Source of the DNA: Streptomyces sp. CC228A
GTDB lineage: Bacteria; Actinomycetota; Actinomycetes; Streptomycetales; Streptomycetaceae
DNA: 64,000 nucleotides
Assembly: GCF_021390935.1 (NCBI RefSeq)
Contig: NZ_JAJPUI010000008.1
Coordinates: 186,001-250,000, forward strand
Reading direction: 5' to 3'
The position numbers and the translations under genes were made by a program. Shown here piece after piece: positions 1-64,000 of the stretch; within the stretch, counting starts at the first letter, position 1; each line of letters starts with the position of its first letter. The notes beneath the pieces are model-generated. The model was not told the DNA's origin, made no database searches, and saw only the letters and a program-made list of their open reading frames with translations.

Positions 1-1
1 C

Positions 2-441
2 CCGCTGCGGCGGGACATCGCCGCCGCGATCCGCCGCCACCGTCCCGAGCTGCTCCTCACCGTCAACCACCGGGACACCTGGGACGGCGCGGTCTGGAAC
101 ACCCCCGACCACGTGGCCGTCGGCCGGGCCGCCCTCGACGCCGCGGCCGACGCGGGCAACCGGTGGATCTTCCCCGAGCTGGCCGAGCGGGGACTCGAAC
201 CGTGGGACGGGGTGCGGTGGGTGGCCGTGGCGGGCTCGCCCCGCCCCACGCACGCGGTCGACGCCCGCCCGGGCCTGGAGCGCGCGGTGCGGTCGCTGCT
301 GGAGCACCGCACATACGTGGAGACCCTCACCGACCGGGACCCGGAGGCGTACTGCCGGGACTTCCTCGCCGGGCACGCCGAGGCGGCGGCCGAGCGGTTC
401 GGGGCGTGCCCGCCGTCACCTTCGAGGTCTTCACCCGCTGA
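2..441 (+). CDS. PIG-L/LmbE family deacetylase, C-terminal part (cut by window edge; apparent frameshift)
   Basis: The reading frame is open from the left edge and encodes the last ~146 residues of a PIG-L (LmbE-like) deacetylase. This zinc-dependent family removes N-acetyl groups from sugar derivatives; mycothiol-pathway MshB and Mca are known members. Visible family features are the [10 protein letters not shown] stretch, the NTPDHVAVG segment with the zinc-site-like DH, and the late HRTYVETL helix. The frame breaks at the GGGG run at 401-404. As written it continues to a stop at 472 through an unrelated tail, while one extra G gives the ending [14 protein letters not shown] and a stop at 439-441, which fits the family much better. 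The N-terminus lies outside the window, so the exact substrate cannot be judged. Confidence 0.75.
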
Positions 442-475
442 GCGCACCCGGGGACGCACGGGCGGCGCTTAGCCG

Positions 476-630
476 GCCCGGTCTGCCGCGCCCGCCCGGC
501 CGCGCCCGCCCGGTCTGCCGCGCCCGCCCGGCCGCGCCCGCCCGGATTGCCGCGCCCGCCCACCCGGCCGCGCCCGACCGGTCGCCGCGCCCGACCGGTC
601 GCGGCCCCGGCCCGGTCTGCCGCGCCCAGG
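476..630. repeat. Degenerate CCGCGCCCGCCCGG tandem repeats
   Basis: The gap after the deacetylase gene is filled with imperfect repeats of about 14 bp built from CCGCGCCCGCCCGG, alternating with GTCTG and GACCGGTCG spacers. I see no coding signal in it. It separates the deacetylase from the quinone oxidoreductase promoter. Confidence 0.7.
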
Positions 631-668
631 GCGGTCGATGAGCCGGGCGGAGCCGTTCCCCTCCCGGC

Positions 669-685
669 AAGCGACTGCTTAGTAT
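669..685 (+). promoter_or_regulatory. Probable operator and -10 box of the quinone oxidoreductase gene
   Basis: AAGC-GACT-GCTT (669-680) is a short inverted repeat that runs directly into TAGTAT (680-685), a good actinomycete -10 hexamer 44 bp before the ATG. Inverted repeats of AAGC/GCTT type are common operators of TetR-family regulators in actinomycetes. That assignment is inference; no regulator gene is adjacent. Confidence 0.4.
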
Positions 686-729
686 GCCCTCGTGCGGGAA
701 CCGCGCGGACGACGACCACGGAGGCGGAC

Positions 730-1686
730 ATGCGGGCATGGCGGGTGCACCGGAACGGCGAGCCGGGCGAGGTGATGAGCCTGGAGGAGACGGAGCGGCC
801 GACTCCGGGCCCCGGGCAGCTCCTCCTGAAGGTGCGGGCCGCCAACGTGAACTTCCCGGACGCGCTGCTGTGCCGGGGCCACTACCAGGTGCGCCCCCCG
901 CTGCCGTTCACCCCGGGCGTGGAGCTGTGCGGCGAGACGGAGGACGGGCGGCGGGTGATCGCCACCCCGGCCCTGCCGCACGGCGCGCTCGCCGAGTACG
1001 CCGTCGCCGACGCGGCCGCCGTGCTGCCCGCACCCGACGCCCTCGACGACGCCGAGGCGGCCGCCCTGCACATCGGCTACCAGACCGGCTGGTTCGGCCT
1101 GCACCGGCGCGCCGCGCTCCTGCCGGGCGAGACGCTGCTCGTGCACGCCGCCGCAGGCGGCGTGGGCAGCGCAGCCGTCCAGCTCGGCAAGGCGGCCGGG
1201 GCGAAGGTCATCGGTGTGGTCGGCGGCGCCGGCAAGGCCGCCGCGGCCCGCGAGCTCGGGTGCGACGTCGTAGTGGACCGGCACGCCGAGGACGTCGTGG
1301 CCGCCGTCAAGGACGCCACGGGCGGCCGCGGCGCCGACGTCGTGTACGACCCCGTGGGCGGAGCCGCGTACACCGCGTCCGCCAGGTGCGTGGCCTTCGA
1401 GGGCCGGATCGTCGTCGTCGGCTTCGCCAGCGGCGACATCCCGGCCCCCGCGCTCAACCACGCCCTCGTGAAGAACTACGCGATCCTCGGCCTCCACTGG
1501 GGCCTGTACAACCGGTACGACCCGGCGGCCGTCGCCCAGTGCCACGAGACACTCACCGCGTACGCCGCGAAGGGCCTGGTCAGGCCCCTCGTCAGCGAGC
1601 GGGTGCCGCTGGCGGACGCGGCCGACGCCGTCCAGCGGGTCGCCGACGGCACCACCACCGGGCGCCTCGCCGTCCTCCCGGACTGA
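730..1686 (+). CDS. Zinc-independent quinone oxidoreductase (MDR superfamily)
   Basis: A 318-residue medium-chain dehydrogenase/reductase of the NADPH:quinone oxidoreductase branch, expected to be cytosolic and to reduce quinones or enoyl compounds with NADPH. The N-terminal GroES-like domain (about residues 1-125) includes NVNFPDALLCRGHYQ and PFTPGVELCG. The Rossmann domain carries the nucleotide-binding signature HAAAGGVGSAAVQLGK near residue 140. The catalytic-zinc cysteine pattern of alcohol dehydrogenases is absent, as usual for this branch. The ATG at 730 was chosen because GGAGG lies 5-9 bases before it and the protein then begins MRAWRV, as in relatives; the frame is open further upstream without conservation. 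It stands alone, with its own probable operator at 669-685. Confidence 0.88.
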   Translation: MRAWRVHRNGEPGEVMSLEETERPTPGPGQLLLKVRAANVNFPDALLCRGHYQVRPPLPFTPGVELCGETEDGRRVIATPALPHGALAEYAVADAAAVLPAPDALDDAEAAALHIGYQTGWFGLHRRAALLPGETLLVHAAAGGVGSAAVQLGKAAGAKVIGVVGGAGKAAAARELGCDVVVDRHAEDVVAAVKDATGGRGADVVYDPVGGAAYTASARCVAFEGRIVVVGFASGDIPAPALNHALVKNYAILGLHWGLYNRYDPAAVAQCHETLTAYAAKGLVRPLVSERVPLADAADAVQRVADGTTTGRLAVLPD

Positions 1687-1687
1687 G

Positions 1688-1750
1688 GCCCGCCGCCGCT
1701 CGCCCCCGCCGCCCGCCGCCCGCCGCCGCTCGCCCCCGCCGCCCGCCGCC
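1688..1750. repeat. 30-bp direct repeat, two copies plus a partial third
   Basis: A 30-bp C-rich unit starting GCCCGCCGCCGCTCGCCC occurs twice in tandem just after the quinone oxidoreductase stop codon and then trails off. Its function is unknown and it is probably neutral expansion. Confidence 0.65.
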
Positions 1751-1984
1751 CGCTCCCCGCGGTCGCCCGGATCCGGTCCGGCACCGCATGCGCCGGGAGA
1801 CATCCCGGCGTACGGCGGCCGCTCCTGGTGCGGGGGCGGCGGGGCGGCGCAGTCCGCCGCGGGTGCGCGGATGCCGCCGCCCGCGCCACCCGTCCCGCCG
1901 CCCGCACGGTGCCGCGCGGCGGAGCCTTCGCCGCCGCTGCGCACCCCCGGCACGGCCGGCCGGCGACCGCCGCCGGCACCCGGC

Positions 1985-2340
1985 CTCCGGGGGTGCCGGA
2001 GCCAGGCCGCCGCGCGGCGCACCGGCTCCGTCGGCAGGATCACCGCCGCCGGGTCCCCACCGGCGGTACGGGCCGGCAGCATGCGGACCCTCTCCGTGCT
2101 GATCCGGTCCCGCGGCTGCCGGGCCTTCACCAGCGCGGGACGCGACGCGACAGCGGCGGGCGAAGTCGTCGAAGCCGCCGACCGCCACGTCGTCCGGTGC
2201 CCGCCGCCCGGCGCGCTCCAGGGCGGCCAGGAGGCCTTGCACTATCAGGTCCGAGGCCGCGAACACCGCGTCCAGGGCGGATGCCGCCTCGCGCCGCGTC
2301 GGGGGCGAAGCGCCGGTGCGGTCGTCGACCGCACCGGCGA
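1985..2340 (-). pseudogene. Remnant of a LacI-family regulator, C-terminal domain only
   Basis: Read on the minus strand, 2340 to about 2150 encodes ALDAVFAASDLIVQGLLAAL followed by APDDVAVGGFDDF, the hallmark ligand-domain motifs of LacI/GalR regulators. After a frame break near 2140-2150, a second frame gives RPALVKARQPRDRISTE and GGDPAAVILPTEPVRR, the usual C-terminal motifs. No DNA-binding domain is found upstream. The conserved motifs have decayed (for example VKARQP where families have TTVRQP), so this is a real remnant and not only a sequencing error. It lies in the 950-bp gap before the peptide importer and points away from it. The former sugar specificity cannot be told. Confidence 0.75.
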
Positions 2341-2587
2341 GTCTCCCGGCGGGGCGACGGGGGCCGACAGCCTTGCGAAGACCTTTCCGAACCCGGTCCG
2401 ACGGGACGCGGCCCTCCGCCCCTGCCTGCGCGGCTCCGCCGGACGCGTCCGGCGGCGGGCCCCGGCCGGGCGCGGTCCCTGGAGGGCCTGCGCCGGGCGC
2501 CTCCCCGCAGGGCCTCGCCGGGTGCGGGCCGCGGCCGCGCGTGCCGCCAGGGGCGGCCTGTCGCGCGCCCCTGTACGTGAGGTTTAA

Positions 2588-2604
2588 TTGCGCAGAATTC
2601 GCAA
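2588..2604. promoter_or_regulatory. Inverted repeat TTGCG-N7-CGCAA upstream of the ABC importer operon
   Basis: This 17-bp imperfect palindrome lies in an unusually A+T-rich patch (about 2578-2625), 33 bp before the start codon of the binding-protein gene. The placement fits an operator for the importer operon. I cannot name the regulator. Confidence 0.4.
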
Positions 2605-2636
2605 CAGCAGTTGATCTTCATGAGGGGTGCGGCACC

Positions 2637-4262
2637 ATGAACGCCCGATCCGCCCGGTCCATACGCGGCCTGGCCGCCGCGGCGCTGGCCACCGTCCTGG
2701 CCGGCACCGCGGCGGCCTGCTCGAAGCCGGGCGGCTCCTCCGGGGGCGCCGGCGCGGGCGGGGCCGCGGACGCGGTGACCGTCGGCATCGCGTACGAGCC
2801 CGAAAGCCTCAGTCCCCTCCTCGGCTACGGCCGCGAGGGCAACTCGAAGATCTTCGACGGCCTCCTCGCCCACGGCGCGGACGGCCGGCTCACCCCCGCC
2901 CTCGCCACCGCCCTGCCCGAGGTCAGCGCCGACGGCCTCACCTACACCTACACCCTGCGCCGCGGTGTCACCTTCAGCGACGGCACGCCCTTCACCGCGA
3001 AGGACGTCGTCTTCACCTACCGCACCATCCTCGACCCGAAGACCAACAACCCCGCACGCACCGAACTCGACGCGCTGAAGGACGTACGGGCCGAGGGCGA
3101 CCACACCGTCGTCTTCACCCTGAAGTACCCCTACGCGCCCTTCGCCGAGCGCACCGTCCACGCCATCGCCCCCGCGGGCATCGCGGGCGCGCAGGACGTC
3201 AACTCGGGTTCCTTCACCACCAAGCCCGTCGGCACCGGCCCGTACGTCCTCGTCGGCTGGTCCAAGGGCGAGAAGCTCACCTTCAAGGCCAACCCCCGCC
3301 ACTGGGGCGGCGAGCCCAAGGTGAAGCGGCTCACCATGGCCGTCGTCAAGGACGACGACGTCCGCGCCACCCGGCTGCGCGCCGGCGACCTCGACGGCGC
3401 GATCCTGCCGCCCGCGCTGGCCCGCACCTTCGCCGCCGACAAGGGCATGAAGACGTACGCCGCCCGCACCTACGACTACCGGACCGTCACCCTCCCCACC
3501 CACCACGCCGTCACCGGCGATACCGCGATCCGCCGCGCCCTCGACGTGGCCGTCGACCGCCAGGCCATGGTGGACAAGATCCTCGACGGCACCGGCAAGC
3601 CGGCCTACGGTCCGGTGCCCACCGACAGCGAGTGGTTCACCCGCGGCACGGAGCGCCGCCACGACCCGGACGCCGCACGGCGCATCCTGGACGAGGCGGG
3701 ATGGAAGCCCGGCAAGGACGGCATCCGCGTCAAGGACGGCGTCCGCGCCGCCTTCCCGCTCTGGTACCCCTCCGGCGACAAGCTCCGCCAGGACCACGCC
3801 CTCGCCTACGCCTCCGACGCCAAGAAGGCCGGCATCGACATCACCGTCCAGGCCGGCACCTGGGAGGTCATCCAGCCCCGTATGAAGCACGAGGCGGTCC
3901 TCGCCGGCGGCGGCGCCCCCGGAGACCCGGACTTCGACCAGTACCCGCTGCTGCTGTCGTCCCTCGCGGGCGACGGCTTCAACAACATGGCCTCGTACGA
4001 CAACCCCACCGTCGACAAGGCCCTGGAAGCCGGCCGCCGCACCGACGACCGCGCCGCCCGCAAGGCCGCGTACGACACGATCCAGCGCGAGCTGGTGAAG
4101 AACCCCGGCTACACCTTCCTCACCCACATCGACCACCTGTACGTCCTCGCCGACCGCTGGGACGGGCCGTCCACCCTGGTCGAGCCGCACGACCACGGCC
4201 TCGCCTCCGGACCGTGGTGGAACGTCGAGGACTGGACGCCGAAGGGCGCGCCGAAGAAGTGA
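2637..4262 (+). CDS. ABC importer substrate-binding lipoprotein, peptide/nickel (SBP family 5) type
   Basis: A 541-residue extracellular solute-binding protein of the DppA/OppA/NikA family. It begins with a lipoprotein signal peptide: arginines in the first ten residues, a hydrophobic stretch, then TAAACS with the lipid-attached cysteine at about residue 28, followed by a Gly/Ser linker. The mature part opens with GIAYEPESLSPLLGYG and contains YTLRRGVTFSDGTPFTAKDV, the family signature. GAGGGG precedes the ATG at 2637. It is the first gene of a five-gene importer operon with overlapping stops and starts. The ligand is not certain: family members bind oligopeptides, nickel chelates or small glycosides. 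Confidence 0.93.
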   Translation: MNARSARSIRGLAAAALATVLAGTAAACSKPGGSSGGAGAGGAADAVTVGIAYEPESLSPLLGYGREGNSKIFDGLLAHGADGRLTPALATALPEVSADGLTYTYTLRRGVTFSDGTPFTAKDVVFTYRTILDPKTNNPARTELDALKDVRAEGDHTVVFTLKYPYAPFAERTVHAIAPAGIAGAQDVNSGSFTTKPVGTGPYVLVGWSKGEKLTFKANPRHWGGEPKVKRLTMAVVKDDDVRATRLRAGDLDGAILPPALARTFAADKGMKTYAARTYDYRTVTLPTHHAVTGDTAIRRALDVAVDRQAMVDKILDGTGKPAYGPVPTDSEWFTRGTERRHDPDAARRILDEAGWKPGKDGIRVKDGVRAAFPLWYPSGDKLRQDHALAYASDAKKAGIDITVQAGTWEVIQPRMKHEAVLAGGGAPGDPDFDQYPLLLSSLAGDGFNNMASYDNPTVDKALEAGRRTDDRAARKAAYDTIQRELVKNPGYTFLTHIDHLYVLADRWDGPSTLVEPHDHGLASGPWWNVEDWTPKGAPKK

Positions 4263-5254
4263 CCGCCCGCCGCCTGCCCTGGGCGGGGATGGCCCGGCTC
4301 GCGGGGCGGCGGGCGCTGTTCGCCGTCCCTGTCCTGCTGGCCGTCACCTTCGGCGTCTTCGCCGTGGCCGCCGCCTCCCCCTTCGACCCGGTCGCCGCCT
4401 ACTCCGGCACCGCCGGGCTCACCGCGTCCCAGGAGAACCTGGACCAGCTGCGCGCCAACCTCGGCGCCGACCAGCCGTTCACGGCCCGCTGGTGGGAGTG
4501 GCTCGGCTCCGCCGCGACCGGGGACCTGGGCGACTCGACCTCCATGCGGCAGCCCGTCACCGACGTCATCGCCGAGCGCCTCGGCTGGTCCGCGCTGCTC
4601 GCCGCCACCGCGTTCGCCGCCGCCCTGCTGCTCGGCACCGCCCTCGGCGTGCTCGCCGCCCACCGCAGGGACGGCTGGTTCGACCGCTGCGCCACCTCCG
4701 CCGCGTACGCCCTGGAGGCCGCGCCCGCGTTCTGGCTCGGGCTCCTCGCCATCTGGCTGTTCGCACTCCAGCTGGGCGTCCTGCCGGCCGGCGGCCTCAC
4801 CGACACCGCCAGCGACACGGTCACCGCAGGACAGGTGGCCCGCCACCTCGTGCTGCCCGCCGGCGTCCTCGCCGCCTCGCAGCTGCCGTGGTTCCTGCTG
4901 TACGCGCGGCAGGGCGTGGCCGACGCGCTCGACGAGGACCATGTGCGCGGCGCCCGCGCCCGCGGCCTGCGCGCCCGGACCGTCCTGCTGCACCACGCCC
5001 TGCGCTCCGGAATGCTGCCCGTCCTCACCCTCATCGGCTCCCGCGTGCCCGAACTGATCACCGGCGCCCTGCTCGTCGAGACCGTCTTCTCCTGGCCCGG
5101 CATCGCCGCCGCCACCGTGCAGGCCGCGCTCGCCGCCGACTTCTCCCTGCTCGCCGCGCTCACCGTGCTGGCCACCGCCGCCGTCCTGCTCGGCAACCTC
5201 CTGTCCGACGTCCTGTACGGACTCGCCGACCCGAGGGCGGGCTTCGATGGCTGA
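4259..5254 (+). CDS. ABC importer permease, DppB/OppB type
   Basis: A 331-residue integral membrane subunit. The first transmembrane helix (about residues 15-38) is followed by an extracytoplasmic loop, then the core permease domain with about five helices. The conserved EAA-type cytoplasmic loop (DEDHVRGARARGLRARTVLLHH) and the closing motif LLVETVFSWPGIA mark the BPD_transp_1/DppB family. The start is GTG at 4259, which overlaps the stop of the binding-protein gene as GTGA, indicating translational coupling. It should pair with the next permease to form the channel. Confidence 0.92.
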   Translation: MTARRLPWAGMARLAGRRALFAVPVLLAVTFGVFAVAAASPFDPVAAYSGTAGLTASQENLDQLRANLGADQPFTARWWEWLGSAATGDLGDSTSMRQPVTDVIAERLGWSALLAATAFAAALLLGTALGVLAAHRRDGWFDRCATSAAYALEAAPAFWLGLLAIWLFALQLGVLPAGGLTDTASDTVTAGQVARHLVLPAGVLAASQLPWFLLYARQGVADALDEDHVRGARARGLRARTVLLHHALRSGMLPVLTLIGSRVPELITGALLVETVFSWPGIAAATVQAALAADFSLLAALTVLATAAVLLGNLLSDVLYGLADPRAGFDG

Positions 5255-6134
5255 GCGCTCCACACGGCCCCCGCGTGCCGCCACCGCCCCGCGCCGCCCC
5301 CGGGCCGCGGCGGCGAGGCGCCCGCGCGTGGCCCTCCCCGCGGCGGTCGTCGCCGTCACCCTTCTCGCGGTCCTCGCCGTACCGCCGCTGGTCCAGCTCG
5401 ACCAGCAGGCCGTCGACCTCTCCGCGAAGCTGCTCCCGCCGTCCTGGCAGCACCCCTTCGGCACCGACGACCTGGGCCGCGACCTGCTGCTGCGCTGTGT
5501 GTACGGACTGCGCGTCTCCCTGCTCGTCGGCGTCGCCGCCGCCGTCGCGGCCACCGTCGTCGGCACGGCGGTCGGCGCGGCCGCGGGGGCCCTCGGCGGC
5601 TGGGCCGACCGGCTCCTCATGCGCCTCGTCGACACCGTGTCGTCCGTACCGCACCTGCTGCTCGGCATCGTCGTCGTCGCCCTGTTCCGCCCCGGAGTGG
5701 GACCCGTCATCGCGTCCGTCGCCGTGACGCACTGGCTGTCCACGGCCCGGATCGTCCGGTCCGAGGTGCTGTCCCTGCGCGCCCGCCCCTACATCGACGC
5801 CGCCATCTCGGGCGGCGCCTCCCGGCTGCGCGTGACGGTCCGGCACCTGCTGCCGGGCGTCGCCCCGCAGGCGGGCATCGCGGCGGTGCTGATGATCCCG
5901 CACGCCATGTGGCACGAGTCGGCGCTGTCGTTCCTCGGCCTGGGCATGCCCACCCACCAGGCCAGCCTCGGCACCCTGGTGCAGTCCGGCCGCGGCTCCC
6001 TCCTCGCCGGGGACTGGTGGCCGACCCTCTTCCCCGGCCTGTTCCTGATCGTGCCGACCCTGGCCGTGGCGGCGCTCGCCGCAGCCTGGCGGGACCGGCT
6101 CAACCCGCGCCGCCGCTCGGAGCTGACGCTGTGA
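5247..6134 (+). CDS. ABC importer permease, DppC/OppC type
   Basis: A 295-residue second permease. An Arg/Ala/Pro-rich cytoplasmic N-terminus is followed by a first helix near residues 32-48 and the typical periplasmic signature HPFGTDDLGRDLLLRCVYG. The EAA loop is around YIDAAISGGASRLRVTVRHL, and ESALSFLGLGMP is the expected C-terminal family motif. The ATG at 5247 lies 8 bases inside the preceding permease gene, so the two are surely co-translated. Confidence 0.92.
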   Translation: MAERSTRPPRAATAPRRPRAAAARRPRVALPAAVVAVTLLAVLAVPPLVQLDQQAVDLSAKLLPPSWQHPFGTDDLGRDLLLRCVYGLRVSLLVGVAAAVAATVVGTAVGAAAGALGGWADRLLMRLVDTVSSVPHLLLGIVVVALFRPGVGPVIASVAVTHWLSTARIVRSEVLSLRARPYIDAAISGGASRLRVTVRHLLPGVAPQAGIAAVLMIPHAMWHESALSFLGLGMPTHQASLGTLVQSGRGSLLAGDWWPTLFPGLFLIVPTLAVAALAAAWRDRLNPRRRSELTL

Positions 6135-7476
6135 CGACCATCCTGTCCGTACGGGGACTGACCGTGCGGTTCCTGATGCGGGGCCGCCCGCCCGTCGCCG
6201 CCGTCACCGACGTGCACCTGGACGTGGCGGCGGGGGAGTGCCTCGCCCTCGTCGGCGAGAGCGGCTGCGGCAAATCGGTGCTCGCCTCCGCCCTCCTCGG
6301 CCTGCTGCCCGCCAACGCCGAGGTCGAAGGCTCCGCCGTGGTCGCGGGCGGGGAGGTGCCCGGCTCCGCCGCCGTGCCCCGCAGCCGCACACGCGCGGGT
6401 TCCGCAGCCGTCGCCGACAGCCGTGCGCTTGCGGGATCGGTCCCCGTAGGCGGCAAGTCCCCGAGGACCGCCGCCGGCGGCAGCGTGGACGGCGCGGCCT
6501 CCGCCGGCGTCGCCGGCACGGGGAGGCCGAAGGCCCGGCTGCCGTCGCCGGAGGCGAGGCCGCGGGCTCCGCCGCTGGGGAAGCCGGCACCGCCGTATCC
6601 GCCGCTGCGGCTGAATCCGCCGCGGTGTCCACTTCCGCCCCCTCCGCCGCCTCCGCCGCCTCCGCTGCCGCCTCCGCCGCCTCCGCCGCCTCCGCCGCCT
6701 CCGGGGCCGACGGCCGGGGCGGACCCGCGGCTGCCGCGACACCCGCGGCCGGCAGCGTCGACCTGATCGCCGCCGACGAGCGCACCCTCGCCCGCACCGT
6801 GCGCGGGCGCCGTGTCGGCCTGGTCCCGCAGTCCCCGGCCGCCCACCTCACCCCGGTCCGCACCGTCCGCGCCCACCTCGCCGAGTCCCTGCGCGAACTG
6901 ACCGGCACCCCGCGCGCCGTGCTCCCCGCAGCCGTCGCCGCCGCGGCGGAGCGGGCCGCCTTCCCGGCCGACCACCTCGACCGCTACCCGCACGAGCTGT
7001 CCGGCGGCCTCGCCCAGCGCGCCGCCACCGCCCTCGCCCTCGTCGGTGACGCGCCCCTCCTCCTCGCCGACGAGCCCACCACCGGGCTCGACCGGGACCT
7101 GGTGGACCGCACCGCCGACGAACTGCGGCGCCACGCCGACGCGGGCCGCGCCCTGCTGCTCATCACCCACGACCTCGCGGCCGCCCGGCGCATCGCGGAC
7201 CGCGTCGCCGTCATGTACGCCGGCCGGATCGTCGAAGTCGCCGCCGCGGACCGGTTCTTCGGCGCCCCCGGCCCCCGCCACCCGTACGCGCGCGGACTGC
7301 TCGCCGCGCTCCCCGAACGGGACTTCACCCCCATCCCCGGGATGCCGCCGGAGCTCGGCGCCCTCCCGGACGGCTGCGCCTTCGCTCCCCGCTGCGCCCA
7401 CGCCACCGACGAGTGCCTCCGCACGGTGCCCCGCTTCACGGACGGCGCGGCCTGCCACCACCCGCAGGAGGCGTAG
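6131..7476 (+). CDS. ABC importer ATPase, DppD/OppD type, with a long low-complexity insertion and an apparent frameshift
   Basis: The GTG at 6131 overlaps the preceding stop (GTGA). The first frame gives the N-terminal strands and Walker A (GESGCGKS, about residues 37-44). After the GGGG run at 6520-6523 the gene continues in another frame with Q-loop VGLVPQSP, signature LSGGLAQR, Walker B LLLADEPTTGLD, the H-loop histidine in LITHDLAAARR, and a C-terminal oligopeptide-transporter domain with the cysteines of CAFAPRCAHATDEC. One added G joins the parts into about 448 residues. Between Walker A and the Q-loop sit roughly 150 residues of Ala/Ser/Gly-rich sequence where relatives have about 50 (see the repeat at 6643-6699). 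Everything needed for ATPase function is present on both sides. The frame break could be a base-calling error or a true mutation. Confidence 0.8.
6643..6699 (+). repeat. TCCGCCGCC repeat array inside the ABC ATPase gene
   Basis: Six units of TCCGCCGCC (one with an extra GCT codon) encode Ser-Ala-Ala repeats in the restored frame. They form the core of the non-conserved insertion between Walker A and the Q-loop. The 9-bp period suggests expansion by slippage. Confidence 0.8.
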
Positions 7477-7477
7477 C

Positions 7478-8125
<648 letters not shown>

Positions 8126-8296
8126 TCTTGCCGGCTGCCGCCGGGTAACGGGCGCACACCCATCCGTACCCGTTCGGCCGACATGCCGTACGCCCGGACG
8201 GCGCCGCCGCTCCGCCAGACTGGCCGCCGAACGCCGTACACACCCGCCCCACCCGCCCCACGGCGGGTGCGGGCGGCTGGCCGAGGAGGGTGACCC

Positions 8297-8491
8297 ATGG
8301 CCGTATCCATCTCCGTCGTGCTGCTGCTGCTGATCCTGGCGGTGGTCTTCCTGCGCAGCGGCGGCCTGAAGGTGTCGCACGCGCTGGTCTGCGCCCTGCT
8401 CGGCTTCTTCCTCGCCGGGACCAGCCTGGCCCCCACCATCTACGACGGGGTGTCCGCCACCGCCGACGTCGTCAGCAGCGTCAAGCCCTGA
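8297..8491 (+). CDS. Small membrane protein, conserved in Streptomyces
   Basis: A 64-residue protein with two hydrophobic segments (about residues 4-19 and 29-46) separated by RSGGLKVSHA. It resembles a small membrane protein seen in many Streptomyces genomes, without known function. GGAGGGTGACCC precedes the ATG. It stands alone between the importer operon and the deacetylase gene. Confidence 0.7.
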   Translation: MAVSISVVLLLLILAVVFLRSGGLKVSHALVCALLGFFLAGTSLAPTIYDGVSATADVVSSVKP

Positions 8492-8689
8492 CGGCCGCGC
8501 GACGCCGGCAGAACACCCCGATCCCCGCGGCACCGGCTGCTCGGCGCCGCCCCGCGGGCGGGCCGTCCGTCCGCCCCCGTCGAGGCCGCAGGATCTCCTC
8601 GACGGAGGGGGAGAACGTCCTGTCCTTCCTCCCGCGTCCGCAGCGTGCGACGTGCCCTTGCGGGTCAAGTCCTGCCCGGGACAGGGATC

Positions 8690-8714
8690 TTGACATTCCA
8701 TCTGGTCTAAACCA
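8690..8714 (+). promoter_or_regulatory. DasR-like operator TGGTCTAAACCA downstream of a TTGACA -35 box
   Basis: TTGACA at 8690-8695 is followed at 8703-8714 by TGGTCTAAACCA. This differs by one base from the core TGGTCTAGACCA of the dre site bound by DasR, the GntR-family repressor of chitin and N-acetylglucosamine genes in Streptomyces. It lies 12 bp before the ATG of the polysaccharide deacetylase gene, a functionally sensible target. Binding is inferred from the match only. Confidence 0.6.
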
Positions 8715-8726
8715 ATCATTCGGCGT

Positions 8727-9398
8727 ATGCCGAGACCCCGCATGCGCGGCGCCCTCCGCGCCGTCCTCGCCGTCCTCGTCCCGTGGACCCTCCTGACCGG
8801 CTTCGCCCCCTGGCCGCAGCCGGTGCCCGTCGTCTCCCGCATCGACACCGACCAGCCCGTCGTGTTCCTCACCATCGACGACGGGTGGCACCACGACCCG
8901 GCCGCTGCCCGACTGCTGCTGGACCGCCGCGTGCCCGCCTCGCTGTTCGTGCTCCCCGGCGCGTACTCCTACGACTCCGCGTACTTCCGCTCCCTCCTCG
9001 CGCACGGCCCCTCGCGGATCGAGAACCACACCGTCACCCACCCCGACCTCACCGCCCTGGACGGCGCCGCCCAGCGTGCGGAGATCTGCGGGGCCCGTGA
9101 CAGCCACCTGGCGCAGTTCGGTGACGGTCCCCGGCTGCTTCGCCCGCCCTACGGAAAGTACGACGAGGAGACCCGCAGCGCCGCACAGGCGTGCGGGGCG
9201 AAGGCCGTCGTCACCTGGACCCACGACCTGACGACCTGGGGAGGCGGCGCACCCCCGCCCGTGCCCGAACTGAAGGCCGGCGACATCGTGCTGCTGCACT
9301 TCACCGAGAACCTGGCCGCCGACCTGGAACGCGTCCTCGCCGCCGCCGACGCCGCCGGACTCGAACCCGCGCAACTGCGCGACCACCTGCCCGAGTAG
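8727..9398 (+). CDS. Secreted polysaccharide deacetylase (NodB/CE4 family)
   Basis: A 223-residue CE4 esterase. A signal peptide (RMRGALRAVLAVLVPWTLLT) leads into the NodB domain: motif 1 FLTIDDGW with the catalytic and metal-binding aspartates, motif 2 ENHTVTHPDL providing the two histidine ligands, motif 3 RPPYGKYD, and the late LLHF motif. These enzymes hydrolyse N-acetyl groups from chitin, chito-oligosaccharides or peptidoglycan outside the cell. The DasR-like site upstream points to an amino-sugar substrate, which is inference. Confidence 0.9.
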   Translation: MPRPRMRGALRAVLAVLVPWTLLTGFAPWPQPVPVVSRIDTDQPVVFLTIDDGWHHDPAAARLLLDRRVPASLFVLPGAYSYDSAYFRSLLAHGPSRIENHTVTHPDLTALDGAAQRAEICGARDSHLAQFGDGPRLLRPPYGKYDEETRSAAQACGAKAVVTWTHDLTTWGGGAPPPVPELKAGDIVLLHFTENLAADLERVLAAADAAGLEPAQLRDHLPE

Positions 9399-9514
9399 CC
9401 GGGAATCACCCTCGCCGGGGCAATCCGGCCCCGGTTGCCGCAAGTGGCCGCGGAGCACACCCCCGGACCCGTACGGTGCTGCACGAAGACCCCGCCGTCT
9501 CGTGGGAGGGCACC

Positions 9515-9946
9515 GTGAACAAGGAGCAGCGCCGGCGCGTCATCGCCGAGGTCCAGACGGAACGCGAGCGCCTGCTGCCGCTGCGGGAGGAGGCGACGGA
9601 GACCACCATCGCCGCGATGCGGCAGAGCGCCGCCGCAGAGCCCCTGGACCTCGTGCCGTATCTGAACCTCGCCTACCTCCTGGGCGTCCGGCACACCCGC
9701 GGCGACGACGGCCTGCTGGCGTTCGCCCTGTCCCTGGCGAACTGGGCGGCGGCCTGCATCAAGGAGGTGGCCGAGTACACCGGCCGCACGACGGAGGAGG
9801 TCATCGACCAGTACGAGACGGAACTCATGGAGGCCCGCATGGCCCAGGCCGTGGACGGCGACGGCGAGTACGGGCCGGAGGTCCACGGGGACGGCGGGGC
9901 GGATGGCGACGCCCACCGCGACGGCCCCCCTCCGCACGGCTGCTGA
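9515..9946 (+). CDS. Conserved hypothetical protein
   Basis: A 143-residue, mainly helical and acidic protein with no motif I can assign. The core (about residues 45-110) includes PYLNLAYLLGVRHT and NWAAACIKEVAEYTGRTTEEV; the last 30 residues are Asp/Gly/His-rich and end in a cysteine. The GTG at 9515 is preceded by GGGAGG. It is not overlapped by neighbours and lies 116 bp after the deacetylase gene. Confidence 0.6.
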   Translation: MNKEQRRRVIAEVQTERERLLPLREEATETTIAAMRQSAAAEPLDLVPYLNLAYLLGVRHTRGDDGLLAFALSLANWAAACIKEVAEYTGRTTEEVIDQYETELMEARMAQAVDGDGEYGPEVHGDGGADGDAHRDGPPPHGC

Positions 9947-10124
9947 GGCCCGCCGCCCCTGAGGCAGCAGGCGGCGGAGGGATCCGCCCCGCAGGCCGGC
10001 CCCGCTGCCGCGGACCCCGCAGGGCCGGGGCAGCGTGCCGGGGCAGCGGCGACCGCCCCGGCACCCGCGGGGCCTGGCGGCAGGACCGCGGGGTCCGGGC
10101 GGATCCGGGGCGGCGGCCGCCGGG

Positions 10125-13063
10125 TCAGACCTCCTCGGACAGCTTCTCCAGCAGGAACTCCAACCGCTCCACGGCGCGCTGCACCTCCGGGCTCCCTGCC
10201 GGGCCGAGCGCGGCGATCACCGACCGCACGCGCGACACCGCCGCCTCGGCGCGGCCGAGGCCGTGCTCGATCCAGGCGGCCCGGCCGGTGCACTGGACGC
10301 GCTCCTCCAGCGCCGCCGGCCCCAGCGCGGCGAAGGCGGAGTCCGCCTGGTCCAGCAGCGCCAGCGCCTCCGGGCCCGCCGCCGCGAGCACGTCTCCACC
10401 GGGCGCTTCCGCATCCGGGTCCTCTTCGTCCTCAGCCCGGGCGTAGGCCGCGTCCACCACCAGTCGCGCCGTCTGCGCCCACGTCCGGGCACGCTCCAGC
10501 AGCAGATGCGGATCCCCGTCCCCGGCGACGGCCGCCAGCGCGCGGTCCATCAGCCGCCGGGCCGCGGCGGGATCCCCGGCAGCCTCCAGCCAGGCCAGCG
10601 AGCGCAGCGCCCGGGCCAGCGCCACGGGCTCGCCGACCGCCTCCCACAGCCCGATCGCCCGCCGGTACGCGGCGACCGCGTCGTCGTCCCGCCCTGCCTC
10701 CGCCAGGCATTCCGCCGCGAGCGTCGCCAACTGGGCGTGCGCGCCCTGGTGCTCCCACGCCGCGGCGACCTCGGCGGCCTGCAGGTACTGCCCCGCCGCC
10801 GCCCGCGCGTCGCCCAGGGCGCGCAGGCTCCGCGCGAGCACGTCCCGCGCCTGGACGGCGTGCTCGTCGCCGTGCTCCAGCAGGTCCGGCAGCGCAGACT
10901 CCAGCACCTCGGCGGCCTCGGCGTGCCGGCCCGTCGCCCCCATCGCCTGCGCCAGCAGCATCCGGGCGTACGCCCCGGGGCGGCGGACTCCCCGGCGGCG
11001 TCCCACCAGTGGGCCGCCTCCAACGCGTGCTCGGCCGCCTCCGCCTCCTTGCCGTCCTGCCGGTACAGGACCTCCGCCAGCGCGGTCCGCAGCGCGGCCA
11101 GCACGCCCGCGTCCACGAGCTCCGCCCCGTGGGCCACCGCGGCGCGGGCCGCGTCCTCCGCTTCGCCCGCCCGGCCCAGGTCCAGCAGCAGCCGGGCCCG
11201 CCGCGCCAGGTGCTCGGCGGCGTCCCAGGGCGGCCCGCCCCGGCGATGCGCCGCACCGCCGACGCCAGCAGCGCGTCCGCCCGCTCCGGATCACCCGACC
11301 GCCAGGCGTGGTCGGCGCGCAGCTGCTCGGCGTCGCCCACGAGGTCGCCGACGCCGCTGCCCTGCGCGTATGTGTCGACGAACCCCGCGAGGGCGGCGTC
11401 CGCCCATGCGCCGCCGTCGTCCTCCTCCGTCTGCCGCCGCATCGCCTCGTACCGGATGCGCAGCAGCTCCACCCCGGCCACGCGCCGCAGCCGCGCCGGC
11501 TCCGCCTCGCCCAGCGCCCGCGCCGAATCGGCGGCCTTCGCCAGCAGGTTCCGTACGGCCTCCGGCTCCGCGCCGCCGCGTATCGCCGCCACCGCCAGCC
11601 GCTGCTCGGCCAGCGCGGCACCGGCCGCGTCACCGGCGGCCCGGTACGCCTCCAGCACCTCCCGGAGGAGCGCGCCCGCGCCCTCCTCCTCCGACTGCGC
11701 CGCCGCGAGCGCCCGCCGCTCCAGCAGGTCCGCCGCCAGCAGCGGGTCCGGTGCCTGACCGGTCGCCGCCACGGCCGCGGAGACCCGCTCCCAGGCCTCC
11801 GCCGCCCTCGGGTGGCCGAGCGCCCTGCGCCTGCGGGCCTCGGCGACCAGCTCCGGCAGGTCCGCGGCGCCGCCTTCCCGCGGCGCGGCCCCCGCCGCGT
11901 CCTCGGGCGCGGGGACGGCAGCCCCCAGGGGCACCGGGAGCCCTGCCGTACGCACCCCGAGCGGCAGCCGCTCCACGAGCGGCTCCTGCGCCAGGCGGTC
12001 CCGCAACCGCTCCGACACGGCGCCACTGCCGTTGCGCGCGTCGAAGCGGGCGGCTGTGGCCGCGGCCTCGGCGTCGAGCATGCCGTGCAGCTTTCCCCGA
12101 CCGTGCGCGGGCTCCGCCGTACGCGACGGCCGGCCGGTCGCCGTGGCCGAGCGCGAGCAGCCGCCGGAGCAGCACCAGGGTGCCTCCCAGCAGGTCGAGG
12201 CGGGCCGCCGGATTGCCGTCCGAGGCGAGGTGCGCGGCGTGCTCGGCGAGCACTTCGAGCCCCCGCCCCTCGTTCCCGGTGAGCGCGCAGAACTCGATGT
12301 GCCGGCCGATCGCCGGGAGCAGGCTCTCGTTGCCGCGGGCCAGGCGGTGGCCGCGCAGGTGGTGCGCGCGCGCCGCGTCGAGCCGCCCGGCCCGCACCAG
12401 CGGCAGCAGCGACTCGGCGAGGACCCGGTGCGGTTCCTCCGCGCAGCCCTCCCGGCCGTCCAGGACCGGGGCCCAGGACTCCAGTGCCCCGTCGACGCGG
12501 CCCTGGTGCAGCCGGTACCGCCCCTGGTCGTTCAGCTCGCAGGCGTGGCAGTCGGCCATCGAGTCCCGGTCGGCCGCCGTCCACGCGGCGAACGCGCGGG
12601 CGGCCCGTTCCCCGTCACCGGTCTCGTGCGCCAGGGTGAACTCCGCCTGCCGCACGGCCCGCTCGCTGTAGCCCGCGGTCCGGTAGCGGCGCTCCATCTC
12701 GGCGAGCCAGCGCTCGATGGTGGCCAGCGGGATTTCCGGGAGCGTCAGCATCCCGGAGCTCACCCACTTGAACATCCAGTGGAACCGGTGGACGTCGTGC
12801 CGGTCGAACGCCGACGGGTCCTTGTCCCACTCCTGCATGAGCCGCGCGAACGGCACCAGCATCCTGCCGCGCTCGGTGCTGAACTCGTACGCCGTGATCA
12901 GCTCGAACAGCGCCTTCCTGACCAGGTCGCGGTCCCCGGTCGACTCGGCGGCGGCGACCAGTTCCTCGGCGCGGGCGTTGCGCAGCGGCCCGTTGGGCGC
13001 CGACTGGTTCTCCCGCAGCGCCTGCAGGACGGCCTCGGGGGTGTGGGCGGGGGCGGCGGTCAC
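10125..13063 (-). CDS. Large TPR-like helical repeat protein coupled to HSP90 gene (several apparent frameshifts)
   Basis: This gene starts with GTG at 13063, which overlaps the HSP90 stop as GTGA, so the two are translationally coupled. It reads as four fragments in successive frames: 13063 to about 12110, 12081 to about 11236, 11236 to about 10976, and then to the stop at 10125. One added G (minus strand) at the runs at 11234-11236 and 10973-10976 joins the last three; the join near 12085-12115 needs two added bases or one removed. The joined protein of about 980 residues consists of Ala/Arg/Glu-rich helical pairs resembling degenerate TPRs, such as AAEVLESALPDLLEHGDEHA and AVAAYRRAIGLWEAVGEPVA. 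No catalytic motif is visible. TPR proteins are classic HSP90 partners, so a co-chaperone or client-adaptor role is the obvious inference. Confidence 0.7.
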
Positions 13064-14919
13064 TTCTGGCCTTCCTCTGCGGTCGTGTGCGTGGCCCATT
13101 CCAGGAGCCCGAGGAAGGCCCGGTTGAGCAGCGACGTGTCGGCGGGGCGCAGCGGCCGCTGCGCCATCAGCAGGGCCTGCCCGTAGAGCGACTCGACGGC
13201 CGTGCCGGCGAGTTCGGGATCCTTGATGGCCGCGATGCGGCGCACCAGCGCGTTGTCGTGGTTCAGGACGAGGCGGGCGCGCGGCGCGGAGCCGCGCAGC
13301 GCGCCGAGGATGTCGCTCCACAGCGTGTCGGCGCTCTCCTCGGCCGCGGCGCGGTCCCGTTCGTGCCGGGCCTCACGGTCGTCCAGGTAGAGCGCCGGCA
13401 CGGTGACCGGCTGGAACGCACGCAGCGCGACGTCGCAGCCGAGCCCGTCCAGCCGCGCCCGGGCGGTCGCGAGGAACCCGGCCAGGGCCAGCTCGCGGTC
13501 CGGTGCCACCGGGTCGAGGTGGGCGGTGACCGCCCCCGCGTCCAGCTCCCCGACGCTCACGCCCGGCAGGACCTGCGGCAGCAGGGCGACGAGGTCGGCG
13601 TCGTACGTGTACCCGCCGTTCACGACGCCCAGGCCGTGCGCCGCCGCGATGGGCGCCACCTGCCGGAACTCCTCCACCGTGCGCGTGACGTGCACCTGCG
13701 GGTACGTCCTGGCGAACCGGTCCAGCGTGACCCGGCCGTCGCTGGTCTCGAACGGCAGCCACGGCAGCATGAGCGCGAACAGCTCGGGGTCGTGGCGCGC
13801 CATCGACTTGACGCCCAGGTGGTGCACCGACAGGAAGGCCGCGAGGCGGTCCGGGTCCCCGGCGGCCAGGTCCGCGAGCCACGCGCGGACCCGGGCGCCC
13901 AGCGCCTCGCGGACGGCGGCGAGCGTCTCGTCGTCGTACAGGTTCTCCCGCGACGCCGTGGGGCGCAGCGTGTCCGTGTCGAGGACGACGCGCACGAAGA
14001 ACGCCCAGTCCGGCAGCAGGTTGTCGGCCCGGTCGGTGAGCAGCATCCCCTTCAGGTACACCCGGTGCGGCGCCCGGTGCGCCGGGCTCGTGGCCGAGGG
14101 CAGCACGTACGCCACGCCCCGGACGCCCGCGACGGGCAGGTCCAGGTCGATCGAGTCGAGCGGGGTGAAGCCGAAGACCCGGGCGCAGTGGCCGGCGAGC
14201 GCCACCCGGCGGGCGGTGGGCGTCGCATAGGGCCGGTCCCACACGGCGGGCCGCTCCGTGAGCTGCCGGTCGGCTCCGTCAGGCCCGGCGAAGACCACCT
14301 CGTACGGCAGCAGCGACCCGAAGTCTCGGGCGAGTTCGGCGACACGGGCGGGGTCGGTCCACTCCTCGGCTCCCGGCCGCGGCTCCAGCCGCACGGTCGT
14401 GCCCGGCTCCGGCCGCGCCTCGTGCGGCAGGGTGCGGACCGTGTACGACCCGTCGTCTCCGGCCAGCCATTCCACGGGCGGCTCGTCCGGCTTGCGGGCC
14501 GAGCGGGAGACGACGCGGATCTGCCGGGCCGCGACGAAGCAGGCGAGCAGGCCGATGCCGAACTGGCCGAGGAACTCCTGACGCGCTCCGTCCAGCGCGT
14601 CCCGCTTGGAGCTGCGGCCGATGGTGGCAAGGAGGGTGTGCACCTCCTCCGATGTCAGGCCGATGCCGCTGTCCTCCATGACGACCGCCCCGCCGGTGGC
14701 GGTGAGGCGGATCCGGGCGGGTGCGGCCGGGTCGGCGGCGCGCCGGGCGGTGACCGCGTCGACCGCGTTCTGCAGCAGCTCACGGACGTAGACGCGGGGG
14801 CTGGAGTACAGATGGTGGGACAGCAGGTCGACCAGGCCCCTGAGGTCCACCTGGAAGGTGCTGACGGACGGTTCGGACGGCACGGGTGCTGGGTACGAGT
14901 GCGGGTTCATGGGCACCAA
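13060..14919 (-). CDS. HSP90-like molecular chaperone (HtpG family)
   Basis: A 619-residue protein with the GHKL ATPase domain first: the motif-I glutamate and asparagine in YVRELLQNAVDA (about residue 50), motif II MEDSGIGLT, and motif III LGQFGIGLLACF. The middle domain carries the expected LKGMLLTDRADNLLPDW and PTASRENLYDD motifs, and the C-terminal part is shorter than in E. coli HtpG. It is a cytosolic ATP-dependent chaperone. The start is uncertain: GTG at 14919 or ATG at 14910, with no strong ribosome-binding site for either. It overlaps the downstream TPR-like gene by 4 bases. Confidence 0.88.
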   Translation of the reverse strand: MVPMNPHSYPAPVPSEPSVSTFQVDLRGLVDLLSHHLYSSPRVYVRELLQNAVDAVTARRAADPAAPARIRLTATGGAVVMEDSGIGLTSEEVHTLLATIGRSSKRDALDGARQEFLGQFGIGLLACFVAARQIRVVSRSARKPDEPPVEWLAGDDGSYTVRTLPHEARPEPGTTVRLEPRPGAEEWTDPARVAELARDFGSLLPYEVVFAGPDGADRQLTERPAVWDRPYATPTARRVALAGHCARVFGFTPLDSIDLDLPVAGVRGVAYVLPSATSPAHRAPHRVYLKGMLLTDRADNLLPDWAFFVRVVLDTDTLRPTASRENLYDDETLAAVREALGARVRAWLADLAAGDPDRLAAFLSVHHLGVKSMARHDPELFALMLPWLPFETSDGRVTLDRFARTYPQVHVTRTVEEFRQVAPIAAAHGLGVVNGGYTYDADLVALLPQVLPGVSVGELDAGAVTAHLDPVAPDRELALAGFLATARARLDGLGCDVALRAFQPVTVPALYLDDREARHERDRAAAEESADTLWSDILGALRGSAPRARLVLNHDNALVRRIAAIKDPELAGTAVESLYGQALLMAQRPLRPADTSLLNRAFLGLLEWATHTTAEEGQK

Positions 14920-15220
14920 GGAGACACGCGCACGGCCCCTGACGGCGGCCGCGGGTGCGGGGTCGGGCGATCGCGGGGTCCCCCCCTCACGAATCGCGAT
15001 CGGATGTGGTGACCATCGTAGGGATCACGACTGACAACGCCCAGGCGGTTTCCCGGAGCTCCGCGAAGCCCGGCCGCGGCGGCGCCCGGCCCGGCCCGGT
15101 CCCGTCCCGGCCGGTGCCCCGGCCTGCCCGGCAACCCGGGCTCACGGGTGCCTGCCAGGCGGTCTCAGGCACCGCACCTGCCGCCGTCCGCTAGGTCGTG
15201 TCTCTGCGATCAGTGGCTCG

Positions 15221-16145
15221 TTGTTCTGGTCATGCTCAGCAGGGGGGAATCTGACCGACGACGAGTGGGCGGTCTTGGAGCCGCTGCTGCCGAAGAGCAA
15301 CAACCGATGTGGCAGGTGGCGAGACCATCGCCAGGTGATCAACGGGATCATCTACCGGGTTAGTACCGGCTGCCAGTGGCGCGAGTTGCCTACACCCACG
15401 AACGGCACATGCTCTGGTCGATCGATGGCACCTGGGAGACGCTGCTCCGACACGTCCAAGCCGTTGCCGACTCCGAGGGTGACATCGACTGGGACATCAA
15501 CATCGACTCCACCTCGATCCGCGCTCACCTGCACGCCGCCGGAGCGCCAAAGGGACCGCCGCCGCCCTGCCGGCCACACAAAAGGGGGCAGCGGAAAGAT
15601 CAGCTCACATGCGCGCACTTGTATCTGCGGCCGTTCTTGGAGGAGGCGGTGCGGCAGGCGAGGCTCTCGGTCGCTCGCGCGGCGGCCTGACGACGAAGCT
15701 GCACCTGAGCGCGGACGGCAAGTGCCGGCCGCTGTCGCTGCTCGTGACACCAGGGCAGCGGGCCGACTGTACGCAGTTCGAAGCGGTCATGGACAAGATT
15801 CGTGTCCCTCGGCTGGGCCCGGGTCGGCCTCGCCGAAGGCCCGACAGTGTGGGTGCCGACAAGGCATACAGCAACCGCAGAACCCGCACCTATCTGCGCG
15901 AGCGCGGTATCCGGCACGTGATCCCGGAGAAACGGGACCAGGCAGCCGGCCGCCTGCGCAGAGGATCCCGCGGCGGACGGCCTCCCGGGCTCGACAAGGA
16001 CCGCTACAAGAAGCGCAACACCGCCGAGCGCGCGATCAACAAGCTGAAGCAGTTCAGAGCTGTTGCAACCCGCTACGACAAGCGGGGATACGTCTTCCTC
16101 GGCACCGTCACCGCCGCAGCACTCCTGATCTGGCTACGCTCGTGA
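15221..16145 (+). pseudogene. IS5-family transposase, frame-disrupted
   Basis: Three frames each hold a part of an IS5-type DDE transposase: LTDDEWAVLEPLLPKSN through GCQWRELP; then HERHMLWSIDGTWETLLRHV through the first acidic block IDWDINIDSTSIRAH; then GRSRGGLTTKLHLSADGK, SVGADKAYSNRRTR and RYKKRNTAERAINKLKQFRA with the DDE end. The first junction (near 15390) lacks about eight residues found in relatives, indicating a deletion. The second (near 15650) is a one-base shift. Some IS5 subgroups use programmed frameshifting, but the first junction cannot be explained that way, so this copy is probably inactive. Confidence 0.85.
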
Positions 16146-16254
16146 CCGGAGGCATGTCCGACTGCCGCCCGCACCGTCCCATGTGGACCAAGAGTCGACG
16201 TAGTAGGGCCAAACAGGTTGCGACCGGGCATATGATCGGCTTGGGTGCGTGCTC

Positions 16255-17019
16255 GTGACTGCATGGAACGATCTCGTACGTCCGGACCGCTATCCACGCT
16301 CCTCTCGGTATGACCCCGCCTGGTTGCTCGATCTCGACATGGGGCCGAACCCGCTCTGGCTGCTGGAAGACCTCGCCCACGACCTCGACCTGCGCCCGGG
16401 CATGCGGGTTCTCGACCTCGGCTCCGGCAAGGGCGCCACGTCGGTGTTCTTGGCCCGCGAGTATGGAGTCAAGGTCGTCGCGGCCGACCTATGGATCGCC
16501 CCCGAACAGGCGGCAGCGGTCTTCGCCGAGGCGGGTGTCGGTGACCAGGTGGAGGCCGTGCGAGCGGAGGCGCACGCCCTGCCGTTCGAGGAGCAGAGCT
16601 TCGACGCGATCGTCAGCGTGGACGCCTTCGAGTACTTCGGTACGGCGGACAACTTCCTGCCCTACCTGCTGCGCTTCCTCCGGCCCGGAGGACAGCTGGG
16701 CATGGCGACCCCCGCCATGACACGGGAGATCCGTGAACTTGGGGTGATCCCGCCCCACATCAAGAAAGTGGTCGGCTGGGAAGCGATCGCCTGGCACACG
16801 GCGGAGTGGTGGCGCTTCCAGTGGGACATCACCGAGTTGGTGAGGGTCACATCCGCGCGGCTGCAGCAGAACGCCTGGCAGGACTGGCTGCTGTGGGCCC
16901 GGGCCGGCGCTGAACACCATCCCGACGGCCAGAGCGCGAACCAGCCCATTATCGACATGCTCACCGCAGACCGCGGAGAATTTCTCTCCTTTGCTCTGGT
17001 GACCGCACATAAGAACTGA
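16255..17019 (+). CDS. Class I SAM-dependent methyltransferase, probable IS passenger gene
   Basis: An approximately 254-residue methyltransferase. The Rossmann motif I is VLDLGSGKGATSVFLAR (about residues 47-63); motif II ends VVAADLW, and the acidic post-II region is FDAIVSVDAFEYFGTADNF, followed by RFLRPGGQLGMATPA. It resembles small-molecule methyltransferases of the cyclopropane-fatty-acid/ubiquinone-methylase type; the substrate is unknown. GTG at 16255 gives VTAWNDL; another GTG lies 6 bases earlier. Codon use is less extreme than in the surrounding genes, which fits acquisition with the mobile element. It follows the transposase by about 110 bp in the same direction. Confidence 0.82.
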   Translation: MTAWNDLVRPDRYPRSSRYDPAWLLDLDMGPNPLWLLEDLAHDLDLRPGMRVLDLGSGKGATSVFLAREYGVKVVAADLWIAPEQAAAVFAEAGVGDQVEAVRAEAHALPFEEQSFDAIVSVDAFEYFGTADNFLPYLLRFLRPGGQLGMATPAMTREIRELGVIPPHIKKVVGWEAIAWHTAEWWRFQWDITELVRVTSARLQQNAWQDWLLWARAGAEHHPDGQSANQPIIDMLTADRGEFLSFALVTAHKN

Positions 17020-17036
17020 GCAGACGCCACGTCGAT

Positions 17037-17070
17037 GGTCTGTCTCTCCGGTCGTGATCGGAGACAGAAC
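17037..17070. terminator. Hairpin after the methyltransferase, overlapping the element's right end
   Basis: GGTCTGTCTCTCCG and CGGAGACAGAACC form a near-perfect stem around an 8-base loop, 17 bp after the methyltransferase stop. It could be a transcription terminator. Both arms also resemble the left terminal repeat of the IS5-like element in opposite orientations. Confidence 0.5.
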
Positions 17071-17231
17071 CTAGGTGTCCGCACGGGTGTCCGTACCGGC
17101 GTCCGGCTTCGGTGCCCGGGTCGGCCGACACCGCGGCGCCCGGCCGGCGGCCCCGCGGGCCCCTGCCGGCTGACCCGCCGGTACCTGCCGCCGTCCGCCC
17201 TGATGCCCGTGCCGGCGGGGCGCTCCGCGGG

Positions 17232-18209
17232 TCAGCCGGCCAGGCGCACGGGCACCGTGTCGGACACCATCGCGCGCCCGTCCTCGGGGGAGTCCCAGAA
17301 CGCGGTCAGCGTCCCGGCGCCCGCCGCCGCGGACCGGTACGGGACCGTCAGGTCGTAGGTGCCGCGCGTACCGCTGCCCGACGAGGCCGTGCCGTACAGG
17401 TCCGCCACCACGGCGCCGGCGACGTCCGTGACCTTGAACCGGACCGTGGCCTCGAAGGTGTTCGCGCTGCCCCACACGCGGACCGGTGAGCGCACGGTCT
17501 CGCCGATCATCGGGGACTCGACCAGGATGTCCGGCGTCAGGTCCTCGAAGTCGGCGCGCCCCACCGGTCGGTCGAGTACGACGCCTTCACCGCCGAACGC
17601 CTTCACCGGCTTGCCGTCGAGGGCGAAGCGCACCGTGTCGACGGAGGGGAAGCGGGTCACCGTGAAGACGACCTGCGCGAGCCGCGACCGCATCGAAAGG
17701 GAGCCGCCGCCGTCGTCGTAGCGGTCGGACAGGTCCACGGTGGCGACCCGGTCGCGCACCACCACCGAGTTGAGTGTGGTTCCGGACGGGATGGCGGTCG
17801 AGCGGTCGTGCCCCCGCTCGAAGCCGTTGGGTCCGGACAGCAGGGCCCGCAGCGCCCCTGCGGCGGTGTCCGGGCCGCGGACCGTGCGGGGAGCGGGGGA
17901 GACCTGCTCCCCGTGGAGGAAGTAGACGGCGACCCCCACCTTCTCCGCGCCGCCGCCCGGGGAGTGGCTCGCGGCCGGTGTGCCGGCCGTGGGCGGCCGG
18001 GCGGTCGGGGTCGCGGCCGGGTCGGCGGTGCGGGATGCGGAGGGGGAGGCCGGTGTCGATGCCGGGGACGGGCTCGCGGGCGACGGGCCGCCGGCGGCCC
18101 TGCCGTCGCCTCCGGTCCCGCAGGCGGTCAGCGCGAGGGGCACGACCAGCACGGCGGCGAGCGCCGTCGGCCGGAGGCGCCGGAACCGGCGCAGTGGTGC
18201 GTGTGTCAT
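17232..18209 (-). CDS. Lipoprotein with GerMN and Gmad2 domains
   Basis: A 325-residue secreted lipoprotein. The signal peptide ends LALTACGTGG, with the lipid-modified cysteine near residue 30, followed by a Pro/Ser/Thr-rich spacer (about residues 38-85). A GerMN domain follows (VGVAVYFLHGEQVSPAPRTV and ATVDLSDRYDDGGGS), then a Gmad2 immunoglobulin-like domain with the typical start ILVESPMIGETVRSPVRVWG. The domain pair is known from spore-germination proteins of Firmicutes and from secreted actinomycete proteins of unknown role. It converges on the IS5-like element and is probably transcribed alone. Confidence 0.85.
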   Translation of the reverse strand: MTHAPLRRFRRLRPTALAAVLVVPLALTACGTGGDGRAAGGPSPASPSPASTPASPSASRTADPAATPTARPPTAGTPAASHSPGGGAEKVGVAVYFLHGEQVSPAPRTVRGPDTAAGALRALLSGPNGFERGHDRSTAIPSGTTLNSVVVRDRVATVDLSDRYDDGGGSLSMRSRLAQVVFTVTRFPSVDTVRFALDGKPVKAFGGEGVVLDRPVGRADFEDLTPDILVESPMIGETVRSPVRVWGSANTFEATVRFKVTDVAGAVVADLYGTASSGSGTRGTYDLTVPYRSAAAGAGTLTAFWDSPEDGRAMVSDTVPVRLAG

Positions 18210-18664
18210 CTGGGTCTCCGAGCCGTGTGCATGCTCCTGACTGCCCTCCAGGAAACACCCTGCCGGGCGCCTTCGGAAAGACCGGCTCCGATTCCCGCCC
18301 GGCCGGTCACCACTGCGATGCCCGTCCCGTACGCCCGACCGATTACGGTACGGCTGCGAGGACGGTACGGGAGGCGGACCGTGATTCCGGCGGAGGTTTC
18401 CGCAGCGGTCCGACCCGCCACAGGAGGCATTTCCTTCCCCACCGCCACCTGCGTCCCGGAATCCTCAACGCGGCCCGTGCTGCCGCCGGTTCACGGAATG
18501 GCCACAGTATGGTCATCGGACCGGCTTACCGCCTTCTCATCGGACCTGTGGCCGGATTATGCTGGCTGCGCGTACCGGTCTGCTCGCGGGGGGTGATGCG
18601 GGTGGCCGTTCCGATGACCGGTCCTGCGATACGTCATCGTCTTCTCAGCGAAAACGGGTGACTT
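18210..18664. other. Intergenic region between divergent lipoprotein and FHA-oxidoreductase genes
   Basis: This 455-bp stretch must hold both promoters. It is less G+C-rich around 18270-18560 than its neighbours. I see no open frame with conserved features and no clear -35/-10 pair. Confidence 0.5.
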
Positions 18665-19350
18665 ATGCCTCCTCGGCTCGTCGGCCAGCAGGGCTCCTTG
18701 GCCGGAAAGCAGTTCCCCGTCGGCGCCGCACCGGTGACGCTGGGACGTCACAGCGGCAACAGCGTGGTGATACCGGGGGCGAACGTCTCCCGATTCCACG
18801 CCGAGGTGCGGCGCGAGGGCCACGGGTTCGTGCTCTACGACCGGGGCAGCAGCAACGGCACCCTGGTCAACGGCGAGCGGGTGACCTCCCGCGAACTCCA
18901 GCCCGGTGACCTCGTCGGGATCGGCGGCGAGACCTTCCGTTTCGAGGCCGCCGATCCGCTGGAGACCATCCTGGACTTCTCCGTCCTGCGGCCCGTCACC
19001 CCTTCCCGGGCGACCGTGGCCGCGGGTGACGTCCTGAAGGTCACCGTGTCCGGCGGCGGGCCGGTCGGACTGGGCTTCGCGCTGCTCCTGGAGCACCTGA
19101 TGGGGCACCGCGTGGACATCACCGTGTACGACGGCCGGTGGATGCGGGACGGGGCGGAGGTCGTCTGGAAGAGCGAGGCACAGGGAAACGTCCGGCGCCG
19201 GCAGGTCGTCACCGTCCAGAGCCGCCAGTACCTCAACCTCCCCGAGCAGGTGCAGGAAAGGCTTTTCCGCGGCGACGCCTATTCCGAAATGTGGCCGGTC
19301 GGCCCGGACTCCATTCGCGGATTCCAGCCGCGGAACATGCGGATCGCCTA

Positions 19351-20456
19351 TTGATCAGAAACGGTTTGGGTTCTGGGTCGTTGGGTGGGTGTGAGCGATC
19401 TGGTGGGGGACGCGCGGCATCTGTCGCCGTCGGCGCAGGAGGCCCTGCGGCTGCGGGCGGTGGCCGCTCTGATGGCGGGGCGGGACCGCGAGGACGTGGC
19501 GGCAGTGTTCGGGGTGTCGCTGAAGGCGGTCGACGGCTGGTGGGCGAAGTGGCAGGCCGGTGGTCGGGAGGCCCTGGTCATGCGTCCTCGGGGTAAGCCG
19601 GTCGGTGTGCACCAGGTGCTCGGGGAGGCCGAGCAGGCCGCGGTGCGGCAGGCGGTCCTGGACCACCGGCCGTGTGACGTGGGGCTTTCCGGTCAGCTGT
19701 GGACACGGCGGCTGGTGGGCGAGCTGATCGCGAAGCTGTACCGGGTGCGGCTGACCGAGGTGGGGGTGGGCAAGTATTTGAAGCGATGGGGGCTGTCCTT
19801 CCAGCGCCCGGACAAGCGGGCCGTCGAGCAGGACCCCGAGGCCGTCCGGCGCTGGCATGAAGAGACCTGGCCGAAGATCCGCGTGCAGGCGAAGAAAGAC
19901 GGCGGCGAGATCCTCTTCGCCGACCAGGTCGGCATCCGATCCGACCAGGTCACCGGCCGCACCTGGGGTGAGAAGGGGAAGACGCCCGTCGTGCGGCGGA
20001 GCGGGAACCGGTTCTCCGTGAACGCGATGTCGGCGATCAGCACCAAGGGCCGGATGCACTTCATGGTCTTCACCGAGTCCTTCACCGCCGAAGTGATGTG
20101 CCGCTTCCTGGGCCGGCTCGCCGGCCACTTCGACCACAAGGTCCACCTCGTGGTCGACGGTCACTCCGCGCACCGCTCGAAGAAGGTCCGCGACTGGCTC
20201 GCCGCCCACCCCGATGATGTAGAGCTGCACTTCCTGCCCCCGTACTCGCCCGAGCTGAACCCCGACGAGCTGGTCAACGCCGACCTCAAGCACAGCCTGC
20301 CCAAGCAGCACCGGGCCCGCGACCAGGCCGAACTCGCTGCCGAAACCCGCCGCTTCTTCCGCAGGCGTCAGCGTCAGCCGCACATCGTCCGCGGCTACTT
20401 CGGTGGCCCACACGTCCGCTACGTCATGGACGAGAACCCCATGAGTTTCTGATCAA
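19351..20456 (+). mobile_element. IS630-family insertion sequence, apparently complete
   Basis: This 1106-bp element has perfect terminal inverted repeats: TTGATCAGAAAC at 19351 and GTTTCTGATCAA ending at 20456. It is flanked by TA on both sides (19349-19350 and 20457-20458), the target duplication typical of IS630/Tc1/mariner elements. It contains one full-length transposase gene. Insertion cut an FHA-flavin monooxygenase gene, and the event looks recent because both gene halves are undamaged. Confidence 0.93.
19385..20452 (+). CDS. IS630-family transposase
   Basis: A 355-residue DDE transposase. The N-terminal helix-turn-helix region (RDREDVAAVFGVSLKAVDGW) binds the ends. The RNase H-like domain shows the first Asp in EILFADQVGIRSD, the second in LVVDGHSAHRSKKV and the Glu in LPPYSPELNPDELVNADLK, all in canonical positions. 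The frame is intact, so the element may still be active. Starts at GTG 19385 or 19391 are equally possible. The stop lies 4 bases inside the right end of the element. Confidence 0.93.
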   Translation: MGVSDLVGDARHLSPSAQEALRLRAVAALMAGRDREDVAAVFGVSLKAVDGWWAKWQAGGREALVMRPRGKPVGVHQVLGEAEQAAVRQAVLDHRPCDVGLSGQLWTRRLVGELIAKLYRVRLTEVGVGKYLKRWGLSFQRPDKRAVEQDPEAVRRWHEETWPKIRVQAKKDGGEILFADQVGIRSDQVTGRTWGEKGKTPVVRRSGNRFSVNAMSAISTKGRMHFMVFTESFTAEVMCRFLGRLAGHFDHKVHLVVDGHSAHRSKKVRDWLAAHPDDVELHFLPPYSPELNPDELVNADLKHSLPKQHRARDQAELAAETRRFFRRRQRQPHIVRGYFGGPHVRYVMDENPMSF

Positions 20457-21968
20457 TATATCGAGGACCAGCTCCTCGCGCTGGCGAACGAGAAGAAGGA
20501 CCGCATCCGCCTGGTCCCGGAGATGTTCGACCCCGCCGAGTTCGAGGCGGGGACGAGGGGCCACGTCCTCGCCATCTGCGAGGGCGGGCGCTCCCGGACG
20601 AGGGAGCACTTCGCCGACCGTTTCGGAAACGCCGACACATCCATTTACTCGCTGCACGGCCGCCACATCCAGGACGTCGTGCTCGGGCTGCGGGTGAAGT
20701 CGTCGCTCAGCGATCCCATGACGGTCCTGCTGACCGTGGCGCAGAACCGCTTCCTCCTCAACGCGCTGCGCGGTGAGGGCTTCCTGAACATGCGCCTGAC
20801 CGACGACGAGGCCGCCGAGGTGGTCGGCATCGACCCGGTGCGGCACGTGTTCGAGGACTGCATCGCGTCGCGCCCCTGCGTCATGGGGCGCGACGACCAC
20901 GGCGACTTCCAGTGCGCGACGCACAGCACGCTGTTCCTGCCCGCCATGGTCCGCGGCTCCGCACTGTGGAAGCGGGTACGGGAGGGACTGGCGCTGTTCG
21001 GCGTCGCCGAGCGCGACCTGAGCGCCGTCACCGCGTTCCGGCTCGACATGGTCCAGCGGCCCCGGTTCACCACCCGGCTGCACCCCGCCACGCCGACCAG
21101 CCCGGCCACCTACGGGTTCCTCCTGGGCGACGCCGCGAACGCCATCCACTTCTGGCCGGGCCGCGGGCTCAACAGCGGACTCGGCTCCGCGATCTCGCTG
21201 GCCAGGTCCCTCAACGGCGCATGGACGGGGCGGCCGTTCCGTGACGCCGACTTCATCCGCCACGAGGCGGCCATGTCGATGCTCCAGTACCGGCACAAGA
21301 GCCGCGCCTGGAACGCGATGATCACCACGGACGAGGACGGCGTGAGCTGCGCGATCAAGGACAAGATCGCGCAGAGCATCGAAGCGGGCACCGGCCGGGG
21401 CGACCAGGAAAGGAGCGCGGACACCGACGCGTTCATGGAGCGGTTGCGCGGCATCCGCGACCGGCTGGCGCCACGCGTCCCGGGCATGCCCGACGACGCC
21501 GCTCTCCTGGCCCACCTGCGCACCATCCGCTCCGACACCCTGCGCACCCTGCTCGACAGCGGGGCGTGGGACACCCTGATCGTCGGAGGTGAGGAGGTGG
21601 ACATCGACATCTTCTACCGGGAGACCCCGTCGGCGACCCCTGATCCCGCGCGGACCGCCGCCGCCTCCTGAAGCCGCTGCGCCTTCCCCGTCCCGGGCGT
21701 CCTCCTCCGTGCGGCGGGGAGGACGCCTGGCCACGGCCCCGCGCCGGGACCCGCCGCAGGCGGCCCGCCGGCGCGCTCGGGCCGTGGGACACGAGGCGGC
21801 CGCTGGGCACGCCCCCACCGCTCCGCCGCAGGCCCCTCCTGCCCGCAGCGTGCGGGTGCCGCCCGTGCCCCGCGGAGGGGGCGGGTGTCCCGGGGCCGGT
21901 CAGGGGTACGCGTACGCCCCGGAAGCACCGCCCGGCAGGAAGCGCCGGCCGAATGCTGGGAGCACGAC

Positions 21969-22184
21969 GTGAATCTGCAGTTCCGCGCACCCGTCCGCGC
22001 CCGACCCGGGCCCGTCGCCTCCGTGCGTGACGTCGAGGAACCCGGCCACGCACTCGACCTGTGGCGACGGCACGTCCGCGAGCGGCTGCCCGGCCACGTC
22101 GAGGAACCCCCCGGGCTGCTGCCGCTGCGGCAGGGCGCGGGCGTACTGCTCCGCCGTCAGGACCGTGGAAGGGAGCCCATGTGA
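21969..22184 (+). CDS. Small hypothetical protein
   Basis: A possible 71-residue Arg/Pro-rich protein starting GTG at 21969 with GGGAG 8 bases upstream. It overlaps the next gene by 4 bases (GTGA), which supports it being translated. No motif is recognisable; confidence rests on position and ribosome-binding site. Confidence 0.45.
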   Translation: MNLQFRAPVRARPGPVASVRDVEEPGHALDLWRRHVRERLPGHVEEPPGLLPLRQGAGVLLRRQDRGREPM

Positions 22185-22399
22185 CCGCGCGCATCGTCGT
22201 CCTCCGCGTCGTACCGGCCGACCCGCCCTTCCGGGTCGTGGAGATCGACGGGCAGGTGGCCGGCACCGCTCGCGACCTCACGGACGTGGTCCGGATCGCC
22301 TACCAGGCCGGACTCACCCACGTCGACCTCGACGACCCCGCCGTCGTGCGGTGGGTCGGCGGCGGCAAGTACACCTGGAGCACGGGGCACGCATGGTGA
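22181..22399 (+). CDS. Small conserved hypothetical protein
   Basis: A 72-residue protein starting VTARIVVLRVVPADPPFRVV, with alternating hydrophobic strands and a C-terminal VVRWVGGGKYTW. It resembles small Streptomyces proteins of unknown function. The start at 22181 has AAGGGAG just upstream and overlaps the preceding stop. Confidence 0.6.
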   Translation: MTARIVVLRVVPADPPFRVVEIDGQVAGTARDLTDVVRIAYQAGLTHVDLDDPAVVRWVGGGKYTWSTGHAW

Positions 22400-22640
22400 A
22401 CCCGCCAGCGCGCCGTCCACCGCAGGCGTGAGGCGAGCGGCGGTCTGGGCCGGGGCGTGAGGCGTCGTGGGCCGGGCCGTGGCGCGCCCGGGCCCGGGGG
22501 CTGGACGCGCGGCCGTCCGGCACCGGGCTCGGGACGACGGGCTCGGGACAAGCAGGCGCACAGGCGGGGGATGAGCAGACGCGCAGGCGCCAGGACCGGG
22601 TCCGGGGGCCCGGCCGCCGCTTCCCGGCCGGGCCCGCCGC

Positions 22641-23618
22641 TCAGGCCGGCGCCCCGTTCGGCTTCAGCTCGCGCAGCCGGCCGTCCAGCTCCCGCCGGTA
22701 GAAATCGAGGAAACCGTCCGGATCGGGCCCGGCGTTCTGCGTGACCAGCCGGTCGAAGCCCGCGTCGACGTACTGCTGCGCCATCTCCGCGTACCGCTCC
22801 GGATCCGGGCCGCAGGCGAACGCGTCGAGGATGTCGTCCTCCCGGACCGTGGTCGTGGCGGCGTCGAAGTTGACGGGGTTGGGCAGTTCGCTCATCACCT
22901 TCCAGCCCGTCACCGCCCAGCGGGAGGTCTCCAGCGCCGCGCGGGCCGCCGTACGCTCGTCGGGCGCCCACGCCATCGGCACCTCCGCGTAGCACGGCCC
23001 CGTGCCGCCCGCCTCCCGGTAGCCCCGGACGATGTCCGGCTTCGGCTCCGTCGCGAAGAGCGCGTCACCCAGCTCGGCCGCCAGCCGCGTCGACTCCGGC
23101 CCGCTCGCCGCCACGGCCAGCAGCGGGGGCGTGTCCGGCAGGTCGAAGACCCGCGCGTCCTCCAGCCGCAGGTGCTCCCCGTCGTACGAGTGGTAGCCGC
23201 CGCCCCACAGGAGGCGGATGATCTCCAGTGCCTCCCTGAGCATGCGGTGACGCGTGCGCACCGCCGGGTAGCCGCGGCCGACGACGTGCTCGTTCAGCCG
23301 CTCGCCGGCCCCCACACCGAGGACGAAGCGGCCGCCCGACAGCAGGGAAAGGGTCGCTGCTGCCTGCGCGACGACGGCCGGGTGGTAGCGCATGGTCGGG
23401 CAGGTCACCCCGGTCGCGAGGCCGATGCGGGAGGTCCGGGCGGCGATGCTGCCGAGGACGGTCCAGGCGAACGGGGAGTGCCCCTGGCCGTCCAGCCACG
23501 GGTGGTAGTGGTCGCTGATCTCGACGAAGTCGAAGCCGGCCTCCTCGGCCGCGACGGCCTGCCGTACCAGCTCTTCCGGGCCGAACGCCTCCGCGGCCAG
23601 CTTGTAACCGATCTCCAT
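22641..23618 (-). CDS. F420-dependent oxidoreductase of the luciferase-like (LLM) family
   Basis: A 325-residue TIM-barrel protein close to the F420-dependent glucose-6-phosphate dehydrogenase type (TIGR03557-like). Markers are MEIGYKLAAEAFGPEELV at the start, DFVEISDHYHPWLDGQGHSP, GLATGVTCPTMRYHPAVVAQ and RFVLGVGAGERLNEHVVG. The cofactor F420 is made by actinomycetes. The true substrate could be a sugar phosphate or another small molecule. GGAGGGG lies just before the ATG at 23618. It has its own promoter region and no operon partners. Confidence 0.88.
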   Translation of the reverse strand: MEIGYKLAAEAFGPEELVRQAVAAEEAGFDFVEISDHYHPWLDGQGHSPFAWTVLGSIAARTSRIGLATGVTCPTMRYHPAVVAQAAATLSLLSGGRFVLGVGAGERLNEHVVGRGYPAVRTRHRMLREALEIIRLLWGGGYHSYDGEHLRLEDARVFDLPDTPPLLAVAASGPESTRLAAELGDALFATEPKPDIVRGYREAGGTGPCYAEVPMAWAPDERTAARAALETSRWAVTGWKVMSELPNPVNFDAATTTVREDDILDAFACGPDPERYAEMAQQYVDAGFDRLVTQNAGPDPDGFLDFYRRELDGRLRELKPNGAPA

Positions 23619-23942
23619 GGAGAACCCCTCCAGTCGTGGCGGACACGGGTCGGGTCCGGTCTCCCAGGTACCCCCGCGACCGCGGCCGTAAAGACGGCCT
23701 GCGGCCCCGCGCGGCGGGCCGGCCGGCGGCCCGGAGGGCCCGGAGACGTGACGCCGTGTCAGTGGACCGGGCCGCTGCCCGCCGCGCGTCGCCGGGGATG
23801 TTCGTGACAGCCGCGCCGCGCCGGGGAGGCTGGGCGGCGGCGTCCTTCGCCACGCGGGCGCCGGTACCGGGGCGGGACGCCCGCGCGGGCGGCGGGAGCG
23901 CCGAGGACGAGGCCCGGCACGGGCCGGGAGGAGGAGACGCAG
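23619..23942. other. Divergent promoter region
   Basis: This 324-bp gap separates the F420 oxidoreductase and nucleoside hydrolase genes, which point away from each other. It is extremely G+C-rich, and I find no convincing gene, repeat or promoter hexamer in it. Confidence 0.5.
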
Positions 23943-24875
23943 ATGGCCATCCCCGTGATCCTGGACTGCGACCCGGGCCACGACGACGCGTTCGCCATCA
24001 TGCTCGCCGCGGCGCACCCCGCCGTGCGGCTCCTCGGCATCACCACCGTGGCGGGCAACCAGACCGTGGAGAAGACCACCCTCAACGCCCGGCGCGTGTG
24101 CACCGCCGCCGGCATCCGCGGGGTGCCCGTCGCCGCCGGGCTCTCCCGCCCCCTGCACGGCACCGGCATCGTCGCGCCGGACATCCACGGCGAGTCCGGG
24201 CTCGACGGGCCCGGATTCGGGGAGCCGACCGTGCCCGCCGACGAACGCGACGCCGTCACGTTCCTCCGGGACACCCTGCTCGCCCACCCCGAACCGGTGA
24301 CGCTCGTGCCGACCGGGCCGCTCAGCAACATCGCCACGCTGCTCCTCGCCCACCCGGAGCTGTACGGGCGGATCGAGCGGATCGTGCTCATGGGCGGCTC
24401 CACGGGCCGCGGCAACCGCACGCCCGCCGCCGAGTTCAACATCCTCGCGGACCCGGAGGCCGCCGACATCGTCTTCAGCAGCGGTCTGCCCGTCACCATG
24501 ATCGGTCTGAACGTCAGCCACCAGGCACTGGCCACCCCCGATGTCGTCGCCCGCGTCGCCGCGGTCGGTACGCCGCTGGCCCGGCTGTGCACGGAGCTTC
24601 TGATCTACTTCGCCGGCGCCTACCGCGAGGTGTTCGGGTTCCCCGCCCCGCCCCTGCACGACCCGCTCACCGTGGCGCACCTCATCGATCCCGGGCTGGT
24701 GACCCTCGTCCACGCCCCCGTGGCGGTCGAGCTCACCGGCACCCACACCCGCGGTGCCACCGTCGTGGACCTCGACGGCGTGACGGGCGCCCCGCCCAAC
24801 GCGCACGTCGGCGTCGCCGTGGACGTCCCCGGGTACTGGGACCTCGTCGTCGACGCCGTCCGCACCCTCGGCTGA
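23943..24875 (+). CDS. Nucleoside hydrolase (inosine-uridine preferring type)
   Basis: A 310-residue N-ribohydrolase that cleaves nucleosides into base and ribose in the cytosol. The calcium-binding signature ILDCDPGHDDAFAIMLA begins at residue 6. Other family features are ITTVAGNQTVEKTTLNA, VPTGPLSNIATLL, EFNILADPEAADIVF and, near the end, PLHDPLTVAHLIDP with the catalytic-region histidine and aspartate. GGGAGGAGG precedes the ATG at 23943. It is transcribed alone. Confidence 0.93.
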   Translation: MAIPVILDCDPGHDDAFAIMLAAAHPAVRLLGITTVAGNQTVEKTTLNARRVCTAAGIRGVPVAAGLSRPLHGTGIVAPDIHGESGLDGPGFGEPTVPADERDAVTFLRDTLLAHPEPVTLVPTGPLSNIATLLLAHPELYGRIERIVLMGGSTGRGNRTPAAEFNILADPEAADIVFSSGLPVTMIGLNVSHQALATPDVVARVAAVGTPLARLCTELLIYFAGAYREVFGFPAPPLHDPLTVAHLIDPGLVTLVHAPVAVELTGTHTRGATVVDLDGVTGAPPNAHVGVAVDVPGYWDLVVDAVRTLG

Positions 24876-24987
24876 GGAGCCGGACCCCGGCCCGTCCCAG
24901 CGGCAGGGCCCGGGGCTGCGGACCGGCTCCGCCCGGTGTCCGCCGGCCGCGCGGCCGGCGGACACCGGTGGCTGCTGCCGGGGCGTG

Positions 24988-25197
24988 CTACCAGTTCGCG
25001 CCCATGTAGGAGCCCTCGTGGGTGTCGGCACCGAAGATGACGGCGCCGCCCGCGGACTCCAGGTAGTGCATGTGCGTGGCGCCGTACTCGCCCGAGTGGA
25101 AGCTGCCGCCGTTTTCGTCGGTGGCGGATGCGGGGGCGGTTCCGAGTGCCATGGCGGCCGCGACGAGCGCCGTGCAGGCAAGAGCCTTCCTGATCAT
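24988..25197 (-). CDS. Small secreted protein of unknown function
   Basis: A 69-residue protein with a clear signal peptide (MIRKALACTALVAAAMALG, cleavage after ASA) and a mature part of about 43 residues rich in Gly, His and Ser. It contains GSFHSGEYGATHMHYLES and ends EGSYMGANW. GGAGG lies 5 bases upstream of the ATG at 25197. No known family is recognised. The mature part has no cysteine, so it is not a disulfide-rich peptide. Confidence 0.65.
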   Translation of the reverse strand: MIRKALACTALVAAAMALGTAPASATDENGGSFHSGEYGATHMHYLESAGGAVIFGADTHEGSYMGANW

Positions 25198-25697
25198 TCT
25201 GTTCCTCCGAGTGCGTCAGCACGCCCCGCCCGGTCGGTCCGGACGGTTCCGGAGTGAGGGGTTCCCCGCGGGTGGGGGATGCCACGGCGGTAGCGTCCGA
25301 AGCCCACCCTTTCGAGCGCCGCCCGCCCGTGTCGCCGCTGCCTCCGCCCCGGCCTCCTCTCCGGTCGGGGCACGCCATCTGGCGGCGTACCGGTGAGTAG
25401 GTCAGCGGTACGGTTGGGCCGTACGGGTCACCCGGAGCAGTGCGGCAGGCCACGCGGCGCCGGTCCACTGCCCCCGGTCCGCCGCCCCCGGTCCGCCGCC
25501 CCCGGCCACGGCGCGGCCGGGGCCCGGCGGCTGCCGGCGGGGCGGTGACGGCAACGCGGGGCCCGCCCGGGGCGCGGCCCCGTCTCCACCCGTGCCCCGG
25601 GTTCGCGTCCCTGTGCGCGCCCCTGGGCGCGGCCGCATGCCGCCGTCGGGCGCGGCAGTGCGGGTCCCCGCGGCGAGCGGTGACCTCGGGCCGGCGG
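25198..25697. other. Intergenic region
   Basis: A 500-bp stretch. The part next to the small secreted protein should hold its promoter. From about 25440 to 25690 it is a run of CCCCCGGTCCGCCG-like degenerate repeats without coding character. Confidence 0.5.
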
Positions 25698-26000
25698 TCA
25701 GCCCCGGTGCGCCCAGGGCGTCCTGCGTTCCGGCATGGGGACGCGGTCGCCACCGATCTCCAGGGTGCACTCCGGGGCGCCCAGGCCGAGCGCGGGCTGC
25801 CGGATCCGAACGGTGAACGGCCGTACGGGATCCTCCGCCAACTCGCCCTCGACGGAGGTGGTGCGGCCGGCCCGCTCCCGCACGTAGCCGATCACCTTGC
25901 CGTCCACGAGCAGCTCGGCGGAGCCGCTCCGGCCGTGACCGAGGTTCACGGTGACAGAGTGGTCACCGATGTCGATGTGGAACTGGCGGCTGCCGTCCAT
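25698..26000 (-). CDS. Conserved hypothetical protein
   Basis: A 100-residue protein starting MDGSRQFHIDIGDHSVTVNL. It is mainly beta-strand in character with repeated short strands (SAELLVDGKVIGYV, RPFTVRIRQP, CTLEIGGDRVPMP), suggesting a small beta-barrel or sandwich. No function is known to me. GGAGGGACGCC precedes the ATG. Confidence 0.6.
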   Translation of the reverse strand: MDGSRQFHIDIGDHSVTVNLGHGRSGSAELLVDGKVIGYVRERAGRTTSVEGELAEDPVRPFTVRIRQPALGLGAPECTLEIGGDRVPMPERRTPWAHRG

Positions 26001-26352
26001 GGCGTCCCTCCGTGCCTGCCGCGGCCCCGGCGCGCACCCCTGCCGGCAGGCTGCCGGGGCCCTGCTCCCAGCGTAGGGCGGCCGGGCACCGTGCCGGTGC
26101 GCCGCGCCCCGCGGGGTAGTCGGGCGCGTCAGGCGGAGGCCCCCGCGGTGCGGGGTTCCGCGGCGGCCCGGCATCGGGTTGACGCTCCGCCCTCCGCCCT
26201 GCCCGCCCTCCGCCCTGCCTTCCCTCCGCCCTGCCTGGTCTGCGCCCTTCCCGGTCTCCACCCCGCCCGGCCGCCCCGCCCCACGTCGGGGGTAGGTTGC
26301 GGAAGAGCCACCCGGCCTCGGAGCCCCCGCCTTCCCGGAAAGCAGCAGCAAC
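26001..26352. other. Intergenic region with CCTCCGCCCTGCC repeats
   Basis: The gap between two divergent genes. Around 26187-26275 lie degenerate 12-14 bp repeats of CCTCCGCCCTGCC. A promoter for the ATP-grasp gene is expected near 26300 but no clear hexamers are seen. Confidence 0.5.
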
Positions 26353-27186
26353 GTGCCACCGCCCGCCCGCCCCCGCATCCTGTACGTCACCGACCTCGCC
26401 TACCCGGCGCGCGGCCGGCGGTACGGCGACGAGGACGTCCAGCTGGCCTCGCGGCTCCGCGAGTACGCCGACCTCGCCCTGTGCCACCCCCGTGACGCCG
26501 CCGCCCTGATGGACGGCTTCGACGCGGTCGTGGTCCGCAACAGCGGTCCCGTCCTGCACTACCGGGCCGCCTACGACGACTTCCGGGCCCGCGCGCTCGC
26601 GCAGGGCGTGCGCGTCTACAACGAACTCACCGGACGCGCCGACATGGCGGGGAAGCAGTACCTCGTGGAGCTGAGCGCCGCGGGCTCCCCCGTGATCCCG
26701 ACCGTCGACCGCCCCGAGGACCTCGACCGGCTGCCCGCCGCCGAGGCGTACGTGGTGAAACCGAAGCTGGGCGCCGACTCGATCGGCATGCGGACGGTCC
26801 CGCGCGACGCCCTGCCCGGGCTCGCCGGACCGGACGTCCTGGTGCAGCCGCACGTCGACTTCCGCCACGAGGTGTCCTTCGTCTTCGTCGACCAGGACTT
26901 CCAGTACGCCCTGTACGCGCCCGATCCCGCGCGGCGCTGGGTCCTCGAACCGTACGACCCGGCCCCCGGCGACCTGGAGTTCGCGCGGCGGTTCATCGAG
27001 TGGAACACGGTGCGGCACGGCATCCAGCGGGTGGACGCCTGCCGGACCCACGACGGAGACCTGCTCCTCGTCGAGCTGGAGGACCTCAACCCGTACCTGT
27101 CCCTCGACCGGCTGCCGGAGGAGGTCCGCGACCGCTTCACAGCCGCTTTCACGGCGTCCCTCCGCGGGTATCTCGCCACCACCTGA
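26353..27186 (+). CDS. ATP-grasp-like protein
   Basis: A 277-residue protein with the layout of ATP-grasp ligases. An N-terminal alpha/beta region (RILYVTDLAYPARG) is followed by TGRADMAGKQYLVELSAAGSP, where the lysine begins the ATP-grasp fold. Then come EAYVVKPKLGADSIGMRTV (the nucleotide-binding lysine and glycine-rich loop) and VLVQPHVDFRHEVSFVFVD. Near the end DLLLVELEDLNPYLSL supplies the metal-binding Glu and Asn. It probably joins a carboxylate to an amine or thiol, but nothing nearby reveals the substrate. The GTG start at 26353 has no strong ribosome-binding site. Confidence 0.75.
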   Translation: MPPPARPRILYVTDLAYPARGRRYGDEDVQLASRLREYADLALCHPRDAAALMDGFDAVVVRNSGPVLHYRAAYDDFRARALAQGVRVYNELTGRADMAGKQYLVELSAAGSPVIPTVDRPEDLDRLPAAEAYVVKPKLGADSIGMRTVPRDALPGLAGPDVLVQPHVDFRHEVSFVFVDQDFQYALYAPDPARRWVLEPYDPAPGDLEFARRFIEWNTVRHGIQRVDACRTHDGDLLLVELEDLNPYLSLDRLPEEVRDRFTAAFTASLRGYLATT

Positions 27187-27272
27187 CCGCGGCGGACCGC
27201 TGTCGGCACCGGACGCTAGAGTGCCCGGGCACGTATGCCCGTTCGAACGGCGGGTGCGGTGGAGGGGAGATC

Positions 27273-27769
27273 ATGCACACGCAACTGAGGGAAGCCGCGG
27301 CCGAGTTGGGTCCGCTGCTGTGGAGCGAGCACACGCTCTACCGCGAACGGGGCGGGGGAGTGGTGATCCGCGGCGAGCACGTCGGCCGATGGATCAGCCT
27401 CGCACCCCGCGGCACCCGGGACGACATACTGGTCCGCGCCGGGCGCATCCTCGACGGCGGTACGACGGCGCCCGCGCGCGCCGAGGCGGTCGTCAGCCTG
27501 GCGGTCGGCCGGGACGAGCTGGCCGCCCTGTGCCGCCGCCTGCTGGCCGACGCCGCGGACGACCCCGGGACGCCCGTGTTCGTCCCCGGACCCCGCTCCG
27601 CCGCACACCGCGGCCGCATCGGCGGCGGCCCCGTTCCGCGCCCCGCCGGGGCCGCGCGGAACGGGTTCGCGGGCGCCGCCCGCGCCACACCGGGCTCGCC
27701 TCGGGCCTCATCCTGCTGGGCATCCTCGGAGCCGTCGGACTCTACGTCTACCTCGCCGCCGCCCCGTAG
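27273..27769 (+). CDS. Hypothetical protein with a C-terminal transmembrane anchor (apparent frameshift)
   Basis: Starting at ATG 27273 (GGAGGGG upstream), the first frame encodes HTQLREAAAELGPLLWSEH and GGVVIRGEHVGRWISLAP. It continues to about residue 135, after which the reading frame drifts. In the next frame TGLASGLILLGILGAVGLYV ends at a natural stop at 27769, a typical single membrane helix. One added G or C in the run-rich segment 27660-27690 joins them into about 165 residues with a cytoplasmic domain and a C-terminal anchor. Function unknown. Confidence 0.6.
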
Positions 27770-28055
27770 CCACAAGGCCGTGGCCCCGCGATCCGCGCCC
27801 CGCCCGTCGCGCTGCACGGTGCGGATGCGCCACGCCTGCGATGGCCGGTGCCCCCGGCGGCACCTGCGCCGCCCCGGCCGCCGCGGACCGCGGTCCCACC
27901 GCCGCCGCACCGCCCCACGGCGGGCAGCCCCACGAGCATCCGCCCCGCGTCAGGCCCCGGCAGGAAGAGGCACCTGCCGCCGGGCAGCGGCACGAAGGGG
28001 CACCCGCCGCCGGTCAGGGGCCTGCACGCAGGGTCCCGCCGCGTGCCGGGCGCCT

Positions 28056-28996
28056 TCACGGCGTACCCGCCCGGAGCCGGGCGGCCACGGTCGCGATGTC
28101 CCGCGGGCCCACCCGGCAGCAGCCGCCGACCAGCCGCGCCCCCGCCCGCCGCCACTCCTGCGCGCGGTCCGCCGTGAAGGCGGTGCGCCCCCGCCAGCAC
28201 CGGGCGGCCGCGTCCCAGGTCTCACCGCTGTTCGGGTACACCACGACCGGCAGGCCCGTCACGCGGGCGGCCGTTTCCACCGCGCGGCCGGCGTCCGCGG
28301 GCGTGCAGCAGTTGACGCCCACGGCCACGACCTCGTCCACGCCGGCGTCGGCGACCAGGCCGAACGCCTCCTGAAGCGCCTGCCCGGCCCGCGTGCGGCC
28401 ACCCGCCACCGTGTACGAGAGCCAGGCCGGTACGCCCAGTCCGCGCACCGCGCGCAGCAGCGCCAGGGCCTCGTCCGCGTCGGGCACGGTCTCCAGGGCC
28501 AGCACGTCGGGCCGGGCCGCGGCCAGCACCTCCAGGCGGGGGCGGTGGAAGGCCTCCAGCTCGGCCGTGCCCCGTCCGTAGCGGCCGCGGTACTCGGAGC
28601 CGTCGGCTCGCATGGCACCGTACGGCCCCGCCGACGCGGCCACCCACAGCGGCCGGGCCACCCGCGGCCGCGGGCCCGGCGAACCGCCTCCCGCGCCAGG
28701 CCGACGCTCAGCGCCATCAGCTCGGCGGCCCGCTCCCGGCCGATGCCGCGGCGGGCGAACCCCTCGAACGTCGCCTGGTAGCTCGCGGTCGTCGCGACGT
28801 CCGCGCCCGCCTCGTAGTACGCGAGATGGGCGGCGACCAGTGCCTCAGGGTCCTCGGCCAGCAGCCGCGCGGACCACAGCGCGTCCGCGAGGTCGTGGCC
28901 GGCGGCCTCCAGCTGGTTCGACAGCCCGCCGTCCAGGACGACCACGCGGGCCGGGTCGGACAGGGCGTCGAGCAGGGGAGGCGTCACGGGCGTCAT
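28056..28996 (-). CDS. mmuM: Homocysteine S-methyltransferase (apparent frameshift)
   Basis: This enzyme makes methionine from homocysteine, usually with S-methylmethionine as methyl donor. From ATG 28996 the first frame gives VVVLDGGLSNQLEAAGHDL and EAGADVATTASYQATFEGFA. After CCC at 28661-28663 (plus strand) the second frame gives VARPLWVAASAGPYGA, VDEVVAVGVNCCTPADAG and LVGGCCRVGPRDIATVA. The three zinc-binding cysteines are thus all present (one in NCC, two in GGCC). Adding one base at that run restores a normal 313-residue protein. The 3' end lies in a separate frame from the start only because of this single break. Confidence 0.85.
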
Positions 28997-29153
28997 ACCA
29001 CCGAAGCTAGCGAACGCGGCCGCCCGCCGCCCCGTCGGCCGGGGCCGACGGCCTCGGGGCCTCCTCGCAGGCGGGCCCCGGCCCTCCCGGAGCCGCGCCA
29101 CGGGCGGCCGCCGCTCCACGAGGCGGCGCGGCGGCCCGCGGCGCGGCCCGGCC

Positions 29154-31791
<2,638 letters not shown>

Positions 31792-32265
31792 ACCCGGGGC
31801 GGTCCGGCCGCCGCGGCATCCGTGTGCGCCGCTTGGGGACCGGCGCCGCGCCACTGGACGGCGCCGACGGCACGCCCTGCGACCGGCACCGACCGACTTG
31901 GGCGGTCCCGGTGCCGACCGGTGCTGCGCACGCCGTCGACCGGCACCGACCGGCACCCACCGGTCCGCACGGACCAGCACCGACGGGCGCCGACGACACG
32001 CCCCGCCGCGTACGCCGACCAGGACGGGCCGCCCGCACGGACGGCACCGACGGGCGCCGCTTACGCCGACCCGCACTGACCAACCCGCACCGACCGGCCC
32101 GTACCCGACCGGTCCCCGCGTCACTGCCGGCCCGCCTCCCGTACGGCCCGCCTCCCGTACGGCCCGCCCCCCGTACGGCCCGCCTCCCGTACGGCCCGCC
32201 GAAGCCCCCCGGCGGACGGTGTCGCCGCCGTCGCCTGCCGCCAACCCCCTCTGCACCAAGCGTCG
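31792..32265. repeat. Non-coding region with ACCGACCGG-type and 16-bp CGTACGG repeats
   Basis: After the regulator gene, 31880-32130 is full of degenerate GCACCGACCGGC repeats. From 32133 to 32200 a 16-bp unit CTCCCGTACGGCCCGC occurs four times in tandem. There is no gene here; the CCGTACGG core is palindromic. Confidence 0.7.
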
Positions 32266-32336
32266 TTGACACCGGCGAGCGGGGGACGTACCTTCCCTCT
32301 CCTGGCGACCGGTAATTTCCGATACCTTCCGGAAGG
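32266..32336 (+). promoter_or_regulatory. Strong promoter with CCTTCCGGAAGG palindrome, no intact gene downstream
   Basis: TTGACA (32266-32271) and TACCTT (32289-32294) are separated by a perfect 17 bp. Downstream, GGTA-N8-TACC and CCTTCCGGAAGG (32325-32336) share the CTTCCGGAAG core with the xylanase operator at 30609. An AAGGGAG ribosome-binding site and an ATG at 32372 follow, but the open frame is short and has no conserved content up to 32739. This looks like the promoter of a lost glycosidase gene. Confidence 0.5.
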
Positions 32337-32739
32337 GCGGCTCCCGGAGGGGCGCGGCGCAAGGGAGTCCCATGGTGCAGCCCTGGCACGACACCCGCAC
32401 GGCCCGCGGGCGATCGCGTGGCAGCGCCGCTGCGCCGGACGAAGCCGGACGAGAGGGCCGCCCGGCTCCCCGGGGCCGGGCCGGGGTCCGCCGCGGAGGA
32501 GGGTGGGGACGAGGGCAGGGGCGCCGCCTTGCCCCGGCGCGGGGTCTCCGGGCCCCGCACCCTGGCCGGGAGCGCGGCGGGTACTGCGGCGCCGCGGTCC
32601 CGCCGGGGGGATGAGCCCCGCACCCAGGGCAGGCGGCACCGGCCTCGCGCTCGCAGGCGGCACCGGTCCCGGCCCGCGCGGGCGGCCGCCACGGCCCGCA
32701 GCGGGCGGCCGCCGGTCAGCGGCGCGTTCAGGGGCGCGG

Positions 32740-33162
32740 TCAGTGGCGCGAGCCGACCTCCGGCAGCGTCCACGAGGGGGCCGTGCCGGTGAGCTGGCAG
32801 ACCATCAGGTACAGCGGGATGGGCGGAGTGTAGGGCGACGTGCAGCCCGGCCGGTGGATGAGGCGGGGGCGGCGGTCGGGGACGTACGCCCCGGGCGCGT
32901 AGCAGGCGGGCAGCGGCCAGCGCAGGTCCGCGTCGGAACCGGCGGGGACCAGCCACCACCACCACTCGGGGTCGGCGAACACGCAGCCGTTGCCCGGCAG
33001 CCGGCCCAGCAGCCGCGCCCCGTACCGGGACGGCACACCGACCGCGTCGCAGCCCAGCGCCGCCGTCAGGTGGGGCGGCGGTGACAACTGCACCTCCCGC
33101 AGGTGCGGGAGGCCCGGCTGCGTGCCGCGGGCGGTCGACAGGCTCACCACGGACGTCAGCAC
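32740..33162 (-). CDS. Conserved hypothetical protein of the regulatory ATPase locus
   Basis: A 140-residue protein with DPEWWWWLVPAGSDADLRWPLP at its centre and two short cysteine-containing segments (HRPGCTSPYTPP and MVCQLTG). The GTG start at 33162 is 10 bases after the stop of the ATPase gene, so the two form an operon. It resembles small proteins found beside such ATPases in Streptomyces; function unknown. Confidence 0.65.
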   Translation of the reverse strand: MLTSVVSLSTARGTQPGLPHLREVQLSPPPHLTAALGCDAVGVPSRYGARLLGRLPGNGCVFADPEWWWWLVPAGSDADLRWPLPACYAPGAYVPDRRPRLIHRPGCTSPYTPPIPLYLMVCQLTGTAPSWTLPEVGSRH

Positions 33163-33172
33163 GGCGCCGGCC

Positions 33173-33675
33173 TCAGCACGGTTCCGCCCGGTCGTGCGTC
33201 AACTCCGCCCACACGATGCGCCCCGCTCCGTGCCGCGCGTCGTGCGCCCCCCACGCGCTGCACACCGCGTCGACGATCAGCAGCCCCGGCCGCACTCCCC
33301 GGCCTCGGCCGAACGCGGCCGCGGTGTGCCGGCCGGGCGCCCCTCGTCATGGACGGCCACCCTCAACCGGTCGCCCCGGTCGCGCAGTTCGCACACGATC
33401 CGGCTGCTGAGGGTGTGCAGGACGGCGTTGGTGAACAGCTCCGACACCACGAGCTCCGCGGCGTCCCGGATGTCCGCGTCGGCGCTCCAGCGGACCAGCC
33501 GGTCCGCGACCAGCCCCCGGGCGCGGGCCACCGACTCGGCGCGGGAGGGCAGCTCGAACGCGAATCGGCGGAGATCGGCAGCCGTGGACGGGTGGGCGGC
33601 GGTCCGCTGCGGGGGCACCGCGGCACCGGGTCGTGGCGCTGTGAGCCGGGGGGTGAGCGCGTTACCAGGTGCCAC
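33173..33675 (-). CDS. HATPase (anti-sigma-factor/serine-kinase-like) regulator, apparent frameshift
   Basis: A GHKL ATPase of the RsbW/SpoIIAB-like group common in Streptomyces. The first frame encodes RFAFELPSRAESVARARGL and DIRDAAELVVSELFTNAVLH (N-box with catalytic Glu and Asn), then RLRVAVHDEGRP (G1-like box). At the CCCC run 33284-33287 (plus strand) the frame breaks; one added base gives RGLLIVDAVCSAWGAHDA and ends VWAELTHDRAEPC at 33173. The restored length is about 167 residues, normal for the family. The start is uncertain (GTG 33675 used). It is divergent from the XRE regulator, the standard WhiJ-locus arrangement. Confidence 0.78.
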
Positions 33676-33748
33676 GACCGATTCCTCACATGGGGGCGCG
33701 GCCCTGCCGCGCCGCGCCGTCACCGGGGCGCAGCACGCAGCAGCCGCG

Positions 33749-33834
33749 TGAACTGGTTCACCAACTGGTTCATCGGAATACTTTCCTCCCGGCGCCAACA
33801 CTTGGCAAGTGGCACTCTGAAAATTGCAGAGTGC
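33749..33834. promoter_or_regulatory. Divergent regulatory region with direct repeats and an inverted-repeat operator
   Basis: AACTGGTTCA occurs twice (33751-33760 and 33763-33772), spaced 12 bp; the first copy is the right half of TGAACTGGTTCA. Closer to the XRE gene, GCACTCTG-N7-CAGAGTGC (33812-33834) is a perfect 8-bp inverted repeat around AAAATTG. The region is much more A+T-rich than its surroundings. The palindrome sits where a WhiJ-type autoregulator would bind. Confidence 0.65.
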
Positions 33835-33898
33835 TGTGTTCTCTCTGCCCGTCCCATGGCAGACTCGACGCACACACCGGCACGTGGGGAGGTCAGAA

Positions 33899-34765
33899 GT
33901 GAGCGAGCCGCGGTCAGCCCCCACGGTCGGGCAGGTCGTCCTCGGCAGGCGCCTGCAGGACCTGCGGGAGCGCGCCGGCCTCAAGCGCGAGGAGGCCGCG
34001 AAGGTCCTGCGCGTGGCCCCCGCCACGATCCGCAGGATGGAGACCGCCGAGGTCGCCCTGAAGATCCCCTACGTGCAGCTGCTCCTCCAGGCCTACGGGG
34101 TCGAGGCGGAGGAGGCCGACGGCTTCGTCCGGCTCGCCGAGGAGGCCAACAAACCGGGCTGGTGGCAGCGCTTCCACGACGTCCTGCCCGGCTGGTTCAG
34201 CATGTACGTCAGCCTGGAGGGCGCCGCGAGCCTCATCCGGGCCTACGAGCCCCACTTCGTCCCCGGCCTCCTCCAGACCGAGGACTACGCCCGGGCCGTG
34301 CTCCGCGCCGGGGCGGTGGGCCCGGTCAAGCACGACGACATCGAACGCCACGTGGCCCTGCGCATGGAGCGGCAGGCGCTGCTGACCCGGCCGGAGCCGC
34401 CCCGGTTCTGGGTGGTCATGGACGAGACGGTGCTGCGCCGCCGGCCCCCGGGCACCGGCCCCGCCGTCATGCGGGCCCAGGCGGACCGGCTCCTCGAAGC
34501 CGCCGAGCTGCCCCACGTCACCCTGCAGGTCGCGGAGTTCGCGACGGGCCACCACCCCGGCACGTACGGCCCCTTCGTGCTCTTCCGGTTCGCCATGCCG
34601 GAGCTCCCGGACATGGTCTACAGCGAGTACCTGACCGGCGCCGTCTATCTGGACGCGCGCCCCGAGGTGGCCTCCCACCTCGAGGTCATGGACCGCATGG
34701 CGGCCCAGGCCGCCACAGCACAACGTACGAAGGAGATCCTCCGGGGTTTCCGCAAGGAGCTGTGA
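33899..34765 (+). CDS. XRE-family regulator with DUF5753 domain (WhiJ-like)
   Basis: A 288-residue DNA-binding protein. The helix-turn-helix is near residues 12-65 (GRRLQDLRERAGLKREEAAK, then VAPATIRRMET). The rest is the DUF5753 sensor-like domain, with WWQRFHDVLPGWFSMYVSLE, FVPGLLQTEDYARAVL and VVMDETVLRRR. WhiJ of S. coelicolor and its many paralogues, paired with small DUF397 proteins, control development. GGGAGG precedes the GTG at 33899. The DUF397 gene follows directly after the stop codon. Confidence 0.92.
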   Translation: MSEPRSAPTVGQVVLGRRLQDLRERAGLKREEAAKVLRVAPATIRRMETAEVALKIPYVQLLLQAYGVEAEEADGFVRLAEEANKPGWWQRFHDVLPGWFSMYVSLEGAASLIRAYEPHFVPGLLQTEDYARAVLRAGAVGPVKHDDIERHVALRMERQALLTRPEPPRFWVVMDETVLRRRPPGTGPAVMRAQADRLLEAAELPHVTLQVAEFATGHHPGTYGPFVLFRFAMPELPDMVYSEYLTGAVYLDARPEVASHLEVMDRMAAQAATAQRTKEILRGFRKEL

Positions 34766-35011
34766 ATGGATCGCATCTACAACGGCATGCGCGCCGCGGA
34801 CCTTGGCACCGAGGGCTGGCACAAGCCGTGGAGCGGTGGAAACGGCGGCAACTGCTTCGAGGCCATGAAGCTGGCCGACGGCAGGGTCGCGGTGCGCCAG
34901 TCCGCCGACCCGGACGGCCCCGCCCTCATCTACAGCCCCCACGAGATCGCCGCCTTCATCGAGGGCGCCAAGTCCGGGCAGGCCGACTTCCTGCTCACCC
35001 CGACCGGCTGA
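34766..35011 (+). CDS. DUF397 small protein, partner of the XRE regulator
   Basis: An 81-residue protein with the DUF397 pattern: W-K-P-W-S in GWHKPWSGGNGGNCFEAMKL, then VAVRQSADPDGPALIYSPHE and the C-terminal FIEGAKSGQADFLL. The ATG begins at the base after the regulator's stop, so translation is coupled. In studied loci these proteins bind and counteract their cognate XRE regulator. Confidence 0.92.
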   Translation: MDRIYNGMRAADLGTEGWHKPWSGGNGGNCFEAMKLADGRVAVRQSADPDGPALIYSPHEIAAFIEGAKSGQADFLLTPTG

Positions 35012-35109
35012 TCCGGCCCGGCACCCTGCATGATGGTGCGTCACCAGCGTTGCCCCGGCGACGCGTCAGGCCCGACCAGGAACCCGACCCCACACCACGG
35101 GAGCGTCAG

Positions 35110-35922
35110 ATGACCGACGCCGCACGGCCCGCCGTCCAGATCGACACCAGCAAGCCGCACCCCGCGCGGATGTACGACTGGTTCCTCGGCGGCAAGGACA
35201 ACTACCCGGTCGACGAGGAGATGGCCCGCCAGCTCCTCACCATCGACGCCCGCGGCCGCGACATGGCCCGCGTCAACCGGGCGTTCATGCACCGGGCGAC
35301 CCGCTGGCTCGGCACGCAGGCCGGCATCCGGCAGTACCTGGACATCGGCACCGGCATCCCCACCGAGCCCAACCTGCACCAGATCGCCCAGCAGGTGGCA
35401 CCCGAGGCGCGGATCGTCTACTGCGACAACGACCCGATCGTCCTGGCCCACGCCGAGGCGCTGCTGCGCTCCACCCCGGAGGGCGTCACCTCCTACATCC
35501 AGGCCGACGCCCGCGAACCCGACGCGATCCTCGAACGCGCCGGGGAGGTACTGGACTTCACACGCCCCGTCGCGCTGTCGCTGCTGGCCCTGCTGCACTT
35601 CGTGGACGACGAGGACGGCGCGTACGAACTGGTGGACCGGCTCGTCGGGACGCTCGCCCCCGGCAGCTACCTGGTCCTGTCCCACGTCACCGGCGACTTC
35701 GACCCGGAGGGCGCCGCGAAGGCCCGCGCCGTGTACCAGGGCCGCGGCCTGACGCTGCGGCCGCGCAGCCGCGAGGAGTTCGCCCGCTTCTTCGGCAAGC
35801 TGGAGCTCGTGGAGCCCGGCGTCTCGCTCACCGCCGAGTGGCACCCGGAGCTGGGCGAGGCCGTCCCCGTCAGCGGGGACGGCCCCATCCCCGGCTACGC
35901 CGCCGTGGCCCGCGTCCCCTGA
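35110..35922 (+). CDS. SAM-dependent methyltransferase, DUF574 family
   Basis: A 270-residue protein starting with the DUF574 hallmark SKPHPARMYDWFLGGKDNY. The cofactor site is in YLDIGTGIPTEPNLHQIA (motif I) and VYCDNDPIVLAHAEALL. RPVALSLLALLHFVDDED and YLVLSHVTGDF complete the fold. This family is greatly expanded in Streptomyces; the targets are unknown. It lies about 100 bp after the DUF397 gene, in the same direction, and may belong to the same regulatory locus. Confidence 0.9.
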   Translation: MTDAARPAVQIDTSKPHPARMYDWFLGGKDNYPVDEEMARQLLTIDARGRDMARVNRAFMHRATRWLGTQAGIRQYLDIGTGIPTEPNLHQIAQQVAPEARIVYCDNDPIVLAHAEALLRSTPEGVTSYIQADAREPDAILERAGEVLDFTRPVALSLLALLHFVDDEDGAYELVDRLVGTLAPGSYLVLSHVTGDFDPEGAAKARAVYQGRGLTLRPRSREEFARFFGKLELVEPGVSLTAEWHPELGEAVPVSGDGPIPGYAAVARVP

Positions 35923-35929
35923 CGGGGCA

Positions 35930-37842
35930 TCAGGACCCGGCCGGGCGCACCAGTGTGACGAGGAACCTTCCCGCCGCACCGGTGTTCCCGGCCGGGTCGA
36001 TCGTCCGGTACTCGACGGTGTGCGTGCCGTACCGGGGGGCCGCGTCGTCCCACGGCACCGCGCGGGGACTGCCGAGCTTCCCGTACACCAGCCCGTCGAT
36101 CTCCGTGCCCGACGGGGTGAAGAGGAACGGCGCCCGCGCGTCCGTCGGCCAGCCGTAGTACGTGTACCAGCCGTCCCCGTTCACCCGGAACTGGGTGACG
36201 ACGTGACCGCCGTGGTCGTCGGCCGCGTCCAACCGCATCGTGAACGGCCCGTCGTACACGTACTCCACCGGCCGCCCCGGCTCGCGCACCGTGCGCAGCG
36301 GCGCGGACAGCTCGTACGACGCCTCGGCCGGCGCGGCGTCGACCGTCCAGCGCAGGACGTGCGCCGTCCCGGCGATCCGCGCCGTCAGCGTGTGCCTGCC
36401 GGGCCGGATGCGCAGCGCCGACAGGTCCAGGTCGCGGTCGTTGCCCGGGTTCGCCACCGGCCGGCCGTCCAGCGCCCACCGCACGGCCGGGATCCGGTCG
36501 GGCGGATGCGTCGTGTCCGCGTGGACCACCGACCAGGCCCCCACCGGCGTCTGCGTCGGCGTGTGCGACGTGAACCGCACCGCCACCCGCTGCGGACGGG
36601 TCGGCAGCCGGGTGTCCACCGTCCACGCCACGGACCGGGTCAGCGCCGCCGAACCGCGCACCGCCGGGTCGCGGACGAACGGCGTCGGGTCCGTCACCGT
36701 CGCCGTCAGGGCGTGCCGGCCGGGAGTCAGGGGCAGCCGCCGCAGATCCACCGTCCGGGCGCCGCCCGCGGGCAGGGGCCGGCCGTCCAGCCGCCACACC
36801 ACGTCCAGCTCACCGCCCAGCGGGTGCAGCGTGTCCACCCACACCGTGCGGTCCGCGCCGATCGGCGCCCCGTTCGGGGTGTGCCCCTGCACCAGGTCCA
36901 CCTTCGCCGAGACCGCCTGTACCATCACCTCGCGGCCCACCTCGTCGAAGGGGTATCCGAGCGTCTTCATCAGGGAGTGCCGCGTCGGCCGCCACACACC
37001 CCCCGTGGAGTACAGCCCGCCCTCGTACCGCCCGATGACACCGCCCGCCTCGCTCTCCTCGCCCAGCCACCGCCACCACTTGGCACGCCGGTCGCGCAGC
37101 TGCTCCGAGGTGAGCACCGTGTGGTGCGCCGACGCCGGCTCGCCGCCCCCGTACGCCCCGCCGGGCATGCCCCGCGCGTAGTAGTCGTACTCGTCCTGCA
37201 GCCCGCCCAGCGAGTGCCCGATCTCGTGCGGGGTGATCTGCGACGACAGCGCGTTGCCGCCGGAGGCCGTCGCGAAGGTGCCGCCGGCGCCGCCGTACGT
37301 GCTGCTGTGGGCCAGGGCCACGATCTGCCGGTTGGCGGCGGACGTCCCCGCCACCAGGTCCGCGTACCGCGCGGCCGCCGCGCCGTCCACCGCGAGCAGC
37401 CGCTGCACGCTCCGCGGATCGCAGCCGCCCCAGAAGCCCATGCCGAGCGGGGTGTCGCGGCGCGGCCCGTCCAGTGAGGGGTCGCAGTCCACTCCGGAAT
37501 CGGGCGACGGCACCTGCACCGCCCACACGTTGACGTAGGAGCGGTAGGACCGGAACGGCTCGATGCTCCACAGGACCTTGACGTGCCGGTCCACGTCCGC
37601 GCGGAACCGCGGCAGCTCCCCTGCGGTGTAGCCGTCGCCGATGAAGACCATGTTGAACCGTTTCTCCGCGGGGCCCGTGATCTCTACGGGGACGACGGCC
37701 GCGGCGGCGTCGGGGGCGCCGCGGCGGCCTCGCCGTACCGGCCGGCGGCGGATGCCCCCGCGCCCGGCACCGCCGCCCACAGCAGGCACGCGGCGGCCGC
37801 GAACACGGCGAGTCTGCGCAGTCGTGCGCCTTGAGCAACCAT
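35930..37842 (-). CDS. Secreted M64-family metallopeptidase (apparent frameshift after signal peptide)
   Basis: The minus-strand ATG at 37842 encodes a signal peptide (RLRRLAVFAAAACLLWAAVP, then GASA). After the GGGGG run at 37712-37716 (plus strand) the frame changes; one added base joins it to VVPVEITGPAEKRFNMVFIG, the start of the M64 (IgA peptidase-like) catalytic domain. The zinc site is TPHEIGHSLGGLQDEYDYY (HExxH plus the downstream D-E-Y). The C-terminal half holds several beta-sandwich repeats with TPGRHALTATVTDPTP and RPGRHTLTARIAGTAH. The restored length is about 637 residues. It should act outside the cell; its protein substrate is unknown. It ends 8 bp from the methyltransferase stop, converging with it. 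Confidence 0.87.
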
Positions 37843-37942
37843 GGGGCCGGAGCGTAGGAGCGGCCCGACACCCCGTAAAGAGGCCCTTGTCGGCCGCCCG
37901 CGCCGCTCACGGCCGGCCGGGCCCAGCCGCCCCGCAGGCCCC

Positions 37943-39295
37943 TCACGACAGGTACGCGAGCCCGGGATGCTCCCTGCGGTACGCCTCCAGCAGCCGTCGC
38001 GCCACCGCCACCGAGTCGACCAGCGGGTGCAGGGCGAACGCCTTCACGGCCGCCTCGCGCGAGCCCGTCTCGGCCGCCGCCAGCACCTCCCGCTCCACCG
38101 CCTTGACCGCCGTCACCAGTCCCACCGCGTGGTACGGCAGCGGGTCCACGGCCACCGGGCGCGCGCCGTTCGCGTCCACCAGGCAGGGCACCTCCACCAC
38201 CGCGTCCGCATCCAGCACCGGCAGCGCCGACCCGTTGCGGACGTTGAGGACGAGCGTGGTCCGCTCCCCGCGGGCGACGGCCCGCATCAGGGCGAGCGCG
38301 ACCTGCTCGTACCCGCCCGGCTCCAGGTCCTCCTCGGCCCGCCCCCCGGTGTCGCCGGACGCCGCCCGGTTGGCCGCCATGTACGTGGCCTCCCGCTCGG
38401 CGAGGGTCCGCAGCCACGCGTCGAGGGCCTTCACGCCCGGCCGCGCCGCGTCCGCGTAGAAACCGGCCTGCTGGCGCAGCAGGTACGCCCCCCGCGTCCC
38501 GTCCGCGCCCGCGGCCTCCCGGTACGCCTGCACGGTCTCCCGGCCGAAGTAGTAGTAGTGCAGGTACTCGTTGGGCACCGCGCCCAGCGACCGCAGCCAC
38601 TGCGGGCCGAACAGCCGGCCCTCCTCGAACGAGCCGAGCAGCTCCGGGTCCGCCATCAGTTCGGGCAGCACGTCGCGCCCGCCGACCCGCAGCCCGCGCA
38701 GCCAGCCCAGGTGGTTGAGTCCCACGTAGTCCGCCCAGGCGTCGGCCGGGTCCACCCCCAGCACGCGCGCCACCCGGCGGGCCAGTCCCACCGGCGAGTC
38801 GCAGATCCCGATCACCCGGTCGCCCAGCACCCGGGACATCGCCTCCGTCACCAGGCCCGCCGGGTTCGTGAAGTTGATGACCCAGGCGTCCGGAGCCACG
38901 GCGGCCACCCGCCGGGCGATGTGCGCCGCCACCGGAACGGTCCGCAGCCCGTACGCGATACCGCCCGCGCCCACCGTCTCCTGGCCGAGGACCCCCTCGG
39001 CCAGCGCCACCCGCTCGTCCGCGGCACGTCCCGCGAGCCCGCCCACGCGGATCGCCGAGAACACGAAGTCCGCGCCCCGCAGCGCCTCGTCCAGACCCGC
39101 CGTCACCGTCACGGCGGGGGCGCCGGGCACCCCGTCGGCCTGCTCGGCGAGCACGCGGCCGATCGCCCCCAGCCGCGCGGCGTCCACGTCGTGCAGGACG
39201 ACGCGGGTGACCCGCCCCTCGCCGCGGTCCGCCAGGAGCGCCCGGTACACCAGCGGCACACGGAACCCGCCGCCGCCCAGAATCGTCAGCTTCAT
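37943..39295 (-). CDS. GH4-family glycosidase (6-phospho-beta-glucosidase type)
   Basis: A 450-residue NAD- and Mn-dependent glycosidase of family GH4. It starts MKLTILGGGGFRVPLVYRAL, the NAD-binding loop. VFSAIRVGGLAGRAADERVA, NFTNPAGLVTEAMSRVLGD, ICDSPVGLARRVA (cysteine metal ligand) and VGLNHLGWLRGL (histidine ligand) are all in place. GH4 enzymes cleave mostly 6-phosphorylated disaccharides by an oxidation-elimination mechanism. No PTS genes are in the window, so the sugar is open. It is probably monocistronic. Confidence 0.92.
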   Translation of the reverse strand: MKLTILGGGGFRVPLVYRALLADRGEGRVTRVVLHDVDAARLGAIGRVLAEQADGVPGAPAVTVTAGLDEALRGADFVFSAIRVGGLAGRAADERVALAEGVLGQETVGAGGIAYGLRTVPVAAHIARRVAAVAPDAWVINFTNPAGLVTEAMSRVLGDRVIGICDSPVGLARRVARVLGVDPADAWADYVGLNHLGWLRGLRVGGRDVLPELMADPELLGSFEEGRLFGPQWLRSLGAVPNEYLHYYYFGRETVQAYREAAGADGTRGAYLLRQQAGFYADAARPGVKALDAWLRTLAEREATYMAANRAASGDTGGRAEEDLEPGGYEQVALALMRAVARGERTTLVLNVRNGSALPVLDADAVVEVPCLVDANGARPVAVDPLPYHAVGLVTAVKAVEREVLAAAETGSREAAVKAFALHPLVDSVAVARRLLEAYRREHPGLAYLS

Positions 39296-39322
39296 GCCCC
39301 CGTACGCTACTGGGCCGGGGCG

Positions 39323-41116
39323 CTAGCCGAGATCGAGTGCGTGGGGCAGCCCCATCCGGTAGCGGTACAGGTCGTGCCGCTTCAGGCCCTCCAGCTCCGG
39401 CGGCCGCAGCAGCGGGCGGACCGTGCAGCGCGGCGCCGCCGAACCGGTCCGGTCCAGCAGCGCGTTGACAGCCTGCCGGGCCGCCGCGTTGGCGCCCTCC
39501 ATCGTGGCGAGGTCGATGTCGACGGAGACGTAGTCCCCGGCGAGGAACAGGTTCGGCACACGGGTGGCCGCCCGGGGCCGGTCGTGGAACGTCCCCACCG
39601 GGTGGATGAGCAGCTCGTCCTCGTTCGTCGGATGCGGGGTGCCGAGGCCGTCCACCGCCGGGTCCAGGAACCAGCCGTGCAGGGCGCTGTCCTTCAGCGC
39701 GGGGTGCCCGGTGTCGTTGAGCGCCGCCTTCAACTGCGCCCACACCTCGCGCGCGACCTGCTCCCGGGTGCACTGCTTCGCGGTCTTCCCGTACAGGATG
39801 CCCGGACGGTCCCACTCCGAGACGTCCACCGACAGGCAGTCGGCGACCAGCCCGTCGCCGTACTCGGCGGGGAAGTCGCGGGCCCAGTGGTGGGCCTGCG
39901 CGATGGCGGTCAGCGCCCACGGCGAGTCCACGCAGTTCACATGGCCCCTCACCAGCGGCGGCCGCTCCGTCAGATAGAACTGGATGCCGGTCATCCAGTC
40001 CGTGCGGAGCCGGTCGCAGCGGGCCAGCTGCGGATCGGCGGCCCGCAGCGCGGGCCCCCAGGTCCGCCGGGCGTGCTCCACCGGCAGGGCGCAGACATAG
40101 TGGTCGGCGGTCACGTCCCGCCGTACGCCGCCGGGGTCCTCCATGCGCGCCGCCCGGATCGCCCCGTCCTCGTACACGAGCTCGCGCAGCGTCCAGCCGA
40201 CCTCCAGGGCGACGCCCAGGCTCCGCAGGTGCGCGGCCCACGGGTCGATCCACGCCTCGTTCGTGGGCGCGTTGAGGATCCGGTCCGGCGGGCCGTCCGC
40301 GCCCCGGCCCAGCGCGTTGAGGACGAACGCCTCGCCGAGCGTGCCGACCGTCCGCGTGCTGGCCTCCTCCGCCTTCGTGGCGACGATGTTGCGGGTCACG
40401 CCGACGGCGAGGATCCGCTGGTAGTCCTCGGACATCCGGGCGGCCCGGGTGAACTCCCACCACGGGGTGCGCTCCCACTCGCCGTCCCGCCGCTCCTGGC
40501 AGCTCGTCAGGAACACCAGGGCGCGCCCCACGAAGTACGCCGTCTCGTGTGCCGGGAGGCGGACGGCGGTGTCGACGAAGGCCGTCAGCGCGCGGCGCAA
40601 CTCGTCCAGTGTCAGCCGCTCCGGCCGGTGGCCCGGCCAGGGGATCGCGAACCGCAGGTCCTCGCGGCCGCTGCGGGCGAACAGCATCTCGCGGGGCGCC
40701 ACGAGGTTGTCGAAGACACCGCGCGGGTTCCCCGGGAACGGGATGCGGCGCATCGTGTCCGGCAGGTTGTGGTAGATGCCCGGGATGAACCGGAACCCGT
40801 GCTCGGCGGGGAGCGGCCGGCGGCCGCCGCGCGCGCTCCCGGGCACGTCCATGCTGCGGGCCTTGCCGCCGAGGGCGCGGCGCTCGTAGACGGTGACCCG
40901 GAAACCCCGTTCGGCGAGTTCGTGGGCGGCGGTGAGGCCGGCCACCCCGCCGCCCAGCACCGCGACCGACGGTGCCCGCCCGCCCCCGGCGGTCCGGTCG
41001 GGGCCGCTCGGCGCGGGGGCGGCCTGCGCGGGCGGTGCGGTGAGGCCCGCCGCCCCTGCGCCCGTGGCGGCGGCGCCCGCCATGAAGATCCGGCGCGTCG
41101 TACCCGTACGGTCCAT
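39323..41116 (-). CDS. Tat-exported FAD-dependent oxidoreductase (phytoene desaturase/amine oxidase-like)
   Basis: A 597-residue flavoprotein. The N-terminus TTRRIFMAGAAATGAGAAGL is a twin-arginine signal. The FAD fold follows: SVAVLGGGVAGLTAAHELAE with the acidic end VTVYERR. PLPAEHGFRFIPGIYHNLPD resembles hydroxysqualene dehydroxylase/carotenoid desaturase relatives. The C-terminal NLFLAGDYVSVDIDLATMEG is the second FAD contact. The substrate is unknown, but lipid or terpenoid oxidation at the cell surface is plausible. It is divergent from the SEC-C protein gene with about 138 bp between. Confidence 0.86.
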   Translation of the reverse strand: MDRTGTTRRIFMAGAAATGAGAAGLTAPPAQAAPAPSGPDRTAGGGRAPSVAVLGGGVAGLTAAHELAERGFRVTVYERRALGGKARSMDVPGSARGGRRPLPAEHGFRFIPGIYHNLPDTMRRIPFPGNPRGVFDNLVAPREMLFARSGREDLRFAIPWPGHRPERLTLDELRRALTAFVDTAVRLPAHETAYFVGRALVFLTSCQERRDGEWERTPWWEFTRAARMSEDYQRILAVGVTRNIVATKAEEASTRTVGTLGEAFVLNALGRGADGPPDRILNAPTNEAWIDPWAAHLRSLGVALEVGWTLRELVYEDGAIRAARMEDPGGVRRDVTADHYVCALPVEHARRTWGPALRAADPQLARCDRLRTDWMTGIQFYLTERPPLVRGHVNCVDSPWALTAIAQAHHWARDFPAEYGDGLVADCLSVDVSEWDRPGILYGKTAKQCTREQVAREVWAQLKAALNDTGHPALKDSALHGWFLDPAVDGLGTPHPTNEDELLIHPVGTFHDRPRAATRVPNLFLAGDYVSVDIDLATMEGANAAARQAVNALLDRTGSAAPRCTVRPLLRPPELEGLKRHDLYRYRMGLPHALDLG

Positions 41117-41254
41117 GCCCACCCCTTTACCGGCGGTAACTCCCGTGTGGCGCAGGAGGATAGGGCCGCCCCGCGGGACCCGGAAGTGCCGTGCGGCCCC
41201 TGCCGCACAATGACCGAAAGCACGCCCCGGCGGCGGCCCCGGCACAATGGCCCC

Positions 41255-41713
41255 ATGTCCCGACGCACGACCAGGAACCGCCGCGGCAAGCCCGCCCCGC
41301 CCCCGGCCCCCCGACCGCAGCCCGCCGTGCGGGCCGACGACCCGTGCCCGTGCGGCCTGCCCGCCGCGTACGCCGCCTGCTGCGGGCGCTTCCACGCGGG
41401 CACCGCGGCGGCGCCGACGGCCGAGCTGCTGATGCGCTCCCGCTACAGCGCCTTCGCCGTACGGGACGAGCCGTACCTCCTGCGCACCTGGTCGGCGGCG
41501 ACGCGTCCGCACGGCGTGGACTTCGACCCGGAACTGCACTGGACCGGCCTGGAGATCCTGGACACCTCCGACGGCACCCTCTTCCACACCGCCGGCACCG
41601 TCACGTTCGCGGCCCACTACACCCACGCCGGCAGCCCCGGCACCCTGCGCGAACGCAGCCGCTTCGAGAAGGCCGACGGCCGGTGGGCGTATGTGGACGG
41701 GGCCTTCGACTGA
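41255..41713 (+). CDS. SEC-C motif protein (UPF0225/YchJ family)
   Basis: A 152-residue protein. After a basic N-terminal tail comes DDPCPCGLPAAYAACCGRFH, the cysteine-rich zinc-binding SEC-C motif, followed by APTAELLMRSRYSAFAV, the family signature. The rest is an NTF2-like fold (WTGLEILDTSDGTLFHTAGT). The cellular role of this widespread family is unknown. Confidence 0.92.
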   Translation: MSRRTTRNRRGKPAPPPAPRPQPAVRADDPCPCGLPAAYAACCGRFHAGTAAAPTAELLMRSRYSAFAVRDEPYLLRTWSAATRPHGVDFDPELHWTGLEILDTSDGTLFHTAGTVTFAAHYTHAGSPGTLRERSRFEKADGRWAYVDGAFD

Positions 41714-41848
41714 AGCCCGCCTCCCCGCTCGGAAGCCCGCGCCGGCTGCCCGGCCGAGGAGTCGGCCGAGGCGCCGCGGGACCACGGGAGCGTCCCGGTC
41801 GCTGCTGCGCGGCGTGACCAGCCGCTGCGGGCCGGCCGGCCGGGGACG

Positions 41849-42109
41849 CTAGCGGACGCCGGTGCCGGGTCGCAGCACCAGGCCCGGGTTGTACGCGGCA
41901 AGCACCTTGTTGGCGCGGGCCAGCGCCGACAGGGCGTACTCCCGGTCCGCCTGGTCCTCGGCGCACAGCGGGCCGCGGAACCGGCGCACCTCGCGCGCCG
42001 CGCACACGGCGTCGACCTCCGCCTGCAGGACACCCAGCGGCATACAGGAACCGATCATGGCGGCGACCTGGTCGGGGATCGGGACGGGGATGAGACGCGA
42101 CACGGTCAC
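41849..42109 (-). CDS. Hypothetical protein
   Basis: An 86-residue protein beginning VTVSRLIPVPIPDQVAAMIG, with three cysteines (positions about 24, 37 and 49) and a C-terminal LARANKVLAAYNPGLVLRPG helix-strand segment. I do not recognise it. AAGGAC lies 8 bases before the GTG at 42109. Confidence 0.55.
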   Translation of the reverse strand: MTVSRLIPVPIPDQVAAMIGSCMPLGVLQAEVDAVCAAREVRRFRGPLCAEDQADREYALSALARANKVLAAYNPGLVLRPGTGVR

Positions 42110-42284
42110 GTGAGGTCCTTGTCTGCTGCTGTCCTGCTTGTGGCAGGCCTTCGACTGCGGGGTGTACCCCCCTATGGTGACGGCTTCCGCACCCCGCTCC
42201 GCCCCCGGGTCCGTCCCCGTCCTGCAACGGTCCTGCGTTCCCGCCCCGCACCGGGGTACCCGTCGGCCCTTGGAGGTGATCGCC

Positions 42285-42485
42285 ATGCCAGAGCCCGGCA
42301 GCAAGAAGTACGACGTCCACCGCGCCCGGCTGCGCAAGGAGGCGGAGAACCAGGGCGTGCCCGACCAGGACGCGAACGAGGAGGCGAACGCGAAACTGCA
42401 GGAGAGCCCCGAGTGGAGTGCGCGCGGCCCGCGCACCGAACGCGGCCGCGGCCCCAAGGGGGAGCGCGGGGAGCGGTCCGAGTGA
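42285..42485 (+). CDS. Small hydrophilic hypothetical protein
   Basis: A 66-residue, highly charged protein (MPEPGSKKYDVHRARLRKEA then DQDANEEANAKLQESPEW). It resembles small Streptomyces proteins of the phospho-/stress-associated type but no function is established. GGAGGTGA lies 6 bases upstream of the ATG, a strong ribosome-binding site. Confidence 0.6.
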   Translation: MPEPGSKKYDVHRARLRKEAENQGVPDQDANEEANAKLQESPEWSARGPRTERGRGPKGERGERSE

Positions 42486-42546
42486 CGGCCGGGCTGCCGC
42501 GCAGGCCGCGCACCGGCGTCCGCGCGGAGCCCGGCACCCGCAGGTG

Positions 42547-43611
42547 TCAGCGCCCCGACAGGACCGCGTCCAGGTCGTACGAGACGGGCTCCTCCAACTG
42601 GGTGTAGCCGCAGCTCTCCGGGGCGCGGTCGGGGCGCCAGCGGCGGAACTGCGCCGTGTGCCGGAAGCGGTCGCCCTCCATGTGGTCGTACGCCACCTCG
42701 CACACCCGTTCCGGCCGCAGCGCCACCCACGACAGGTCCTTCTTCCCCGACCACCGGCTCGGCGCCCCCGGCAGCCGCCCCGCCTCGTGCGCCGCGGCGT
42801 CCGCCCACGAGGCCCACGGATGGCCGTCCGGCGGGTCCATGACCAGTGGCTCCAGCTCCCGCACCAGCTCCTCGCGGCGGCGTGCGGTGAACGCCGCGCA
42901 CACCCCCACGTGCTGGAGCGCCCCCTTCGCGTCGTACAGCCCGAGCAGCAGCGAGCCGACCACCGGGCCGCTCTTGTGGAAGCGGTACCCGGCCACCACC
43001 ACGTCCGCGGTCCGCTCGTGCTTGACCTTGTACATGACCCGGGCGTCCGGGCGGTAGGGCAGGTCGAGCGGCTTGGCGACGATCCCGTCGAGCCCGGCGC
43101 CCTCGTACCGCTCGAACCAGTCCCCGGCCACCTCGCGGTCCGTCGTGGCGGGCGCCAGGTGCACCGGGGGGCGCACGCCCGCGAGGACGCGCTCCAGTGC
43201 CGCGCGGCGCTCCGCCAGCGGGGCGCCCATGAGCGACACGTCGTCCAGAGCGAGCAGGTCGAAGGCGACGAACCGCGCCGGAGTCCGCTCGGCCAGCGTC
43301 CGCACGCGCGAATCCGCGGGATGGATGCGCTCGGTCAGCCGGTCGAAGTCCAGACGCCCTTCGCATGCGATGACGATCTCGCCGTCCACCACGCACCGCT
43401 CCGGCAGACGCTCCCGCGCCGCGTCCGCCAGCTCGGGGAAGTAGCGGGTCAGCGGCTTGCCCGTGCGGCTGCCGATCACCACCTCGGCGCCGTCCCGGTG
43501 CACGATCGCCCGGAACCCGTCCCACTTGGCCTCGTACTGCATCCCCGGCGGGATCGTCTTCACGCTCTTGGCCAGCATCGGCTTCACGGGCGGCATCACC
43601 GGCAGGTCCAT
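42547..43611 (-). CDS. ATP-dependent DNA ligase, LigC/LigD-ligase type
   Basis: A 354-residue ATP-dependent DNA ligase. The adenylated lysine is in QYEAKWDGFRAIV (KxDG motif, about residue 29). Motif III is in ARFVAFDLLALDD and motif IV in GLDGIVAKPLDLPY; YKVKHERTADVVVAGYR starts the OB-fold domain. In actinomycetes such ligases act in non-homologous end joining or backup repair. It is divergent from a LigD-type polymerase gene with 74 bp between, so the two may share control. No Ku gene is in the window. Confidence 0.92.
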   Translation of the reverse strand: MDLPVMPPVKPMLAKSVKTIPPGMQYEAKWDGFRAIVHRDGAEVVIGSRTGKPLTRYFPELADAARERLPERCVVDGEIVIACEGRLDFDRLTERIHPADSRVRTLAERTPARFVAFDLLALDDVSLMGAPLAERRAALERVLAGVRPPVHLAPATTDREVAGDWFERYEGAGLDGIVAKPLDLPYRPDARVMYKVKHERTADVVVAGYRFHKSGPVVGSLLLGLYDAKGALQHVGVCAAFTARRREELVRELEPLVMDPPDGHPWASWADAAAHEAGRLPGAPSRWSGKKDLSWVALRPERVCEVAYDHMEGDRFRHTAQFRRWRPDRAPESCGYTQLEEPVSYDLDAVLSGR

Positions 43612-43685
43612 GGCGCGATTCTGCCCGAAACGGAAGGAGGTAGCCCGATATGCGCGTCATGTCGGCTCGGCCTACCGTGGCGGCT

Positions 43686-44795
43686 ATGGCAGATGCGGTG
43701 GAGTTGGAGGCCGGAGGCCGCAAGGTGCGCCTGAGCAACCCGGACAAGGTCTACTTCCCGGAGCGGGGCTTCACCAAGCTGGACGTCGCCCGCTACTACC
43801 TGGCCGTCGGCGACGGCATCACCCGCGCCCTGCGCGACCGGCCGACCACCCTGGAGCGGTTCCCCGACGGCGTCGAGGGCGAGTCCTTCTTCCAGAAGCG
43901 GGCCCCCAAGAACCTGCCCGACTGGATCCCCACCGCCCACATCTCCTTCCCCAGCGGCCGTTCGGCCGACGAGATCCGCCCCACCGAGGTCGCCGCCGTC
44001 CTGTGGGCCGCCAACCTCGGCACGCTCACCTTCCACCCGTGGCCGGTGCGCGGCGACGCCACCGACCACCCCGACGAACTGCGCATCGACCTGGACCCGC
44101 AGCCCGGCACGGGCTTCACCGACGCCGTACGGGCCGCCCACGAGCTGCGCGCCCTGCTCGACGAGTACGGACTGCGGGGCTGGCCCAAGACCTCCGGCGG
44201 CCGCGGGCTGCACGTCTACGTGCCGATCGCCCCGCGCTGGACCTTCGCGGGGGTGCGCCGCGCCGCCATCGCGGTCGGCCGCGAGCTGGAGCGCCGGATG
44301 CCGGGCCGGGTCACCACGGCCTGGTGGAAGGAGGAGCGGGGGGAGCGGATCTTCGTCGACTACAACCAGACCGCCCGGGACCGGACCATCGCCTCCGCGT
44401 ACTCCATCCGGCCCAAGCCCCACGCGCCGGTGTCCGCGCCCTTGCGCTGGCAGGAGCTCGACGACGTGGACCCCCGCGACTTCGACCTGGCCACCATGCC
44501 CGTGCGGTACCAGGACGAGGGCGACGTCCACGCCGACATGGAGGAGCACGCCTTCGGCCTGGAGGGGCTGCTGGAGCTGGCCGAACGCGACGAGCGCGAG
44601 CACGGGCTCGGCGACCTGCCGTATCCGCCGGACCATCCGAAGATGCCGGGCGAACCCACACGGGTGCAGCCCAGCCGTGCGAAGGGGAGCAGCGGGAAGC
44701 GCGCCGAGGAGGACCACCCGACAGACGGCGGGAAGCGCGCCGAGGAGGACCCCGGGGCCCGCGAGGAGGCCCGGCGGAGCAGACCGAGCACATAG
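43686..44795 (+). CDS. LigD-type polymerase/primase domain protein
   Basis: A 369-residue stand-alone NHEJ polymerase (PolDom, archaeo-eukaryotic primase fold). Diagnostic motifs are LSNPDKVYFPERGFTKLDV, the catalytic acidic pair in LRIDLDPQPG, TSGGRGLHVYVPI with the conserved histidine, and IFVDYNQTARDRTIASAYS. It adds nucleotides or ribonucleotides at DNA ends. The last 60 residues are Lys/Glu/Arg-rich and probably disordered (two copies of GGKRAEED-like sequence). ATG 43686 is preferred over an in-frame ATG 36 bases upstream because the protein then begins as in relatives. Confidence 0.92.
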   Translation: MADAVELEAGGRKVRLSNPDKVYFPERGFTKLDVARYYLAVGDGITRALRDRPTTLERFPDGVEGESFFQKRAPKNLPDWIPTAHISFPSGRSADEIRPTEVAAVLWAANLGTLTFHPWPVRGDATDHPDELRIDLDPQPGTGFTDAVRAAHELRALLDEYGLRGWPKTSGGRGLHVYVPIAPRWTFAGVRRAAIAVGRELERRMPGRVTTAWWKEERGERIFVDYNQTARDRTIASAYSIRPKPHAPVSAPLRWQELDDVDPRDFDLATMPVRYQDEGDVHADMEEHAFGLEGLLELAERDEREHGLGDLPYPPDHPKMPGEPTRVQPSRAKGSSGKRAEEDHPTDGGKRAEEDPGAREEARRSRPST

Positions 44796-45171
44796 GCCCC
44801 GGGCCCCGAAGCGTCGCAGACCGCGCAGCACGTGCAAGCAGAGGGAGCGGAGGAGGGAGCGGAGGAGGGCGCGGAAGAGGGAGCGGAAGAGGGAGCGGAA
44901 GAGGCCCTTCCGCTCGCGGATTTCGCACACGTCGCAGGACCCGCCGGGCGCGGCGCGCCGGGCGGGCAGCGGTGGGAAGGGGTAAACCGGTCACGGGACC
45001 CGCACACCGCGCGCCGCACGCCCGGGACCCGTCCGCAGGCGGCCGGGCACGGCACCGGATGGGGTCCGCGGCACCCGCGTGGTGCCGCCCGCCCCGCCGC
45101 ACCGTCACGTTCGGCCCGCCGCCCCGGCGGCAGCGCCCCCACCACCGGCACCCGAAGGAGCAGCGCACCCC
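44796..45171. repeat. Intergenic region with GGAAGAGGGAGC repeats
   Basis: The 376-bp gap contains a purine-rich array at 44841-44905 built from GAGGGAGCGGA units of 11-12 bp. The remainder is plain G+C-rich sequence with the expected promoter of the glyoxalase-fold gene; I see no other gene. Confidence 0.65.
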
Positions 45172-45978
45172 ATGCTCACCACCCGCTTCGTCACCGGCGC
45201 CCCGAACTGGGTCGACCTCGGCACTCCCGACCTGGACGGCGCCCGGTCCTTCTACCAAGGGCTGTTCGGCTGGACGTTCCAGGACGCCGGACCGGACTCC
45301 GGCGGATACGGCATGTTCCAGCGCGGTGGCAGCACCGTCGCAGGCGCCATGGCCATCCCCGCCGAGCACGGCCGTTCCGCGTGGACGGTCTACTTCCAGG
45401 CGCCCGACGCCGACGCCGCCGCCGCGGCCGTGCAGCAGGGCGGGGGCGCGGTGGGCCTCGCGCCCATGGACGTGCACGACCTCGGCCGGATGGCGCTGTT
45501 CAGCGATCCGACCGGGGCCGGTTTCGGTGTGTGGCAGCCCGGCACGAACAAGGGGCTCGACGCGGTCGGCGAACCGAACGCGCTCTCCTGGACCGAGCTC
45601 TACACCCCCGACCCGGTCACCGACCTGTCCTTCTACGACCTGGTCTTCGGCATGGAGGCCCACACGGCCGACCCCGCGGCGGGAGGCTCCGGCTACACCC
45701 TCCTTCAGCCGTCCGGGACGGGGCGGTCCTCACTGGAGGACGCCTTCGGCGGTGTCGTCCCGCTGGCGGAGGACCCTTCGGAGGCGGAGAGCGGCCCCTC
45801 GTGGACCCCTTACTTCCAGGTGACCGACCTGGACGGGGCCGTCGCGCAGGTCGAGCGGCTGGGCGGCTCCGTGCGGAGGGAGGCGGTGAAGCTCGCGGGT
45901 CTCGGCCGCGCGGCGAAGCTCACGGATCCGTACGGCGCCCGCTTCGCGCTGCTGGAACGCGCCGCCCGCACTCCCTGA
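45172..45978 (+). CDS. Two-domain VOC (glyoxalase/bleomycin-resistance fold) protein
   Basis: A 268-residue protein of two tandem VOC modules. The first starts PNWVDLGTPDLDGARSFYQG and ends LFSDPTGAGFGVWQP; the second starts SWTELYTPDPVTDLSFYDLV and ends LTDPYGARFALLER. This arrangement is typical of Streptomyces hydroxylase-like or resistance-type VOC proteins. The metal ligands vary between domains, so catalysis cannot be asserted. GGAG lies 11 bases upstream of the ATG at 45172. Confidence 0.9.
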   Translation: MLTTRFVTGAPNWVDLGTPDLDGARSFYQGLFGWTFQDAGPDSGGYGMFQRGGSTVAGAMAIPAEHGRSAWTVYFQAPDADAAAAAVQQGGGAVGLAPMDVHDLGRMALFSDPTGAGFGVWQPGTNKGLDAVGEPNALSWTELYTPDPVTDLSFYDLVFGMEAHTADPAAGGSGYTLLQPSGTGRSSLEDAFGGVVPLAEDPSEAESGPSWTPYFQVTDLDGAVAQVERLGGSVRREAVKLAGLGRAAKLTDPYGARFALLERAARTP

Positions 45979-46290
45979 CGGGTCCCCGGAGCCGGGTTCG
46001 GCGCGGCTGCCGGAGCGGACGCGTGACTCCGGGCCGGCATGATTCCCGGCTGCGCCGCCGGGCGGCCGTACGCGCAACGAGGCGCCCTACCCCCGTCCGG
46101 TGCACCCGCCCGTACCCCCGTCCGGTGCACCCGCCGGGACGCCGTCCGGTACGGCCACCGGGACGCCGTCCGGTACGGCTCCGGGGCCGTGCCGCCCGGA
46201 GCCCCGGGTGGCGCCGCGCCGAGTCGGCCGACCCTTTGCGCCGCCGCACCACGCGGGGCCATCCTGGCGGGGCGCGACCGCCGCGTCACC
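45979..46290. repeat. Intergenic region with 24-bp tandem repeats
   Basis: At 46089-46135 the unit TACCCCCGTCCGGTGCACCC (24-bp period) occurs twice, followed at 46136-46183 by two copies of a related 24-bp unit GGGACGCCGTCCGGTACGGC. No gene is evident. It lies directly before the WhiB-like promoter. Confidence 0.65.
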
Positions 46291-46319
46291 GTTGACCGTT
46301 CGTTGACCGGTCGTTTATC
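46291..46319 (+). promoter_or_regulatory. Promoter region of the WhiB-like gene with doubled TTGACC box
   Basis: GTTGACCG is present twice (46291-46298 and 46302-46309). Either TTGACC could serve as -35 box, with TTTATC (46314-46319) as a possible -10. GGGGAGGG at 46325-46332 is the ribosome-binding site for ATG 46341. Confidence 0.4.
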
Positions 46320-46340
46320 GCGTACGGGGAGGGTGGGCCC

Positions 46341-46628
46341 ATGCCGATCAACAGCACCGTGAACAGCGCCGCCCTCCCCGCTCCGCACGACCCCGAGCTC
46401 TCCTGGCAGAAGACCGCCCTGTGCGCCCAGACCGGCCCGGAGCTGTTCTTCCCCGAGCCCGGCTCCTCCACCCGGGAGGCGAAGTTCCTCTGCGGGCGCT
46501 GCGACGCGCGGGGCGCCTGCCTGGAGTACGCGCTGGCGCACGACGAGCGGTTCGGGGTCTGGGGCGGGCTGTCGGAGCAGGAGCGGCTCGCCCTCAGGCG
46601 CGGGCGCCGCGAGCGGCAGGCGGCCTGA
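46341..46628 (+). CDS. WhiB-family iron-sulfur transcriptional regulator
   Basis: A 95-residue Wbl protein. The four cluster-binding cysteines are in KTALCAQTGPELFF, FLCGRCDARGACLEYAL; GVWGGLSEQERLAL is the conserved turn before the basic C-terminus RRGRRERQAA. Wbl proteins bind a [4Fe-4S] cluster and usually act with the principal sigma factor in development, redox response or antibiotic resistance. I cannot place it in one Wbl subgroup with certainty. Confidence 0.93.
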   Translation: MPINSTVNSAALPAPHDPELSWQKTALCAQTGPELFFPEPGSSTREAKFLCGRCDARGACLEYALAHDERFGVWGGLSEQERLALRRGRRERQAA

Positions 46629-46811
46629 CGGCGGCGCGCGGGCAGCCTCCGGCGCCGCGCCGCCCACGCTGCCTGCGGCCCGCTGCCGGGTGGCCTGCCG
46701 CCTGCGGCCCCCTGCCTGAGGAAGGCTGCCCGCCGGCGTGAAAGGGCCGGCCCGCTGCACGACGAGGCCGGCCCGCTGCGCGGGGCGCCCCGGGGCCCGC
46801 GGACGGCCGGG

Positions 46812-47792
46812 TCAGTCGGTCCGCGCCGCCCGTGCCGCCAGCCGGGCCTGGCGCGTGGCGAGCTTCTCGTCGAACCGCTTCGCCTCCGTGTCCAGCCCGT
46901 CCATGTAGAGCCCGAGCTCCTCCTGGGCCTTGCGGCCCTCGGGGCCGAGCCCGTCGATCTCCATGACCTTCAGGAAGCGCAGCACCGGCTGCAGGACGTC
47001 GTCGTGGTGGATGCGCAGGTTGTAGATCCCGCCGATCGCCATCTGGGCGGCGGCCCGCTCGAAGCCCGGGATGCCGTGGCCCGGCATCCGGAAGTCGACC
47101 ACCACGTCCCGCACCGCCTGCATGGTCAGGTCGGGCGCGAGCCCGAACGCCGCCGACAGCAGGTTCCGGTAGAACACCATGTGCAGGTTCTCGTCGGTCG
47201 CGATGCGGGACAGCATCCGGTCGCAGACCGGGTCGCCCGAGTGGTGGCCGGTGTTGCGGTGCGAGATGCGCGTCGCCAGCTCCTGGAACGCCACGTACGC
47301 CACGGAGTGCAGCATCGAGTGGCGGTTGTCCGACTCGAAGCCCTCGCTCATGTGGGACATGCGGAACTGCTCCAGCTTGTCCGGGTCCACGGCGCGCGAC
47401 GTCAGCAGGTAGTCGCGCATCACGATGCCGTGCCGCCCCTCCTCGGCGGTCCACCGGTGCACCCAGGTGCCCCAGGCGCCGTCCCGGCCGAAGAGGGTGG
47501 CGATCTCGTGGTGGTAGCTCGGCAGGTTGTCCTCCGTCAGCAGGTTCACGATGAGCGCTGTCCTGCCGACGTCGGTGACCTTCGACTGCCCCGGCTCCCA
47601 CTCCTCGCCGTCCTCGAAGAACCGCGGGAAGTTGCGGCCGTCCGACCACGGGACGTACTCGTGCGGCATCCAGTCCTTGACGACCTTGAGATGACGGTTG
47701 AGCTCCGTCTCGACGACCTCTTCCAGTGCGTACAGCAGCCGGGCGTCGGTCCACTCCGCCGAACTGCCGAGGTGGGGAGAGGTGAGGGTCAC
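46812..47792 (-). CDS. Acyl-ACP desaturase (ferritin-like diiron type)
   Basis: A 326-residue soluble diiron desaturase that introduces double bonds into fatty acyl chains. Iron ligands appear in VVETELNRHL, TAEEGRHGIVM and IATDENLHMVFYRN. GTG at 47792 is chosen because AGGAG lies 7 bases before it; an in-frame ATG 27 bases earlier (47819) has no ribosome-binding site and touches the operator. It lies downstream of the ABC-F gene on the same strand, separated by 109 bp that carry a set of repeats typical of a TetR-type operator. Confidence 0.9.
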   Translation of the reverse strand: MTLTSPHLGSSAEWTDARLLYALEEVVETELNRHLKVVKDWMPHEYVPWSDGRNFPRFFEDGEEWEPGQSKVTDVGRTALIVNLLTEDNLPSYHHEIATLFGRDGAWGTWVHRWTAEEGRHGIVMRDYLLTSRAVDPDKLEQFRMSHMSEGFESDNRHSMLHSVAYVAFQELATRISHRNTGHHSGDPVCDRMLSRIATDENLHMVFYRNLLSAAFGLAPDLTMQAVRDVVVDFRMPGHGIPGFERAAAQMAIGGIYNLRIHHDDVLQPVLRFLKVMEIDGLGPEGRKAQEELGLYMDGLDTEAKRFDEKLATRQARLAARAARTD

Positions 47793-47820
47793 GGGGCGCT
47801 CCTGGAAAAACGGGATCATT

Positions 47821-47853
47821 ACCTACGGGCTCGTAGGTTACGAGACCGTAGGT
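47821..47853 (-). promoter_or_regulatory. Three-half-site operator upstream of the desaturase gene
   Basis: ACCTACG-GGCT-CGTAGGT (47821-47838) is a perfect 7-bp inverted repeat, and a third half site CGTAGGT follows at 47847-47853, 15 bp after the second. Such sites are typical for TetR-type regulators of fatty-acid genes. The regulator is not in the window. Confidence 0.6.
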
Positions 47854-47901
47854 TAAGCAGGCCGTAAGGGTATGGCCAAGATCTGTCATGAAGTTGTCTG
47901 A

Positions 47902-49521
47902 TTACCCGCTGTCACGCTCAGGATTGTTCATGGTCAGTCGTCGAGTGATCCCGATCGATTCCAGGAACGGTTCGTCGTGACTGGCCACGATCAACGCCCC
48001 CTCGTACGCCTCCAGCGCCGCCGTCAGACTCCGCACGCTCGCCAGGTCGAGGCTGTTCGTCGGCTCGTCCAGCAGCAGGAGCTGCGGCGCCGGCTCCGCC
48101 AGCAGCAGGGCCGCGAGCGCCGCCCGGAAGCGCTCCCCGCCCGACAGCGTCCCGGCCCGCTGGTCCGCCTGCGCGCCGCGGAACAGGAACCGCGCGAGGC
48201 GCGCCCTGACGCGGTTCGGCGTCGCCTCCGGGGCGAACCGCGCCACGTTCTCCGCCACCGTCGCCTCGTCGTCCAGCACGTCCAGGCGCTGGGGCAGGAA
48301 GCGGAGCGGCACCCGCACCGCGGCCTGCCCCGCCACCGGCTCCACCTCTCCGGCGATCGTCCGCAGCAGTGTCGACTTGCCCGCGCCGTTCCGGCCCACG
48401 AGGGCGATGCGCTCCGGTCCGCGCACCGCCGTCTCGCCCTCCAGGCGCGCGCCGTGCCGGAGCGTCAGGTCGCGCAGCAGCAGCACCTCGCGGCCCGGCG
48501 GTACGGCGGTGTGGGGCAGCTCGACGCGGATCGCGTCGTCGTCCCGCACCGCCTCCACCGCCTCGCCCAGCCGCTCCCGGGCCTCCGTGAGCCGCTGCGC
48601 CTGCAGGGTGCGGTGCTTGCCCGCCGACACCTGGGCGGCGCGCTTGCGCTCCTGCGCGACGATCCGCGGGACGGTGTTGTTGTCGTAGCTCTTCTGCCCG
48701 TAGCGCTTGCGCTTGGACAGCTTCTGCTGGGCCTCGGCGAGTTCCCTGCGTTGCCGGCGCACGTCCGCCTCGGCGGTGCGCACCGTGCGCTCGGCCGCCT
48801 CCTGCGCGGCGGCGACGATCTCCTCGTACACGGAGTACGGGCCGCCGTACCAGACGATCCCGCCCTCGCGCAGCTCGGCGATGCGGTCCACGCGCTCCAG
48901 CAGCTCCCGGTCGTGGCTGACCGCCACGAGGGCGCCCGGCCAGGAGTCCACCGCGGTGTAGAGGCGGCGCCGCGCCTCCAGGTCGAGGTTGTTCGTCGGC
49001 TCGTCCAGCAGCAGGATCGCGGGCCGGGCCAGCTGGAGTGCGGCGAGGCGCAGCAGCACGCACTCGCCGCCCGACATCTCGCCGACCGTCCGGTCGAGTC
49101 CCAGGTGGCCGAGGCCGAGTCGGTCGAGCGCGGCGCGTGCCCGCTCCTCCACGTCCCAGTCGTCGCCGACCGCGGCGAAGTGCTCCTCGCGTGCGTCGCC
49201 CTGCTCGATGGCGTGCAGGGCGGCCCGGGCGGCCGCGACGCCGAGGGCCTCGTCCACGCGCAGCGCGGTGTCGAGGGCGGCGTCCTGCGGGAGGTAGCCG
49301 ATCTCCCCGGCCGCGCGGACGCTGCCGCCCGACGGGGCGAGTTCGCCGGCGAGCAGGCGCAGCAGCGTCGACTTCCCCGAGCCGTTGCGGCCGACGAGCC
49401 CGGTCCTGCCGGGGGACACGGCGAGGTCCAGGCCGTCGAGGACCGCAGAGCCGTCCGGCCAGGCGAAGGACAGCCCGGTGCACGTGAGGGCGGACGGTGT
49501 GCGGGAAGAGATGGATGGCAT
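47902..49521 (-). CDS. ABC-F ATPase (ribosome-associated, possible antibiotic-resistance type)
   Basis: A 539-residue soluble protein with two ATP-binding cassettes and no membrane segments. Domain 1: Walker A LVGRNGSGKSTLLR, signature GEMSGGECVLLRL, Walker B ILLLDEPTNNLDL. The charged interdomain linker (about residues 235-310, RRQRRELAEAQQKLSKRKRY) is the P-site tRNA interaction region. Domain 2: ALVGRNGAGKSTLLR, GTLSGGERFRAAL and LLLLDEPTNSLDLASV. ABC-F proteins act on ribosomes; several from Streptomyces protect against their own antibiotics. The start is ATG 49521 with GGGAG 6 bases upstream. Confidence 0.9.
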   Translation of the reverse strand: MPSISSRTPSALTCTGLSFAWPDGSAVLDGLDLAVSPGRTGLVGRNGSGKSTLLRLLAGELAPSGGSVRAAGEIGYLPQDAALDTALRVDEALGVAAARAALHAIEQGDAREEHFAAVGDDWDVEERARAALDRLGLGHLGLDRTVGEMSGGECVLLRLAALQLARPAILLLDEPTNNLDLEARRRLYTAVDSWPGALVAVSHDRELLERVDRIAELREGGIVWYGGPYSVYEEIVAAAQEAAERTVRTAEADVRRQRRELAEAQQKLSKRKRYGQKSYDNNTVPRIVAQERKRAAQVSAGKHRTLQAQRLTEARERLGEAVEAVRDDDAIRVELPHTAVPPGREVLLLRDLTLRHGARLEGETAVRGPERIALVGRNGAGKSTLLRTIAGEVEPVAGQAAVRVPLRFLPQRLDVLDDEATVAENVARFAPEATPNRVRARLARFLFRGAQADQRAGTLSGGERFRAALAALLLAEPAPQLLLLDEPTNSLDLASVRSLTAALEAYEGALIVASHDEPFLESIGITRRLTMNNPERDSG

Positions 49522-49845
49522 ACGGGTCTCCCGGTTGCGTGGGTGCGGCATGGGGGCAACGGGTGGGACACCGGCGCGCGAAGAGGGGCCGCGGTCCGAC
49601 GGATTCCGGTCGCCTCATACGGCTTCGGGCGCACGGGAGCACAGTGGAAGCCCGCCTGGGACAGCTCGTACGGCGGAGGCCGGACACGGCGGCGGCAGGC
49701 GGCGCGGGAAGGCGCGGCTGCGGCACGGCGCGGTGTCTCAGGACCTCAGACGAGCAATGTCCTACTCCGATCAGACCGGCGGCGGGCGAGGGGGTCGAGC
49801 ACGACGGTAGGCGGCAGCGGCCGCCCGCCGCAAAGGAATTACGGG
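49522..49845. other. Upstream region of the ABC-F gene
   Basis: This 324-bp leader region lies between the SsgA-like and ABC-F genes, both on the minus strand. ABC-F resistance genes often have regulatory leaders with short upstream frames. I looked for one and found only poorly conserved open frames; no attenuator hairpin could be supported. Confidence 0.4.
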
Positions 49846-50262
49846 TCAGCGCGCGTCGCGCAGCAGTTCCGCCAGTTCGTGGTCCAGATCCAGGAACAGG
49901 TGCTCGAAGCCCAGCGGCACCACGTGCCGCGTGCGGGTCAGGAAGTGGTGCAGATCCGCGGCGCGCGCCTCCACCATGGCGACGCCCTCGGGGGCGTGGA
50001 ACTCCAGCACCGCGCGGTCGCGGCCGAAGGGGCGTACGCGCACGTCACCCGTGCCGGCCGGGGCGCCCAGGCCCGCCAGGAGCAGGTCGCGGGAGAACTC
50101 CCACACCACCTCCACGCCCTCCAGCGTCGCCTCCGCGGGGAAGGCCATCCGTACGGCGAAGGGGTCGCGGCGGTCGTAGCTCAGCGTGGCGGACACGGCG
50201 TCCGTGCGGGGCGCGGACGCGACGAGACGGGCCTCCACGGCCTGCTCGATGACGGTCGACAA
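49846..50262 (-). CDS. SsgA-like sporulation/cell-division regulator
   Basis: A 138-residue protein of the SsgA-like (SALP) family, found only in morphologically complex actinomycetes, which guides septum placement and cell-wall events in sporulation. Family features are YDRRDPFAVRMAFPAEA, VVWEFSRDLLLAGLGAPAGT, GDVRVRPF and the C-terminal FLTRTRHVVPLGFEHLFLDL. Length matches SsgA/SsgB (about 136 residues). A perfect palindrome lies 74 bp upstream of its ATG. Confidence 0.92.
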   Translation of the reverse strand: MSTVIEQAVEARLVASAPRTDAVSATLSYDRRDPFAVRMAFPAEATLEGVEVVWEFSRDLLLAGLGAPAGTGDVRVRPFGRDRAVLEFHAPEGVAMVEARAADLHHFLTRTRHVVPLGFEHLFLDLDHELAELLRDAR

Positions 50263-50335
50263 GTCCTGCTCCCTCGTAGCTCTCCCTCGTATGGGGGAGG
50301 ACGAGCATTCCGACCGGCGAGTGACCGCCTGAGAC

Positions 50336-50351
50336 TGTGATGTACATCACA
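50336..50351. promoter_or_regulatory. CRP-like perfect palindrome TGTGATGTACATCACA
   Basis: This 16-bp perfect palindrome has the exact TGTGA-N6-TCACA form bound by CRP/FNR-family regulators. It lies between the divergent SsgA-like and endonuclease V genes (74 and 46 bp from their start codons). Streptomyces Crp controls germination and development, so the location beside an SsgA-like gene is sensible, but binding is inferred. Confidence 0.6.
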
Positions 50352-50397
50352 TGACAGGCTGTCCCTGCGGTGCGCCCCGCCGTAGGGTGGCGGCACT

Positions 50398-51141
50398 ATG
50401 ACGATCTTCGAAACACCCGCCGACTGGCCCGCCGACGAGGCGCAGGCGCTGGCCGTGCAGGACGCCCTGCGCGGCCGTGTCGTCCTCGACGAGTCGGGGC
50501 CGCCGCCCGGCACCGGGCTCGTGACCGGGGTGGACGTGGCCTACGACGACGACCGCGACCTCGTCGCGGCGGCCGCCGTCGTGCTGGACGCGCGCACCCT
50601 GGAGGTCGTGGACCGGGCCACCGCCGTCGGACACGTCTCCTTCCCGTACGTCCCCGGGCTGCTCGCCTTCCGGGAGCTGCCGGCCGTGCTCGCCGCCCTC
50701 GGGGCGCTGACCGCCGGACCCGGGCTCGTGGTCTGCGACGGGTACGGCCGGGCCCATCCCCGCCGCTTCGGGCTGGCCAGCCACCTCGGCGTGCTCACCG
50801 GACTGCCGGTCATCGGCGTCGCCAAGAACCCGTTCACCTTCACGTACGAGACGCCGGGGGAGCGGCGCGGCGCCTCGTCGCCGCTGCTGGCCGGTGACGA
50901 GGAGGTGGGGCGGGCGCTGCGCACCCGGGACGGCGTCAAGCCGGTCTTCGTCTCGGCCGGCCACCGCGTGACCCTCGAAGGCGCCTGCGCCCACACCCTG
51001 GCGCTGACGCCGCGCTACCGCCTCCCGGAGACGACGCGGCACGCCGACGCGCTCTGCCGCAGGGCCCTTGGTGCAGCGGCGGCGGTCGCGGCGGAGCCAG
51101 GCCCGGCGGCCCCGGGGGTCGCGGAGGGGTCGGCCTCATGA
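50398..51141 (+). CDS. nfi: Endonuclease V (deoxyinosine-specific)
   Basis: A 247-residue nuclease that nicks DNA near deoxyinosine and starts alternative excision repair. The catalytic acid region LVTGVDVAYDDDRDL, the wedge motif SFPYVPGLLAFRELP, the metal site VVCDGYGRAHPRRFGLA and IGVAKNPF all match. A TAGGGT hexamer ends 9 bases before ATG 50398, so the mRNA may be leaderless. The last 25 residues are Ala/Gly-rich and poorly conserved. It overlaps the next gene by ATGA. Confidence 0.93.
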   Translation: MTIFETPADWPADEAQALAVQDALRGRVVLDESGPPPGTGLVTGVDVAYDDDRDLVAAAAVVLDARTLEVVDRATAVGHVSFPYVPGLLAFRELPAVLAALGALTAGPGLVVCDGYGRAHPRRFGLASHLGVLTGLPVIGVAKNPFTFTYETPGERRGASSPLLAGDEEVGRALRTRDGVKPVFVSAGHRVTLEGACAHTLALTPRYRLPETTRHADALCRRALGAAAAVAAEPGPAAPGVAEGSAS

Positions 51142-51518
51142 TCGGCCGCTTGCAGTGCGCCGTGCTCGACTGCCCGGAGCCGCGCCCCTTGGCCCGCTTC
51201 TATCAGGGGCTCCTCGGCGGTGAGGTCGACCGTCCGGACCCGCGGTGGTCGCGGGACGGCGCGTGGGCGACGCTCCACCTGGACGACGGGACGGTGCCGG
51301 CCTTCCAGCGCGCCGACCCCTACCGCCCGCCGCGGTGGCCCGGCGACCCCGACCGGCCGCAGCAGTTCCACCTGGACATCGGCGTGGCCGACCTGGAGCA
51401 GGCCCGGGCCCAGGCTGTGTCCCTCGGGGCCGCGGTCCTGGACGCGGGGCCGCCGGACCGGGGCTGGATCGTGTGCGCGGACCCGGCGGGCCATCCCTTC
51501 TGCCTGGTGCGCGACTGA
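51138..51518 (+). CDS. VOC-family (glyoxalase-fold) protein
   Basis: A 126-residue single-module VOC protein starting MIGRLQCAVLDCPEPRPLAR, with HLDIGVADLEQARAQAVSLG in the second repeat and CADPAGHPFCLVRD at the end, a pattern shared by many Streptomyces VOC proteins. The start overlaps the endonuclease V stop (ATGA), so the two are co-translated although no functional link is known. Confidence 0.88.
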   Translation: MIGRLQCAVLDCPEPRPLARFYQGLLGGEVDRPDPRWSRDGAWATLHLDDGTVPAFQRADPYRPPRWPGDPDRPQQFHLDIGVADLEQARAQAVSLGAAVLDAGPPDRGWIVCADPAGHPFCLVRD

Positions 51519-51608
51519 GCCTGCGCGCCGCCGGTCCGGCGTCCCGGGGGTTTTCCACAGGGGTGCGGCGGGGCTTGTGCGGGCTGCGGGCCCTTCTTAA
51601 CATCATCA

Positions 51609-51631
51609 CTGTTACAGCAGTACTGTCACAG
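51609..51631 (+). promoter_or_regulatory. MerR-type operator of the beta-oxidation operon
   Basis: ACAGCAGTACTGT (51614-51626) is a near-perfect palindrome with an outer inverted pair CTGTTACAG/CTGTCACAG. It lies 31 bp before the ATG of the CoA-transferase gene. The same 13-bp sequence with one change (ACAGCAATACTGT, minus strand) is in the promoter of the MerR-type regulator gene at 58231-58243. Confidence 0.7.
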
Positions 51632-51657
51632 TGTGGTGGCGGGACGAGGGGAGCCGT

Positions 51658-52833
51658 ATGACAGCGACCAACGGCCGGGACGCCCGAGGCGCCCACGGCC
51701 ACGGCCCGCTCGCCGGGGTGCGCGTGGTGGAACTGGCCGGCATCGGCCCCGGCCCCTTCGCCGCCATGCTGCTGGCCGACCTCGGCGCCGACGTCGTCCG
51801 GGTCGACCGGCCCGGCGGCCCCGGCCTCGGCATCGACCCGGCGTACGACCTCACCAACCGCAACAAGCGCTCCGTCCTCGTCGACCTCAAGGCCGACGGC
51901 GGACCGGCCGCGGTCCTCGACCTCGCCGAGCGCGCCGACATCCTCATCGAGGGCTACCGCCCGGGCGTCGCCGAGCGCCTCGGCGTCGGCCCCCGCCCCT
52001 GCCTCGCCCGCAACCCCCGGCTCGTCTACGGCCGGATGACCGGCTGGGGCCAGGAAGGACCGCTCGCCGACCGGGCCGGACACGACATCACGTACCTCGC
52101 GGTCACCGGCGGCCTCTCCCTGACCGGAGGCGCCCCCGGCGCCCCGCCCCCCGTGCCGGCGAACCTGCTGGGCGACTACGCGGGCGGCGCGCTGTACCTC
52201 GTCACCGGTGTCCTCGCCGCCCTGCACCACGCCCGGGGACCGGGCGGCACCGGGCAGGTCGTGGACGCCGCCATCACCGACGGCGCCGCCCACCTCACCA
52301 CCATGATCCACGGCATGCTCGCCGCCGGCACCTGGCGCGACGGCCTCCGCGGCGGCAACCTGCTGGACGGCGGCTGCCCCTTCTACGGCACCTACGAGAC
52401 GGCCGACGGCCGCCACATGGCGGTGGGCGCCCTGGAGGAGCGCTTCTACGACCGGTTCGCCCACCTCCTCGGCCTCACCCCCGACGAGGCGGCACTCCGC
52501 GGCGACCCCGCACGGTGGGACGACCTGAAGGAGGCCGTCGCCGCACGGTTCCGCACCCGCACCCGCGCCGCGTGGACGGCCCTCTTCGAGGGTACGGACG
52601 CCTGTGTGGCGCCCGTCCTGTCCCTGAGGGAGGCGCCCGCGCACCCGCACCTCGCGGCCCGCGGCACGTTCACCCGCCACGGCGGGCTCACCCAGCCCGC
52701 GCCCGCACCCCGGTTCTCCGCGACCCCCGGCACCGTCCGCCGCCCGCCCGCGCAGCCGGGCGCCGACGCCGCCGACATCGCCCGCGACTGGGACGTCCCG
52801 GCCATCCGCCCCACCGAAGGAGGTCCCCGGTGA
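51658..52833 (+). CDS. CoA-transferase/alpha-methylacyl-CoA racemase, CaiB/BaiF family
   Basis: A 391-residue class III CoA-transferase-fold protein. RVVELAGIGPGPFAAMLLAD is the N-terminal signature; NKRSVLVDLK and DILIEGYRPGVAERLG are conserved. The catalytic aspartate is in NLLGDYAGGALYLVTGVL. The sequence is nearest to alpha-methylacyl-CoA racemases, which interconvert (R)- and (S)-2-methylacyl-CoA so that branched acids can enter beta-oxidation. It is first in a four-gene beta-oxidation operon. GAGGGGAGCC precedes the ATG. Confidence 0.9.
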   Translation: MTATNGRDARGAHGHGPLAGVRVVELAGIGPGPFAAMLLADLGADVVRVDRPGGPGLGIDPAYDLTNRNKRSVLVDLKADGGPAAVLDLAERADILIEGYRPGVAERLGVGPRPCLARNPRLVYGRMTGWGQEGPLADRAGHDITYLAVTGGLSLTGGAPGAPPPVPANLLGDYAGGALYLVTGVLAALHHARGPGGTGQVVDAAITDGAAHLTTMIHGMLAAGTWRDGLRGGNLLDGGCPFYGTYETADGRHMAVGALEERFYDRFAHLLGLTPDEAALRGDPARWDDLKEAVAARFRTRTRAAWTALFEGTDACVAPVLSLREAPAHPHLAARGTFTRHGGLTQPAPAPRFSATPGTVRRPPAQPGADAADIARDWDVPAIRPTEGGPR

Positions 52834-53972
52834 AGCGCCGGATCTTCAGCGCCGAGCACGAGGCGTTCCGCGACACCGTCCGCACCTTCCTCGCCAAGGA
52901 GGTCCTGCCGCACTACGCGCAGTGGGAGAAGGACGGCATCGTCGCCCGCGACGCCTGGCGCGCCGCCGGGCGCCAGGGCCTCCTCGGCCTCGCCGTCCCC
53001 GAGGAGTACGGCGGCGGAGGCACCGCCGACTTCCGCTACAGCGCCGTCCTCGCCGAGGAGTTCACCCGGGCCGGCGCCCCGGGCCTCGCCATCGGGCTGC
53101 ACAACGACATCATCGGCCCCTACCTCACCTCCCTCGCCACCGGCGAGCAGAAGCGGCGCTGGCTCCCGGGCTTCTGCAGCGGCGACACCATCACCGCCAT
53201 CGCCATGACCGAACCCGGAGCCGGCTCCGACCTCCAGGGCATCCGCACCACCGCCGAGGACAAGGGCGACCACTGGCTGCTCAACGGCTCCAAGACGTTC
53301 ATCTCCAACGGCATCCTCGCCGACCTCGTCATCGTCGTCGCGAAGACCACCCCGGAAGGCGGCGCGCACGGCCTCTCCCTCCTCGTCGTGGAGCGCGGAG
53401 CGGAAGGCTTCACCCGCGGCCGCAACCTCGACAAGATCGGCCAGAAGGCCCAGGACACCGCCGAACTGTTCTTCCACGACGTCCGCGTCCCCAAGGAGAA
53501 CCTGCTCGGCCACCGCGACGGCGCCTTCGTCCACCTCATGACCCACCTGGCGCAGGAGCGCCTCGCCATCGCCGTCGCCGCCGCGGCCGGCGCCGAACAC
53601 CTGCTGGAGACCACCACCGCCTACGTCAAGGAGCGCGAGGCGTTCGGCCGCCCGCTCGCCCGGCTCCAGCACATCCGCTTCGAGATCGCCGAGCTGGCCA
53701 CCGAGTGCGCCGTCACCCGCGCCTTCGTCGACCGCTGCATCGAGGAGCACACGGACGGCGCACTCGACGCGGTCCACGCCTCCATGGCCAAGTGGTGGGC
53801 CACCGAACTGCAGAAGCGCACAGCCGACCGCTGCCTGCAACTCCACGGAGGCTACGGCTACATGGCCGAACACCCCGTCGCCCGGGCGTTCACCGACGGC
53901 CGGATCCAGACCATCTACGGCGGCACCACCGAGATCATGAAGGAGATCATCGGCCGCTCCCTGCTCGGCTGA
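52830..53972 (+). CDS. Acyl-CoA dehydrogenase
   Basis: A 380-residue FAD-dependent acyl-CoA dehydrogenase catalysing the first step of beta-oxidation. [18 protein letters not shown] and [19 protein letters not shown] form the FAD and substrate site in the middle domain. [18 protein letters not shown] and [18 protein letters not shown] close the C-terminal helical domain. The GTG at 52830 overlaps the preceding stop (GTGA), with GGAGG nearby. Confidence 0.94.
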
Positions 53973-54017
53973 CGCCTCCGCGCACTCCCGCCGACCGACC
54001 TCGCGAAAGGCCCACCA

Positions 54018-55232
54018 GTGACCACCGAAGCGTACGTGTACGACGCCATCCGCACCCCGCGCGGCCGCGGCAAGGCCAACGGCGCCCTCCACGGGACCAA
54101 GCCCATCGACCTCGTCGTGGGACTCATCCACGAGCTCCGCGACCGCTTCCCCGGACTCGACCCGGCAGCCGTCGACGACATCGTCCTCGGCGTCGTCGGC
54201 CCCGTCGGCGACCAGGGCTCCGACATCGCCCGCATCGCGGCCATCGCCGCCGGACTGCCCGACACGGTCGCCGGGGTCCAGGAGAACCGCTTCTGCGCCT
54301 CCGGCCTCGAAGCCGTGAACACGGCCGCCGCCAAGATCCGCTCCGGCTGGGACGACCTCATCCTCGCCGGCGGCGTCGAGTCGATGTCCCGCGTCCCCAT
54401 GGCGTCGGACGGCGGCGCCTGGTTCGCCGACCCCATGACGAACCTCGCCACCAACTTCGTCCCCCAGGGCATCGGCGCCGACCTCATCGCCACCATCGAG
54501 GGCTTCTCCCGCCGCGACGTCGACGAGTACGCCGCCCTGTCCCAGGACCGCGCCGCCGAAGCGTGGAAGGACGGCAGGTTCGACCGGTCCGTCGTCCCGG
54601 TCAAGGACCGCGCGGGACTCGTCGTCCTCGACCACGACGAGCACATGCGCCCCGGCACCACCGCCGACTCCCTCGCCGCCCTCAAGCCGTCGTTCGCGGA
54701 CATCGGCGAGCTCGGCGGCTTCGACGCCGTGGCGCTCCAGGAGTACCACTGGGTCGAGGCGATCGACCACGTCCACCACGCCGGCAACTCCTCCGGCATC
54801 GTCGACGGCGCCGCACTCGTCGCCATCGGCTCCCAGGAGGTCGGCGAGCGGTACGGGCTGACGCCCCGCGCCCGCATCGTCTCCGCCGCCGTCTCCGGCT
54901 CCGAGCCCACCATCATGCTCACCGGGCCCGCCCCCGCCGCCCGCAAGGCCCTCGCCAAGGCCGGGCTGACCATCGGCGACATCGACCTCGTCGAGATCAA
55001 CGAAGCCTTCGCCGCCGTCGTCCTGCGCTTCGTCAAGGACATGGGCCTCTCCCTCGACAAGGTGAACGTCAACGGCGGAGCCATCGCCATGGGCCACCCC
55101 CTGGGCGCCACCGGGGCGATGATCCTCGGCACGCTCGTCGACGAACTCGAGCGCCAGGACAAGCGCTACGGACTCGCCACGCTCTGCGTCGGCGGCGGCA
55201 TGGGCATCGGCACCGTCGTCGAGCGCCTCTGA
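54018..55232 (+). CDS. fadA: Acetyl-CoA C-acyltransferase (thiolase)
   Basis: A 404-residue thiolase performing the last step of beta-oxidation. The acylated cysteine is in [15 protein letters not shown] (about residue 93). [15 protein letters not shown], the general-base histidine in [15 protein letters not shown], and the second cysteine in [11 protein letters not shown] are all present. GTG at 54018 has GAAAGG upstream. It is followed after 36 bp by the multifunctional hydratase/dehydrogenase. Confidence 0.95.
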
Positions 55233-55268
55233 CCCGTCCCGCCCCACCCCCTCACGGAGAGACCACGA

Positions 55269-57440
55269 ATGAGCGAGAGCACCACCATCCGCTGGGAGCA
55301 GGACGAGACCGGCGTGGTCACCCTCGTCCTCGACGACCCCCGCCAGGCCGCCAACACCATGAACCAGGCCTTCCGCACGTCGATCACCGCGATCGCGGAC
55401 CGCGCCGAGGCCGAGAAGGACTCCATCCGCGGCATCATCTACACCTCCGCCAAGAAGTCCTTCTTCGCCGGCGGCGACCTCAAGGACATGATCAAGGCAG
55501 GCCCCGCCGAGGCCCGCCTCGTCTTCGACACCGCCGCCGAGATCAAGAGCGCGCTGCGCCGCATCGAGACCCTCGGCAAACCCGTCGTCGCCGCGGTCAA
55601 CGGCACCGCCCTCGGCGGCGGCTACGAAATCGCCCTCGCCGCCCACCACCGCGTCGCCCTCGACACCCCCGGCTCCAAGATCGGCCTCCCCGAGGTCACC
55701 CTCGGCCTGCTCCCCGGAGGCGGCGGCGTCACCCGCACCGTCCGCCTCATGGGCATCGCGGACGCCCTGCTGAAGGTGCTCCTCCAGGGCACCCAGTACA
55801 CCCCGCGCCGCGCCCTCGACAACGGCCTCGTGCACGAACTGGCAGCCACGCCGGAGGAGATGCTCGCCAAGGCCCGCGCGTTCATCGACGCCCACCCCGA
55901 GTCCCGCCAGCCGTGGGACGTCCCCGGCTACCGCATCCCGGGCGGCACGCCGTCGAACCCGAAGTTCGCCGCGAATCTCCCCGCCTTCCCCGCCAACCTG
56001 CGCAAGCAGCTGAACGGCGCCCCCTACCCGGCGCCCCGCGCCATCCTCGCGGCCGCCGTCGAGGGCTCACAGGTCGACTTCGCGACCGCGCTGACCATCG
56101 AGGGCCGCTACTTCACGGAGCTCGTGACCGGCCAGACCGCGAAGAACATGATCCAGGCGTTCTTCTTCGACCTCCAGGCCGTCAACGCCGGCCGCAGCCG
56201 CCCCGACGGCGTCGCACCGCGCCCGGTCCGCAGGGCCGCGGTCCTCGGCGCCGGCATGATGGGCGCCGGCATCGCGTACGCCTGCGCCAAGGCCGGTATC
56301 GACGTCGTCCTCAAGGACGTGTCGCAGGAGGCCGCGCAGAGGGGCAAGGCCCATGCGGAGAAGCTCTGCGCGAAGGCCGTCCAGCGGGGCCGCACGACGC
56401 AGGAGAAGGCGGACGCCCTGCTCGCCCGCATCCGGCCCATCGCAGGGACGGCGGACCTGGCGGGCTGCGACGCCGTCATCGAGGCGGTCTTCGAGGACAC
56501 CGCGCTCAAGCACAAGGTGTTCCAGGAAGTCCAGGGCGTCGTCGCACCGGACGCGCTGCTGTGCTCGAACACCTCCACGCTCCCCATCACCTCGCTCGCC
56601 GAGGGCGTGGACCGGCCCGCCGACTTCATCGGGCTGCACTTCTTCTCCCCCGTCGACAAGATGCCCCTCGTCGAGATCATCAAGGGCGAGGCCACCGGGG
56701 ACGAGGCCCTCGCCCGCGCCTTCGACCTGGTACGCCAGATCGGCAAGACGCCCATCGTCGTCAACGACAGCCGGGGCTTCTTCACCTCCCGCGTCATCGG
56801 CCAGTTCATCAACGAGGGCGTCGCCATGATCGGCGAGGGCGTCGAACCCGCCTCCGTCGAGCAGGCCGCGGGCCAGGCCGGCTACCCGGCGAAGGTGCTG
56901 TCCCTGATGGACGAACTGACCCTCACCCTGCCCCGGAAGATCCGCAACGAGACGCGGCGCGCGGTGGAGGAGGCGGGCGGCACCTGGCGGACCCACCCTG
57001 CGGAGGCCGTCATCGACCGCATGGTCGACGACTTCGGCCGCACGGGCCGCAGCGGCGGCGCCGGCTTCTACGACTACGACGAGGACGGCAGGCGCACCCG
57101 CCTGTGGCCGGGCCTGCGCGAGCACTTCACGAAGGCGGACGCCCGCGTCCCCTTCGAGGACATGAAGGAGCGCATGCTCTTCTCCGAGGCCCTCGACTCG
57201 GTGCGCTGCATGGAGGAAGGCGTGCTGACGTCCGTCGCCGACGCCAACATCGGCTCCGTCCTGGGGATCGGCTTCCCCGCCTGGACCGGCGGCGTCCTGC
57301 AGTACATCAACGGCTACGAGGGAGGGCTGCCCGGCTTCGTGGCCCGCGCCCGGGAGCTCGCGGAGCGGTACGGGGAGCGCTTCGAGCCGCCGGCGCTGCT
57401 GCTGGAGAAGGCCGAGCGGGGGGAGACGTTCACGGACTGA
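55269..57440 (+). CDS. fadB: Multifunctional enoyl-CoA hydratase/3-hydroxyacyl-CoA dehydrogenase
   Basis: A 723-residue FadB-type enzyme that performs the two central steps of beta-oxidation. The N-terminal crotonase domain has SFFAGGDLKDMIKAG and NGTALGGGYEIALAAHHRVA (oxyanion-hole glycines) and a catalytic glutamate in GLPEVTLGLLPGGGG. The NAD-binding domain starts near residue 320 with AVLGAGMMGAGIAYACAKAG. FIGLHFFSPVDKMPLVEII holds the catalytic histidine, and VVNDSRGFFTSRVIGQFI follows. The last gene of the operon, it overlaps the convergent MerR gene by 11 bp at the 3' ends. Confidence 0.95.
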   Translation: MSESTTIRWEQDETGVVTLVLDDPRQAANTMNQAFRTSITAIADRAEAEKDSIRGIIYTSAKKSFFAGGDLKDMIKAGPAEARLVFDTAAEIKSALRRIETLGKPVVAAVNGTALGGGYEIALAAHHRVALDTPGSKIGLPEVTLGLLPGGGGVTRTVRLMGIADALLKVLLQGTQYTPRRALDNGLVHELAATPEEMLAKARAFIDAHPESRQPWDVPGYRIPGGTPSNPKFAANLPAFPANLRKQLNGAPYPAPRAILAAAVEGSQVDFATALTIEGRYFTELVTGQTAKNMIQAFFFDLQAVNAGRSRPDGVAPRPVRRAAVLGAGMMGAGIAYACAKAGIDVVLKDVSQEAAQRGKAHAEKLCAKAVQRGRTTQEKADALLARIRPIAGTADLAGCDAVIEAVFEDTALKHKVFQEVQGVVAPDALLCSNTSTLPITSLAEGVDRPADFIGLHFFSPVDKMPLVEIIKGEATGDEALARAFDLVRQIGKTPIVVNDSRGFFTSRVIGQFINEGVAMIGEGVEPASVEQAAGQAGYPAKVLSLMDELTLTLPRKIRNETRRAVEEAGGTWRTHPAEAVIDRMVDDFGRTGRSGGAGFYDYDEDGRRTRLWPGLREHFTKADARVPFEDMKERMLFSEALDSVRCMEEGVLTSVADANIGSVLGIGFPAWTGGVLQYINGYEGGLPGFVARARELAERYGERFEPPALLLEKAERGETFTD

Positions 57441-58191
57441 GCGCCCCGTCCTCCCCGGGGGCGCGGAAGGCGGCCCGCAGCTCGTCCCTCAGCGACCGCT
57501 GGAAAGCGGTGACGAGGGCCTGCACCACCAGCGGCTGCATGTGCGCGGACAGCGACTTCATCGCCTTGACGTGCTGCGGATCCTGGGGGTCCGCCTCCCG
57601 CTCCCGGTAGGGGTTCCACACCTCCTCGCGGAACAGCCGTGCCAGTTCCTGGGCCGCCTCGCGCGTGTGCTCCACCAGCACCGCGCGGGCGGCCAGGATG
57701 GTTTCGTGCGGGATCGGCACGTCCAGCATCTGGAGGCCCAGCCGCAGCAGCCCGAGGTCTACCCGCAGCACGCCCTCGGCGCCCGTCTCGCCCAGCACGT
57801 CCATCCCGGCGAGCAGGTCGAGGTCGGCGTCGCTGAGGGCCCGCCCCGCCCGCCGTTCGAGTTCGGGGCGCGTCAGCTCCTCCGAGGCGTCGGGGGCCCA
57901 GGTGGCGACCAGCGCCCGGTGCATCGCCAGGTCCTGCGCGCTGGCGTCGGGCGGCAGCTGCTCCAGGTAGCGTTCGATCGCGGCCAGCGTCATGCCCTGC
58001 CGCTGCAGTTCCTCGATCAGCGCGAGGCGCGCCAGATGGCCGGGCCCGTACCGGCCGACCCGGCGCGGCCCGATGTCCGGCGGCGGCAGCAGCCCCCGCG
58101 TGCCGTAGAAGCGGATCGTCCGCACGGTGACCCCGGCACGGGCGGCGAGTTCGTCCACCGTGTACGTCTGCTGCGGCTCGGTGTGGGTCGC
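57430..58191 (-). CDS. MerR-family regulator, probable controller of the beta-oxidation operon
   Basis: A 253-residue regulator. The winged helix-turn-helix is YTVDELAARAGVTVRTIRFY (about residues 11-30), followed by TRGLLPPPDIGPRRVGRYGP. The C-terminal 150 residues are helical with no metal-binding cysteine cluster, so it probably senses an organic ligand such as an acyl-CoA. ATG 58191 gives the usual N-terminus. Its own promoter and the operon promoter carry the same 13-bp palindrome, which argues for autoregulation and coordinate control. Confidence 0.9.
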   Translation of the reverse strand, partial: ATHTEPQQTYTVDELAARAGVTVRTIRFYGTRGLLPPPDIGPRRVGRYGPGHLARLALIEELQRQGMTLAAIERYLEQLPPDASAQDLAMHRALVATWAPDASEELTRPELERRAGRALSDADLDLLAGMDVLGETGAEGVLRVDLGLLRLGLQMLDVPIPHETILAARAVLVEHTREAAQELARLFREEVWNPYREREADPQDPQHVKAMKSLSAHMQPLVVQALVTAFQRSLRDELRAAFRAPGEDGALSP

Positions 58192-58230
58192 CATGGGCCT
58201 CGCATCTCCCTGTGGTGTCGCACTGGTGCA

Positions 58231-58243
58231 ACAGTATTGCTGT
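58231..58243 (-). promoter_or_regulatory. MerR-type operator in the regulator's own promoter
   Basis: On the minus strand the sequence reads ACAGCAATACTGT, one base different from the operator of the beta-oxidation operon at 51614-51626. It lies 39 bp before the regulator's ATG, the usual place for a MerR autoregulatory site. Confidence 0.7.
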
Positions 58244-58322
58244 CTCACCGGTGGTGCGAAACTCCTGAGCCCGACCCGGCACCCGCTGCCCCGCGTACCC
58301 GGGCCCTGCACGACGGGGCAGG

Positions 58323-58994
58323 TCACTGCGGGGACGTCGCGGCGGTGCCGGTCCCGCCGTCCGCCGGCGCGGACCCGTCCTCGGGGGTCACCAGGCTGTC
58401 CAGGAGATCGCGCAGCGCCCCCACGGGCGTGGGGGAGGGGGCGGGTGCCGGGGCGTCCGGTTGCGGAGGGACGGGCGGCACCGACGTGTCGGGGCCCGGC
58501 ACGGGCACTCCGGCGCCGTCCGCCGAGGCGCCGTCCGCCGATGCGCCGTCCGCCGACGTGCCGTCGGCTGCTGCGCCGGTCGGCCCCGGGCCCGGCCCGC
58601 TCGCGGGCGCCGGAGGGAAGGACGGCACTGCCGGTACGGCGGTCGCCGATCCGGCGGACGCGGGCGACGCGGCAGGGCCGGTGGGTTCCGTCGGCTGCCG
58701 CCCGGGTGGTGCGGCCGCCGTGCCGGAGGCGCCGGGCACCGGGTGGCCGGAGGGCACGCCGCCGGGCCCGCTGCCGGGATGACCGCTCCCCGCCTCGTCG
58801 TACGGGCTGCCCGCACCGGAACCGGGCTCCGGACGAGCGCTGCGCGGGTGGTCGGGACCGGCCTGCGCGACCGGTGTGTCACGGGCCTGCTGCAGTGCGA
58901 TGGCCAAGGCCCCGGCCACCCCCATGGCGGTGGTGACCCGCACCACCGCGTGGCGGGCCCCGCCCGTCCGATGCAGCCGCCTGTGCCTGCCCAT
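58323..58994 (-). CDS. Membrane-anchored or secreted Pro/Ala/Gly-rich hypothetical protein
   Basis: A 223-residue protein with a basic N-terminus (GRHRRLHRTGGARHAVVR), a hydrophobic segment (VTTAMGVAGALAIALQQ), then a low-complexity Pro/Gly/Ala/Ser-rich stretch including repeated SADGA units (four copies). The C-terminal VGALRDLLDSLVTPEDG is the only helix-like part. No family is recognised. Probably exposed on the cell surface. Confidence 0.6.
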   Translation of the reverse strand: MGRHRRLHRTGGARHAVVRVTTAMGVAGALAIALQQARDTPVAQAGPDHPRSARPEPGSGAGSPYDEAGSGHPGSGPGGVPSGHPVPGASGTAAAPPGRQPTEPTGPAASPASAGSATAVPAVPSFPPAPASGPGPGPTGAAADGTSADGASADGASADGAGVPVPGPDTSVPPVPPQPDAPAPAPSPTPVGALRDLLDSLVTPEDGSAPADGGTGTAATSPQ

Positions 58995-59355
58995 GAAACG
59001 CCTCCCGCGCGTGGGTACGTGATCCGACGGTCGGACAATGGGCCGAGCGGCCGAAAGGACACGGCCGGTGCGCGCCTGTGACGAGCCGTGGCCGAATCGC
59101 GACAGGCCCCACACTGAGGAGTGCGGTCATGACCGCGTCGTCGTGGCGGCGGTGCGGCCTCACGCGGCCGGCACCGTCTGGTGCCCGCTGCCCGGCACGG
59201 CCATGGCGCGGTGTCCTGGCGGCGGTCGCGCGGGCACGGCCGCGCCACGTCTCCTGCGGCGGGTTGCGCTGCGCCGGGTACGGCCGGGGTGGTGCCGTCG
59301 GGCCTTGCCCGGGACGCTCCGCAGGCGGCGGGCGCGGCGGCCCACTGTCAGAGGG
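58995..59355. other. Intergenic region between divergent genes
   Basis: 361 bp separating the low-complexity surface protein and the DUF6891-type gene. Short open frames exist but none shows family features or a good start. No repeat or operator stands out. Confidence 0.5.
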
Positions 59356-60291
59356 GTGTGCCAGAGTCTGCGCAGGTTGGAGATCGGGGTGCAGACGGAG
59401 GACGGGGAGCGGCACGTCCGGGTGTCCGCCGAGGAGCTTGCCGGGTTGGCCCGGCGCATCGGCGGGGAGGGCGACCGGTTCCTGGTGGTGCAGCGGATAC
59501 CCGACCGGCCTGACGTCTTCGCCCAGGTCTGGCACGAGTCCGGTGGAGGCTACACCCTGGAGCACCGCGACGGCGCCGCCGACCGGCACTTCCAGGTCGC
59601 GGTGGACAGCCCCGAGGCGGTGAGCGCGGCGATGACCGGCTGGGCCCGCCAGGAGGCGGGCTGGGACGAGGGACTCGCCTGGGAGCTTCTGGACATGGGC
59701 CCTCTCCGCGAGGTGCCGCCCCTCGACCTCGACGAGGGCGAGCGCGAGGTGCTGGAACGGCGCGTCCGCGAGGCGCTGGTCGGCGGCTATGCCACTCGGG
59801 CCGAACTGGCGGAGCTCGCCGAGGAGTGCCTGGTCACCGCGGACCGTCGGCCCGTGTCACGGGAGCAGGCGGAGGCGCTGGCCGACCGGCTGTGGCTGGA
59901 ACGTGTCGGGGAGCAGGCCGCATGGCAGGGCGAGACCGACCCCGAGCGGCTCACCCGCGCGTTCAGGGCCCTGCAGGAAGCCGGCATCACCGCCCGCGAG
60001 AACTTCACCTGCTGCCGTACCTGCAGCCAGGCCGAGATCGGTGACGAGGGCGGGCCGGACGACCGCGGCTTCGTCTACTTCCACACCCAGTGCACGGACT
60101 CCGCCGCCGCCGGAAACGGACTGATGCTGCTCTACGGCGGCTTCGACGGCTCGTCCGAGACCACCGCTGCCGTCGGCCGGGAGGTCGTGGCCGCCCTCGA
60201 AGCGGTCGGCCTCGGCGTCGAGTGGGACGGCGACCCGGGCCAGGCCGTCACCGTCACGCCCCTGGACTGGCGCCGCCGCCTGATCCGGTGA
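59356..60291 (+). CDS. DUF6891-type conserved hypothetical protein
   Basis: A 311-residue protein. The N-terminal half (LEIGVQTEDGERHVRVSAEE) is a small alpha/beta region. The C-terminal half has TARENFTCCRTCSQAEIGDE, with a Cys-Cys-x-x-Cys cluster that may bind metal, and VYFHTQCTDSAAAG, LMLLYGGFDGS and VEWDGDPGQAVTVTPLDWRR, which I associate with the DUF6891 family. Role unknown. GTG 59356 with GAGGGG before it is the likeliest start; the frame is open further upstream. Confidence 0.72.
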   Translation: MCQSLRRLEIGVQTEDGERHVRVSAEELAGLARRIGGEGDRFLVVQRIPDRPDVFAQVWHESGGGYTLEHRDGAADRHFQVAVDSPEAVSAAMTGWARQEAGWDEGLAWELLDMGPLREVPPLDLDEGEREVLERRVREALVGGYATRAELAELAEECLVTADRRPVSREQAEALADRLWLERVGEQAAWQGETDPERLTRAFRALQEAGITARENFTCCRTCSQAEIGDEGGPDDRGFVYFHTQCTDSAAAGNGLMLLYGGFDGSSETTAAVGREVVAALEAVGLGVEWDGDPGQAVTVTPLDWRRRLIR

Positions 60292-60531
60292 CGCACGTCC
60301 GGGAGGGAGCCGGTCGGGCTGTGCGGTAGGGCAGTCCCATAGCCCCGGCAGCTGCCGAGGCCGGCGCACAGGCAGTGCACCGTCGCGCGCGGTCACGGCG
60401 AGCGGTCGACGGCTTGCGCTATGTCCCCGTAGGGGGGATGTGTGTGGATGTCGGCCCTTTTAGCTGGCTTGTACCGCCTGCCGCGTAGCAGCATGGAGGG
60501 AAGGCGGTGCACGGTACAACATGCGTGCGGC

Positions 60532-63500
60532 ATGCCGCGTACGGAGGCGGTGCAGGCTTTGACCCGGCAGATGTTTGCTTCCGGCGGTGTGGGGATGGCC
60601 GCGGTGTACGTGCTGGCCGACAGCGGGAGCGAGCTGCGGCTCGCGGAGACGGTCGACTACGGCGGACCGTTCCTTCCTGCCCCGGCGTACACCCTGACCG
60701 GTCGTTCCTCGGTCGCGGAGGCGTGCCGGGCCGGGCGGCCGCTGTGGCTGGGCACCGAAGCGCTCGCTGCCGACGCGGAGCACGAGCCGGAGCGGGCCGA
60801 GCCTCCGACGGACGGGGACCGTGAACCGCCGCTGCGCGACGGCGCGACCGGACACGGCGGCCTCGGGGCGCACGCGGCCGCCGGCAGCCCCCGGACGGAG
60901 GCGGCGGACGCGCCCGGTGCCGGCGGGAGCGGCGACACCCCGCACCGGCCCGGCGGGGAGAGCGGCGGCACCCCGCACAGGCCCGGCGGGGAGAGCGGCG
61001 GCACCCCGCACCGGCCCGGCGGGGAGAGCGGCGGCACCCCGCACAAGCCCGGCGGGGAGAGCCGCGGCGGGGTGGCACACGGTCTGCGAGGCGGCGCGCG
61101 GCACCTTCCGCACGCCTCCCGGGAGGACGCGTCCGCCGGCGCACCCGTCGGGAACGGGGCCCGGGTCGAGGCGGCGCACGCGTCGAGGACGGTGCCGGGG
61201 GTGAGGGCGATGCCGGGAGTGAGGGCGGTGCCCGGGGCGGTGCCGGCACCCGCGACCGGGTCCGGCGGGACGGTGACGTGTCCGCCTTGCGGGATGTGCC
61301 CGAGTGGTCCGGCGGCGCCCGTGCGGGTCCCACCGCCGGCCACGCCGACCCGGACGGTGCGGACCCCGGCCCCCGATCCGGAGAACCGCCGGGCGGCGGG
61401 CCCGTGGTGCTGGGGGCGCTGCCGCTGGGCGGCGAGTCCAGGCTGCTCGGGTGCCTGCTCGTCGCCGCCCGGCCCGGTGCGGGCTTCGACGCCGACCAGC
61501 GCGCCCTGCTGGAGCTGTACGCCGACCAGACGGCCGCCGGCCTCGAAGCCGCGGCCGCCCGGACGCTGCCGGCGCGCACCGAACCCAGCCCCCGCACCGG
61601 GCCGGGCCTGCTGCCCCGGCGCGGCGGCGCCTTCGTCATGACCGTGCACACCGGCCGCATGGCGGCGGACGACTCCGTACTCGACCTGCTCGGCATCGCG
61701 CCGGACGCGTTCGACGGCAACGTGTCGACCCTGCTGGAGCACACCGTCCCCGACGACCTCCCGGCCCTCATGGCGATCGTCGAACCGGGCCGGGTGGTCG
61801 GCGACCAGCAGCTGGCCTTCCGTATCCGCAGGCCCGGAGGCGAGCTGCGCTGGCTGGGGCTGCGCTGCCGGGTGCAGACGGACGCCCGCGGCGCCCCCGC
61901 CCGGGTGCTCGGGGTCGTCGGCGACGCCTCCTACCTGCGGCCCAGCGTCGACGACGTGTCCCTCGTACAGCGGCTGTCGGCCGCGCTCGCCGGGGCGACC
62001 ACCATCCGGGAGGTCAGCCGCGTCGTCGTCGACGCCCTGCGTGAACCGCTGCGCGCCGACCGGGTCGCCGTCGCCGAACTGGAGGGCGACCGGCTCGTGG
62101 TCACCCTGCTCGACCCGCCGCAGCCCGACGCCTGGCCCGAGTCGTGGCGCTCCGAGTGGCGCTCCGAGTGGCCCGACGCCTCCTGCCACACCCTGCCCAC
62201 GCTGGAAGGCGCGCTCCGCGAGGGCCATGTCAGCCTGTGGCCCGCCGACACCGGACTCGAACCGGGCCTGGCGGGCATCGGCCCTGGCGGCCTCGCGGTG
62301 CTGCCGCTGCCCGCGGAGGGCAGGACGGTCGGCGTGTGCCTGGTCGGCTGGGACCGCGAGCACCGCTTCGGCGCGGAGGAACGCTCGCTGCTCACCGCGA
62401 CCGCCGGCATGGTCGGTCAGGCCCTTACGCGTGCCCACGCCCTGGACGCGGGACACGAACTGGCCACGATGCTCCAGCGCAGCCTGCTGCCCCGCAAACT
62501 CCCCGACCTCGGCGGAGGCACCGCTGTGGCCCGCTACCTTCCCGCGACCCGCGGGCTGGAGGTCGGCGGCGACTGGTACGACGTGATCCCGCTCGCCGAC
62601 GGGCACGTGGCGCTGGTCATCGGCGACGTGCAGGGCCACAGCGCAGGAGCCGCGACCATCATGGGCCAGATGCGCACCGCCATCCGCGCCTACGCGGTGG
62701 AGGGCCACCCGCCCGACGTCGTCGTCGCGCACGCCAACCGGCTGCTCGTCGGCATGGAGACCGACCTGTTCGCCACGTGCTGCTACGTCGACCTCGACAT
62801 GGAGGAGGGCATCGCCTGGGTCGTCCGCGCCGGGCACCTGCCGCCGCTGCTGCGCCTGCCCGACGGCACCACGCTGGAGACCGCCGCCGAAGGCGGCCCG
62901 CCGCTCGGTGTCCTGGCGGACGCCGAGTACCCCATGACGGAGTGGGGACTGGCCCCCGGCACCCTGCTCGCCCTCGTCACCGACGGGCTGGTCGAGTCCT
63001 CCAGCCTGCCGATGGAGGAGGGCATGCGGGCGGTGCGCGGCCTGCTCGCCGCCGCGGACCCGGCCGACCCCGGACGCGTCGCGGACGAGCTCCTCGCGCA
63101 CCACCACCGCCGCGACGACGACGTGGCCGTCCTGCTGCTGCGCTACGACGGCATGCGGGTACGGCCCATCCGCGCCCGCTGGGCGGTGTGGCGGCTGCCG
63201 GACGCCGTGATGCACGCGCGCCGCTTCACCGCGCGCACCCTGCGCTCCTGGTCCGCGGACGGGGCGCTCGACATGGCGCTGCTGGTGGTCTCCGAGCTGG
63301 TCACCAACGCCGTCGCCCACACGCGGGGGGAAGTGCGGTTGGACCTCACGCTCGCCGGGGACCGGCTGCGCATCGCCGTCAACGACACCTCTCCCCGCGC
63401 CCCCGTCAGGGCCGCCAGCACCGACTGGGAGGCGACCGGAGGCCGGGGGCTCCTGCTCGTCGAGGCCGTGTCGACGTCCTGGGGCTCCCTGCCGCTCGGC

Positions 63501-63548
63501 GGCGGCAAGCAGGTCTGGGCCGAACTCACCGTGGAGCGGACGCCATGA
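60532..63548 (+). CDS. Multidomain SpoIIE-type PP2C phosphatase with GAF, PAS and HATPase domains (apparent frameshift)
   Basis: A signalling protein of about 1005 residues. Domain order: a first GAF domain (begins QALTRQMFASGGVGMAAVYV, resumes at VVLGALPLGGESRLLGCLLV); a PAS domain (GGAFVMTVHTGRMAADDSVL); a second GAF (LVQRLSAALAGATTIREVSR); a PP2C/SpoIIE phosphatase (TMLQRSLLPRKLPDLGG, then GGDWYDVIPLADGHVALVIG with metal-binding aspartates, and DDDVAVLLLRY); and a HATPase kinase domain (LLVVSELVTNAVAHTRGEVR, GGRGLLLVEAVSTSWG). Such proteins control sigma factors through anti-sigma antagonists. The first GAF is split by about 200 low-complexity residues containing four 11-residue repeats. 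The frame breaks at GGG 61267-61269; one added G restores it. The start is uncertain (ATG 60532 or 60493). Confidence 0.85.
60931..61062 (+). repeat. Four 33-bp tandem repeats in the SpoIIE-type gene
   Basis: Four consecutive 33-bp units (starts 60931, 60964, 60997, 61030) each encode GGTPHRPGGES-like peptides, with minor changes (GDTPHRP, GGTPHKP). They lie within the insertion of the first GAF domain and are in frame, so copy number may vary between strains without breaking the gene. Confidence 0.9.
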
Positions 63549-64000
63549 ACCCCCGCAGCACACCCCCGCACACCCCCGGCCGGCAGGCCCCGCCCCCGCC
63601 GGAGGCCGGTCGATTGGCTCCGCCCCTGCCCGACGCCCGGCGGCTTCAGCCCCCGCAGACGACTGCGCAGGTTGCGTCCGTCCGCCCCGCCGGGGAGGCG
63701 CCGCGCCCGCACAGCCCCGGCGGGCAGGCCCCGCCCCGGACGGGCGCCGATCGGCAGGCCCCGCCCCGGACGGGCGCCGATCGGCAGGCCCCGCCGCCAC
63801 CCGACACCGACCGGCAGCCCCGGCCCCCGCACACCGACGACCGGTCGGCGCCCCCGCAGTTCACAGCCACAGCCACAGCCACAGCCACAGCCACAGCCAC
63901 CGCTGCCGCCGCCAGCGCTACCGCCACCGCCGCCGTGCCCCAGTCGCCGCCCGTGCCCCCGGTGGCTCTCGACCCCGCCCCCGCGCAGCCCTCCGGCGGC
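63545..64000 (+). CDS. Proline-rich protein, N-terminal part (cut by window edge)
   Basis: The ATG at 63545 overlaps the phosphatase stop (ATGA), and the frame is open to the end of the window (152 codons). The protein begins MNPRSTPPHTPGRQAPPPPE and continues with Pro/Arg/Gln-rich sequence, including two copies of APPRTGADRQ and a threonine-alanine repeat. Nothing conserved is visible yet; the functional domain must lie further right. Translational coupling suggests it works with, or is at least expressed with, the SpoIIE-type phosphatase. Confidence 0.6.
   Translation, partial: MNPRSTPPHTPGRQAPPPPEAGRLAPPLPDARRLQPPQTTAQVASVRPAGEAPRPHSPGGQAPPRTGADRQAPPRTGADRQAPPPPDTDRQPRPPHTDDRSAPPQFTATATATATATATAAAASATATAAVPQSPPVPPVALDPAPAQPSGG
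63863..63898 (+). repeat. ACAGCC hexanucleotide repeat, six copies
   Basis: Six perfect ACAGCC units encode Thr-Ala repeats in the reading frame of the proline-rich protein. Because the period is a multiple of three, slippage would change repeat number without a frameshift. Confidence 0.85.

Follow-up and report, generated by a model that had tools for sequence, protein, structure and literature searches.

An HSP90-family gene overlaps the gene of a partner protein

The two genes described here lie on the minus strand of a 64,000-nucleotide (nt) stretch of Streptomyces sp. CC228A, which is referred to as the window. The first gene (13060..14910, minus strand) encodes an HSP90-family ATPase of the NF010683 type, 616 amino acids (aa) in length when read from the ATG at 14910; a TTG at 14919 is the alternative upstream start, and the stop codon TGA is found at 13060-13062. 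The HSP90-family gene claimed in the initial annotation was thus confirmed, on the minus strand: its product matches NF010683 (PRK14083, “HSP90 family protein”) at 826.8 bits, against a cut-off of 455, over nearly its whole length (residues 16 to 613), and it carries the ATP-pocket and middle-domain motifs RELLQNAVDA, DSGIG, GQFGIG, and TASRE. The annotation had cited bacterial HtpG for comparison; the HtpG model NF003555 is matched at 161.6 bits versus a cut-off of 371. By these scores, the window HSP90 is a separate second subtype of bacterial HSP90, distinct from canonical HtpG of the same family; Escherichia coli HtpG (PDB 2iop) is its top solved relative by profile. The name and description of NF010683 give neither a partner nor a specific function.

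In an alignment of 15 HSP90 rows, Y35, R43-E44-L45, N48, D51, G115-Q116-F117-G118, and S320-R321-E322 are invariant, and Table 4 of PMC1525184 includes Y, REL, N, D, GQFG, and SRE among the residues common to all HSP90s. A TRAP1 alignment was also used for the residues of the HSP90 superfamily, to which the window protein was found to belong. Its structure model was poor (pLDDT 62) and served as a rough fold check only. Chen et al. (2006, PMC1525184) reported two HSP90s of 638 and 615 aa in S. coelicolor; of the HTPG groups A, B, and C in that paper, these fall into different ones, and both A and C include actinobacteria. The group A signatures given there, IGQFGVGFY and PLN, are absent from the window HSP90, in which LGQFGIGLL and RPT are present instead, and the 615-aa protein of S. 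coelicolor would fit the NF010683 subtype by its size. In the accessible portion of that paper, a neighboring TPR gene is not mentioned.

The HSP90 stop codon and the GTG start codon (13063) of the second gene, hereafter the partner gene, are joined in the sequence GTGA (13060..13063, minus strand), exactly the 4-bp stop/start overlap that had been annotated. A ribosome-binding-like purine run, recognized from the sequence and from relatives, is located 5′ of this start (13064..13081, minus strand) and encodes the EEG of the HSP90 C terminus. Among the 80 named relatives (the best 80 of 568 relatives, 77 titled Streptomyces and 3 titled “Actinobacteria bacterium”), the 4-bp overlap was found in 58 and an overlap of −4 or −1 in 75, indicating that the spacing of HSP90 and partner is not due to chance; the spacing range excludes L048, with a truncated partner, and L084, with an in-frame stop in HSP90. 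The word GGAGG was detected no more than 18 nt from the partner start at 48 of the 80 loci, but at none of them (0/80) when a control position lying 100 nt farther upstream was inspected; any of nine ribosome-binding-like words was present within 20 nt at 75/80 loci, a count for which the control covers GGAGG only. We infer that translation of HSP90 and partner is coupled. A scan of positions 9900-15300 for promoters and terminators found nothing. The acidic HSP90 tail (EEGQK, QEDQK, or EEDGR) was considered as a substitute for EEVD; in pairs of band B (defined below), the tail reads RKD or RKE, and this candidate was rejected because both tails represent the coding of the ribosome-binding purine run (GGAGG, GGAAGG) in the 3′ end of HSP90.

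The partner is a helical-repeat protein with a conserved Cys core

The partner is composed of an N-terminal Cys-containing core of ~350 aa with the motif C-x2-C...C...FDxRNG, a flexible linker, and a C-terminal TPR solenoid, which has ~600 residues in actinobacteria. A helical-repeat fold had been set as a test in the initial annotation, and the AlphaFold (AF2) model of an intact relative, L139 of Streptomyces sp. NRRL S-118, was all helical except for one hairpin and of high confidence (pLDDT 91.5, pTM 0.85). In a fold search, residues 403-1008 of this model matched TPR chains with Z values up to 18.8; the same search barely covered the residues before ~400, and no solved relative stood out for the N-terminal core. 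In one test, none of five intact relatives reached the TPR cut-off (best 24.8 versus 30.1, L052); L242 exceeds it at 42.1. The core is the more conserved part, with a mean identity of 69% versus 54% in the TPR region. Of the 80 partners, 64 qualified for alignment A5, and 58 of these are included in it.

In the window, the partner stretch (13063..10125, minus strand) has a length not divisible by 3. Judged by codon-position GC and homology, the coding sequence lies in a first register from 13063 to ~12.11 kb, in a second to ~11.24 kb, in the first again to ~10.98 kb, and in a third to the partner stop at 10125-10127. Four pieces were delineated on the minus strand: a 318-aa piece with most of the conserved Cys core domain, including C-x2-C...C (12110..13063); a piece in a different frame with the end of the core domain, the linker, and the first C-terminal helical part (11242..12081); a piece of helical repeats in the frame of piece 1 (10988..11236); and a piece of TPR repeats in the third frame, running to the stop codon (10125..10985), which matches TPR_12 at 40.5 bits (cut-off, 30.1). 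The annotated open frame of ~980 residues is therefore absent from this strain as sequenced. Among the Streptomyces matches listed, a stop-to-stop frame of at least 900 aa is present at 143 of 150 partner places; this genome accounts for one of the seven exceptions, and those in G046, G144, and G014 lie near contig ends.

HSP90 and partner occur together across Streptomyces and Actinomycetes

Among the matches listed for 199 Streptomyces genomes searched (150 HSP90 and 150 partner places, weaker rows being uncounted), adjacent same-strand pairs were found at at least 147 places in 124 genomes. Of the 125 genomes for which a strong HSP90 match was listed, 124 thus contain the pair, and among these matches, so do 124 of the 127 with a partner, the partner itself being patchy (127/199). 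In a class-wide sample of 246 genomes, the partner core lies directly downstream of 36 of 37 NF010683-type HSP90s, under six family labels, but it was absent downstream of all 41 weaker HSP90-like places. Two of the latter were checked and were both NF003555 HtpG; the 37 strong and 41 weaker places were typed by hand from a listing that omits rows below ~74 bits. A phylum-wide sample shares its class members with this sample and was not counted separately. These data indicated that the two genes are conserved neighbors, as the initial annotation had required of such a pair.

When pairs were sorted into bands A and B by how they scored against the window proteins rather than by a tree, a band A HSP90 was found with a band A partner 94 times and a band B HSP90 with a band B partner 53 times, without a single mixed pair; one pair of each band is present in 23 genomes. 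With gene names assigned by Pfam, the pair is situated between RecG and DAK2/FakA-like genes in 61/119 loci, and in 8/8 pair-less genomes, the RecG and DAK2/FakA-like matches are 31-398 bp apart. On this genomic evidence, HSP90 and partner come and go as a unit. The 100 band A loci most often share RecG and DAK2/FakA-like genes, in opposite orientation, as flanking families. In 19/19 band B loci, a third gene of ~325-351 aa is located directly upstream of HSP90 on the same strand, so that a module of exactly two genes would be too simple a description there; this gene was found in 0/100 band A loci, and no Pfam family was found for two of its members.

A few places deviate from the pairing. 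The partner core is present without an NF010683 HSP90 next door in G395, G088, and G138, as a second copy in G654, and also in Actinomyces oris and Priestia. G608 has HSP90 without partner, and so does G158, where HSP90 was matched over residues 7-377 only. Mirror-tree correlations were high for HSP90 versus both the partner core (r 0.98) and the TPR region (r 0.97); they were set aside as evidence of contact, since they are confounded by shared descent, which alone would yield them. A literature search found no paper on the HSP90/partner pair.

Related pairs exist beyond Actinomycetota

In Paenibacillus, the partner is a 353-aa protein with the core domain only, and its gene overlaps that of an NF010683 HSP90 by 4 bp; two Listeria core proteins are encoded directly behind NF010683 HSP90. 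More divergent pairs of an HSP90-like and a helical protein were found in Pseudomonas, Xanthomonas, and Salmonella, as well as in 245 of 5,426 E. coli genomes. In a profile comparison for possible homology, the Pseudomonas/Xanthomonas/Salmonella partner matched the core domain with a probability of 69% and an E value of 4e-5, the CxxC sites being aligned.

Comparison with known chaperone systems

Dedicated HSP90 helper proteins of this kind have been regarded as restricted to eukaryotes. The eukaryotic co-chaperone systems of Hop, FKBP, and PP5 likewise combine HSP90 with a helical-repeat protein, and to this extent, the likeness to eukaryotic TPR co-chaperones raised in the initial annotation was borne out; it did not extend to the contact motifs. 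None of 122 HSP90 C termini (repeats included; 101 were distinct of 119 recounted) has a [DE][DE]VD end or EEVD in the last 20 residues. The two-carboxylate clamp, which we take to be K-N-N-K-R at the usual spacing, was complete (5 of 5) in 0/72 complete partners, the best score being 3 in 60 and 4 in 12. Any contact between HSP90 and partner would thus differ from the eukaryotic one; a further difference from those systems is that the two genes overlap.

A TPR part and a CXXC motif, as in the partner, are also combined in the bacterial chaperone-type protein CnoX/YbbN (PMC10490939). There, CXXC belongs to a thioredoxin domain, whereas the C-x2-C of the partner is in a helical core; the excerpts of PMC10490939 at hand give no link to HSP90. 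HtpG of the geldanamycin producer S. hygroscopicus (PMC3603443) is also a streptomycete HSP90. The accessible text of PMC3603443 states that evidence for a specific HtpG function in a streptomycete is lacking, and it mentions no partner, with 0 occurrences of TPR, tetratricopeptide, or operon.

Discussion

The locus is probably a two-gene chaperone module, in which an HSP90 of the second type (NF010683) has a dedicated helical-repeat partner as a built-in co-chaperone. In the mechanism that we propose, the first gene provides an NF010683 HSP90 that bears the family's ATP-site and catalytic-loop motifs. The partner core (~350 residues) would be the conserved HSP90-associated part, most likely docking on the dimer of HSP90 in an EEVD-independent manner, and the more variable TPR solenoid would most likely recruit or hold clients. 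The conserved Cys triad of the core may have a metal or redox role. In building this reading, we took as established the gene pairing, overlap, co-occurrence, subtype specificity, and matched score bands, along with the helical fold of an intact relative, the Cys triad, and the ATPase motifs. The initial annotation had suggested a bacterial HSP90 with a dedicated helical-repeat partner; the adjacency of the genes and the helical fold of a relative speak for it, and the partner gene of this strain, broken as sequenced, speaks against it.

The same adjacency and matched score bands would also result if the partner were the single dedicated client of HSP90. It would then be a large scaffold or sensor built of helical repeats, produced beside the chaperone on which its folding or change of state depends. 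Overlapping genes fit the handover of a client to a nearby chaperone, and the actinobacterial partner is very large and repeat-rich. However, the conserved part of the partner is its ~350-aa core, and the Paenibacillus and Listeria partners are little more than this core; furthermore, partners persist where the HSP90 next door is deleted or absent (G181, G088, and G138), which argues against a strict client, and we regard this explanation as unlikely. Very improbable, in our estimate, is a conflict or stress-sensing system (e.g., anti-phage), in which the TPR protein senses, HSP90 switches, and both move as a cassette. It would agree with the patchy occurrence in Streptomyces, with the way in which the pair is present or missing like a cassette between two constant neighbors, and with a Pseudanabaena HSP90-like protein that shows a weak TIR-like match and adjoins TIR and TPR genes. 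PADLOC matches of HSP90 to TmtA point the same way, but they are weak (up to 32.1 bits) and confined to the ATPase domain, neither of the two tested partners matched a PADLOC family, and the pair has one fixed site between RecG and DAK2/FakA-like genes in about half of the loci; an effector gene may lie among the other flanking families.

A further explanation concerns this strain, where the locus could be a decaying remnant, the partner being a true pseudogene and HSP90 on its way out. The three net changes of frame that the sequenced partner shows, an IS4/5-type transposase gene adjoining HSP90, the lack of any flanking gene in common between the window and the 120 loci compared, and related losses in G181 and G088 are in line with decay. 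Against it, codon-position GC and homology are kept to the ends of every piece, and the neighboring ABC-transporter ATPase gene is likewise split over two frames, which, together with an assembly completeness of 94.57%, makes indel errors likely. Assembly errors of this kind are the likely cause of the broken partner frame, and we consider decay possible but doubtful.

Turning back to the chaperone module, its near-constant pairing suggests that some bacterial HSP90s have a dedicated helper protein of a kind supposed to be exclusively eukaryotic. Whether this amounts to a second bacterial HSP90 system in Actinomycetota and Bacillota, of which Pseudomonadota, some E. coli among them, would have a related version, and in which a dedicated helical-repeat co-chaperone is encoded by an overlapping or adjoining gene and makes contact via the Cys core rather than EEVD, is in our view an evenly balanced question. 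If it does, the HSP90-TPR partnership would not be a eukaryotic invention. The pair may also be relevant to the lack of a known function for streptomycete HSP90 that is described in the accessible text of PMC3603443. With an HSP90 subtype that is nearly always accompanied by its own helical-repeat protein, there is a concrete candidate that can be put to the test, and the divergent E. coli pair brings the topic near laboratory bacteria.

Frames and neighbors of the HSP90-partner pair

The HSP90-family gene runs on the minus strand from an ATG at 14910 to 13060, and its TGA overlaps the GTG start of the partner gene at 13063 on the same strand by 4 bp, a stop/start overlap of the size that the initial annotation had described. 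A single partner frame of 980 amino acids (aa), also claimed there, is absent from this assembly: codon-position GC and homology indicated that coding shifts among three frames from 13063 to 10125. In relatives, the partner is a single protein, mostly of about 900 to 1,100 aa. Alignment with the nearest named relative, that of Streptomyces sp. NRRL S-118 (L139; 2,169 of 2,931 aligned bases identical), located indels with lengths not divisible by 3 at about 12.1, 11.2, and 11.0 kb of the window. An oligopeptide ABC transporter ATP-binding subunit gene on the plus strand (5909-7476) is split over two frames like the partner, with ABC_tran positions 2-45 in one and 36-137 in the other, which is a second sign of indels in the assembly (6.86 Mb, 25 contigs, 94.57% complete). 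Assembly error is thus a likelier cause of the frame breaks than decay of the gene.

The pair is flanked by ABC transporter and deacetylase genes on one side and by IS4/5-type transposase and methyltransferase genes on the other. Two plus-strand transposase genes near the HSP90 gene, an IS4/5-type with DUF4096 and a DDE_3 type with a winged helix (15221-16258 and 19385-20452), are consistent with relocation of the pair.

HSP90 subtype and fold of the partner

The window HSP90 scored 826.8 bits with the NCBIfam model NF010683 ("HSP90 family protein"; cut-off, 455) and 161.6 bits with the HtpG model NF003555, below its cut-off of 371, and it is the only protein of the source genome to match NF010683 or PF00183 above cut-off. 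The ATP-site and catalytic-loop motifs were invariant among 15 aligned HSP90 sequences, and the SRE motif of the window protein aligned with that of TRAP1. Since two Streptomyces genomes with the NF010683 type (G013 and G107) hold other HSP90-like genes scoring 744.5 and 750.1 bits with NF003555, the two subtypes coexist. The excerpted text of Chen et al. 2006 (PMC1525184) reports two HSP90s from different groups in S. coelicolor.

The helical-repeat fold proposed for the second protein was borne out by a predicted model of the intact L139 partner (58 sequences; mean pLDDT, 91.5; pTM, 0.85), which is all helical except for one hairpin, with a low-confidence linker at residues 374-402. Residues 403-1008 resemble tetratricopeptide repeat (TPR) chains, including Pins (4a1s; Z 18.5, rmsd 4.2 over 328 residues); since Z scores near 14 can be common among helical repeats, this match shows a fold class, not a relationship. 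Mean identity across the 58 sequences was 69% in the N-terminal ~370 residues versus 54% in the TPR part. The former hold C-x2-C, a third cysteine, and FDxRNG, and the three cysteines were kept in 13 of 14 diverse examples of this N-terminal domain, here termed the core.

Conservation and genomic setting in actinobacteria

Among the matches listed for 199 Streptomyces genomes, at least 147 adjacent same-strand pairs were found in at least 124 genomes, one copy in 101 and two in 23, where a strong HSP90 match was present in 125 genomes and a partner in 127. Neighborhood analysis therefore placed the two genes side by side in 124 of the 125 strong-HSP90 genomes listed. Exceptions to the pairing were G158 (no partner, and an HSP90 match confined to residues 7-377), G181 (partner kept, HSP90 largely deleted), G088 (partner with no HSP90 frame nearby and a putative transposase gene, recognized by eye, upstream), and G138. 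The partner lay downstream of HSP90 at all of the best 80 of 568 named loci, with overlaps of 4 bp in 58 and 1 bp in 17; at two of these 80 (L145 and L214), it is split over frames. In a class-wide sample of 246 genomes, the core lay directly downstream at 36 of 37 strong HSP90 places and at none of 41 weaker HSP90-like places.

When both proteins were banded by score to the window proteins, HSP90 and partner bands agreed in 147 of 147 pairs among the matches listed. The pair sits between RecG and DAK2/FakA-like genes in 61 of 119 loci, all of band A. RecG and DAK2/FakA-like matches are separated by 31-398 bp in 8 of 8 genomes lacking the pair, indicating that the two pair genes come and go together. 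Band B pairs occupy other sites, and immediately upstream of HSP90 all 19 loci (L071-L090) carry a further gene on the same strand, encoding about 325-351 aa. This gene is in that position in 0 of 100 band A loci, but it also directly precedes HSP90 on an S. globosus plasmid (L242, 3956-4933). The two members checked matched no Pfam family, and the gene is possibly a third component.

Reach beyond actinobacteria

Further cases came from a plasmid collection in which some records are chromosome-sized. In Paenibacillus cellulosilyticus, the gene of an NF010683 HSP90 (714.7 bits) shares a 4-bp overlap with that of a 353-aa protein consisting of the core alone (176 bits with the actinobacterial core model). 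Listeria has an NF010683 HSP90 (799.4 bits) with two core-domain proteins after it, one of 324 and one of 320 aa, each scoring about 155 bits; these Bacillota cases comprise a few records only. Two Listeria papers (PMC6901971 and PMC10393277) name lmo0941 or lmo0942. Taken together, these data indicated that the pairing is real and conserved and reaches wider than the initial annotation had guessed.

A divergent HSP90-like protein (277-293 bits, below the NF010683 cut-off) precedes a 764-774-aa helical-repeat-like protein, possibly descended from the same core, in P. aeruginosa, X. vasicola, and Salmonella. A 4,000-base query over both Salmonella genes matched 245 of 5,426 E. coli genomes, with at least 80% query coverage at each of the 245 places. 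For this gammaproteobacterial pair (L245, L244, L250, and L253), fdhD adjoins in the one E. coli genome examined. A faecal contig filed as "Bacteriophage sp." (MT837560.1, L249) carries an NF010683 HSP90 and then a long partner, and appears to be bacterial rather than phage DNA. A Pseudanabaena plasmid (L243, 4938-7571) encodes an HSP90-like protein of 877 aa whose C-terminal part gave a weak TIR-like match (19.5 bits; cut-off, 24.7). Genes for a TIR-domain protein and a TPR protein lie next to it, and it is possibly a defence-type HSP90.

In G395 (L131, 7532-9609), the core is joined to a YbjN domain, and in Actinomyces oris (L246, 3319-8036), YbjN genes lie close to it; neither stretch examined contains an NF010683 HSP90, so the core may serve more generally as an adaptor. 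A distant relative with none of the three conserved cysteines lies on a Priestia megaterium plasmid (L247, about 5001-5918), with no HSP90 in the 10.9 kb examined.

A candidate HSP90-co-chaperone pair

No description of the pair was found in titles and abstract openings, among which subscription journals are thinly covered, nor is it mentioned in the accessible parts of PMC3603443, PMC1525184, PMC11687934, PMC7926864, PMC9995270, PMC3534079, and PMC10490939. In the sections available, PMC7926864 states that no co-chaperones of bacterial HSP90 have been identified, and PMC3603443 that there is no evidence of a specific function for HtpG in a streptomycete.

The pair is unlike the eukaryotic HSP90-TPR pairing: an EEVD tail was found in none of 122 HSP90 C termini and a complete carboxylate clamp in none of 72 partners. 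A seemingly conserved acidic HSP90 tail is best read as the ribosome-binding stretch of the next gene.

This HSP90 subtype keeps the ATPase motifs of its family, and the gene of the helical partner either overlaps its gene or adjoins it, and in actinobacteria is with few exceptions retained alongside it. Conservation of the core in two phyla makes it the leading candidate for a module that would face HSP90, and the variable TPR solenoid would be the leading candidate for contact with clients. As a candidate for a bacterial HSP90 that would interact with its own dedicated co-chaperone, the pair is a strong one.
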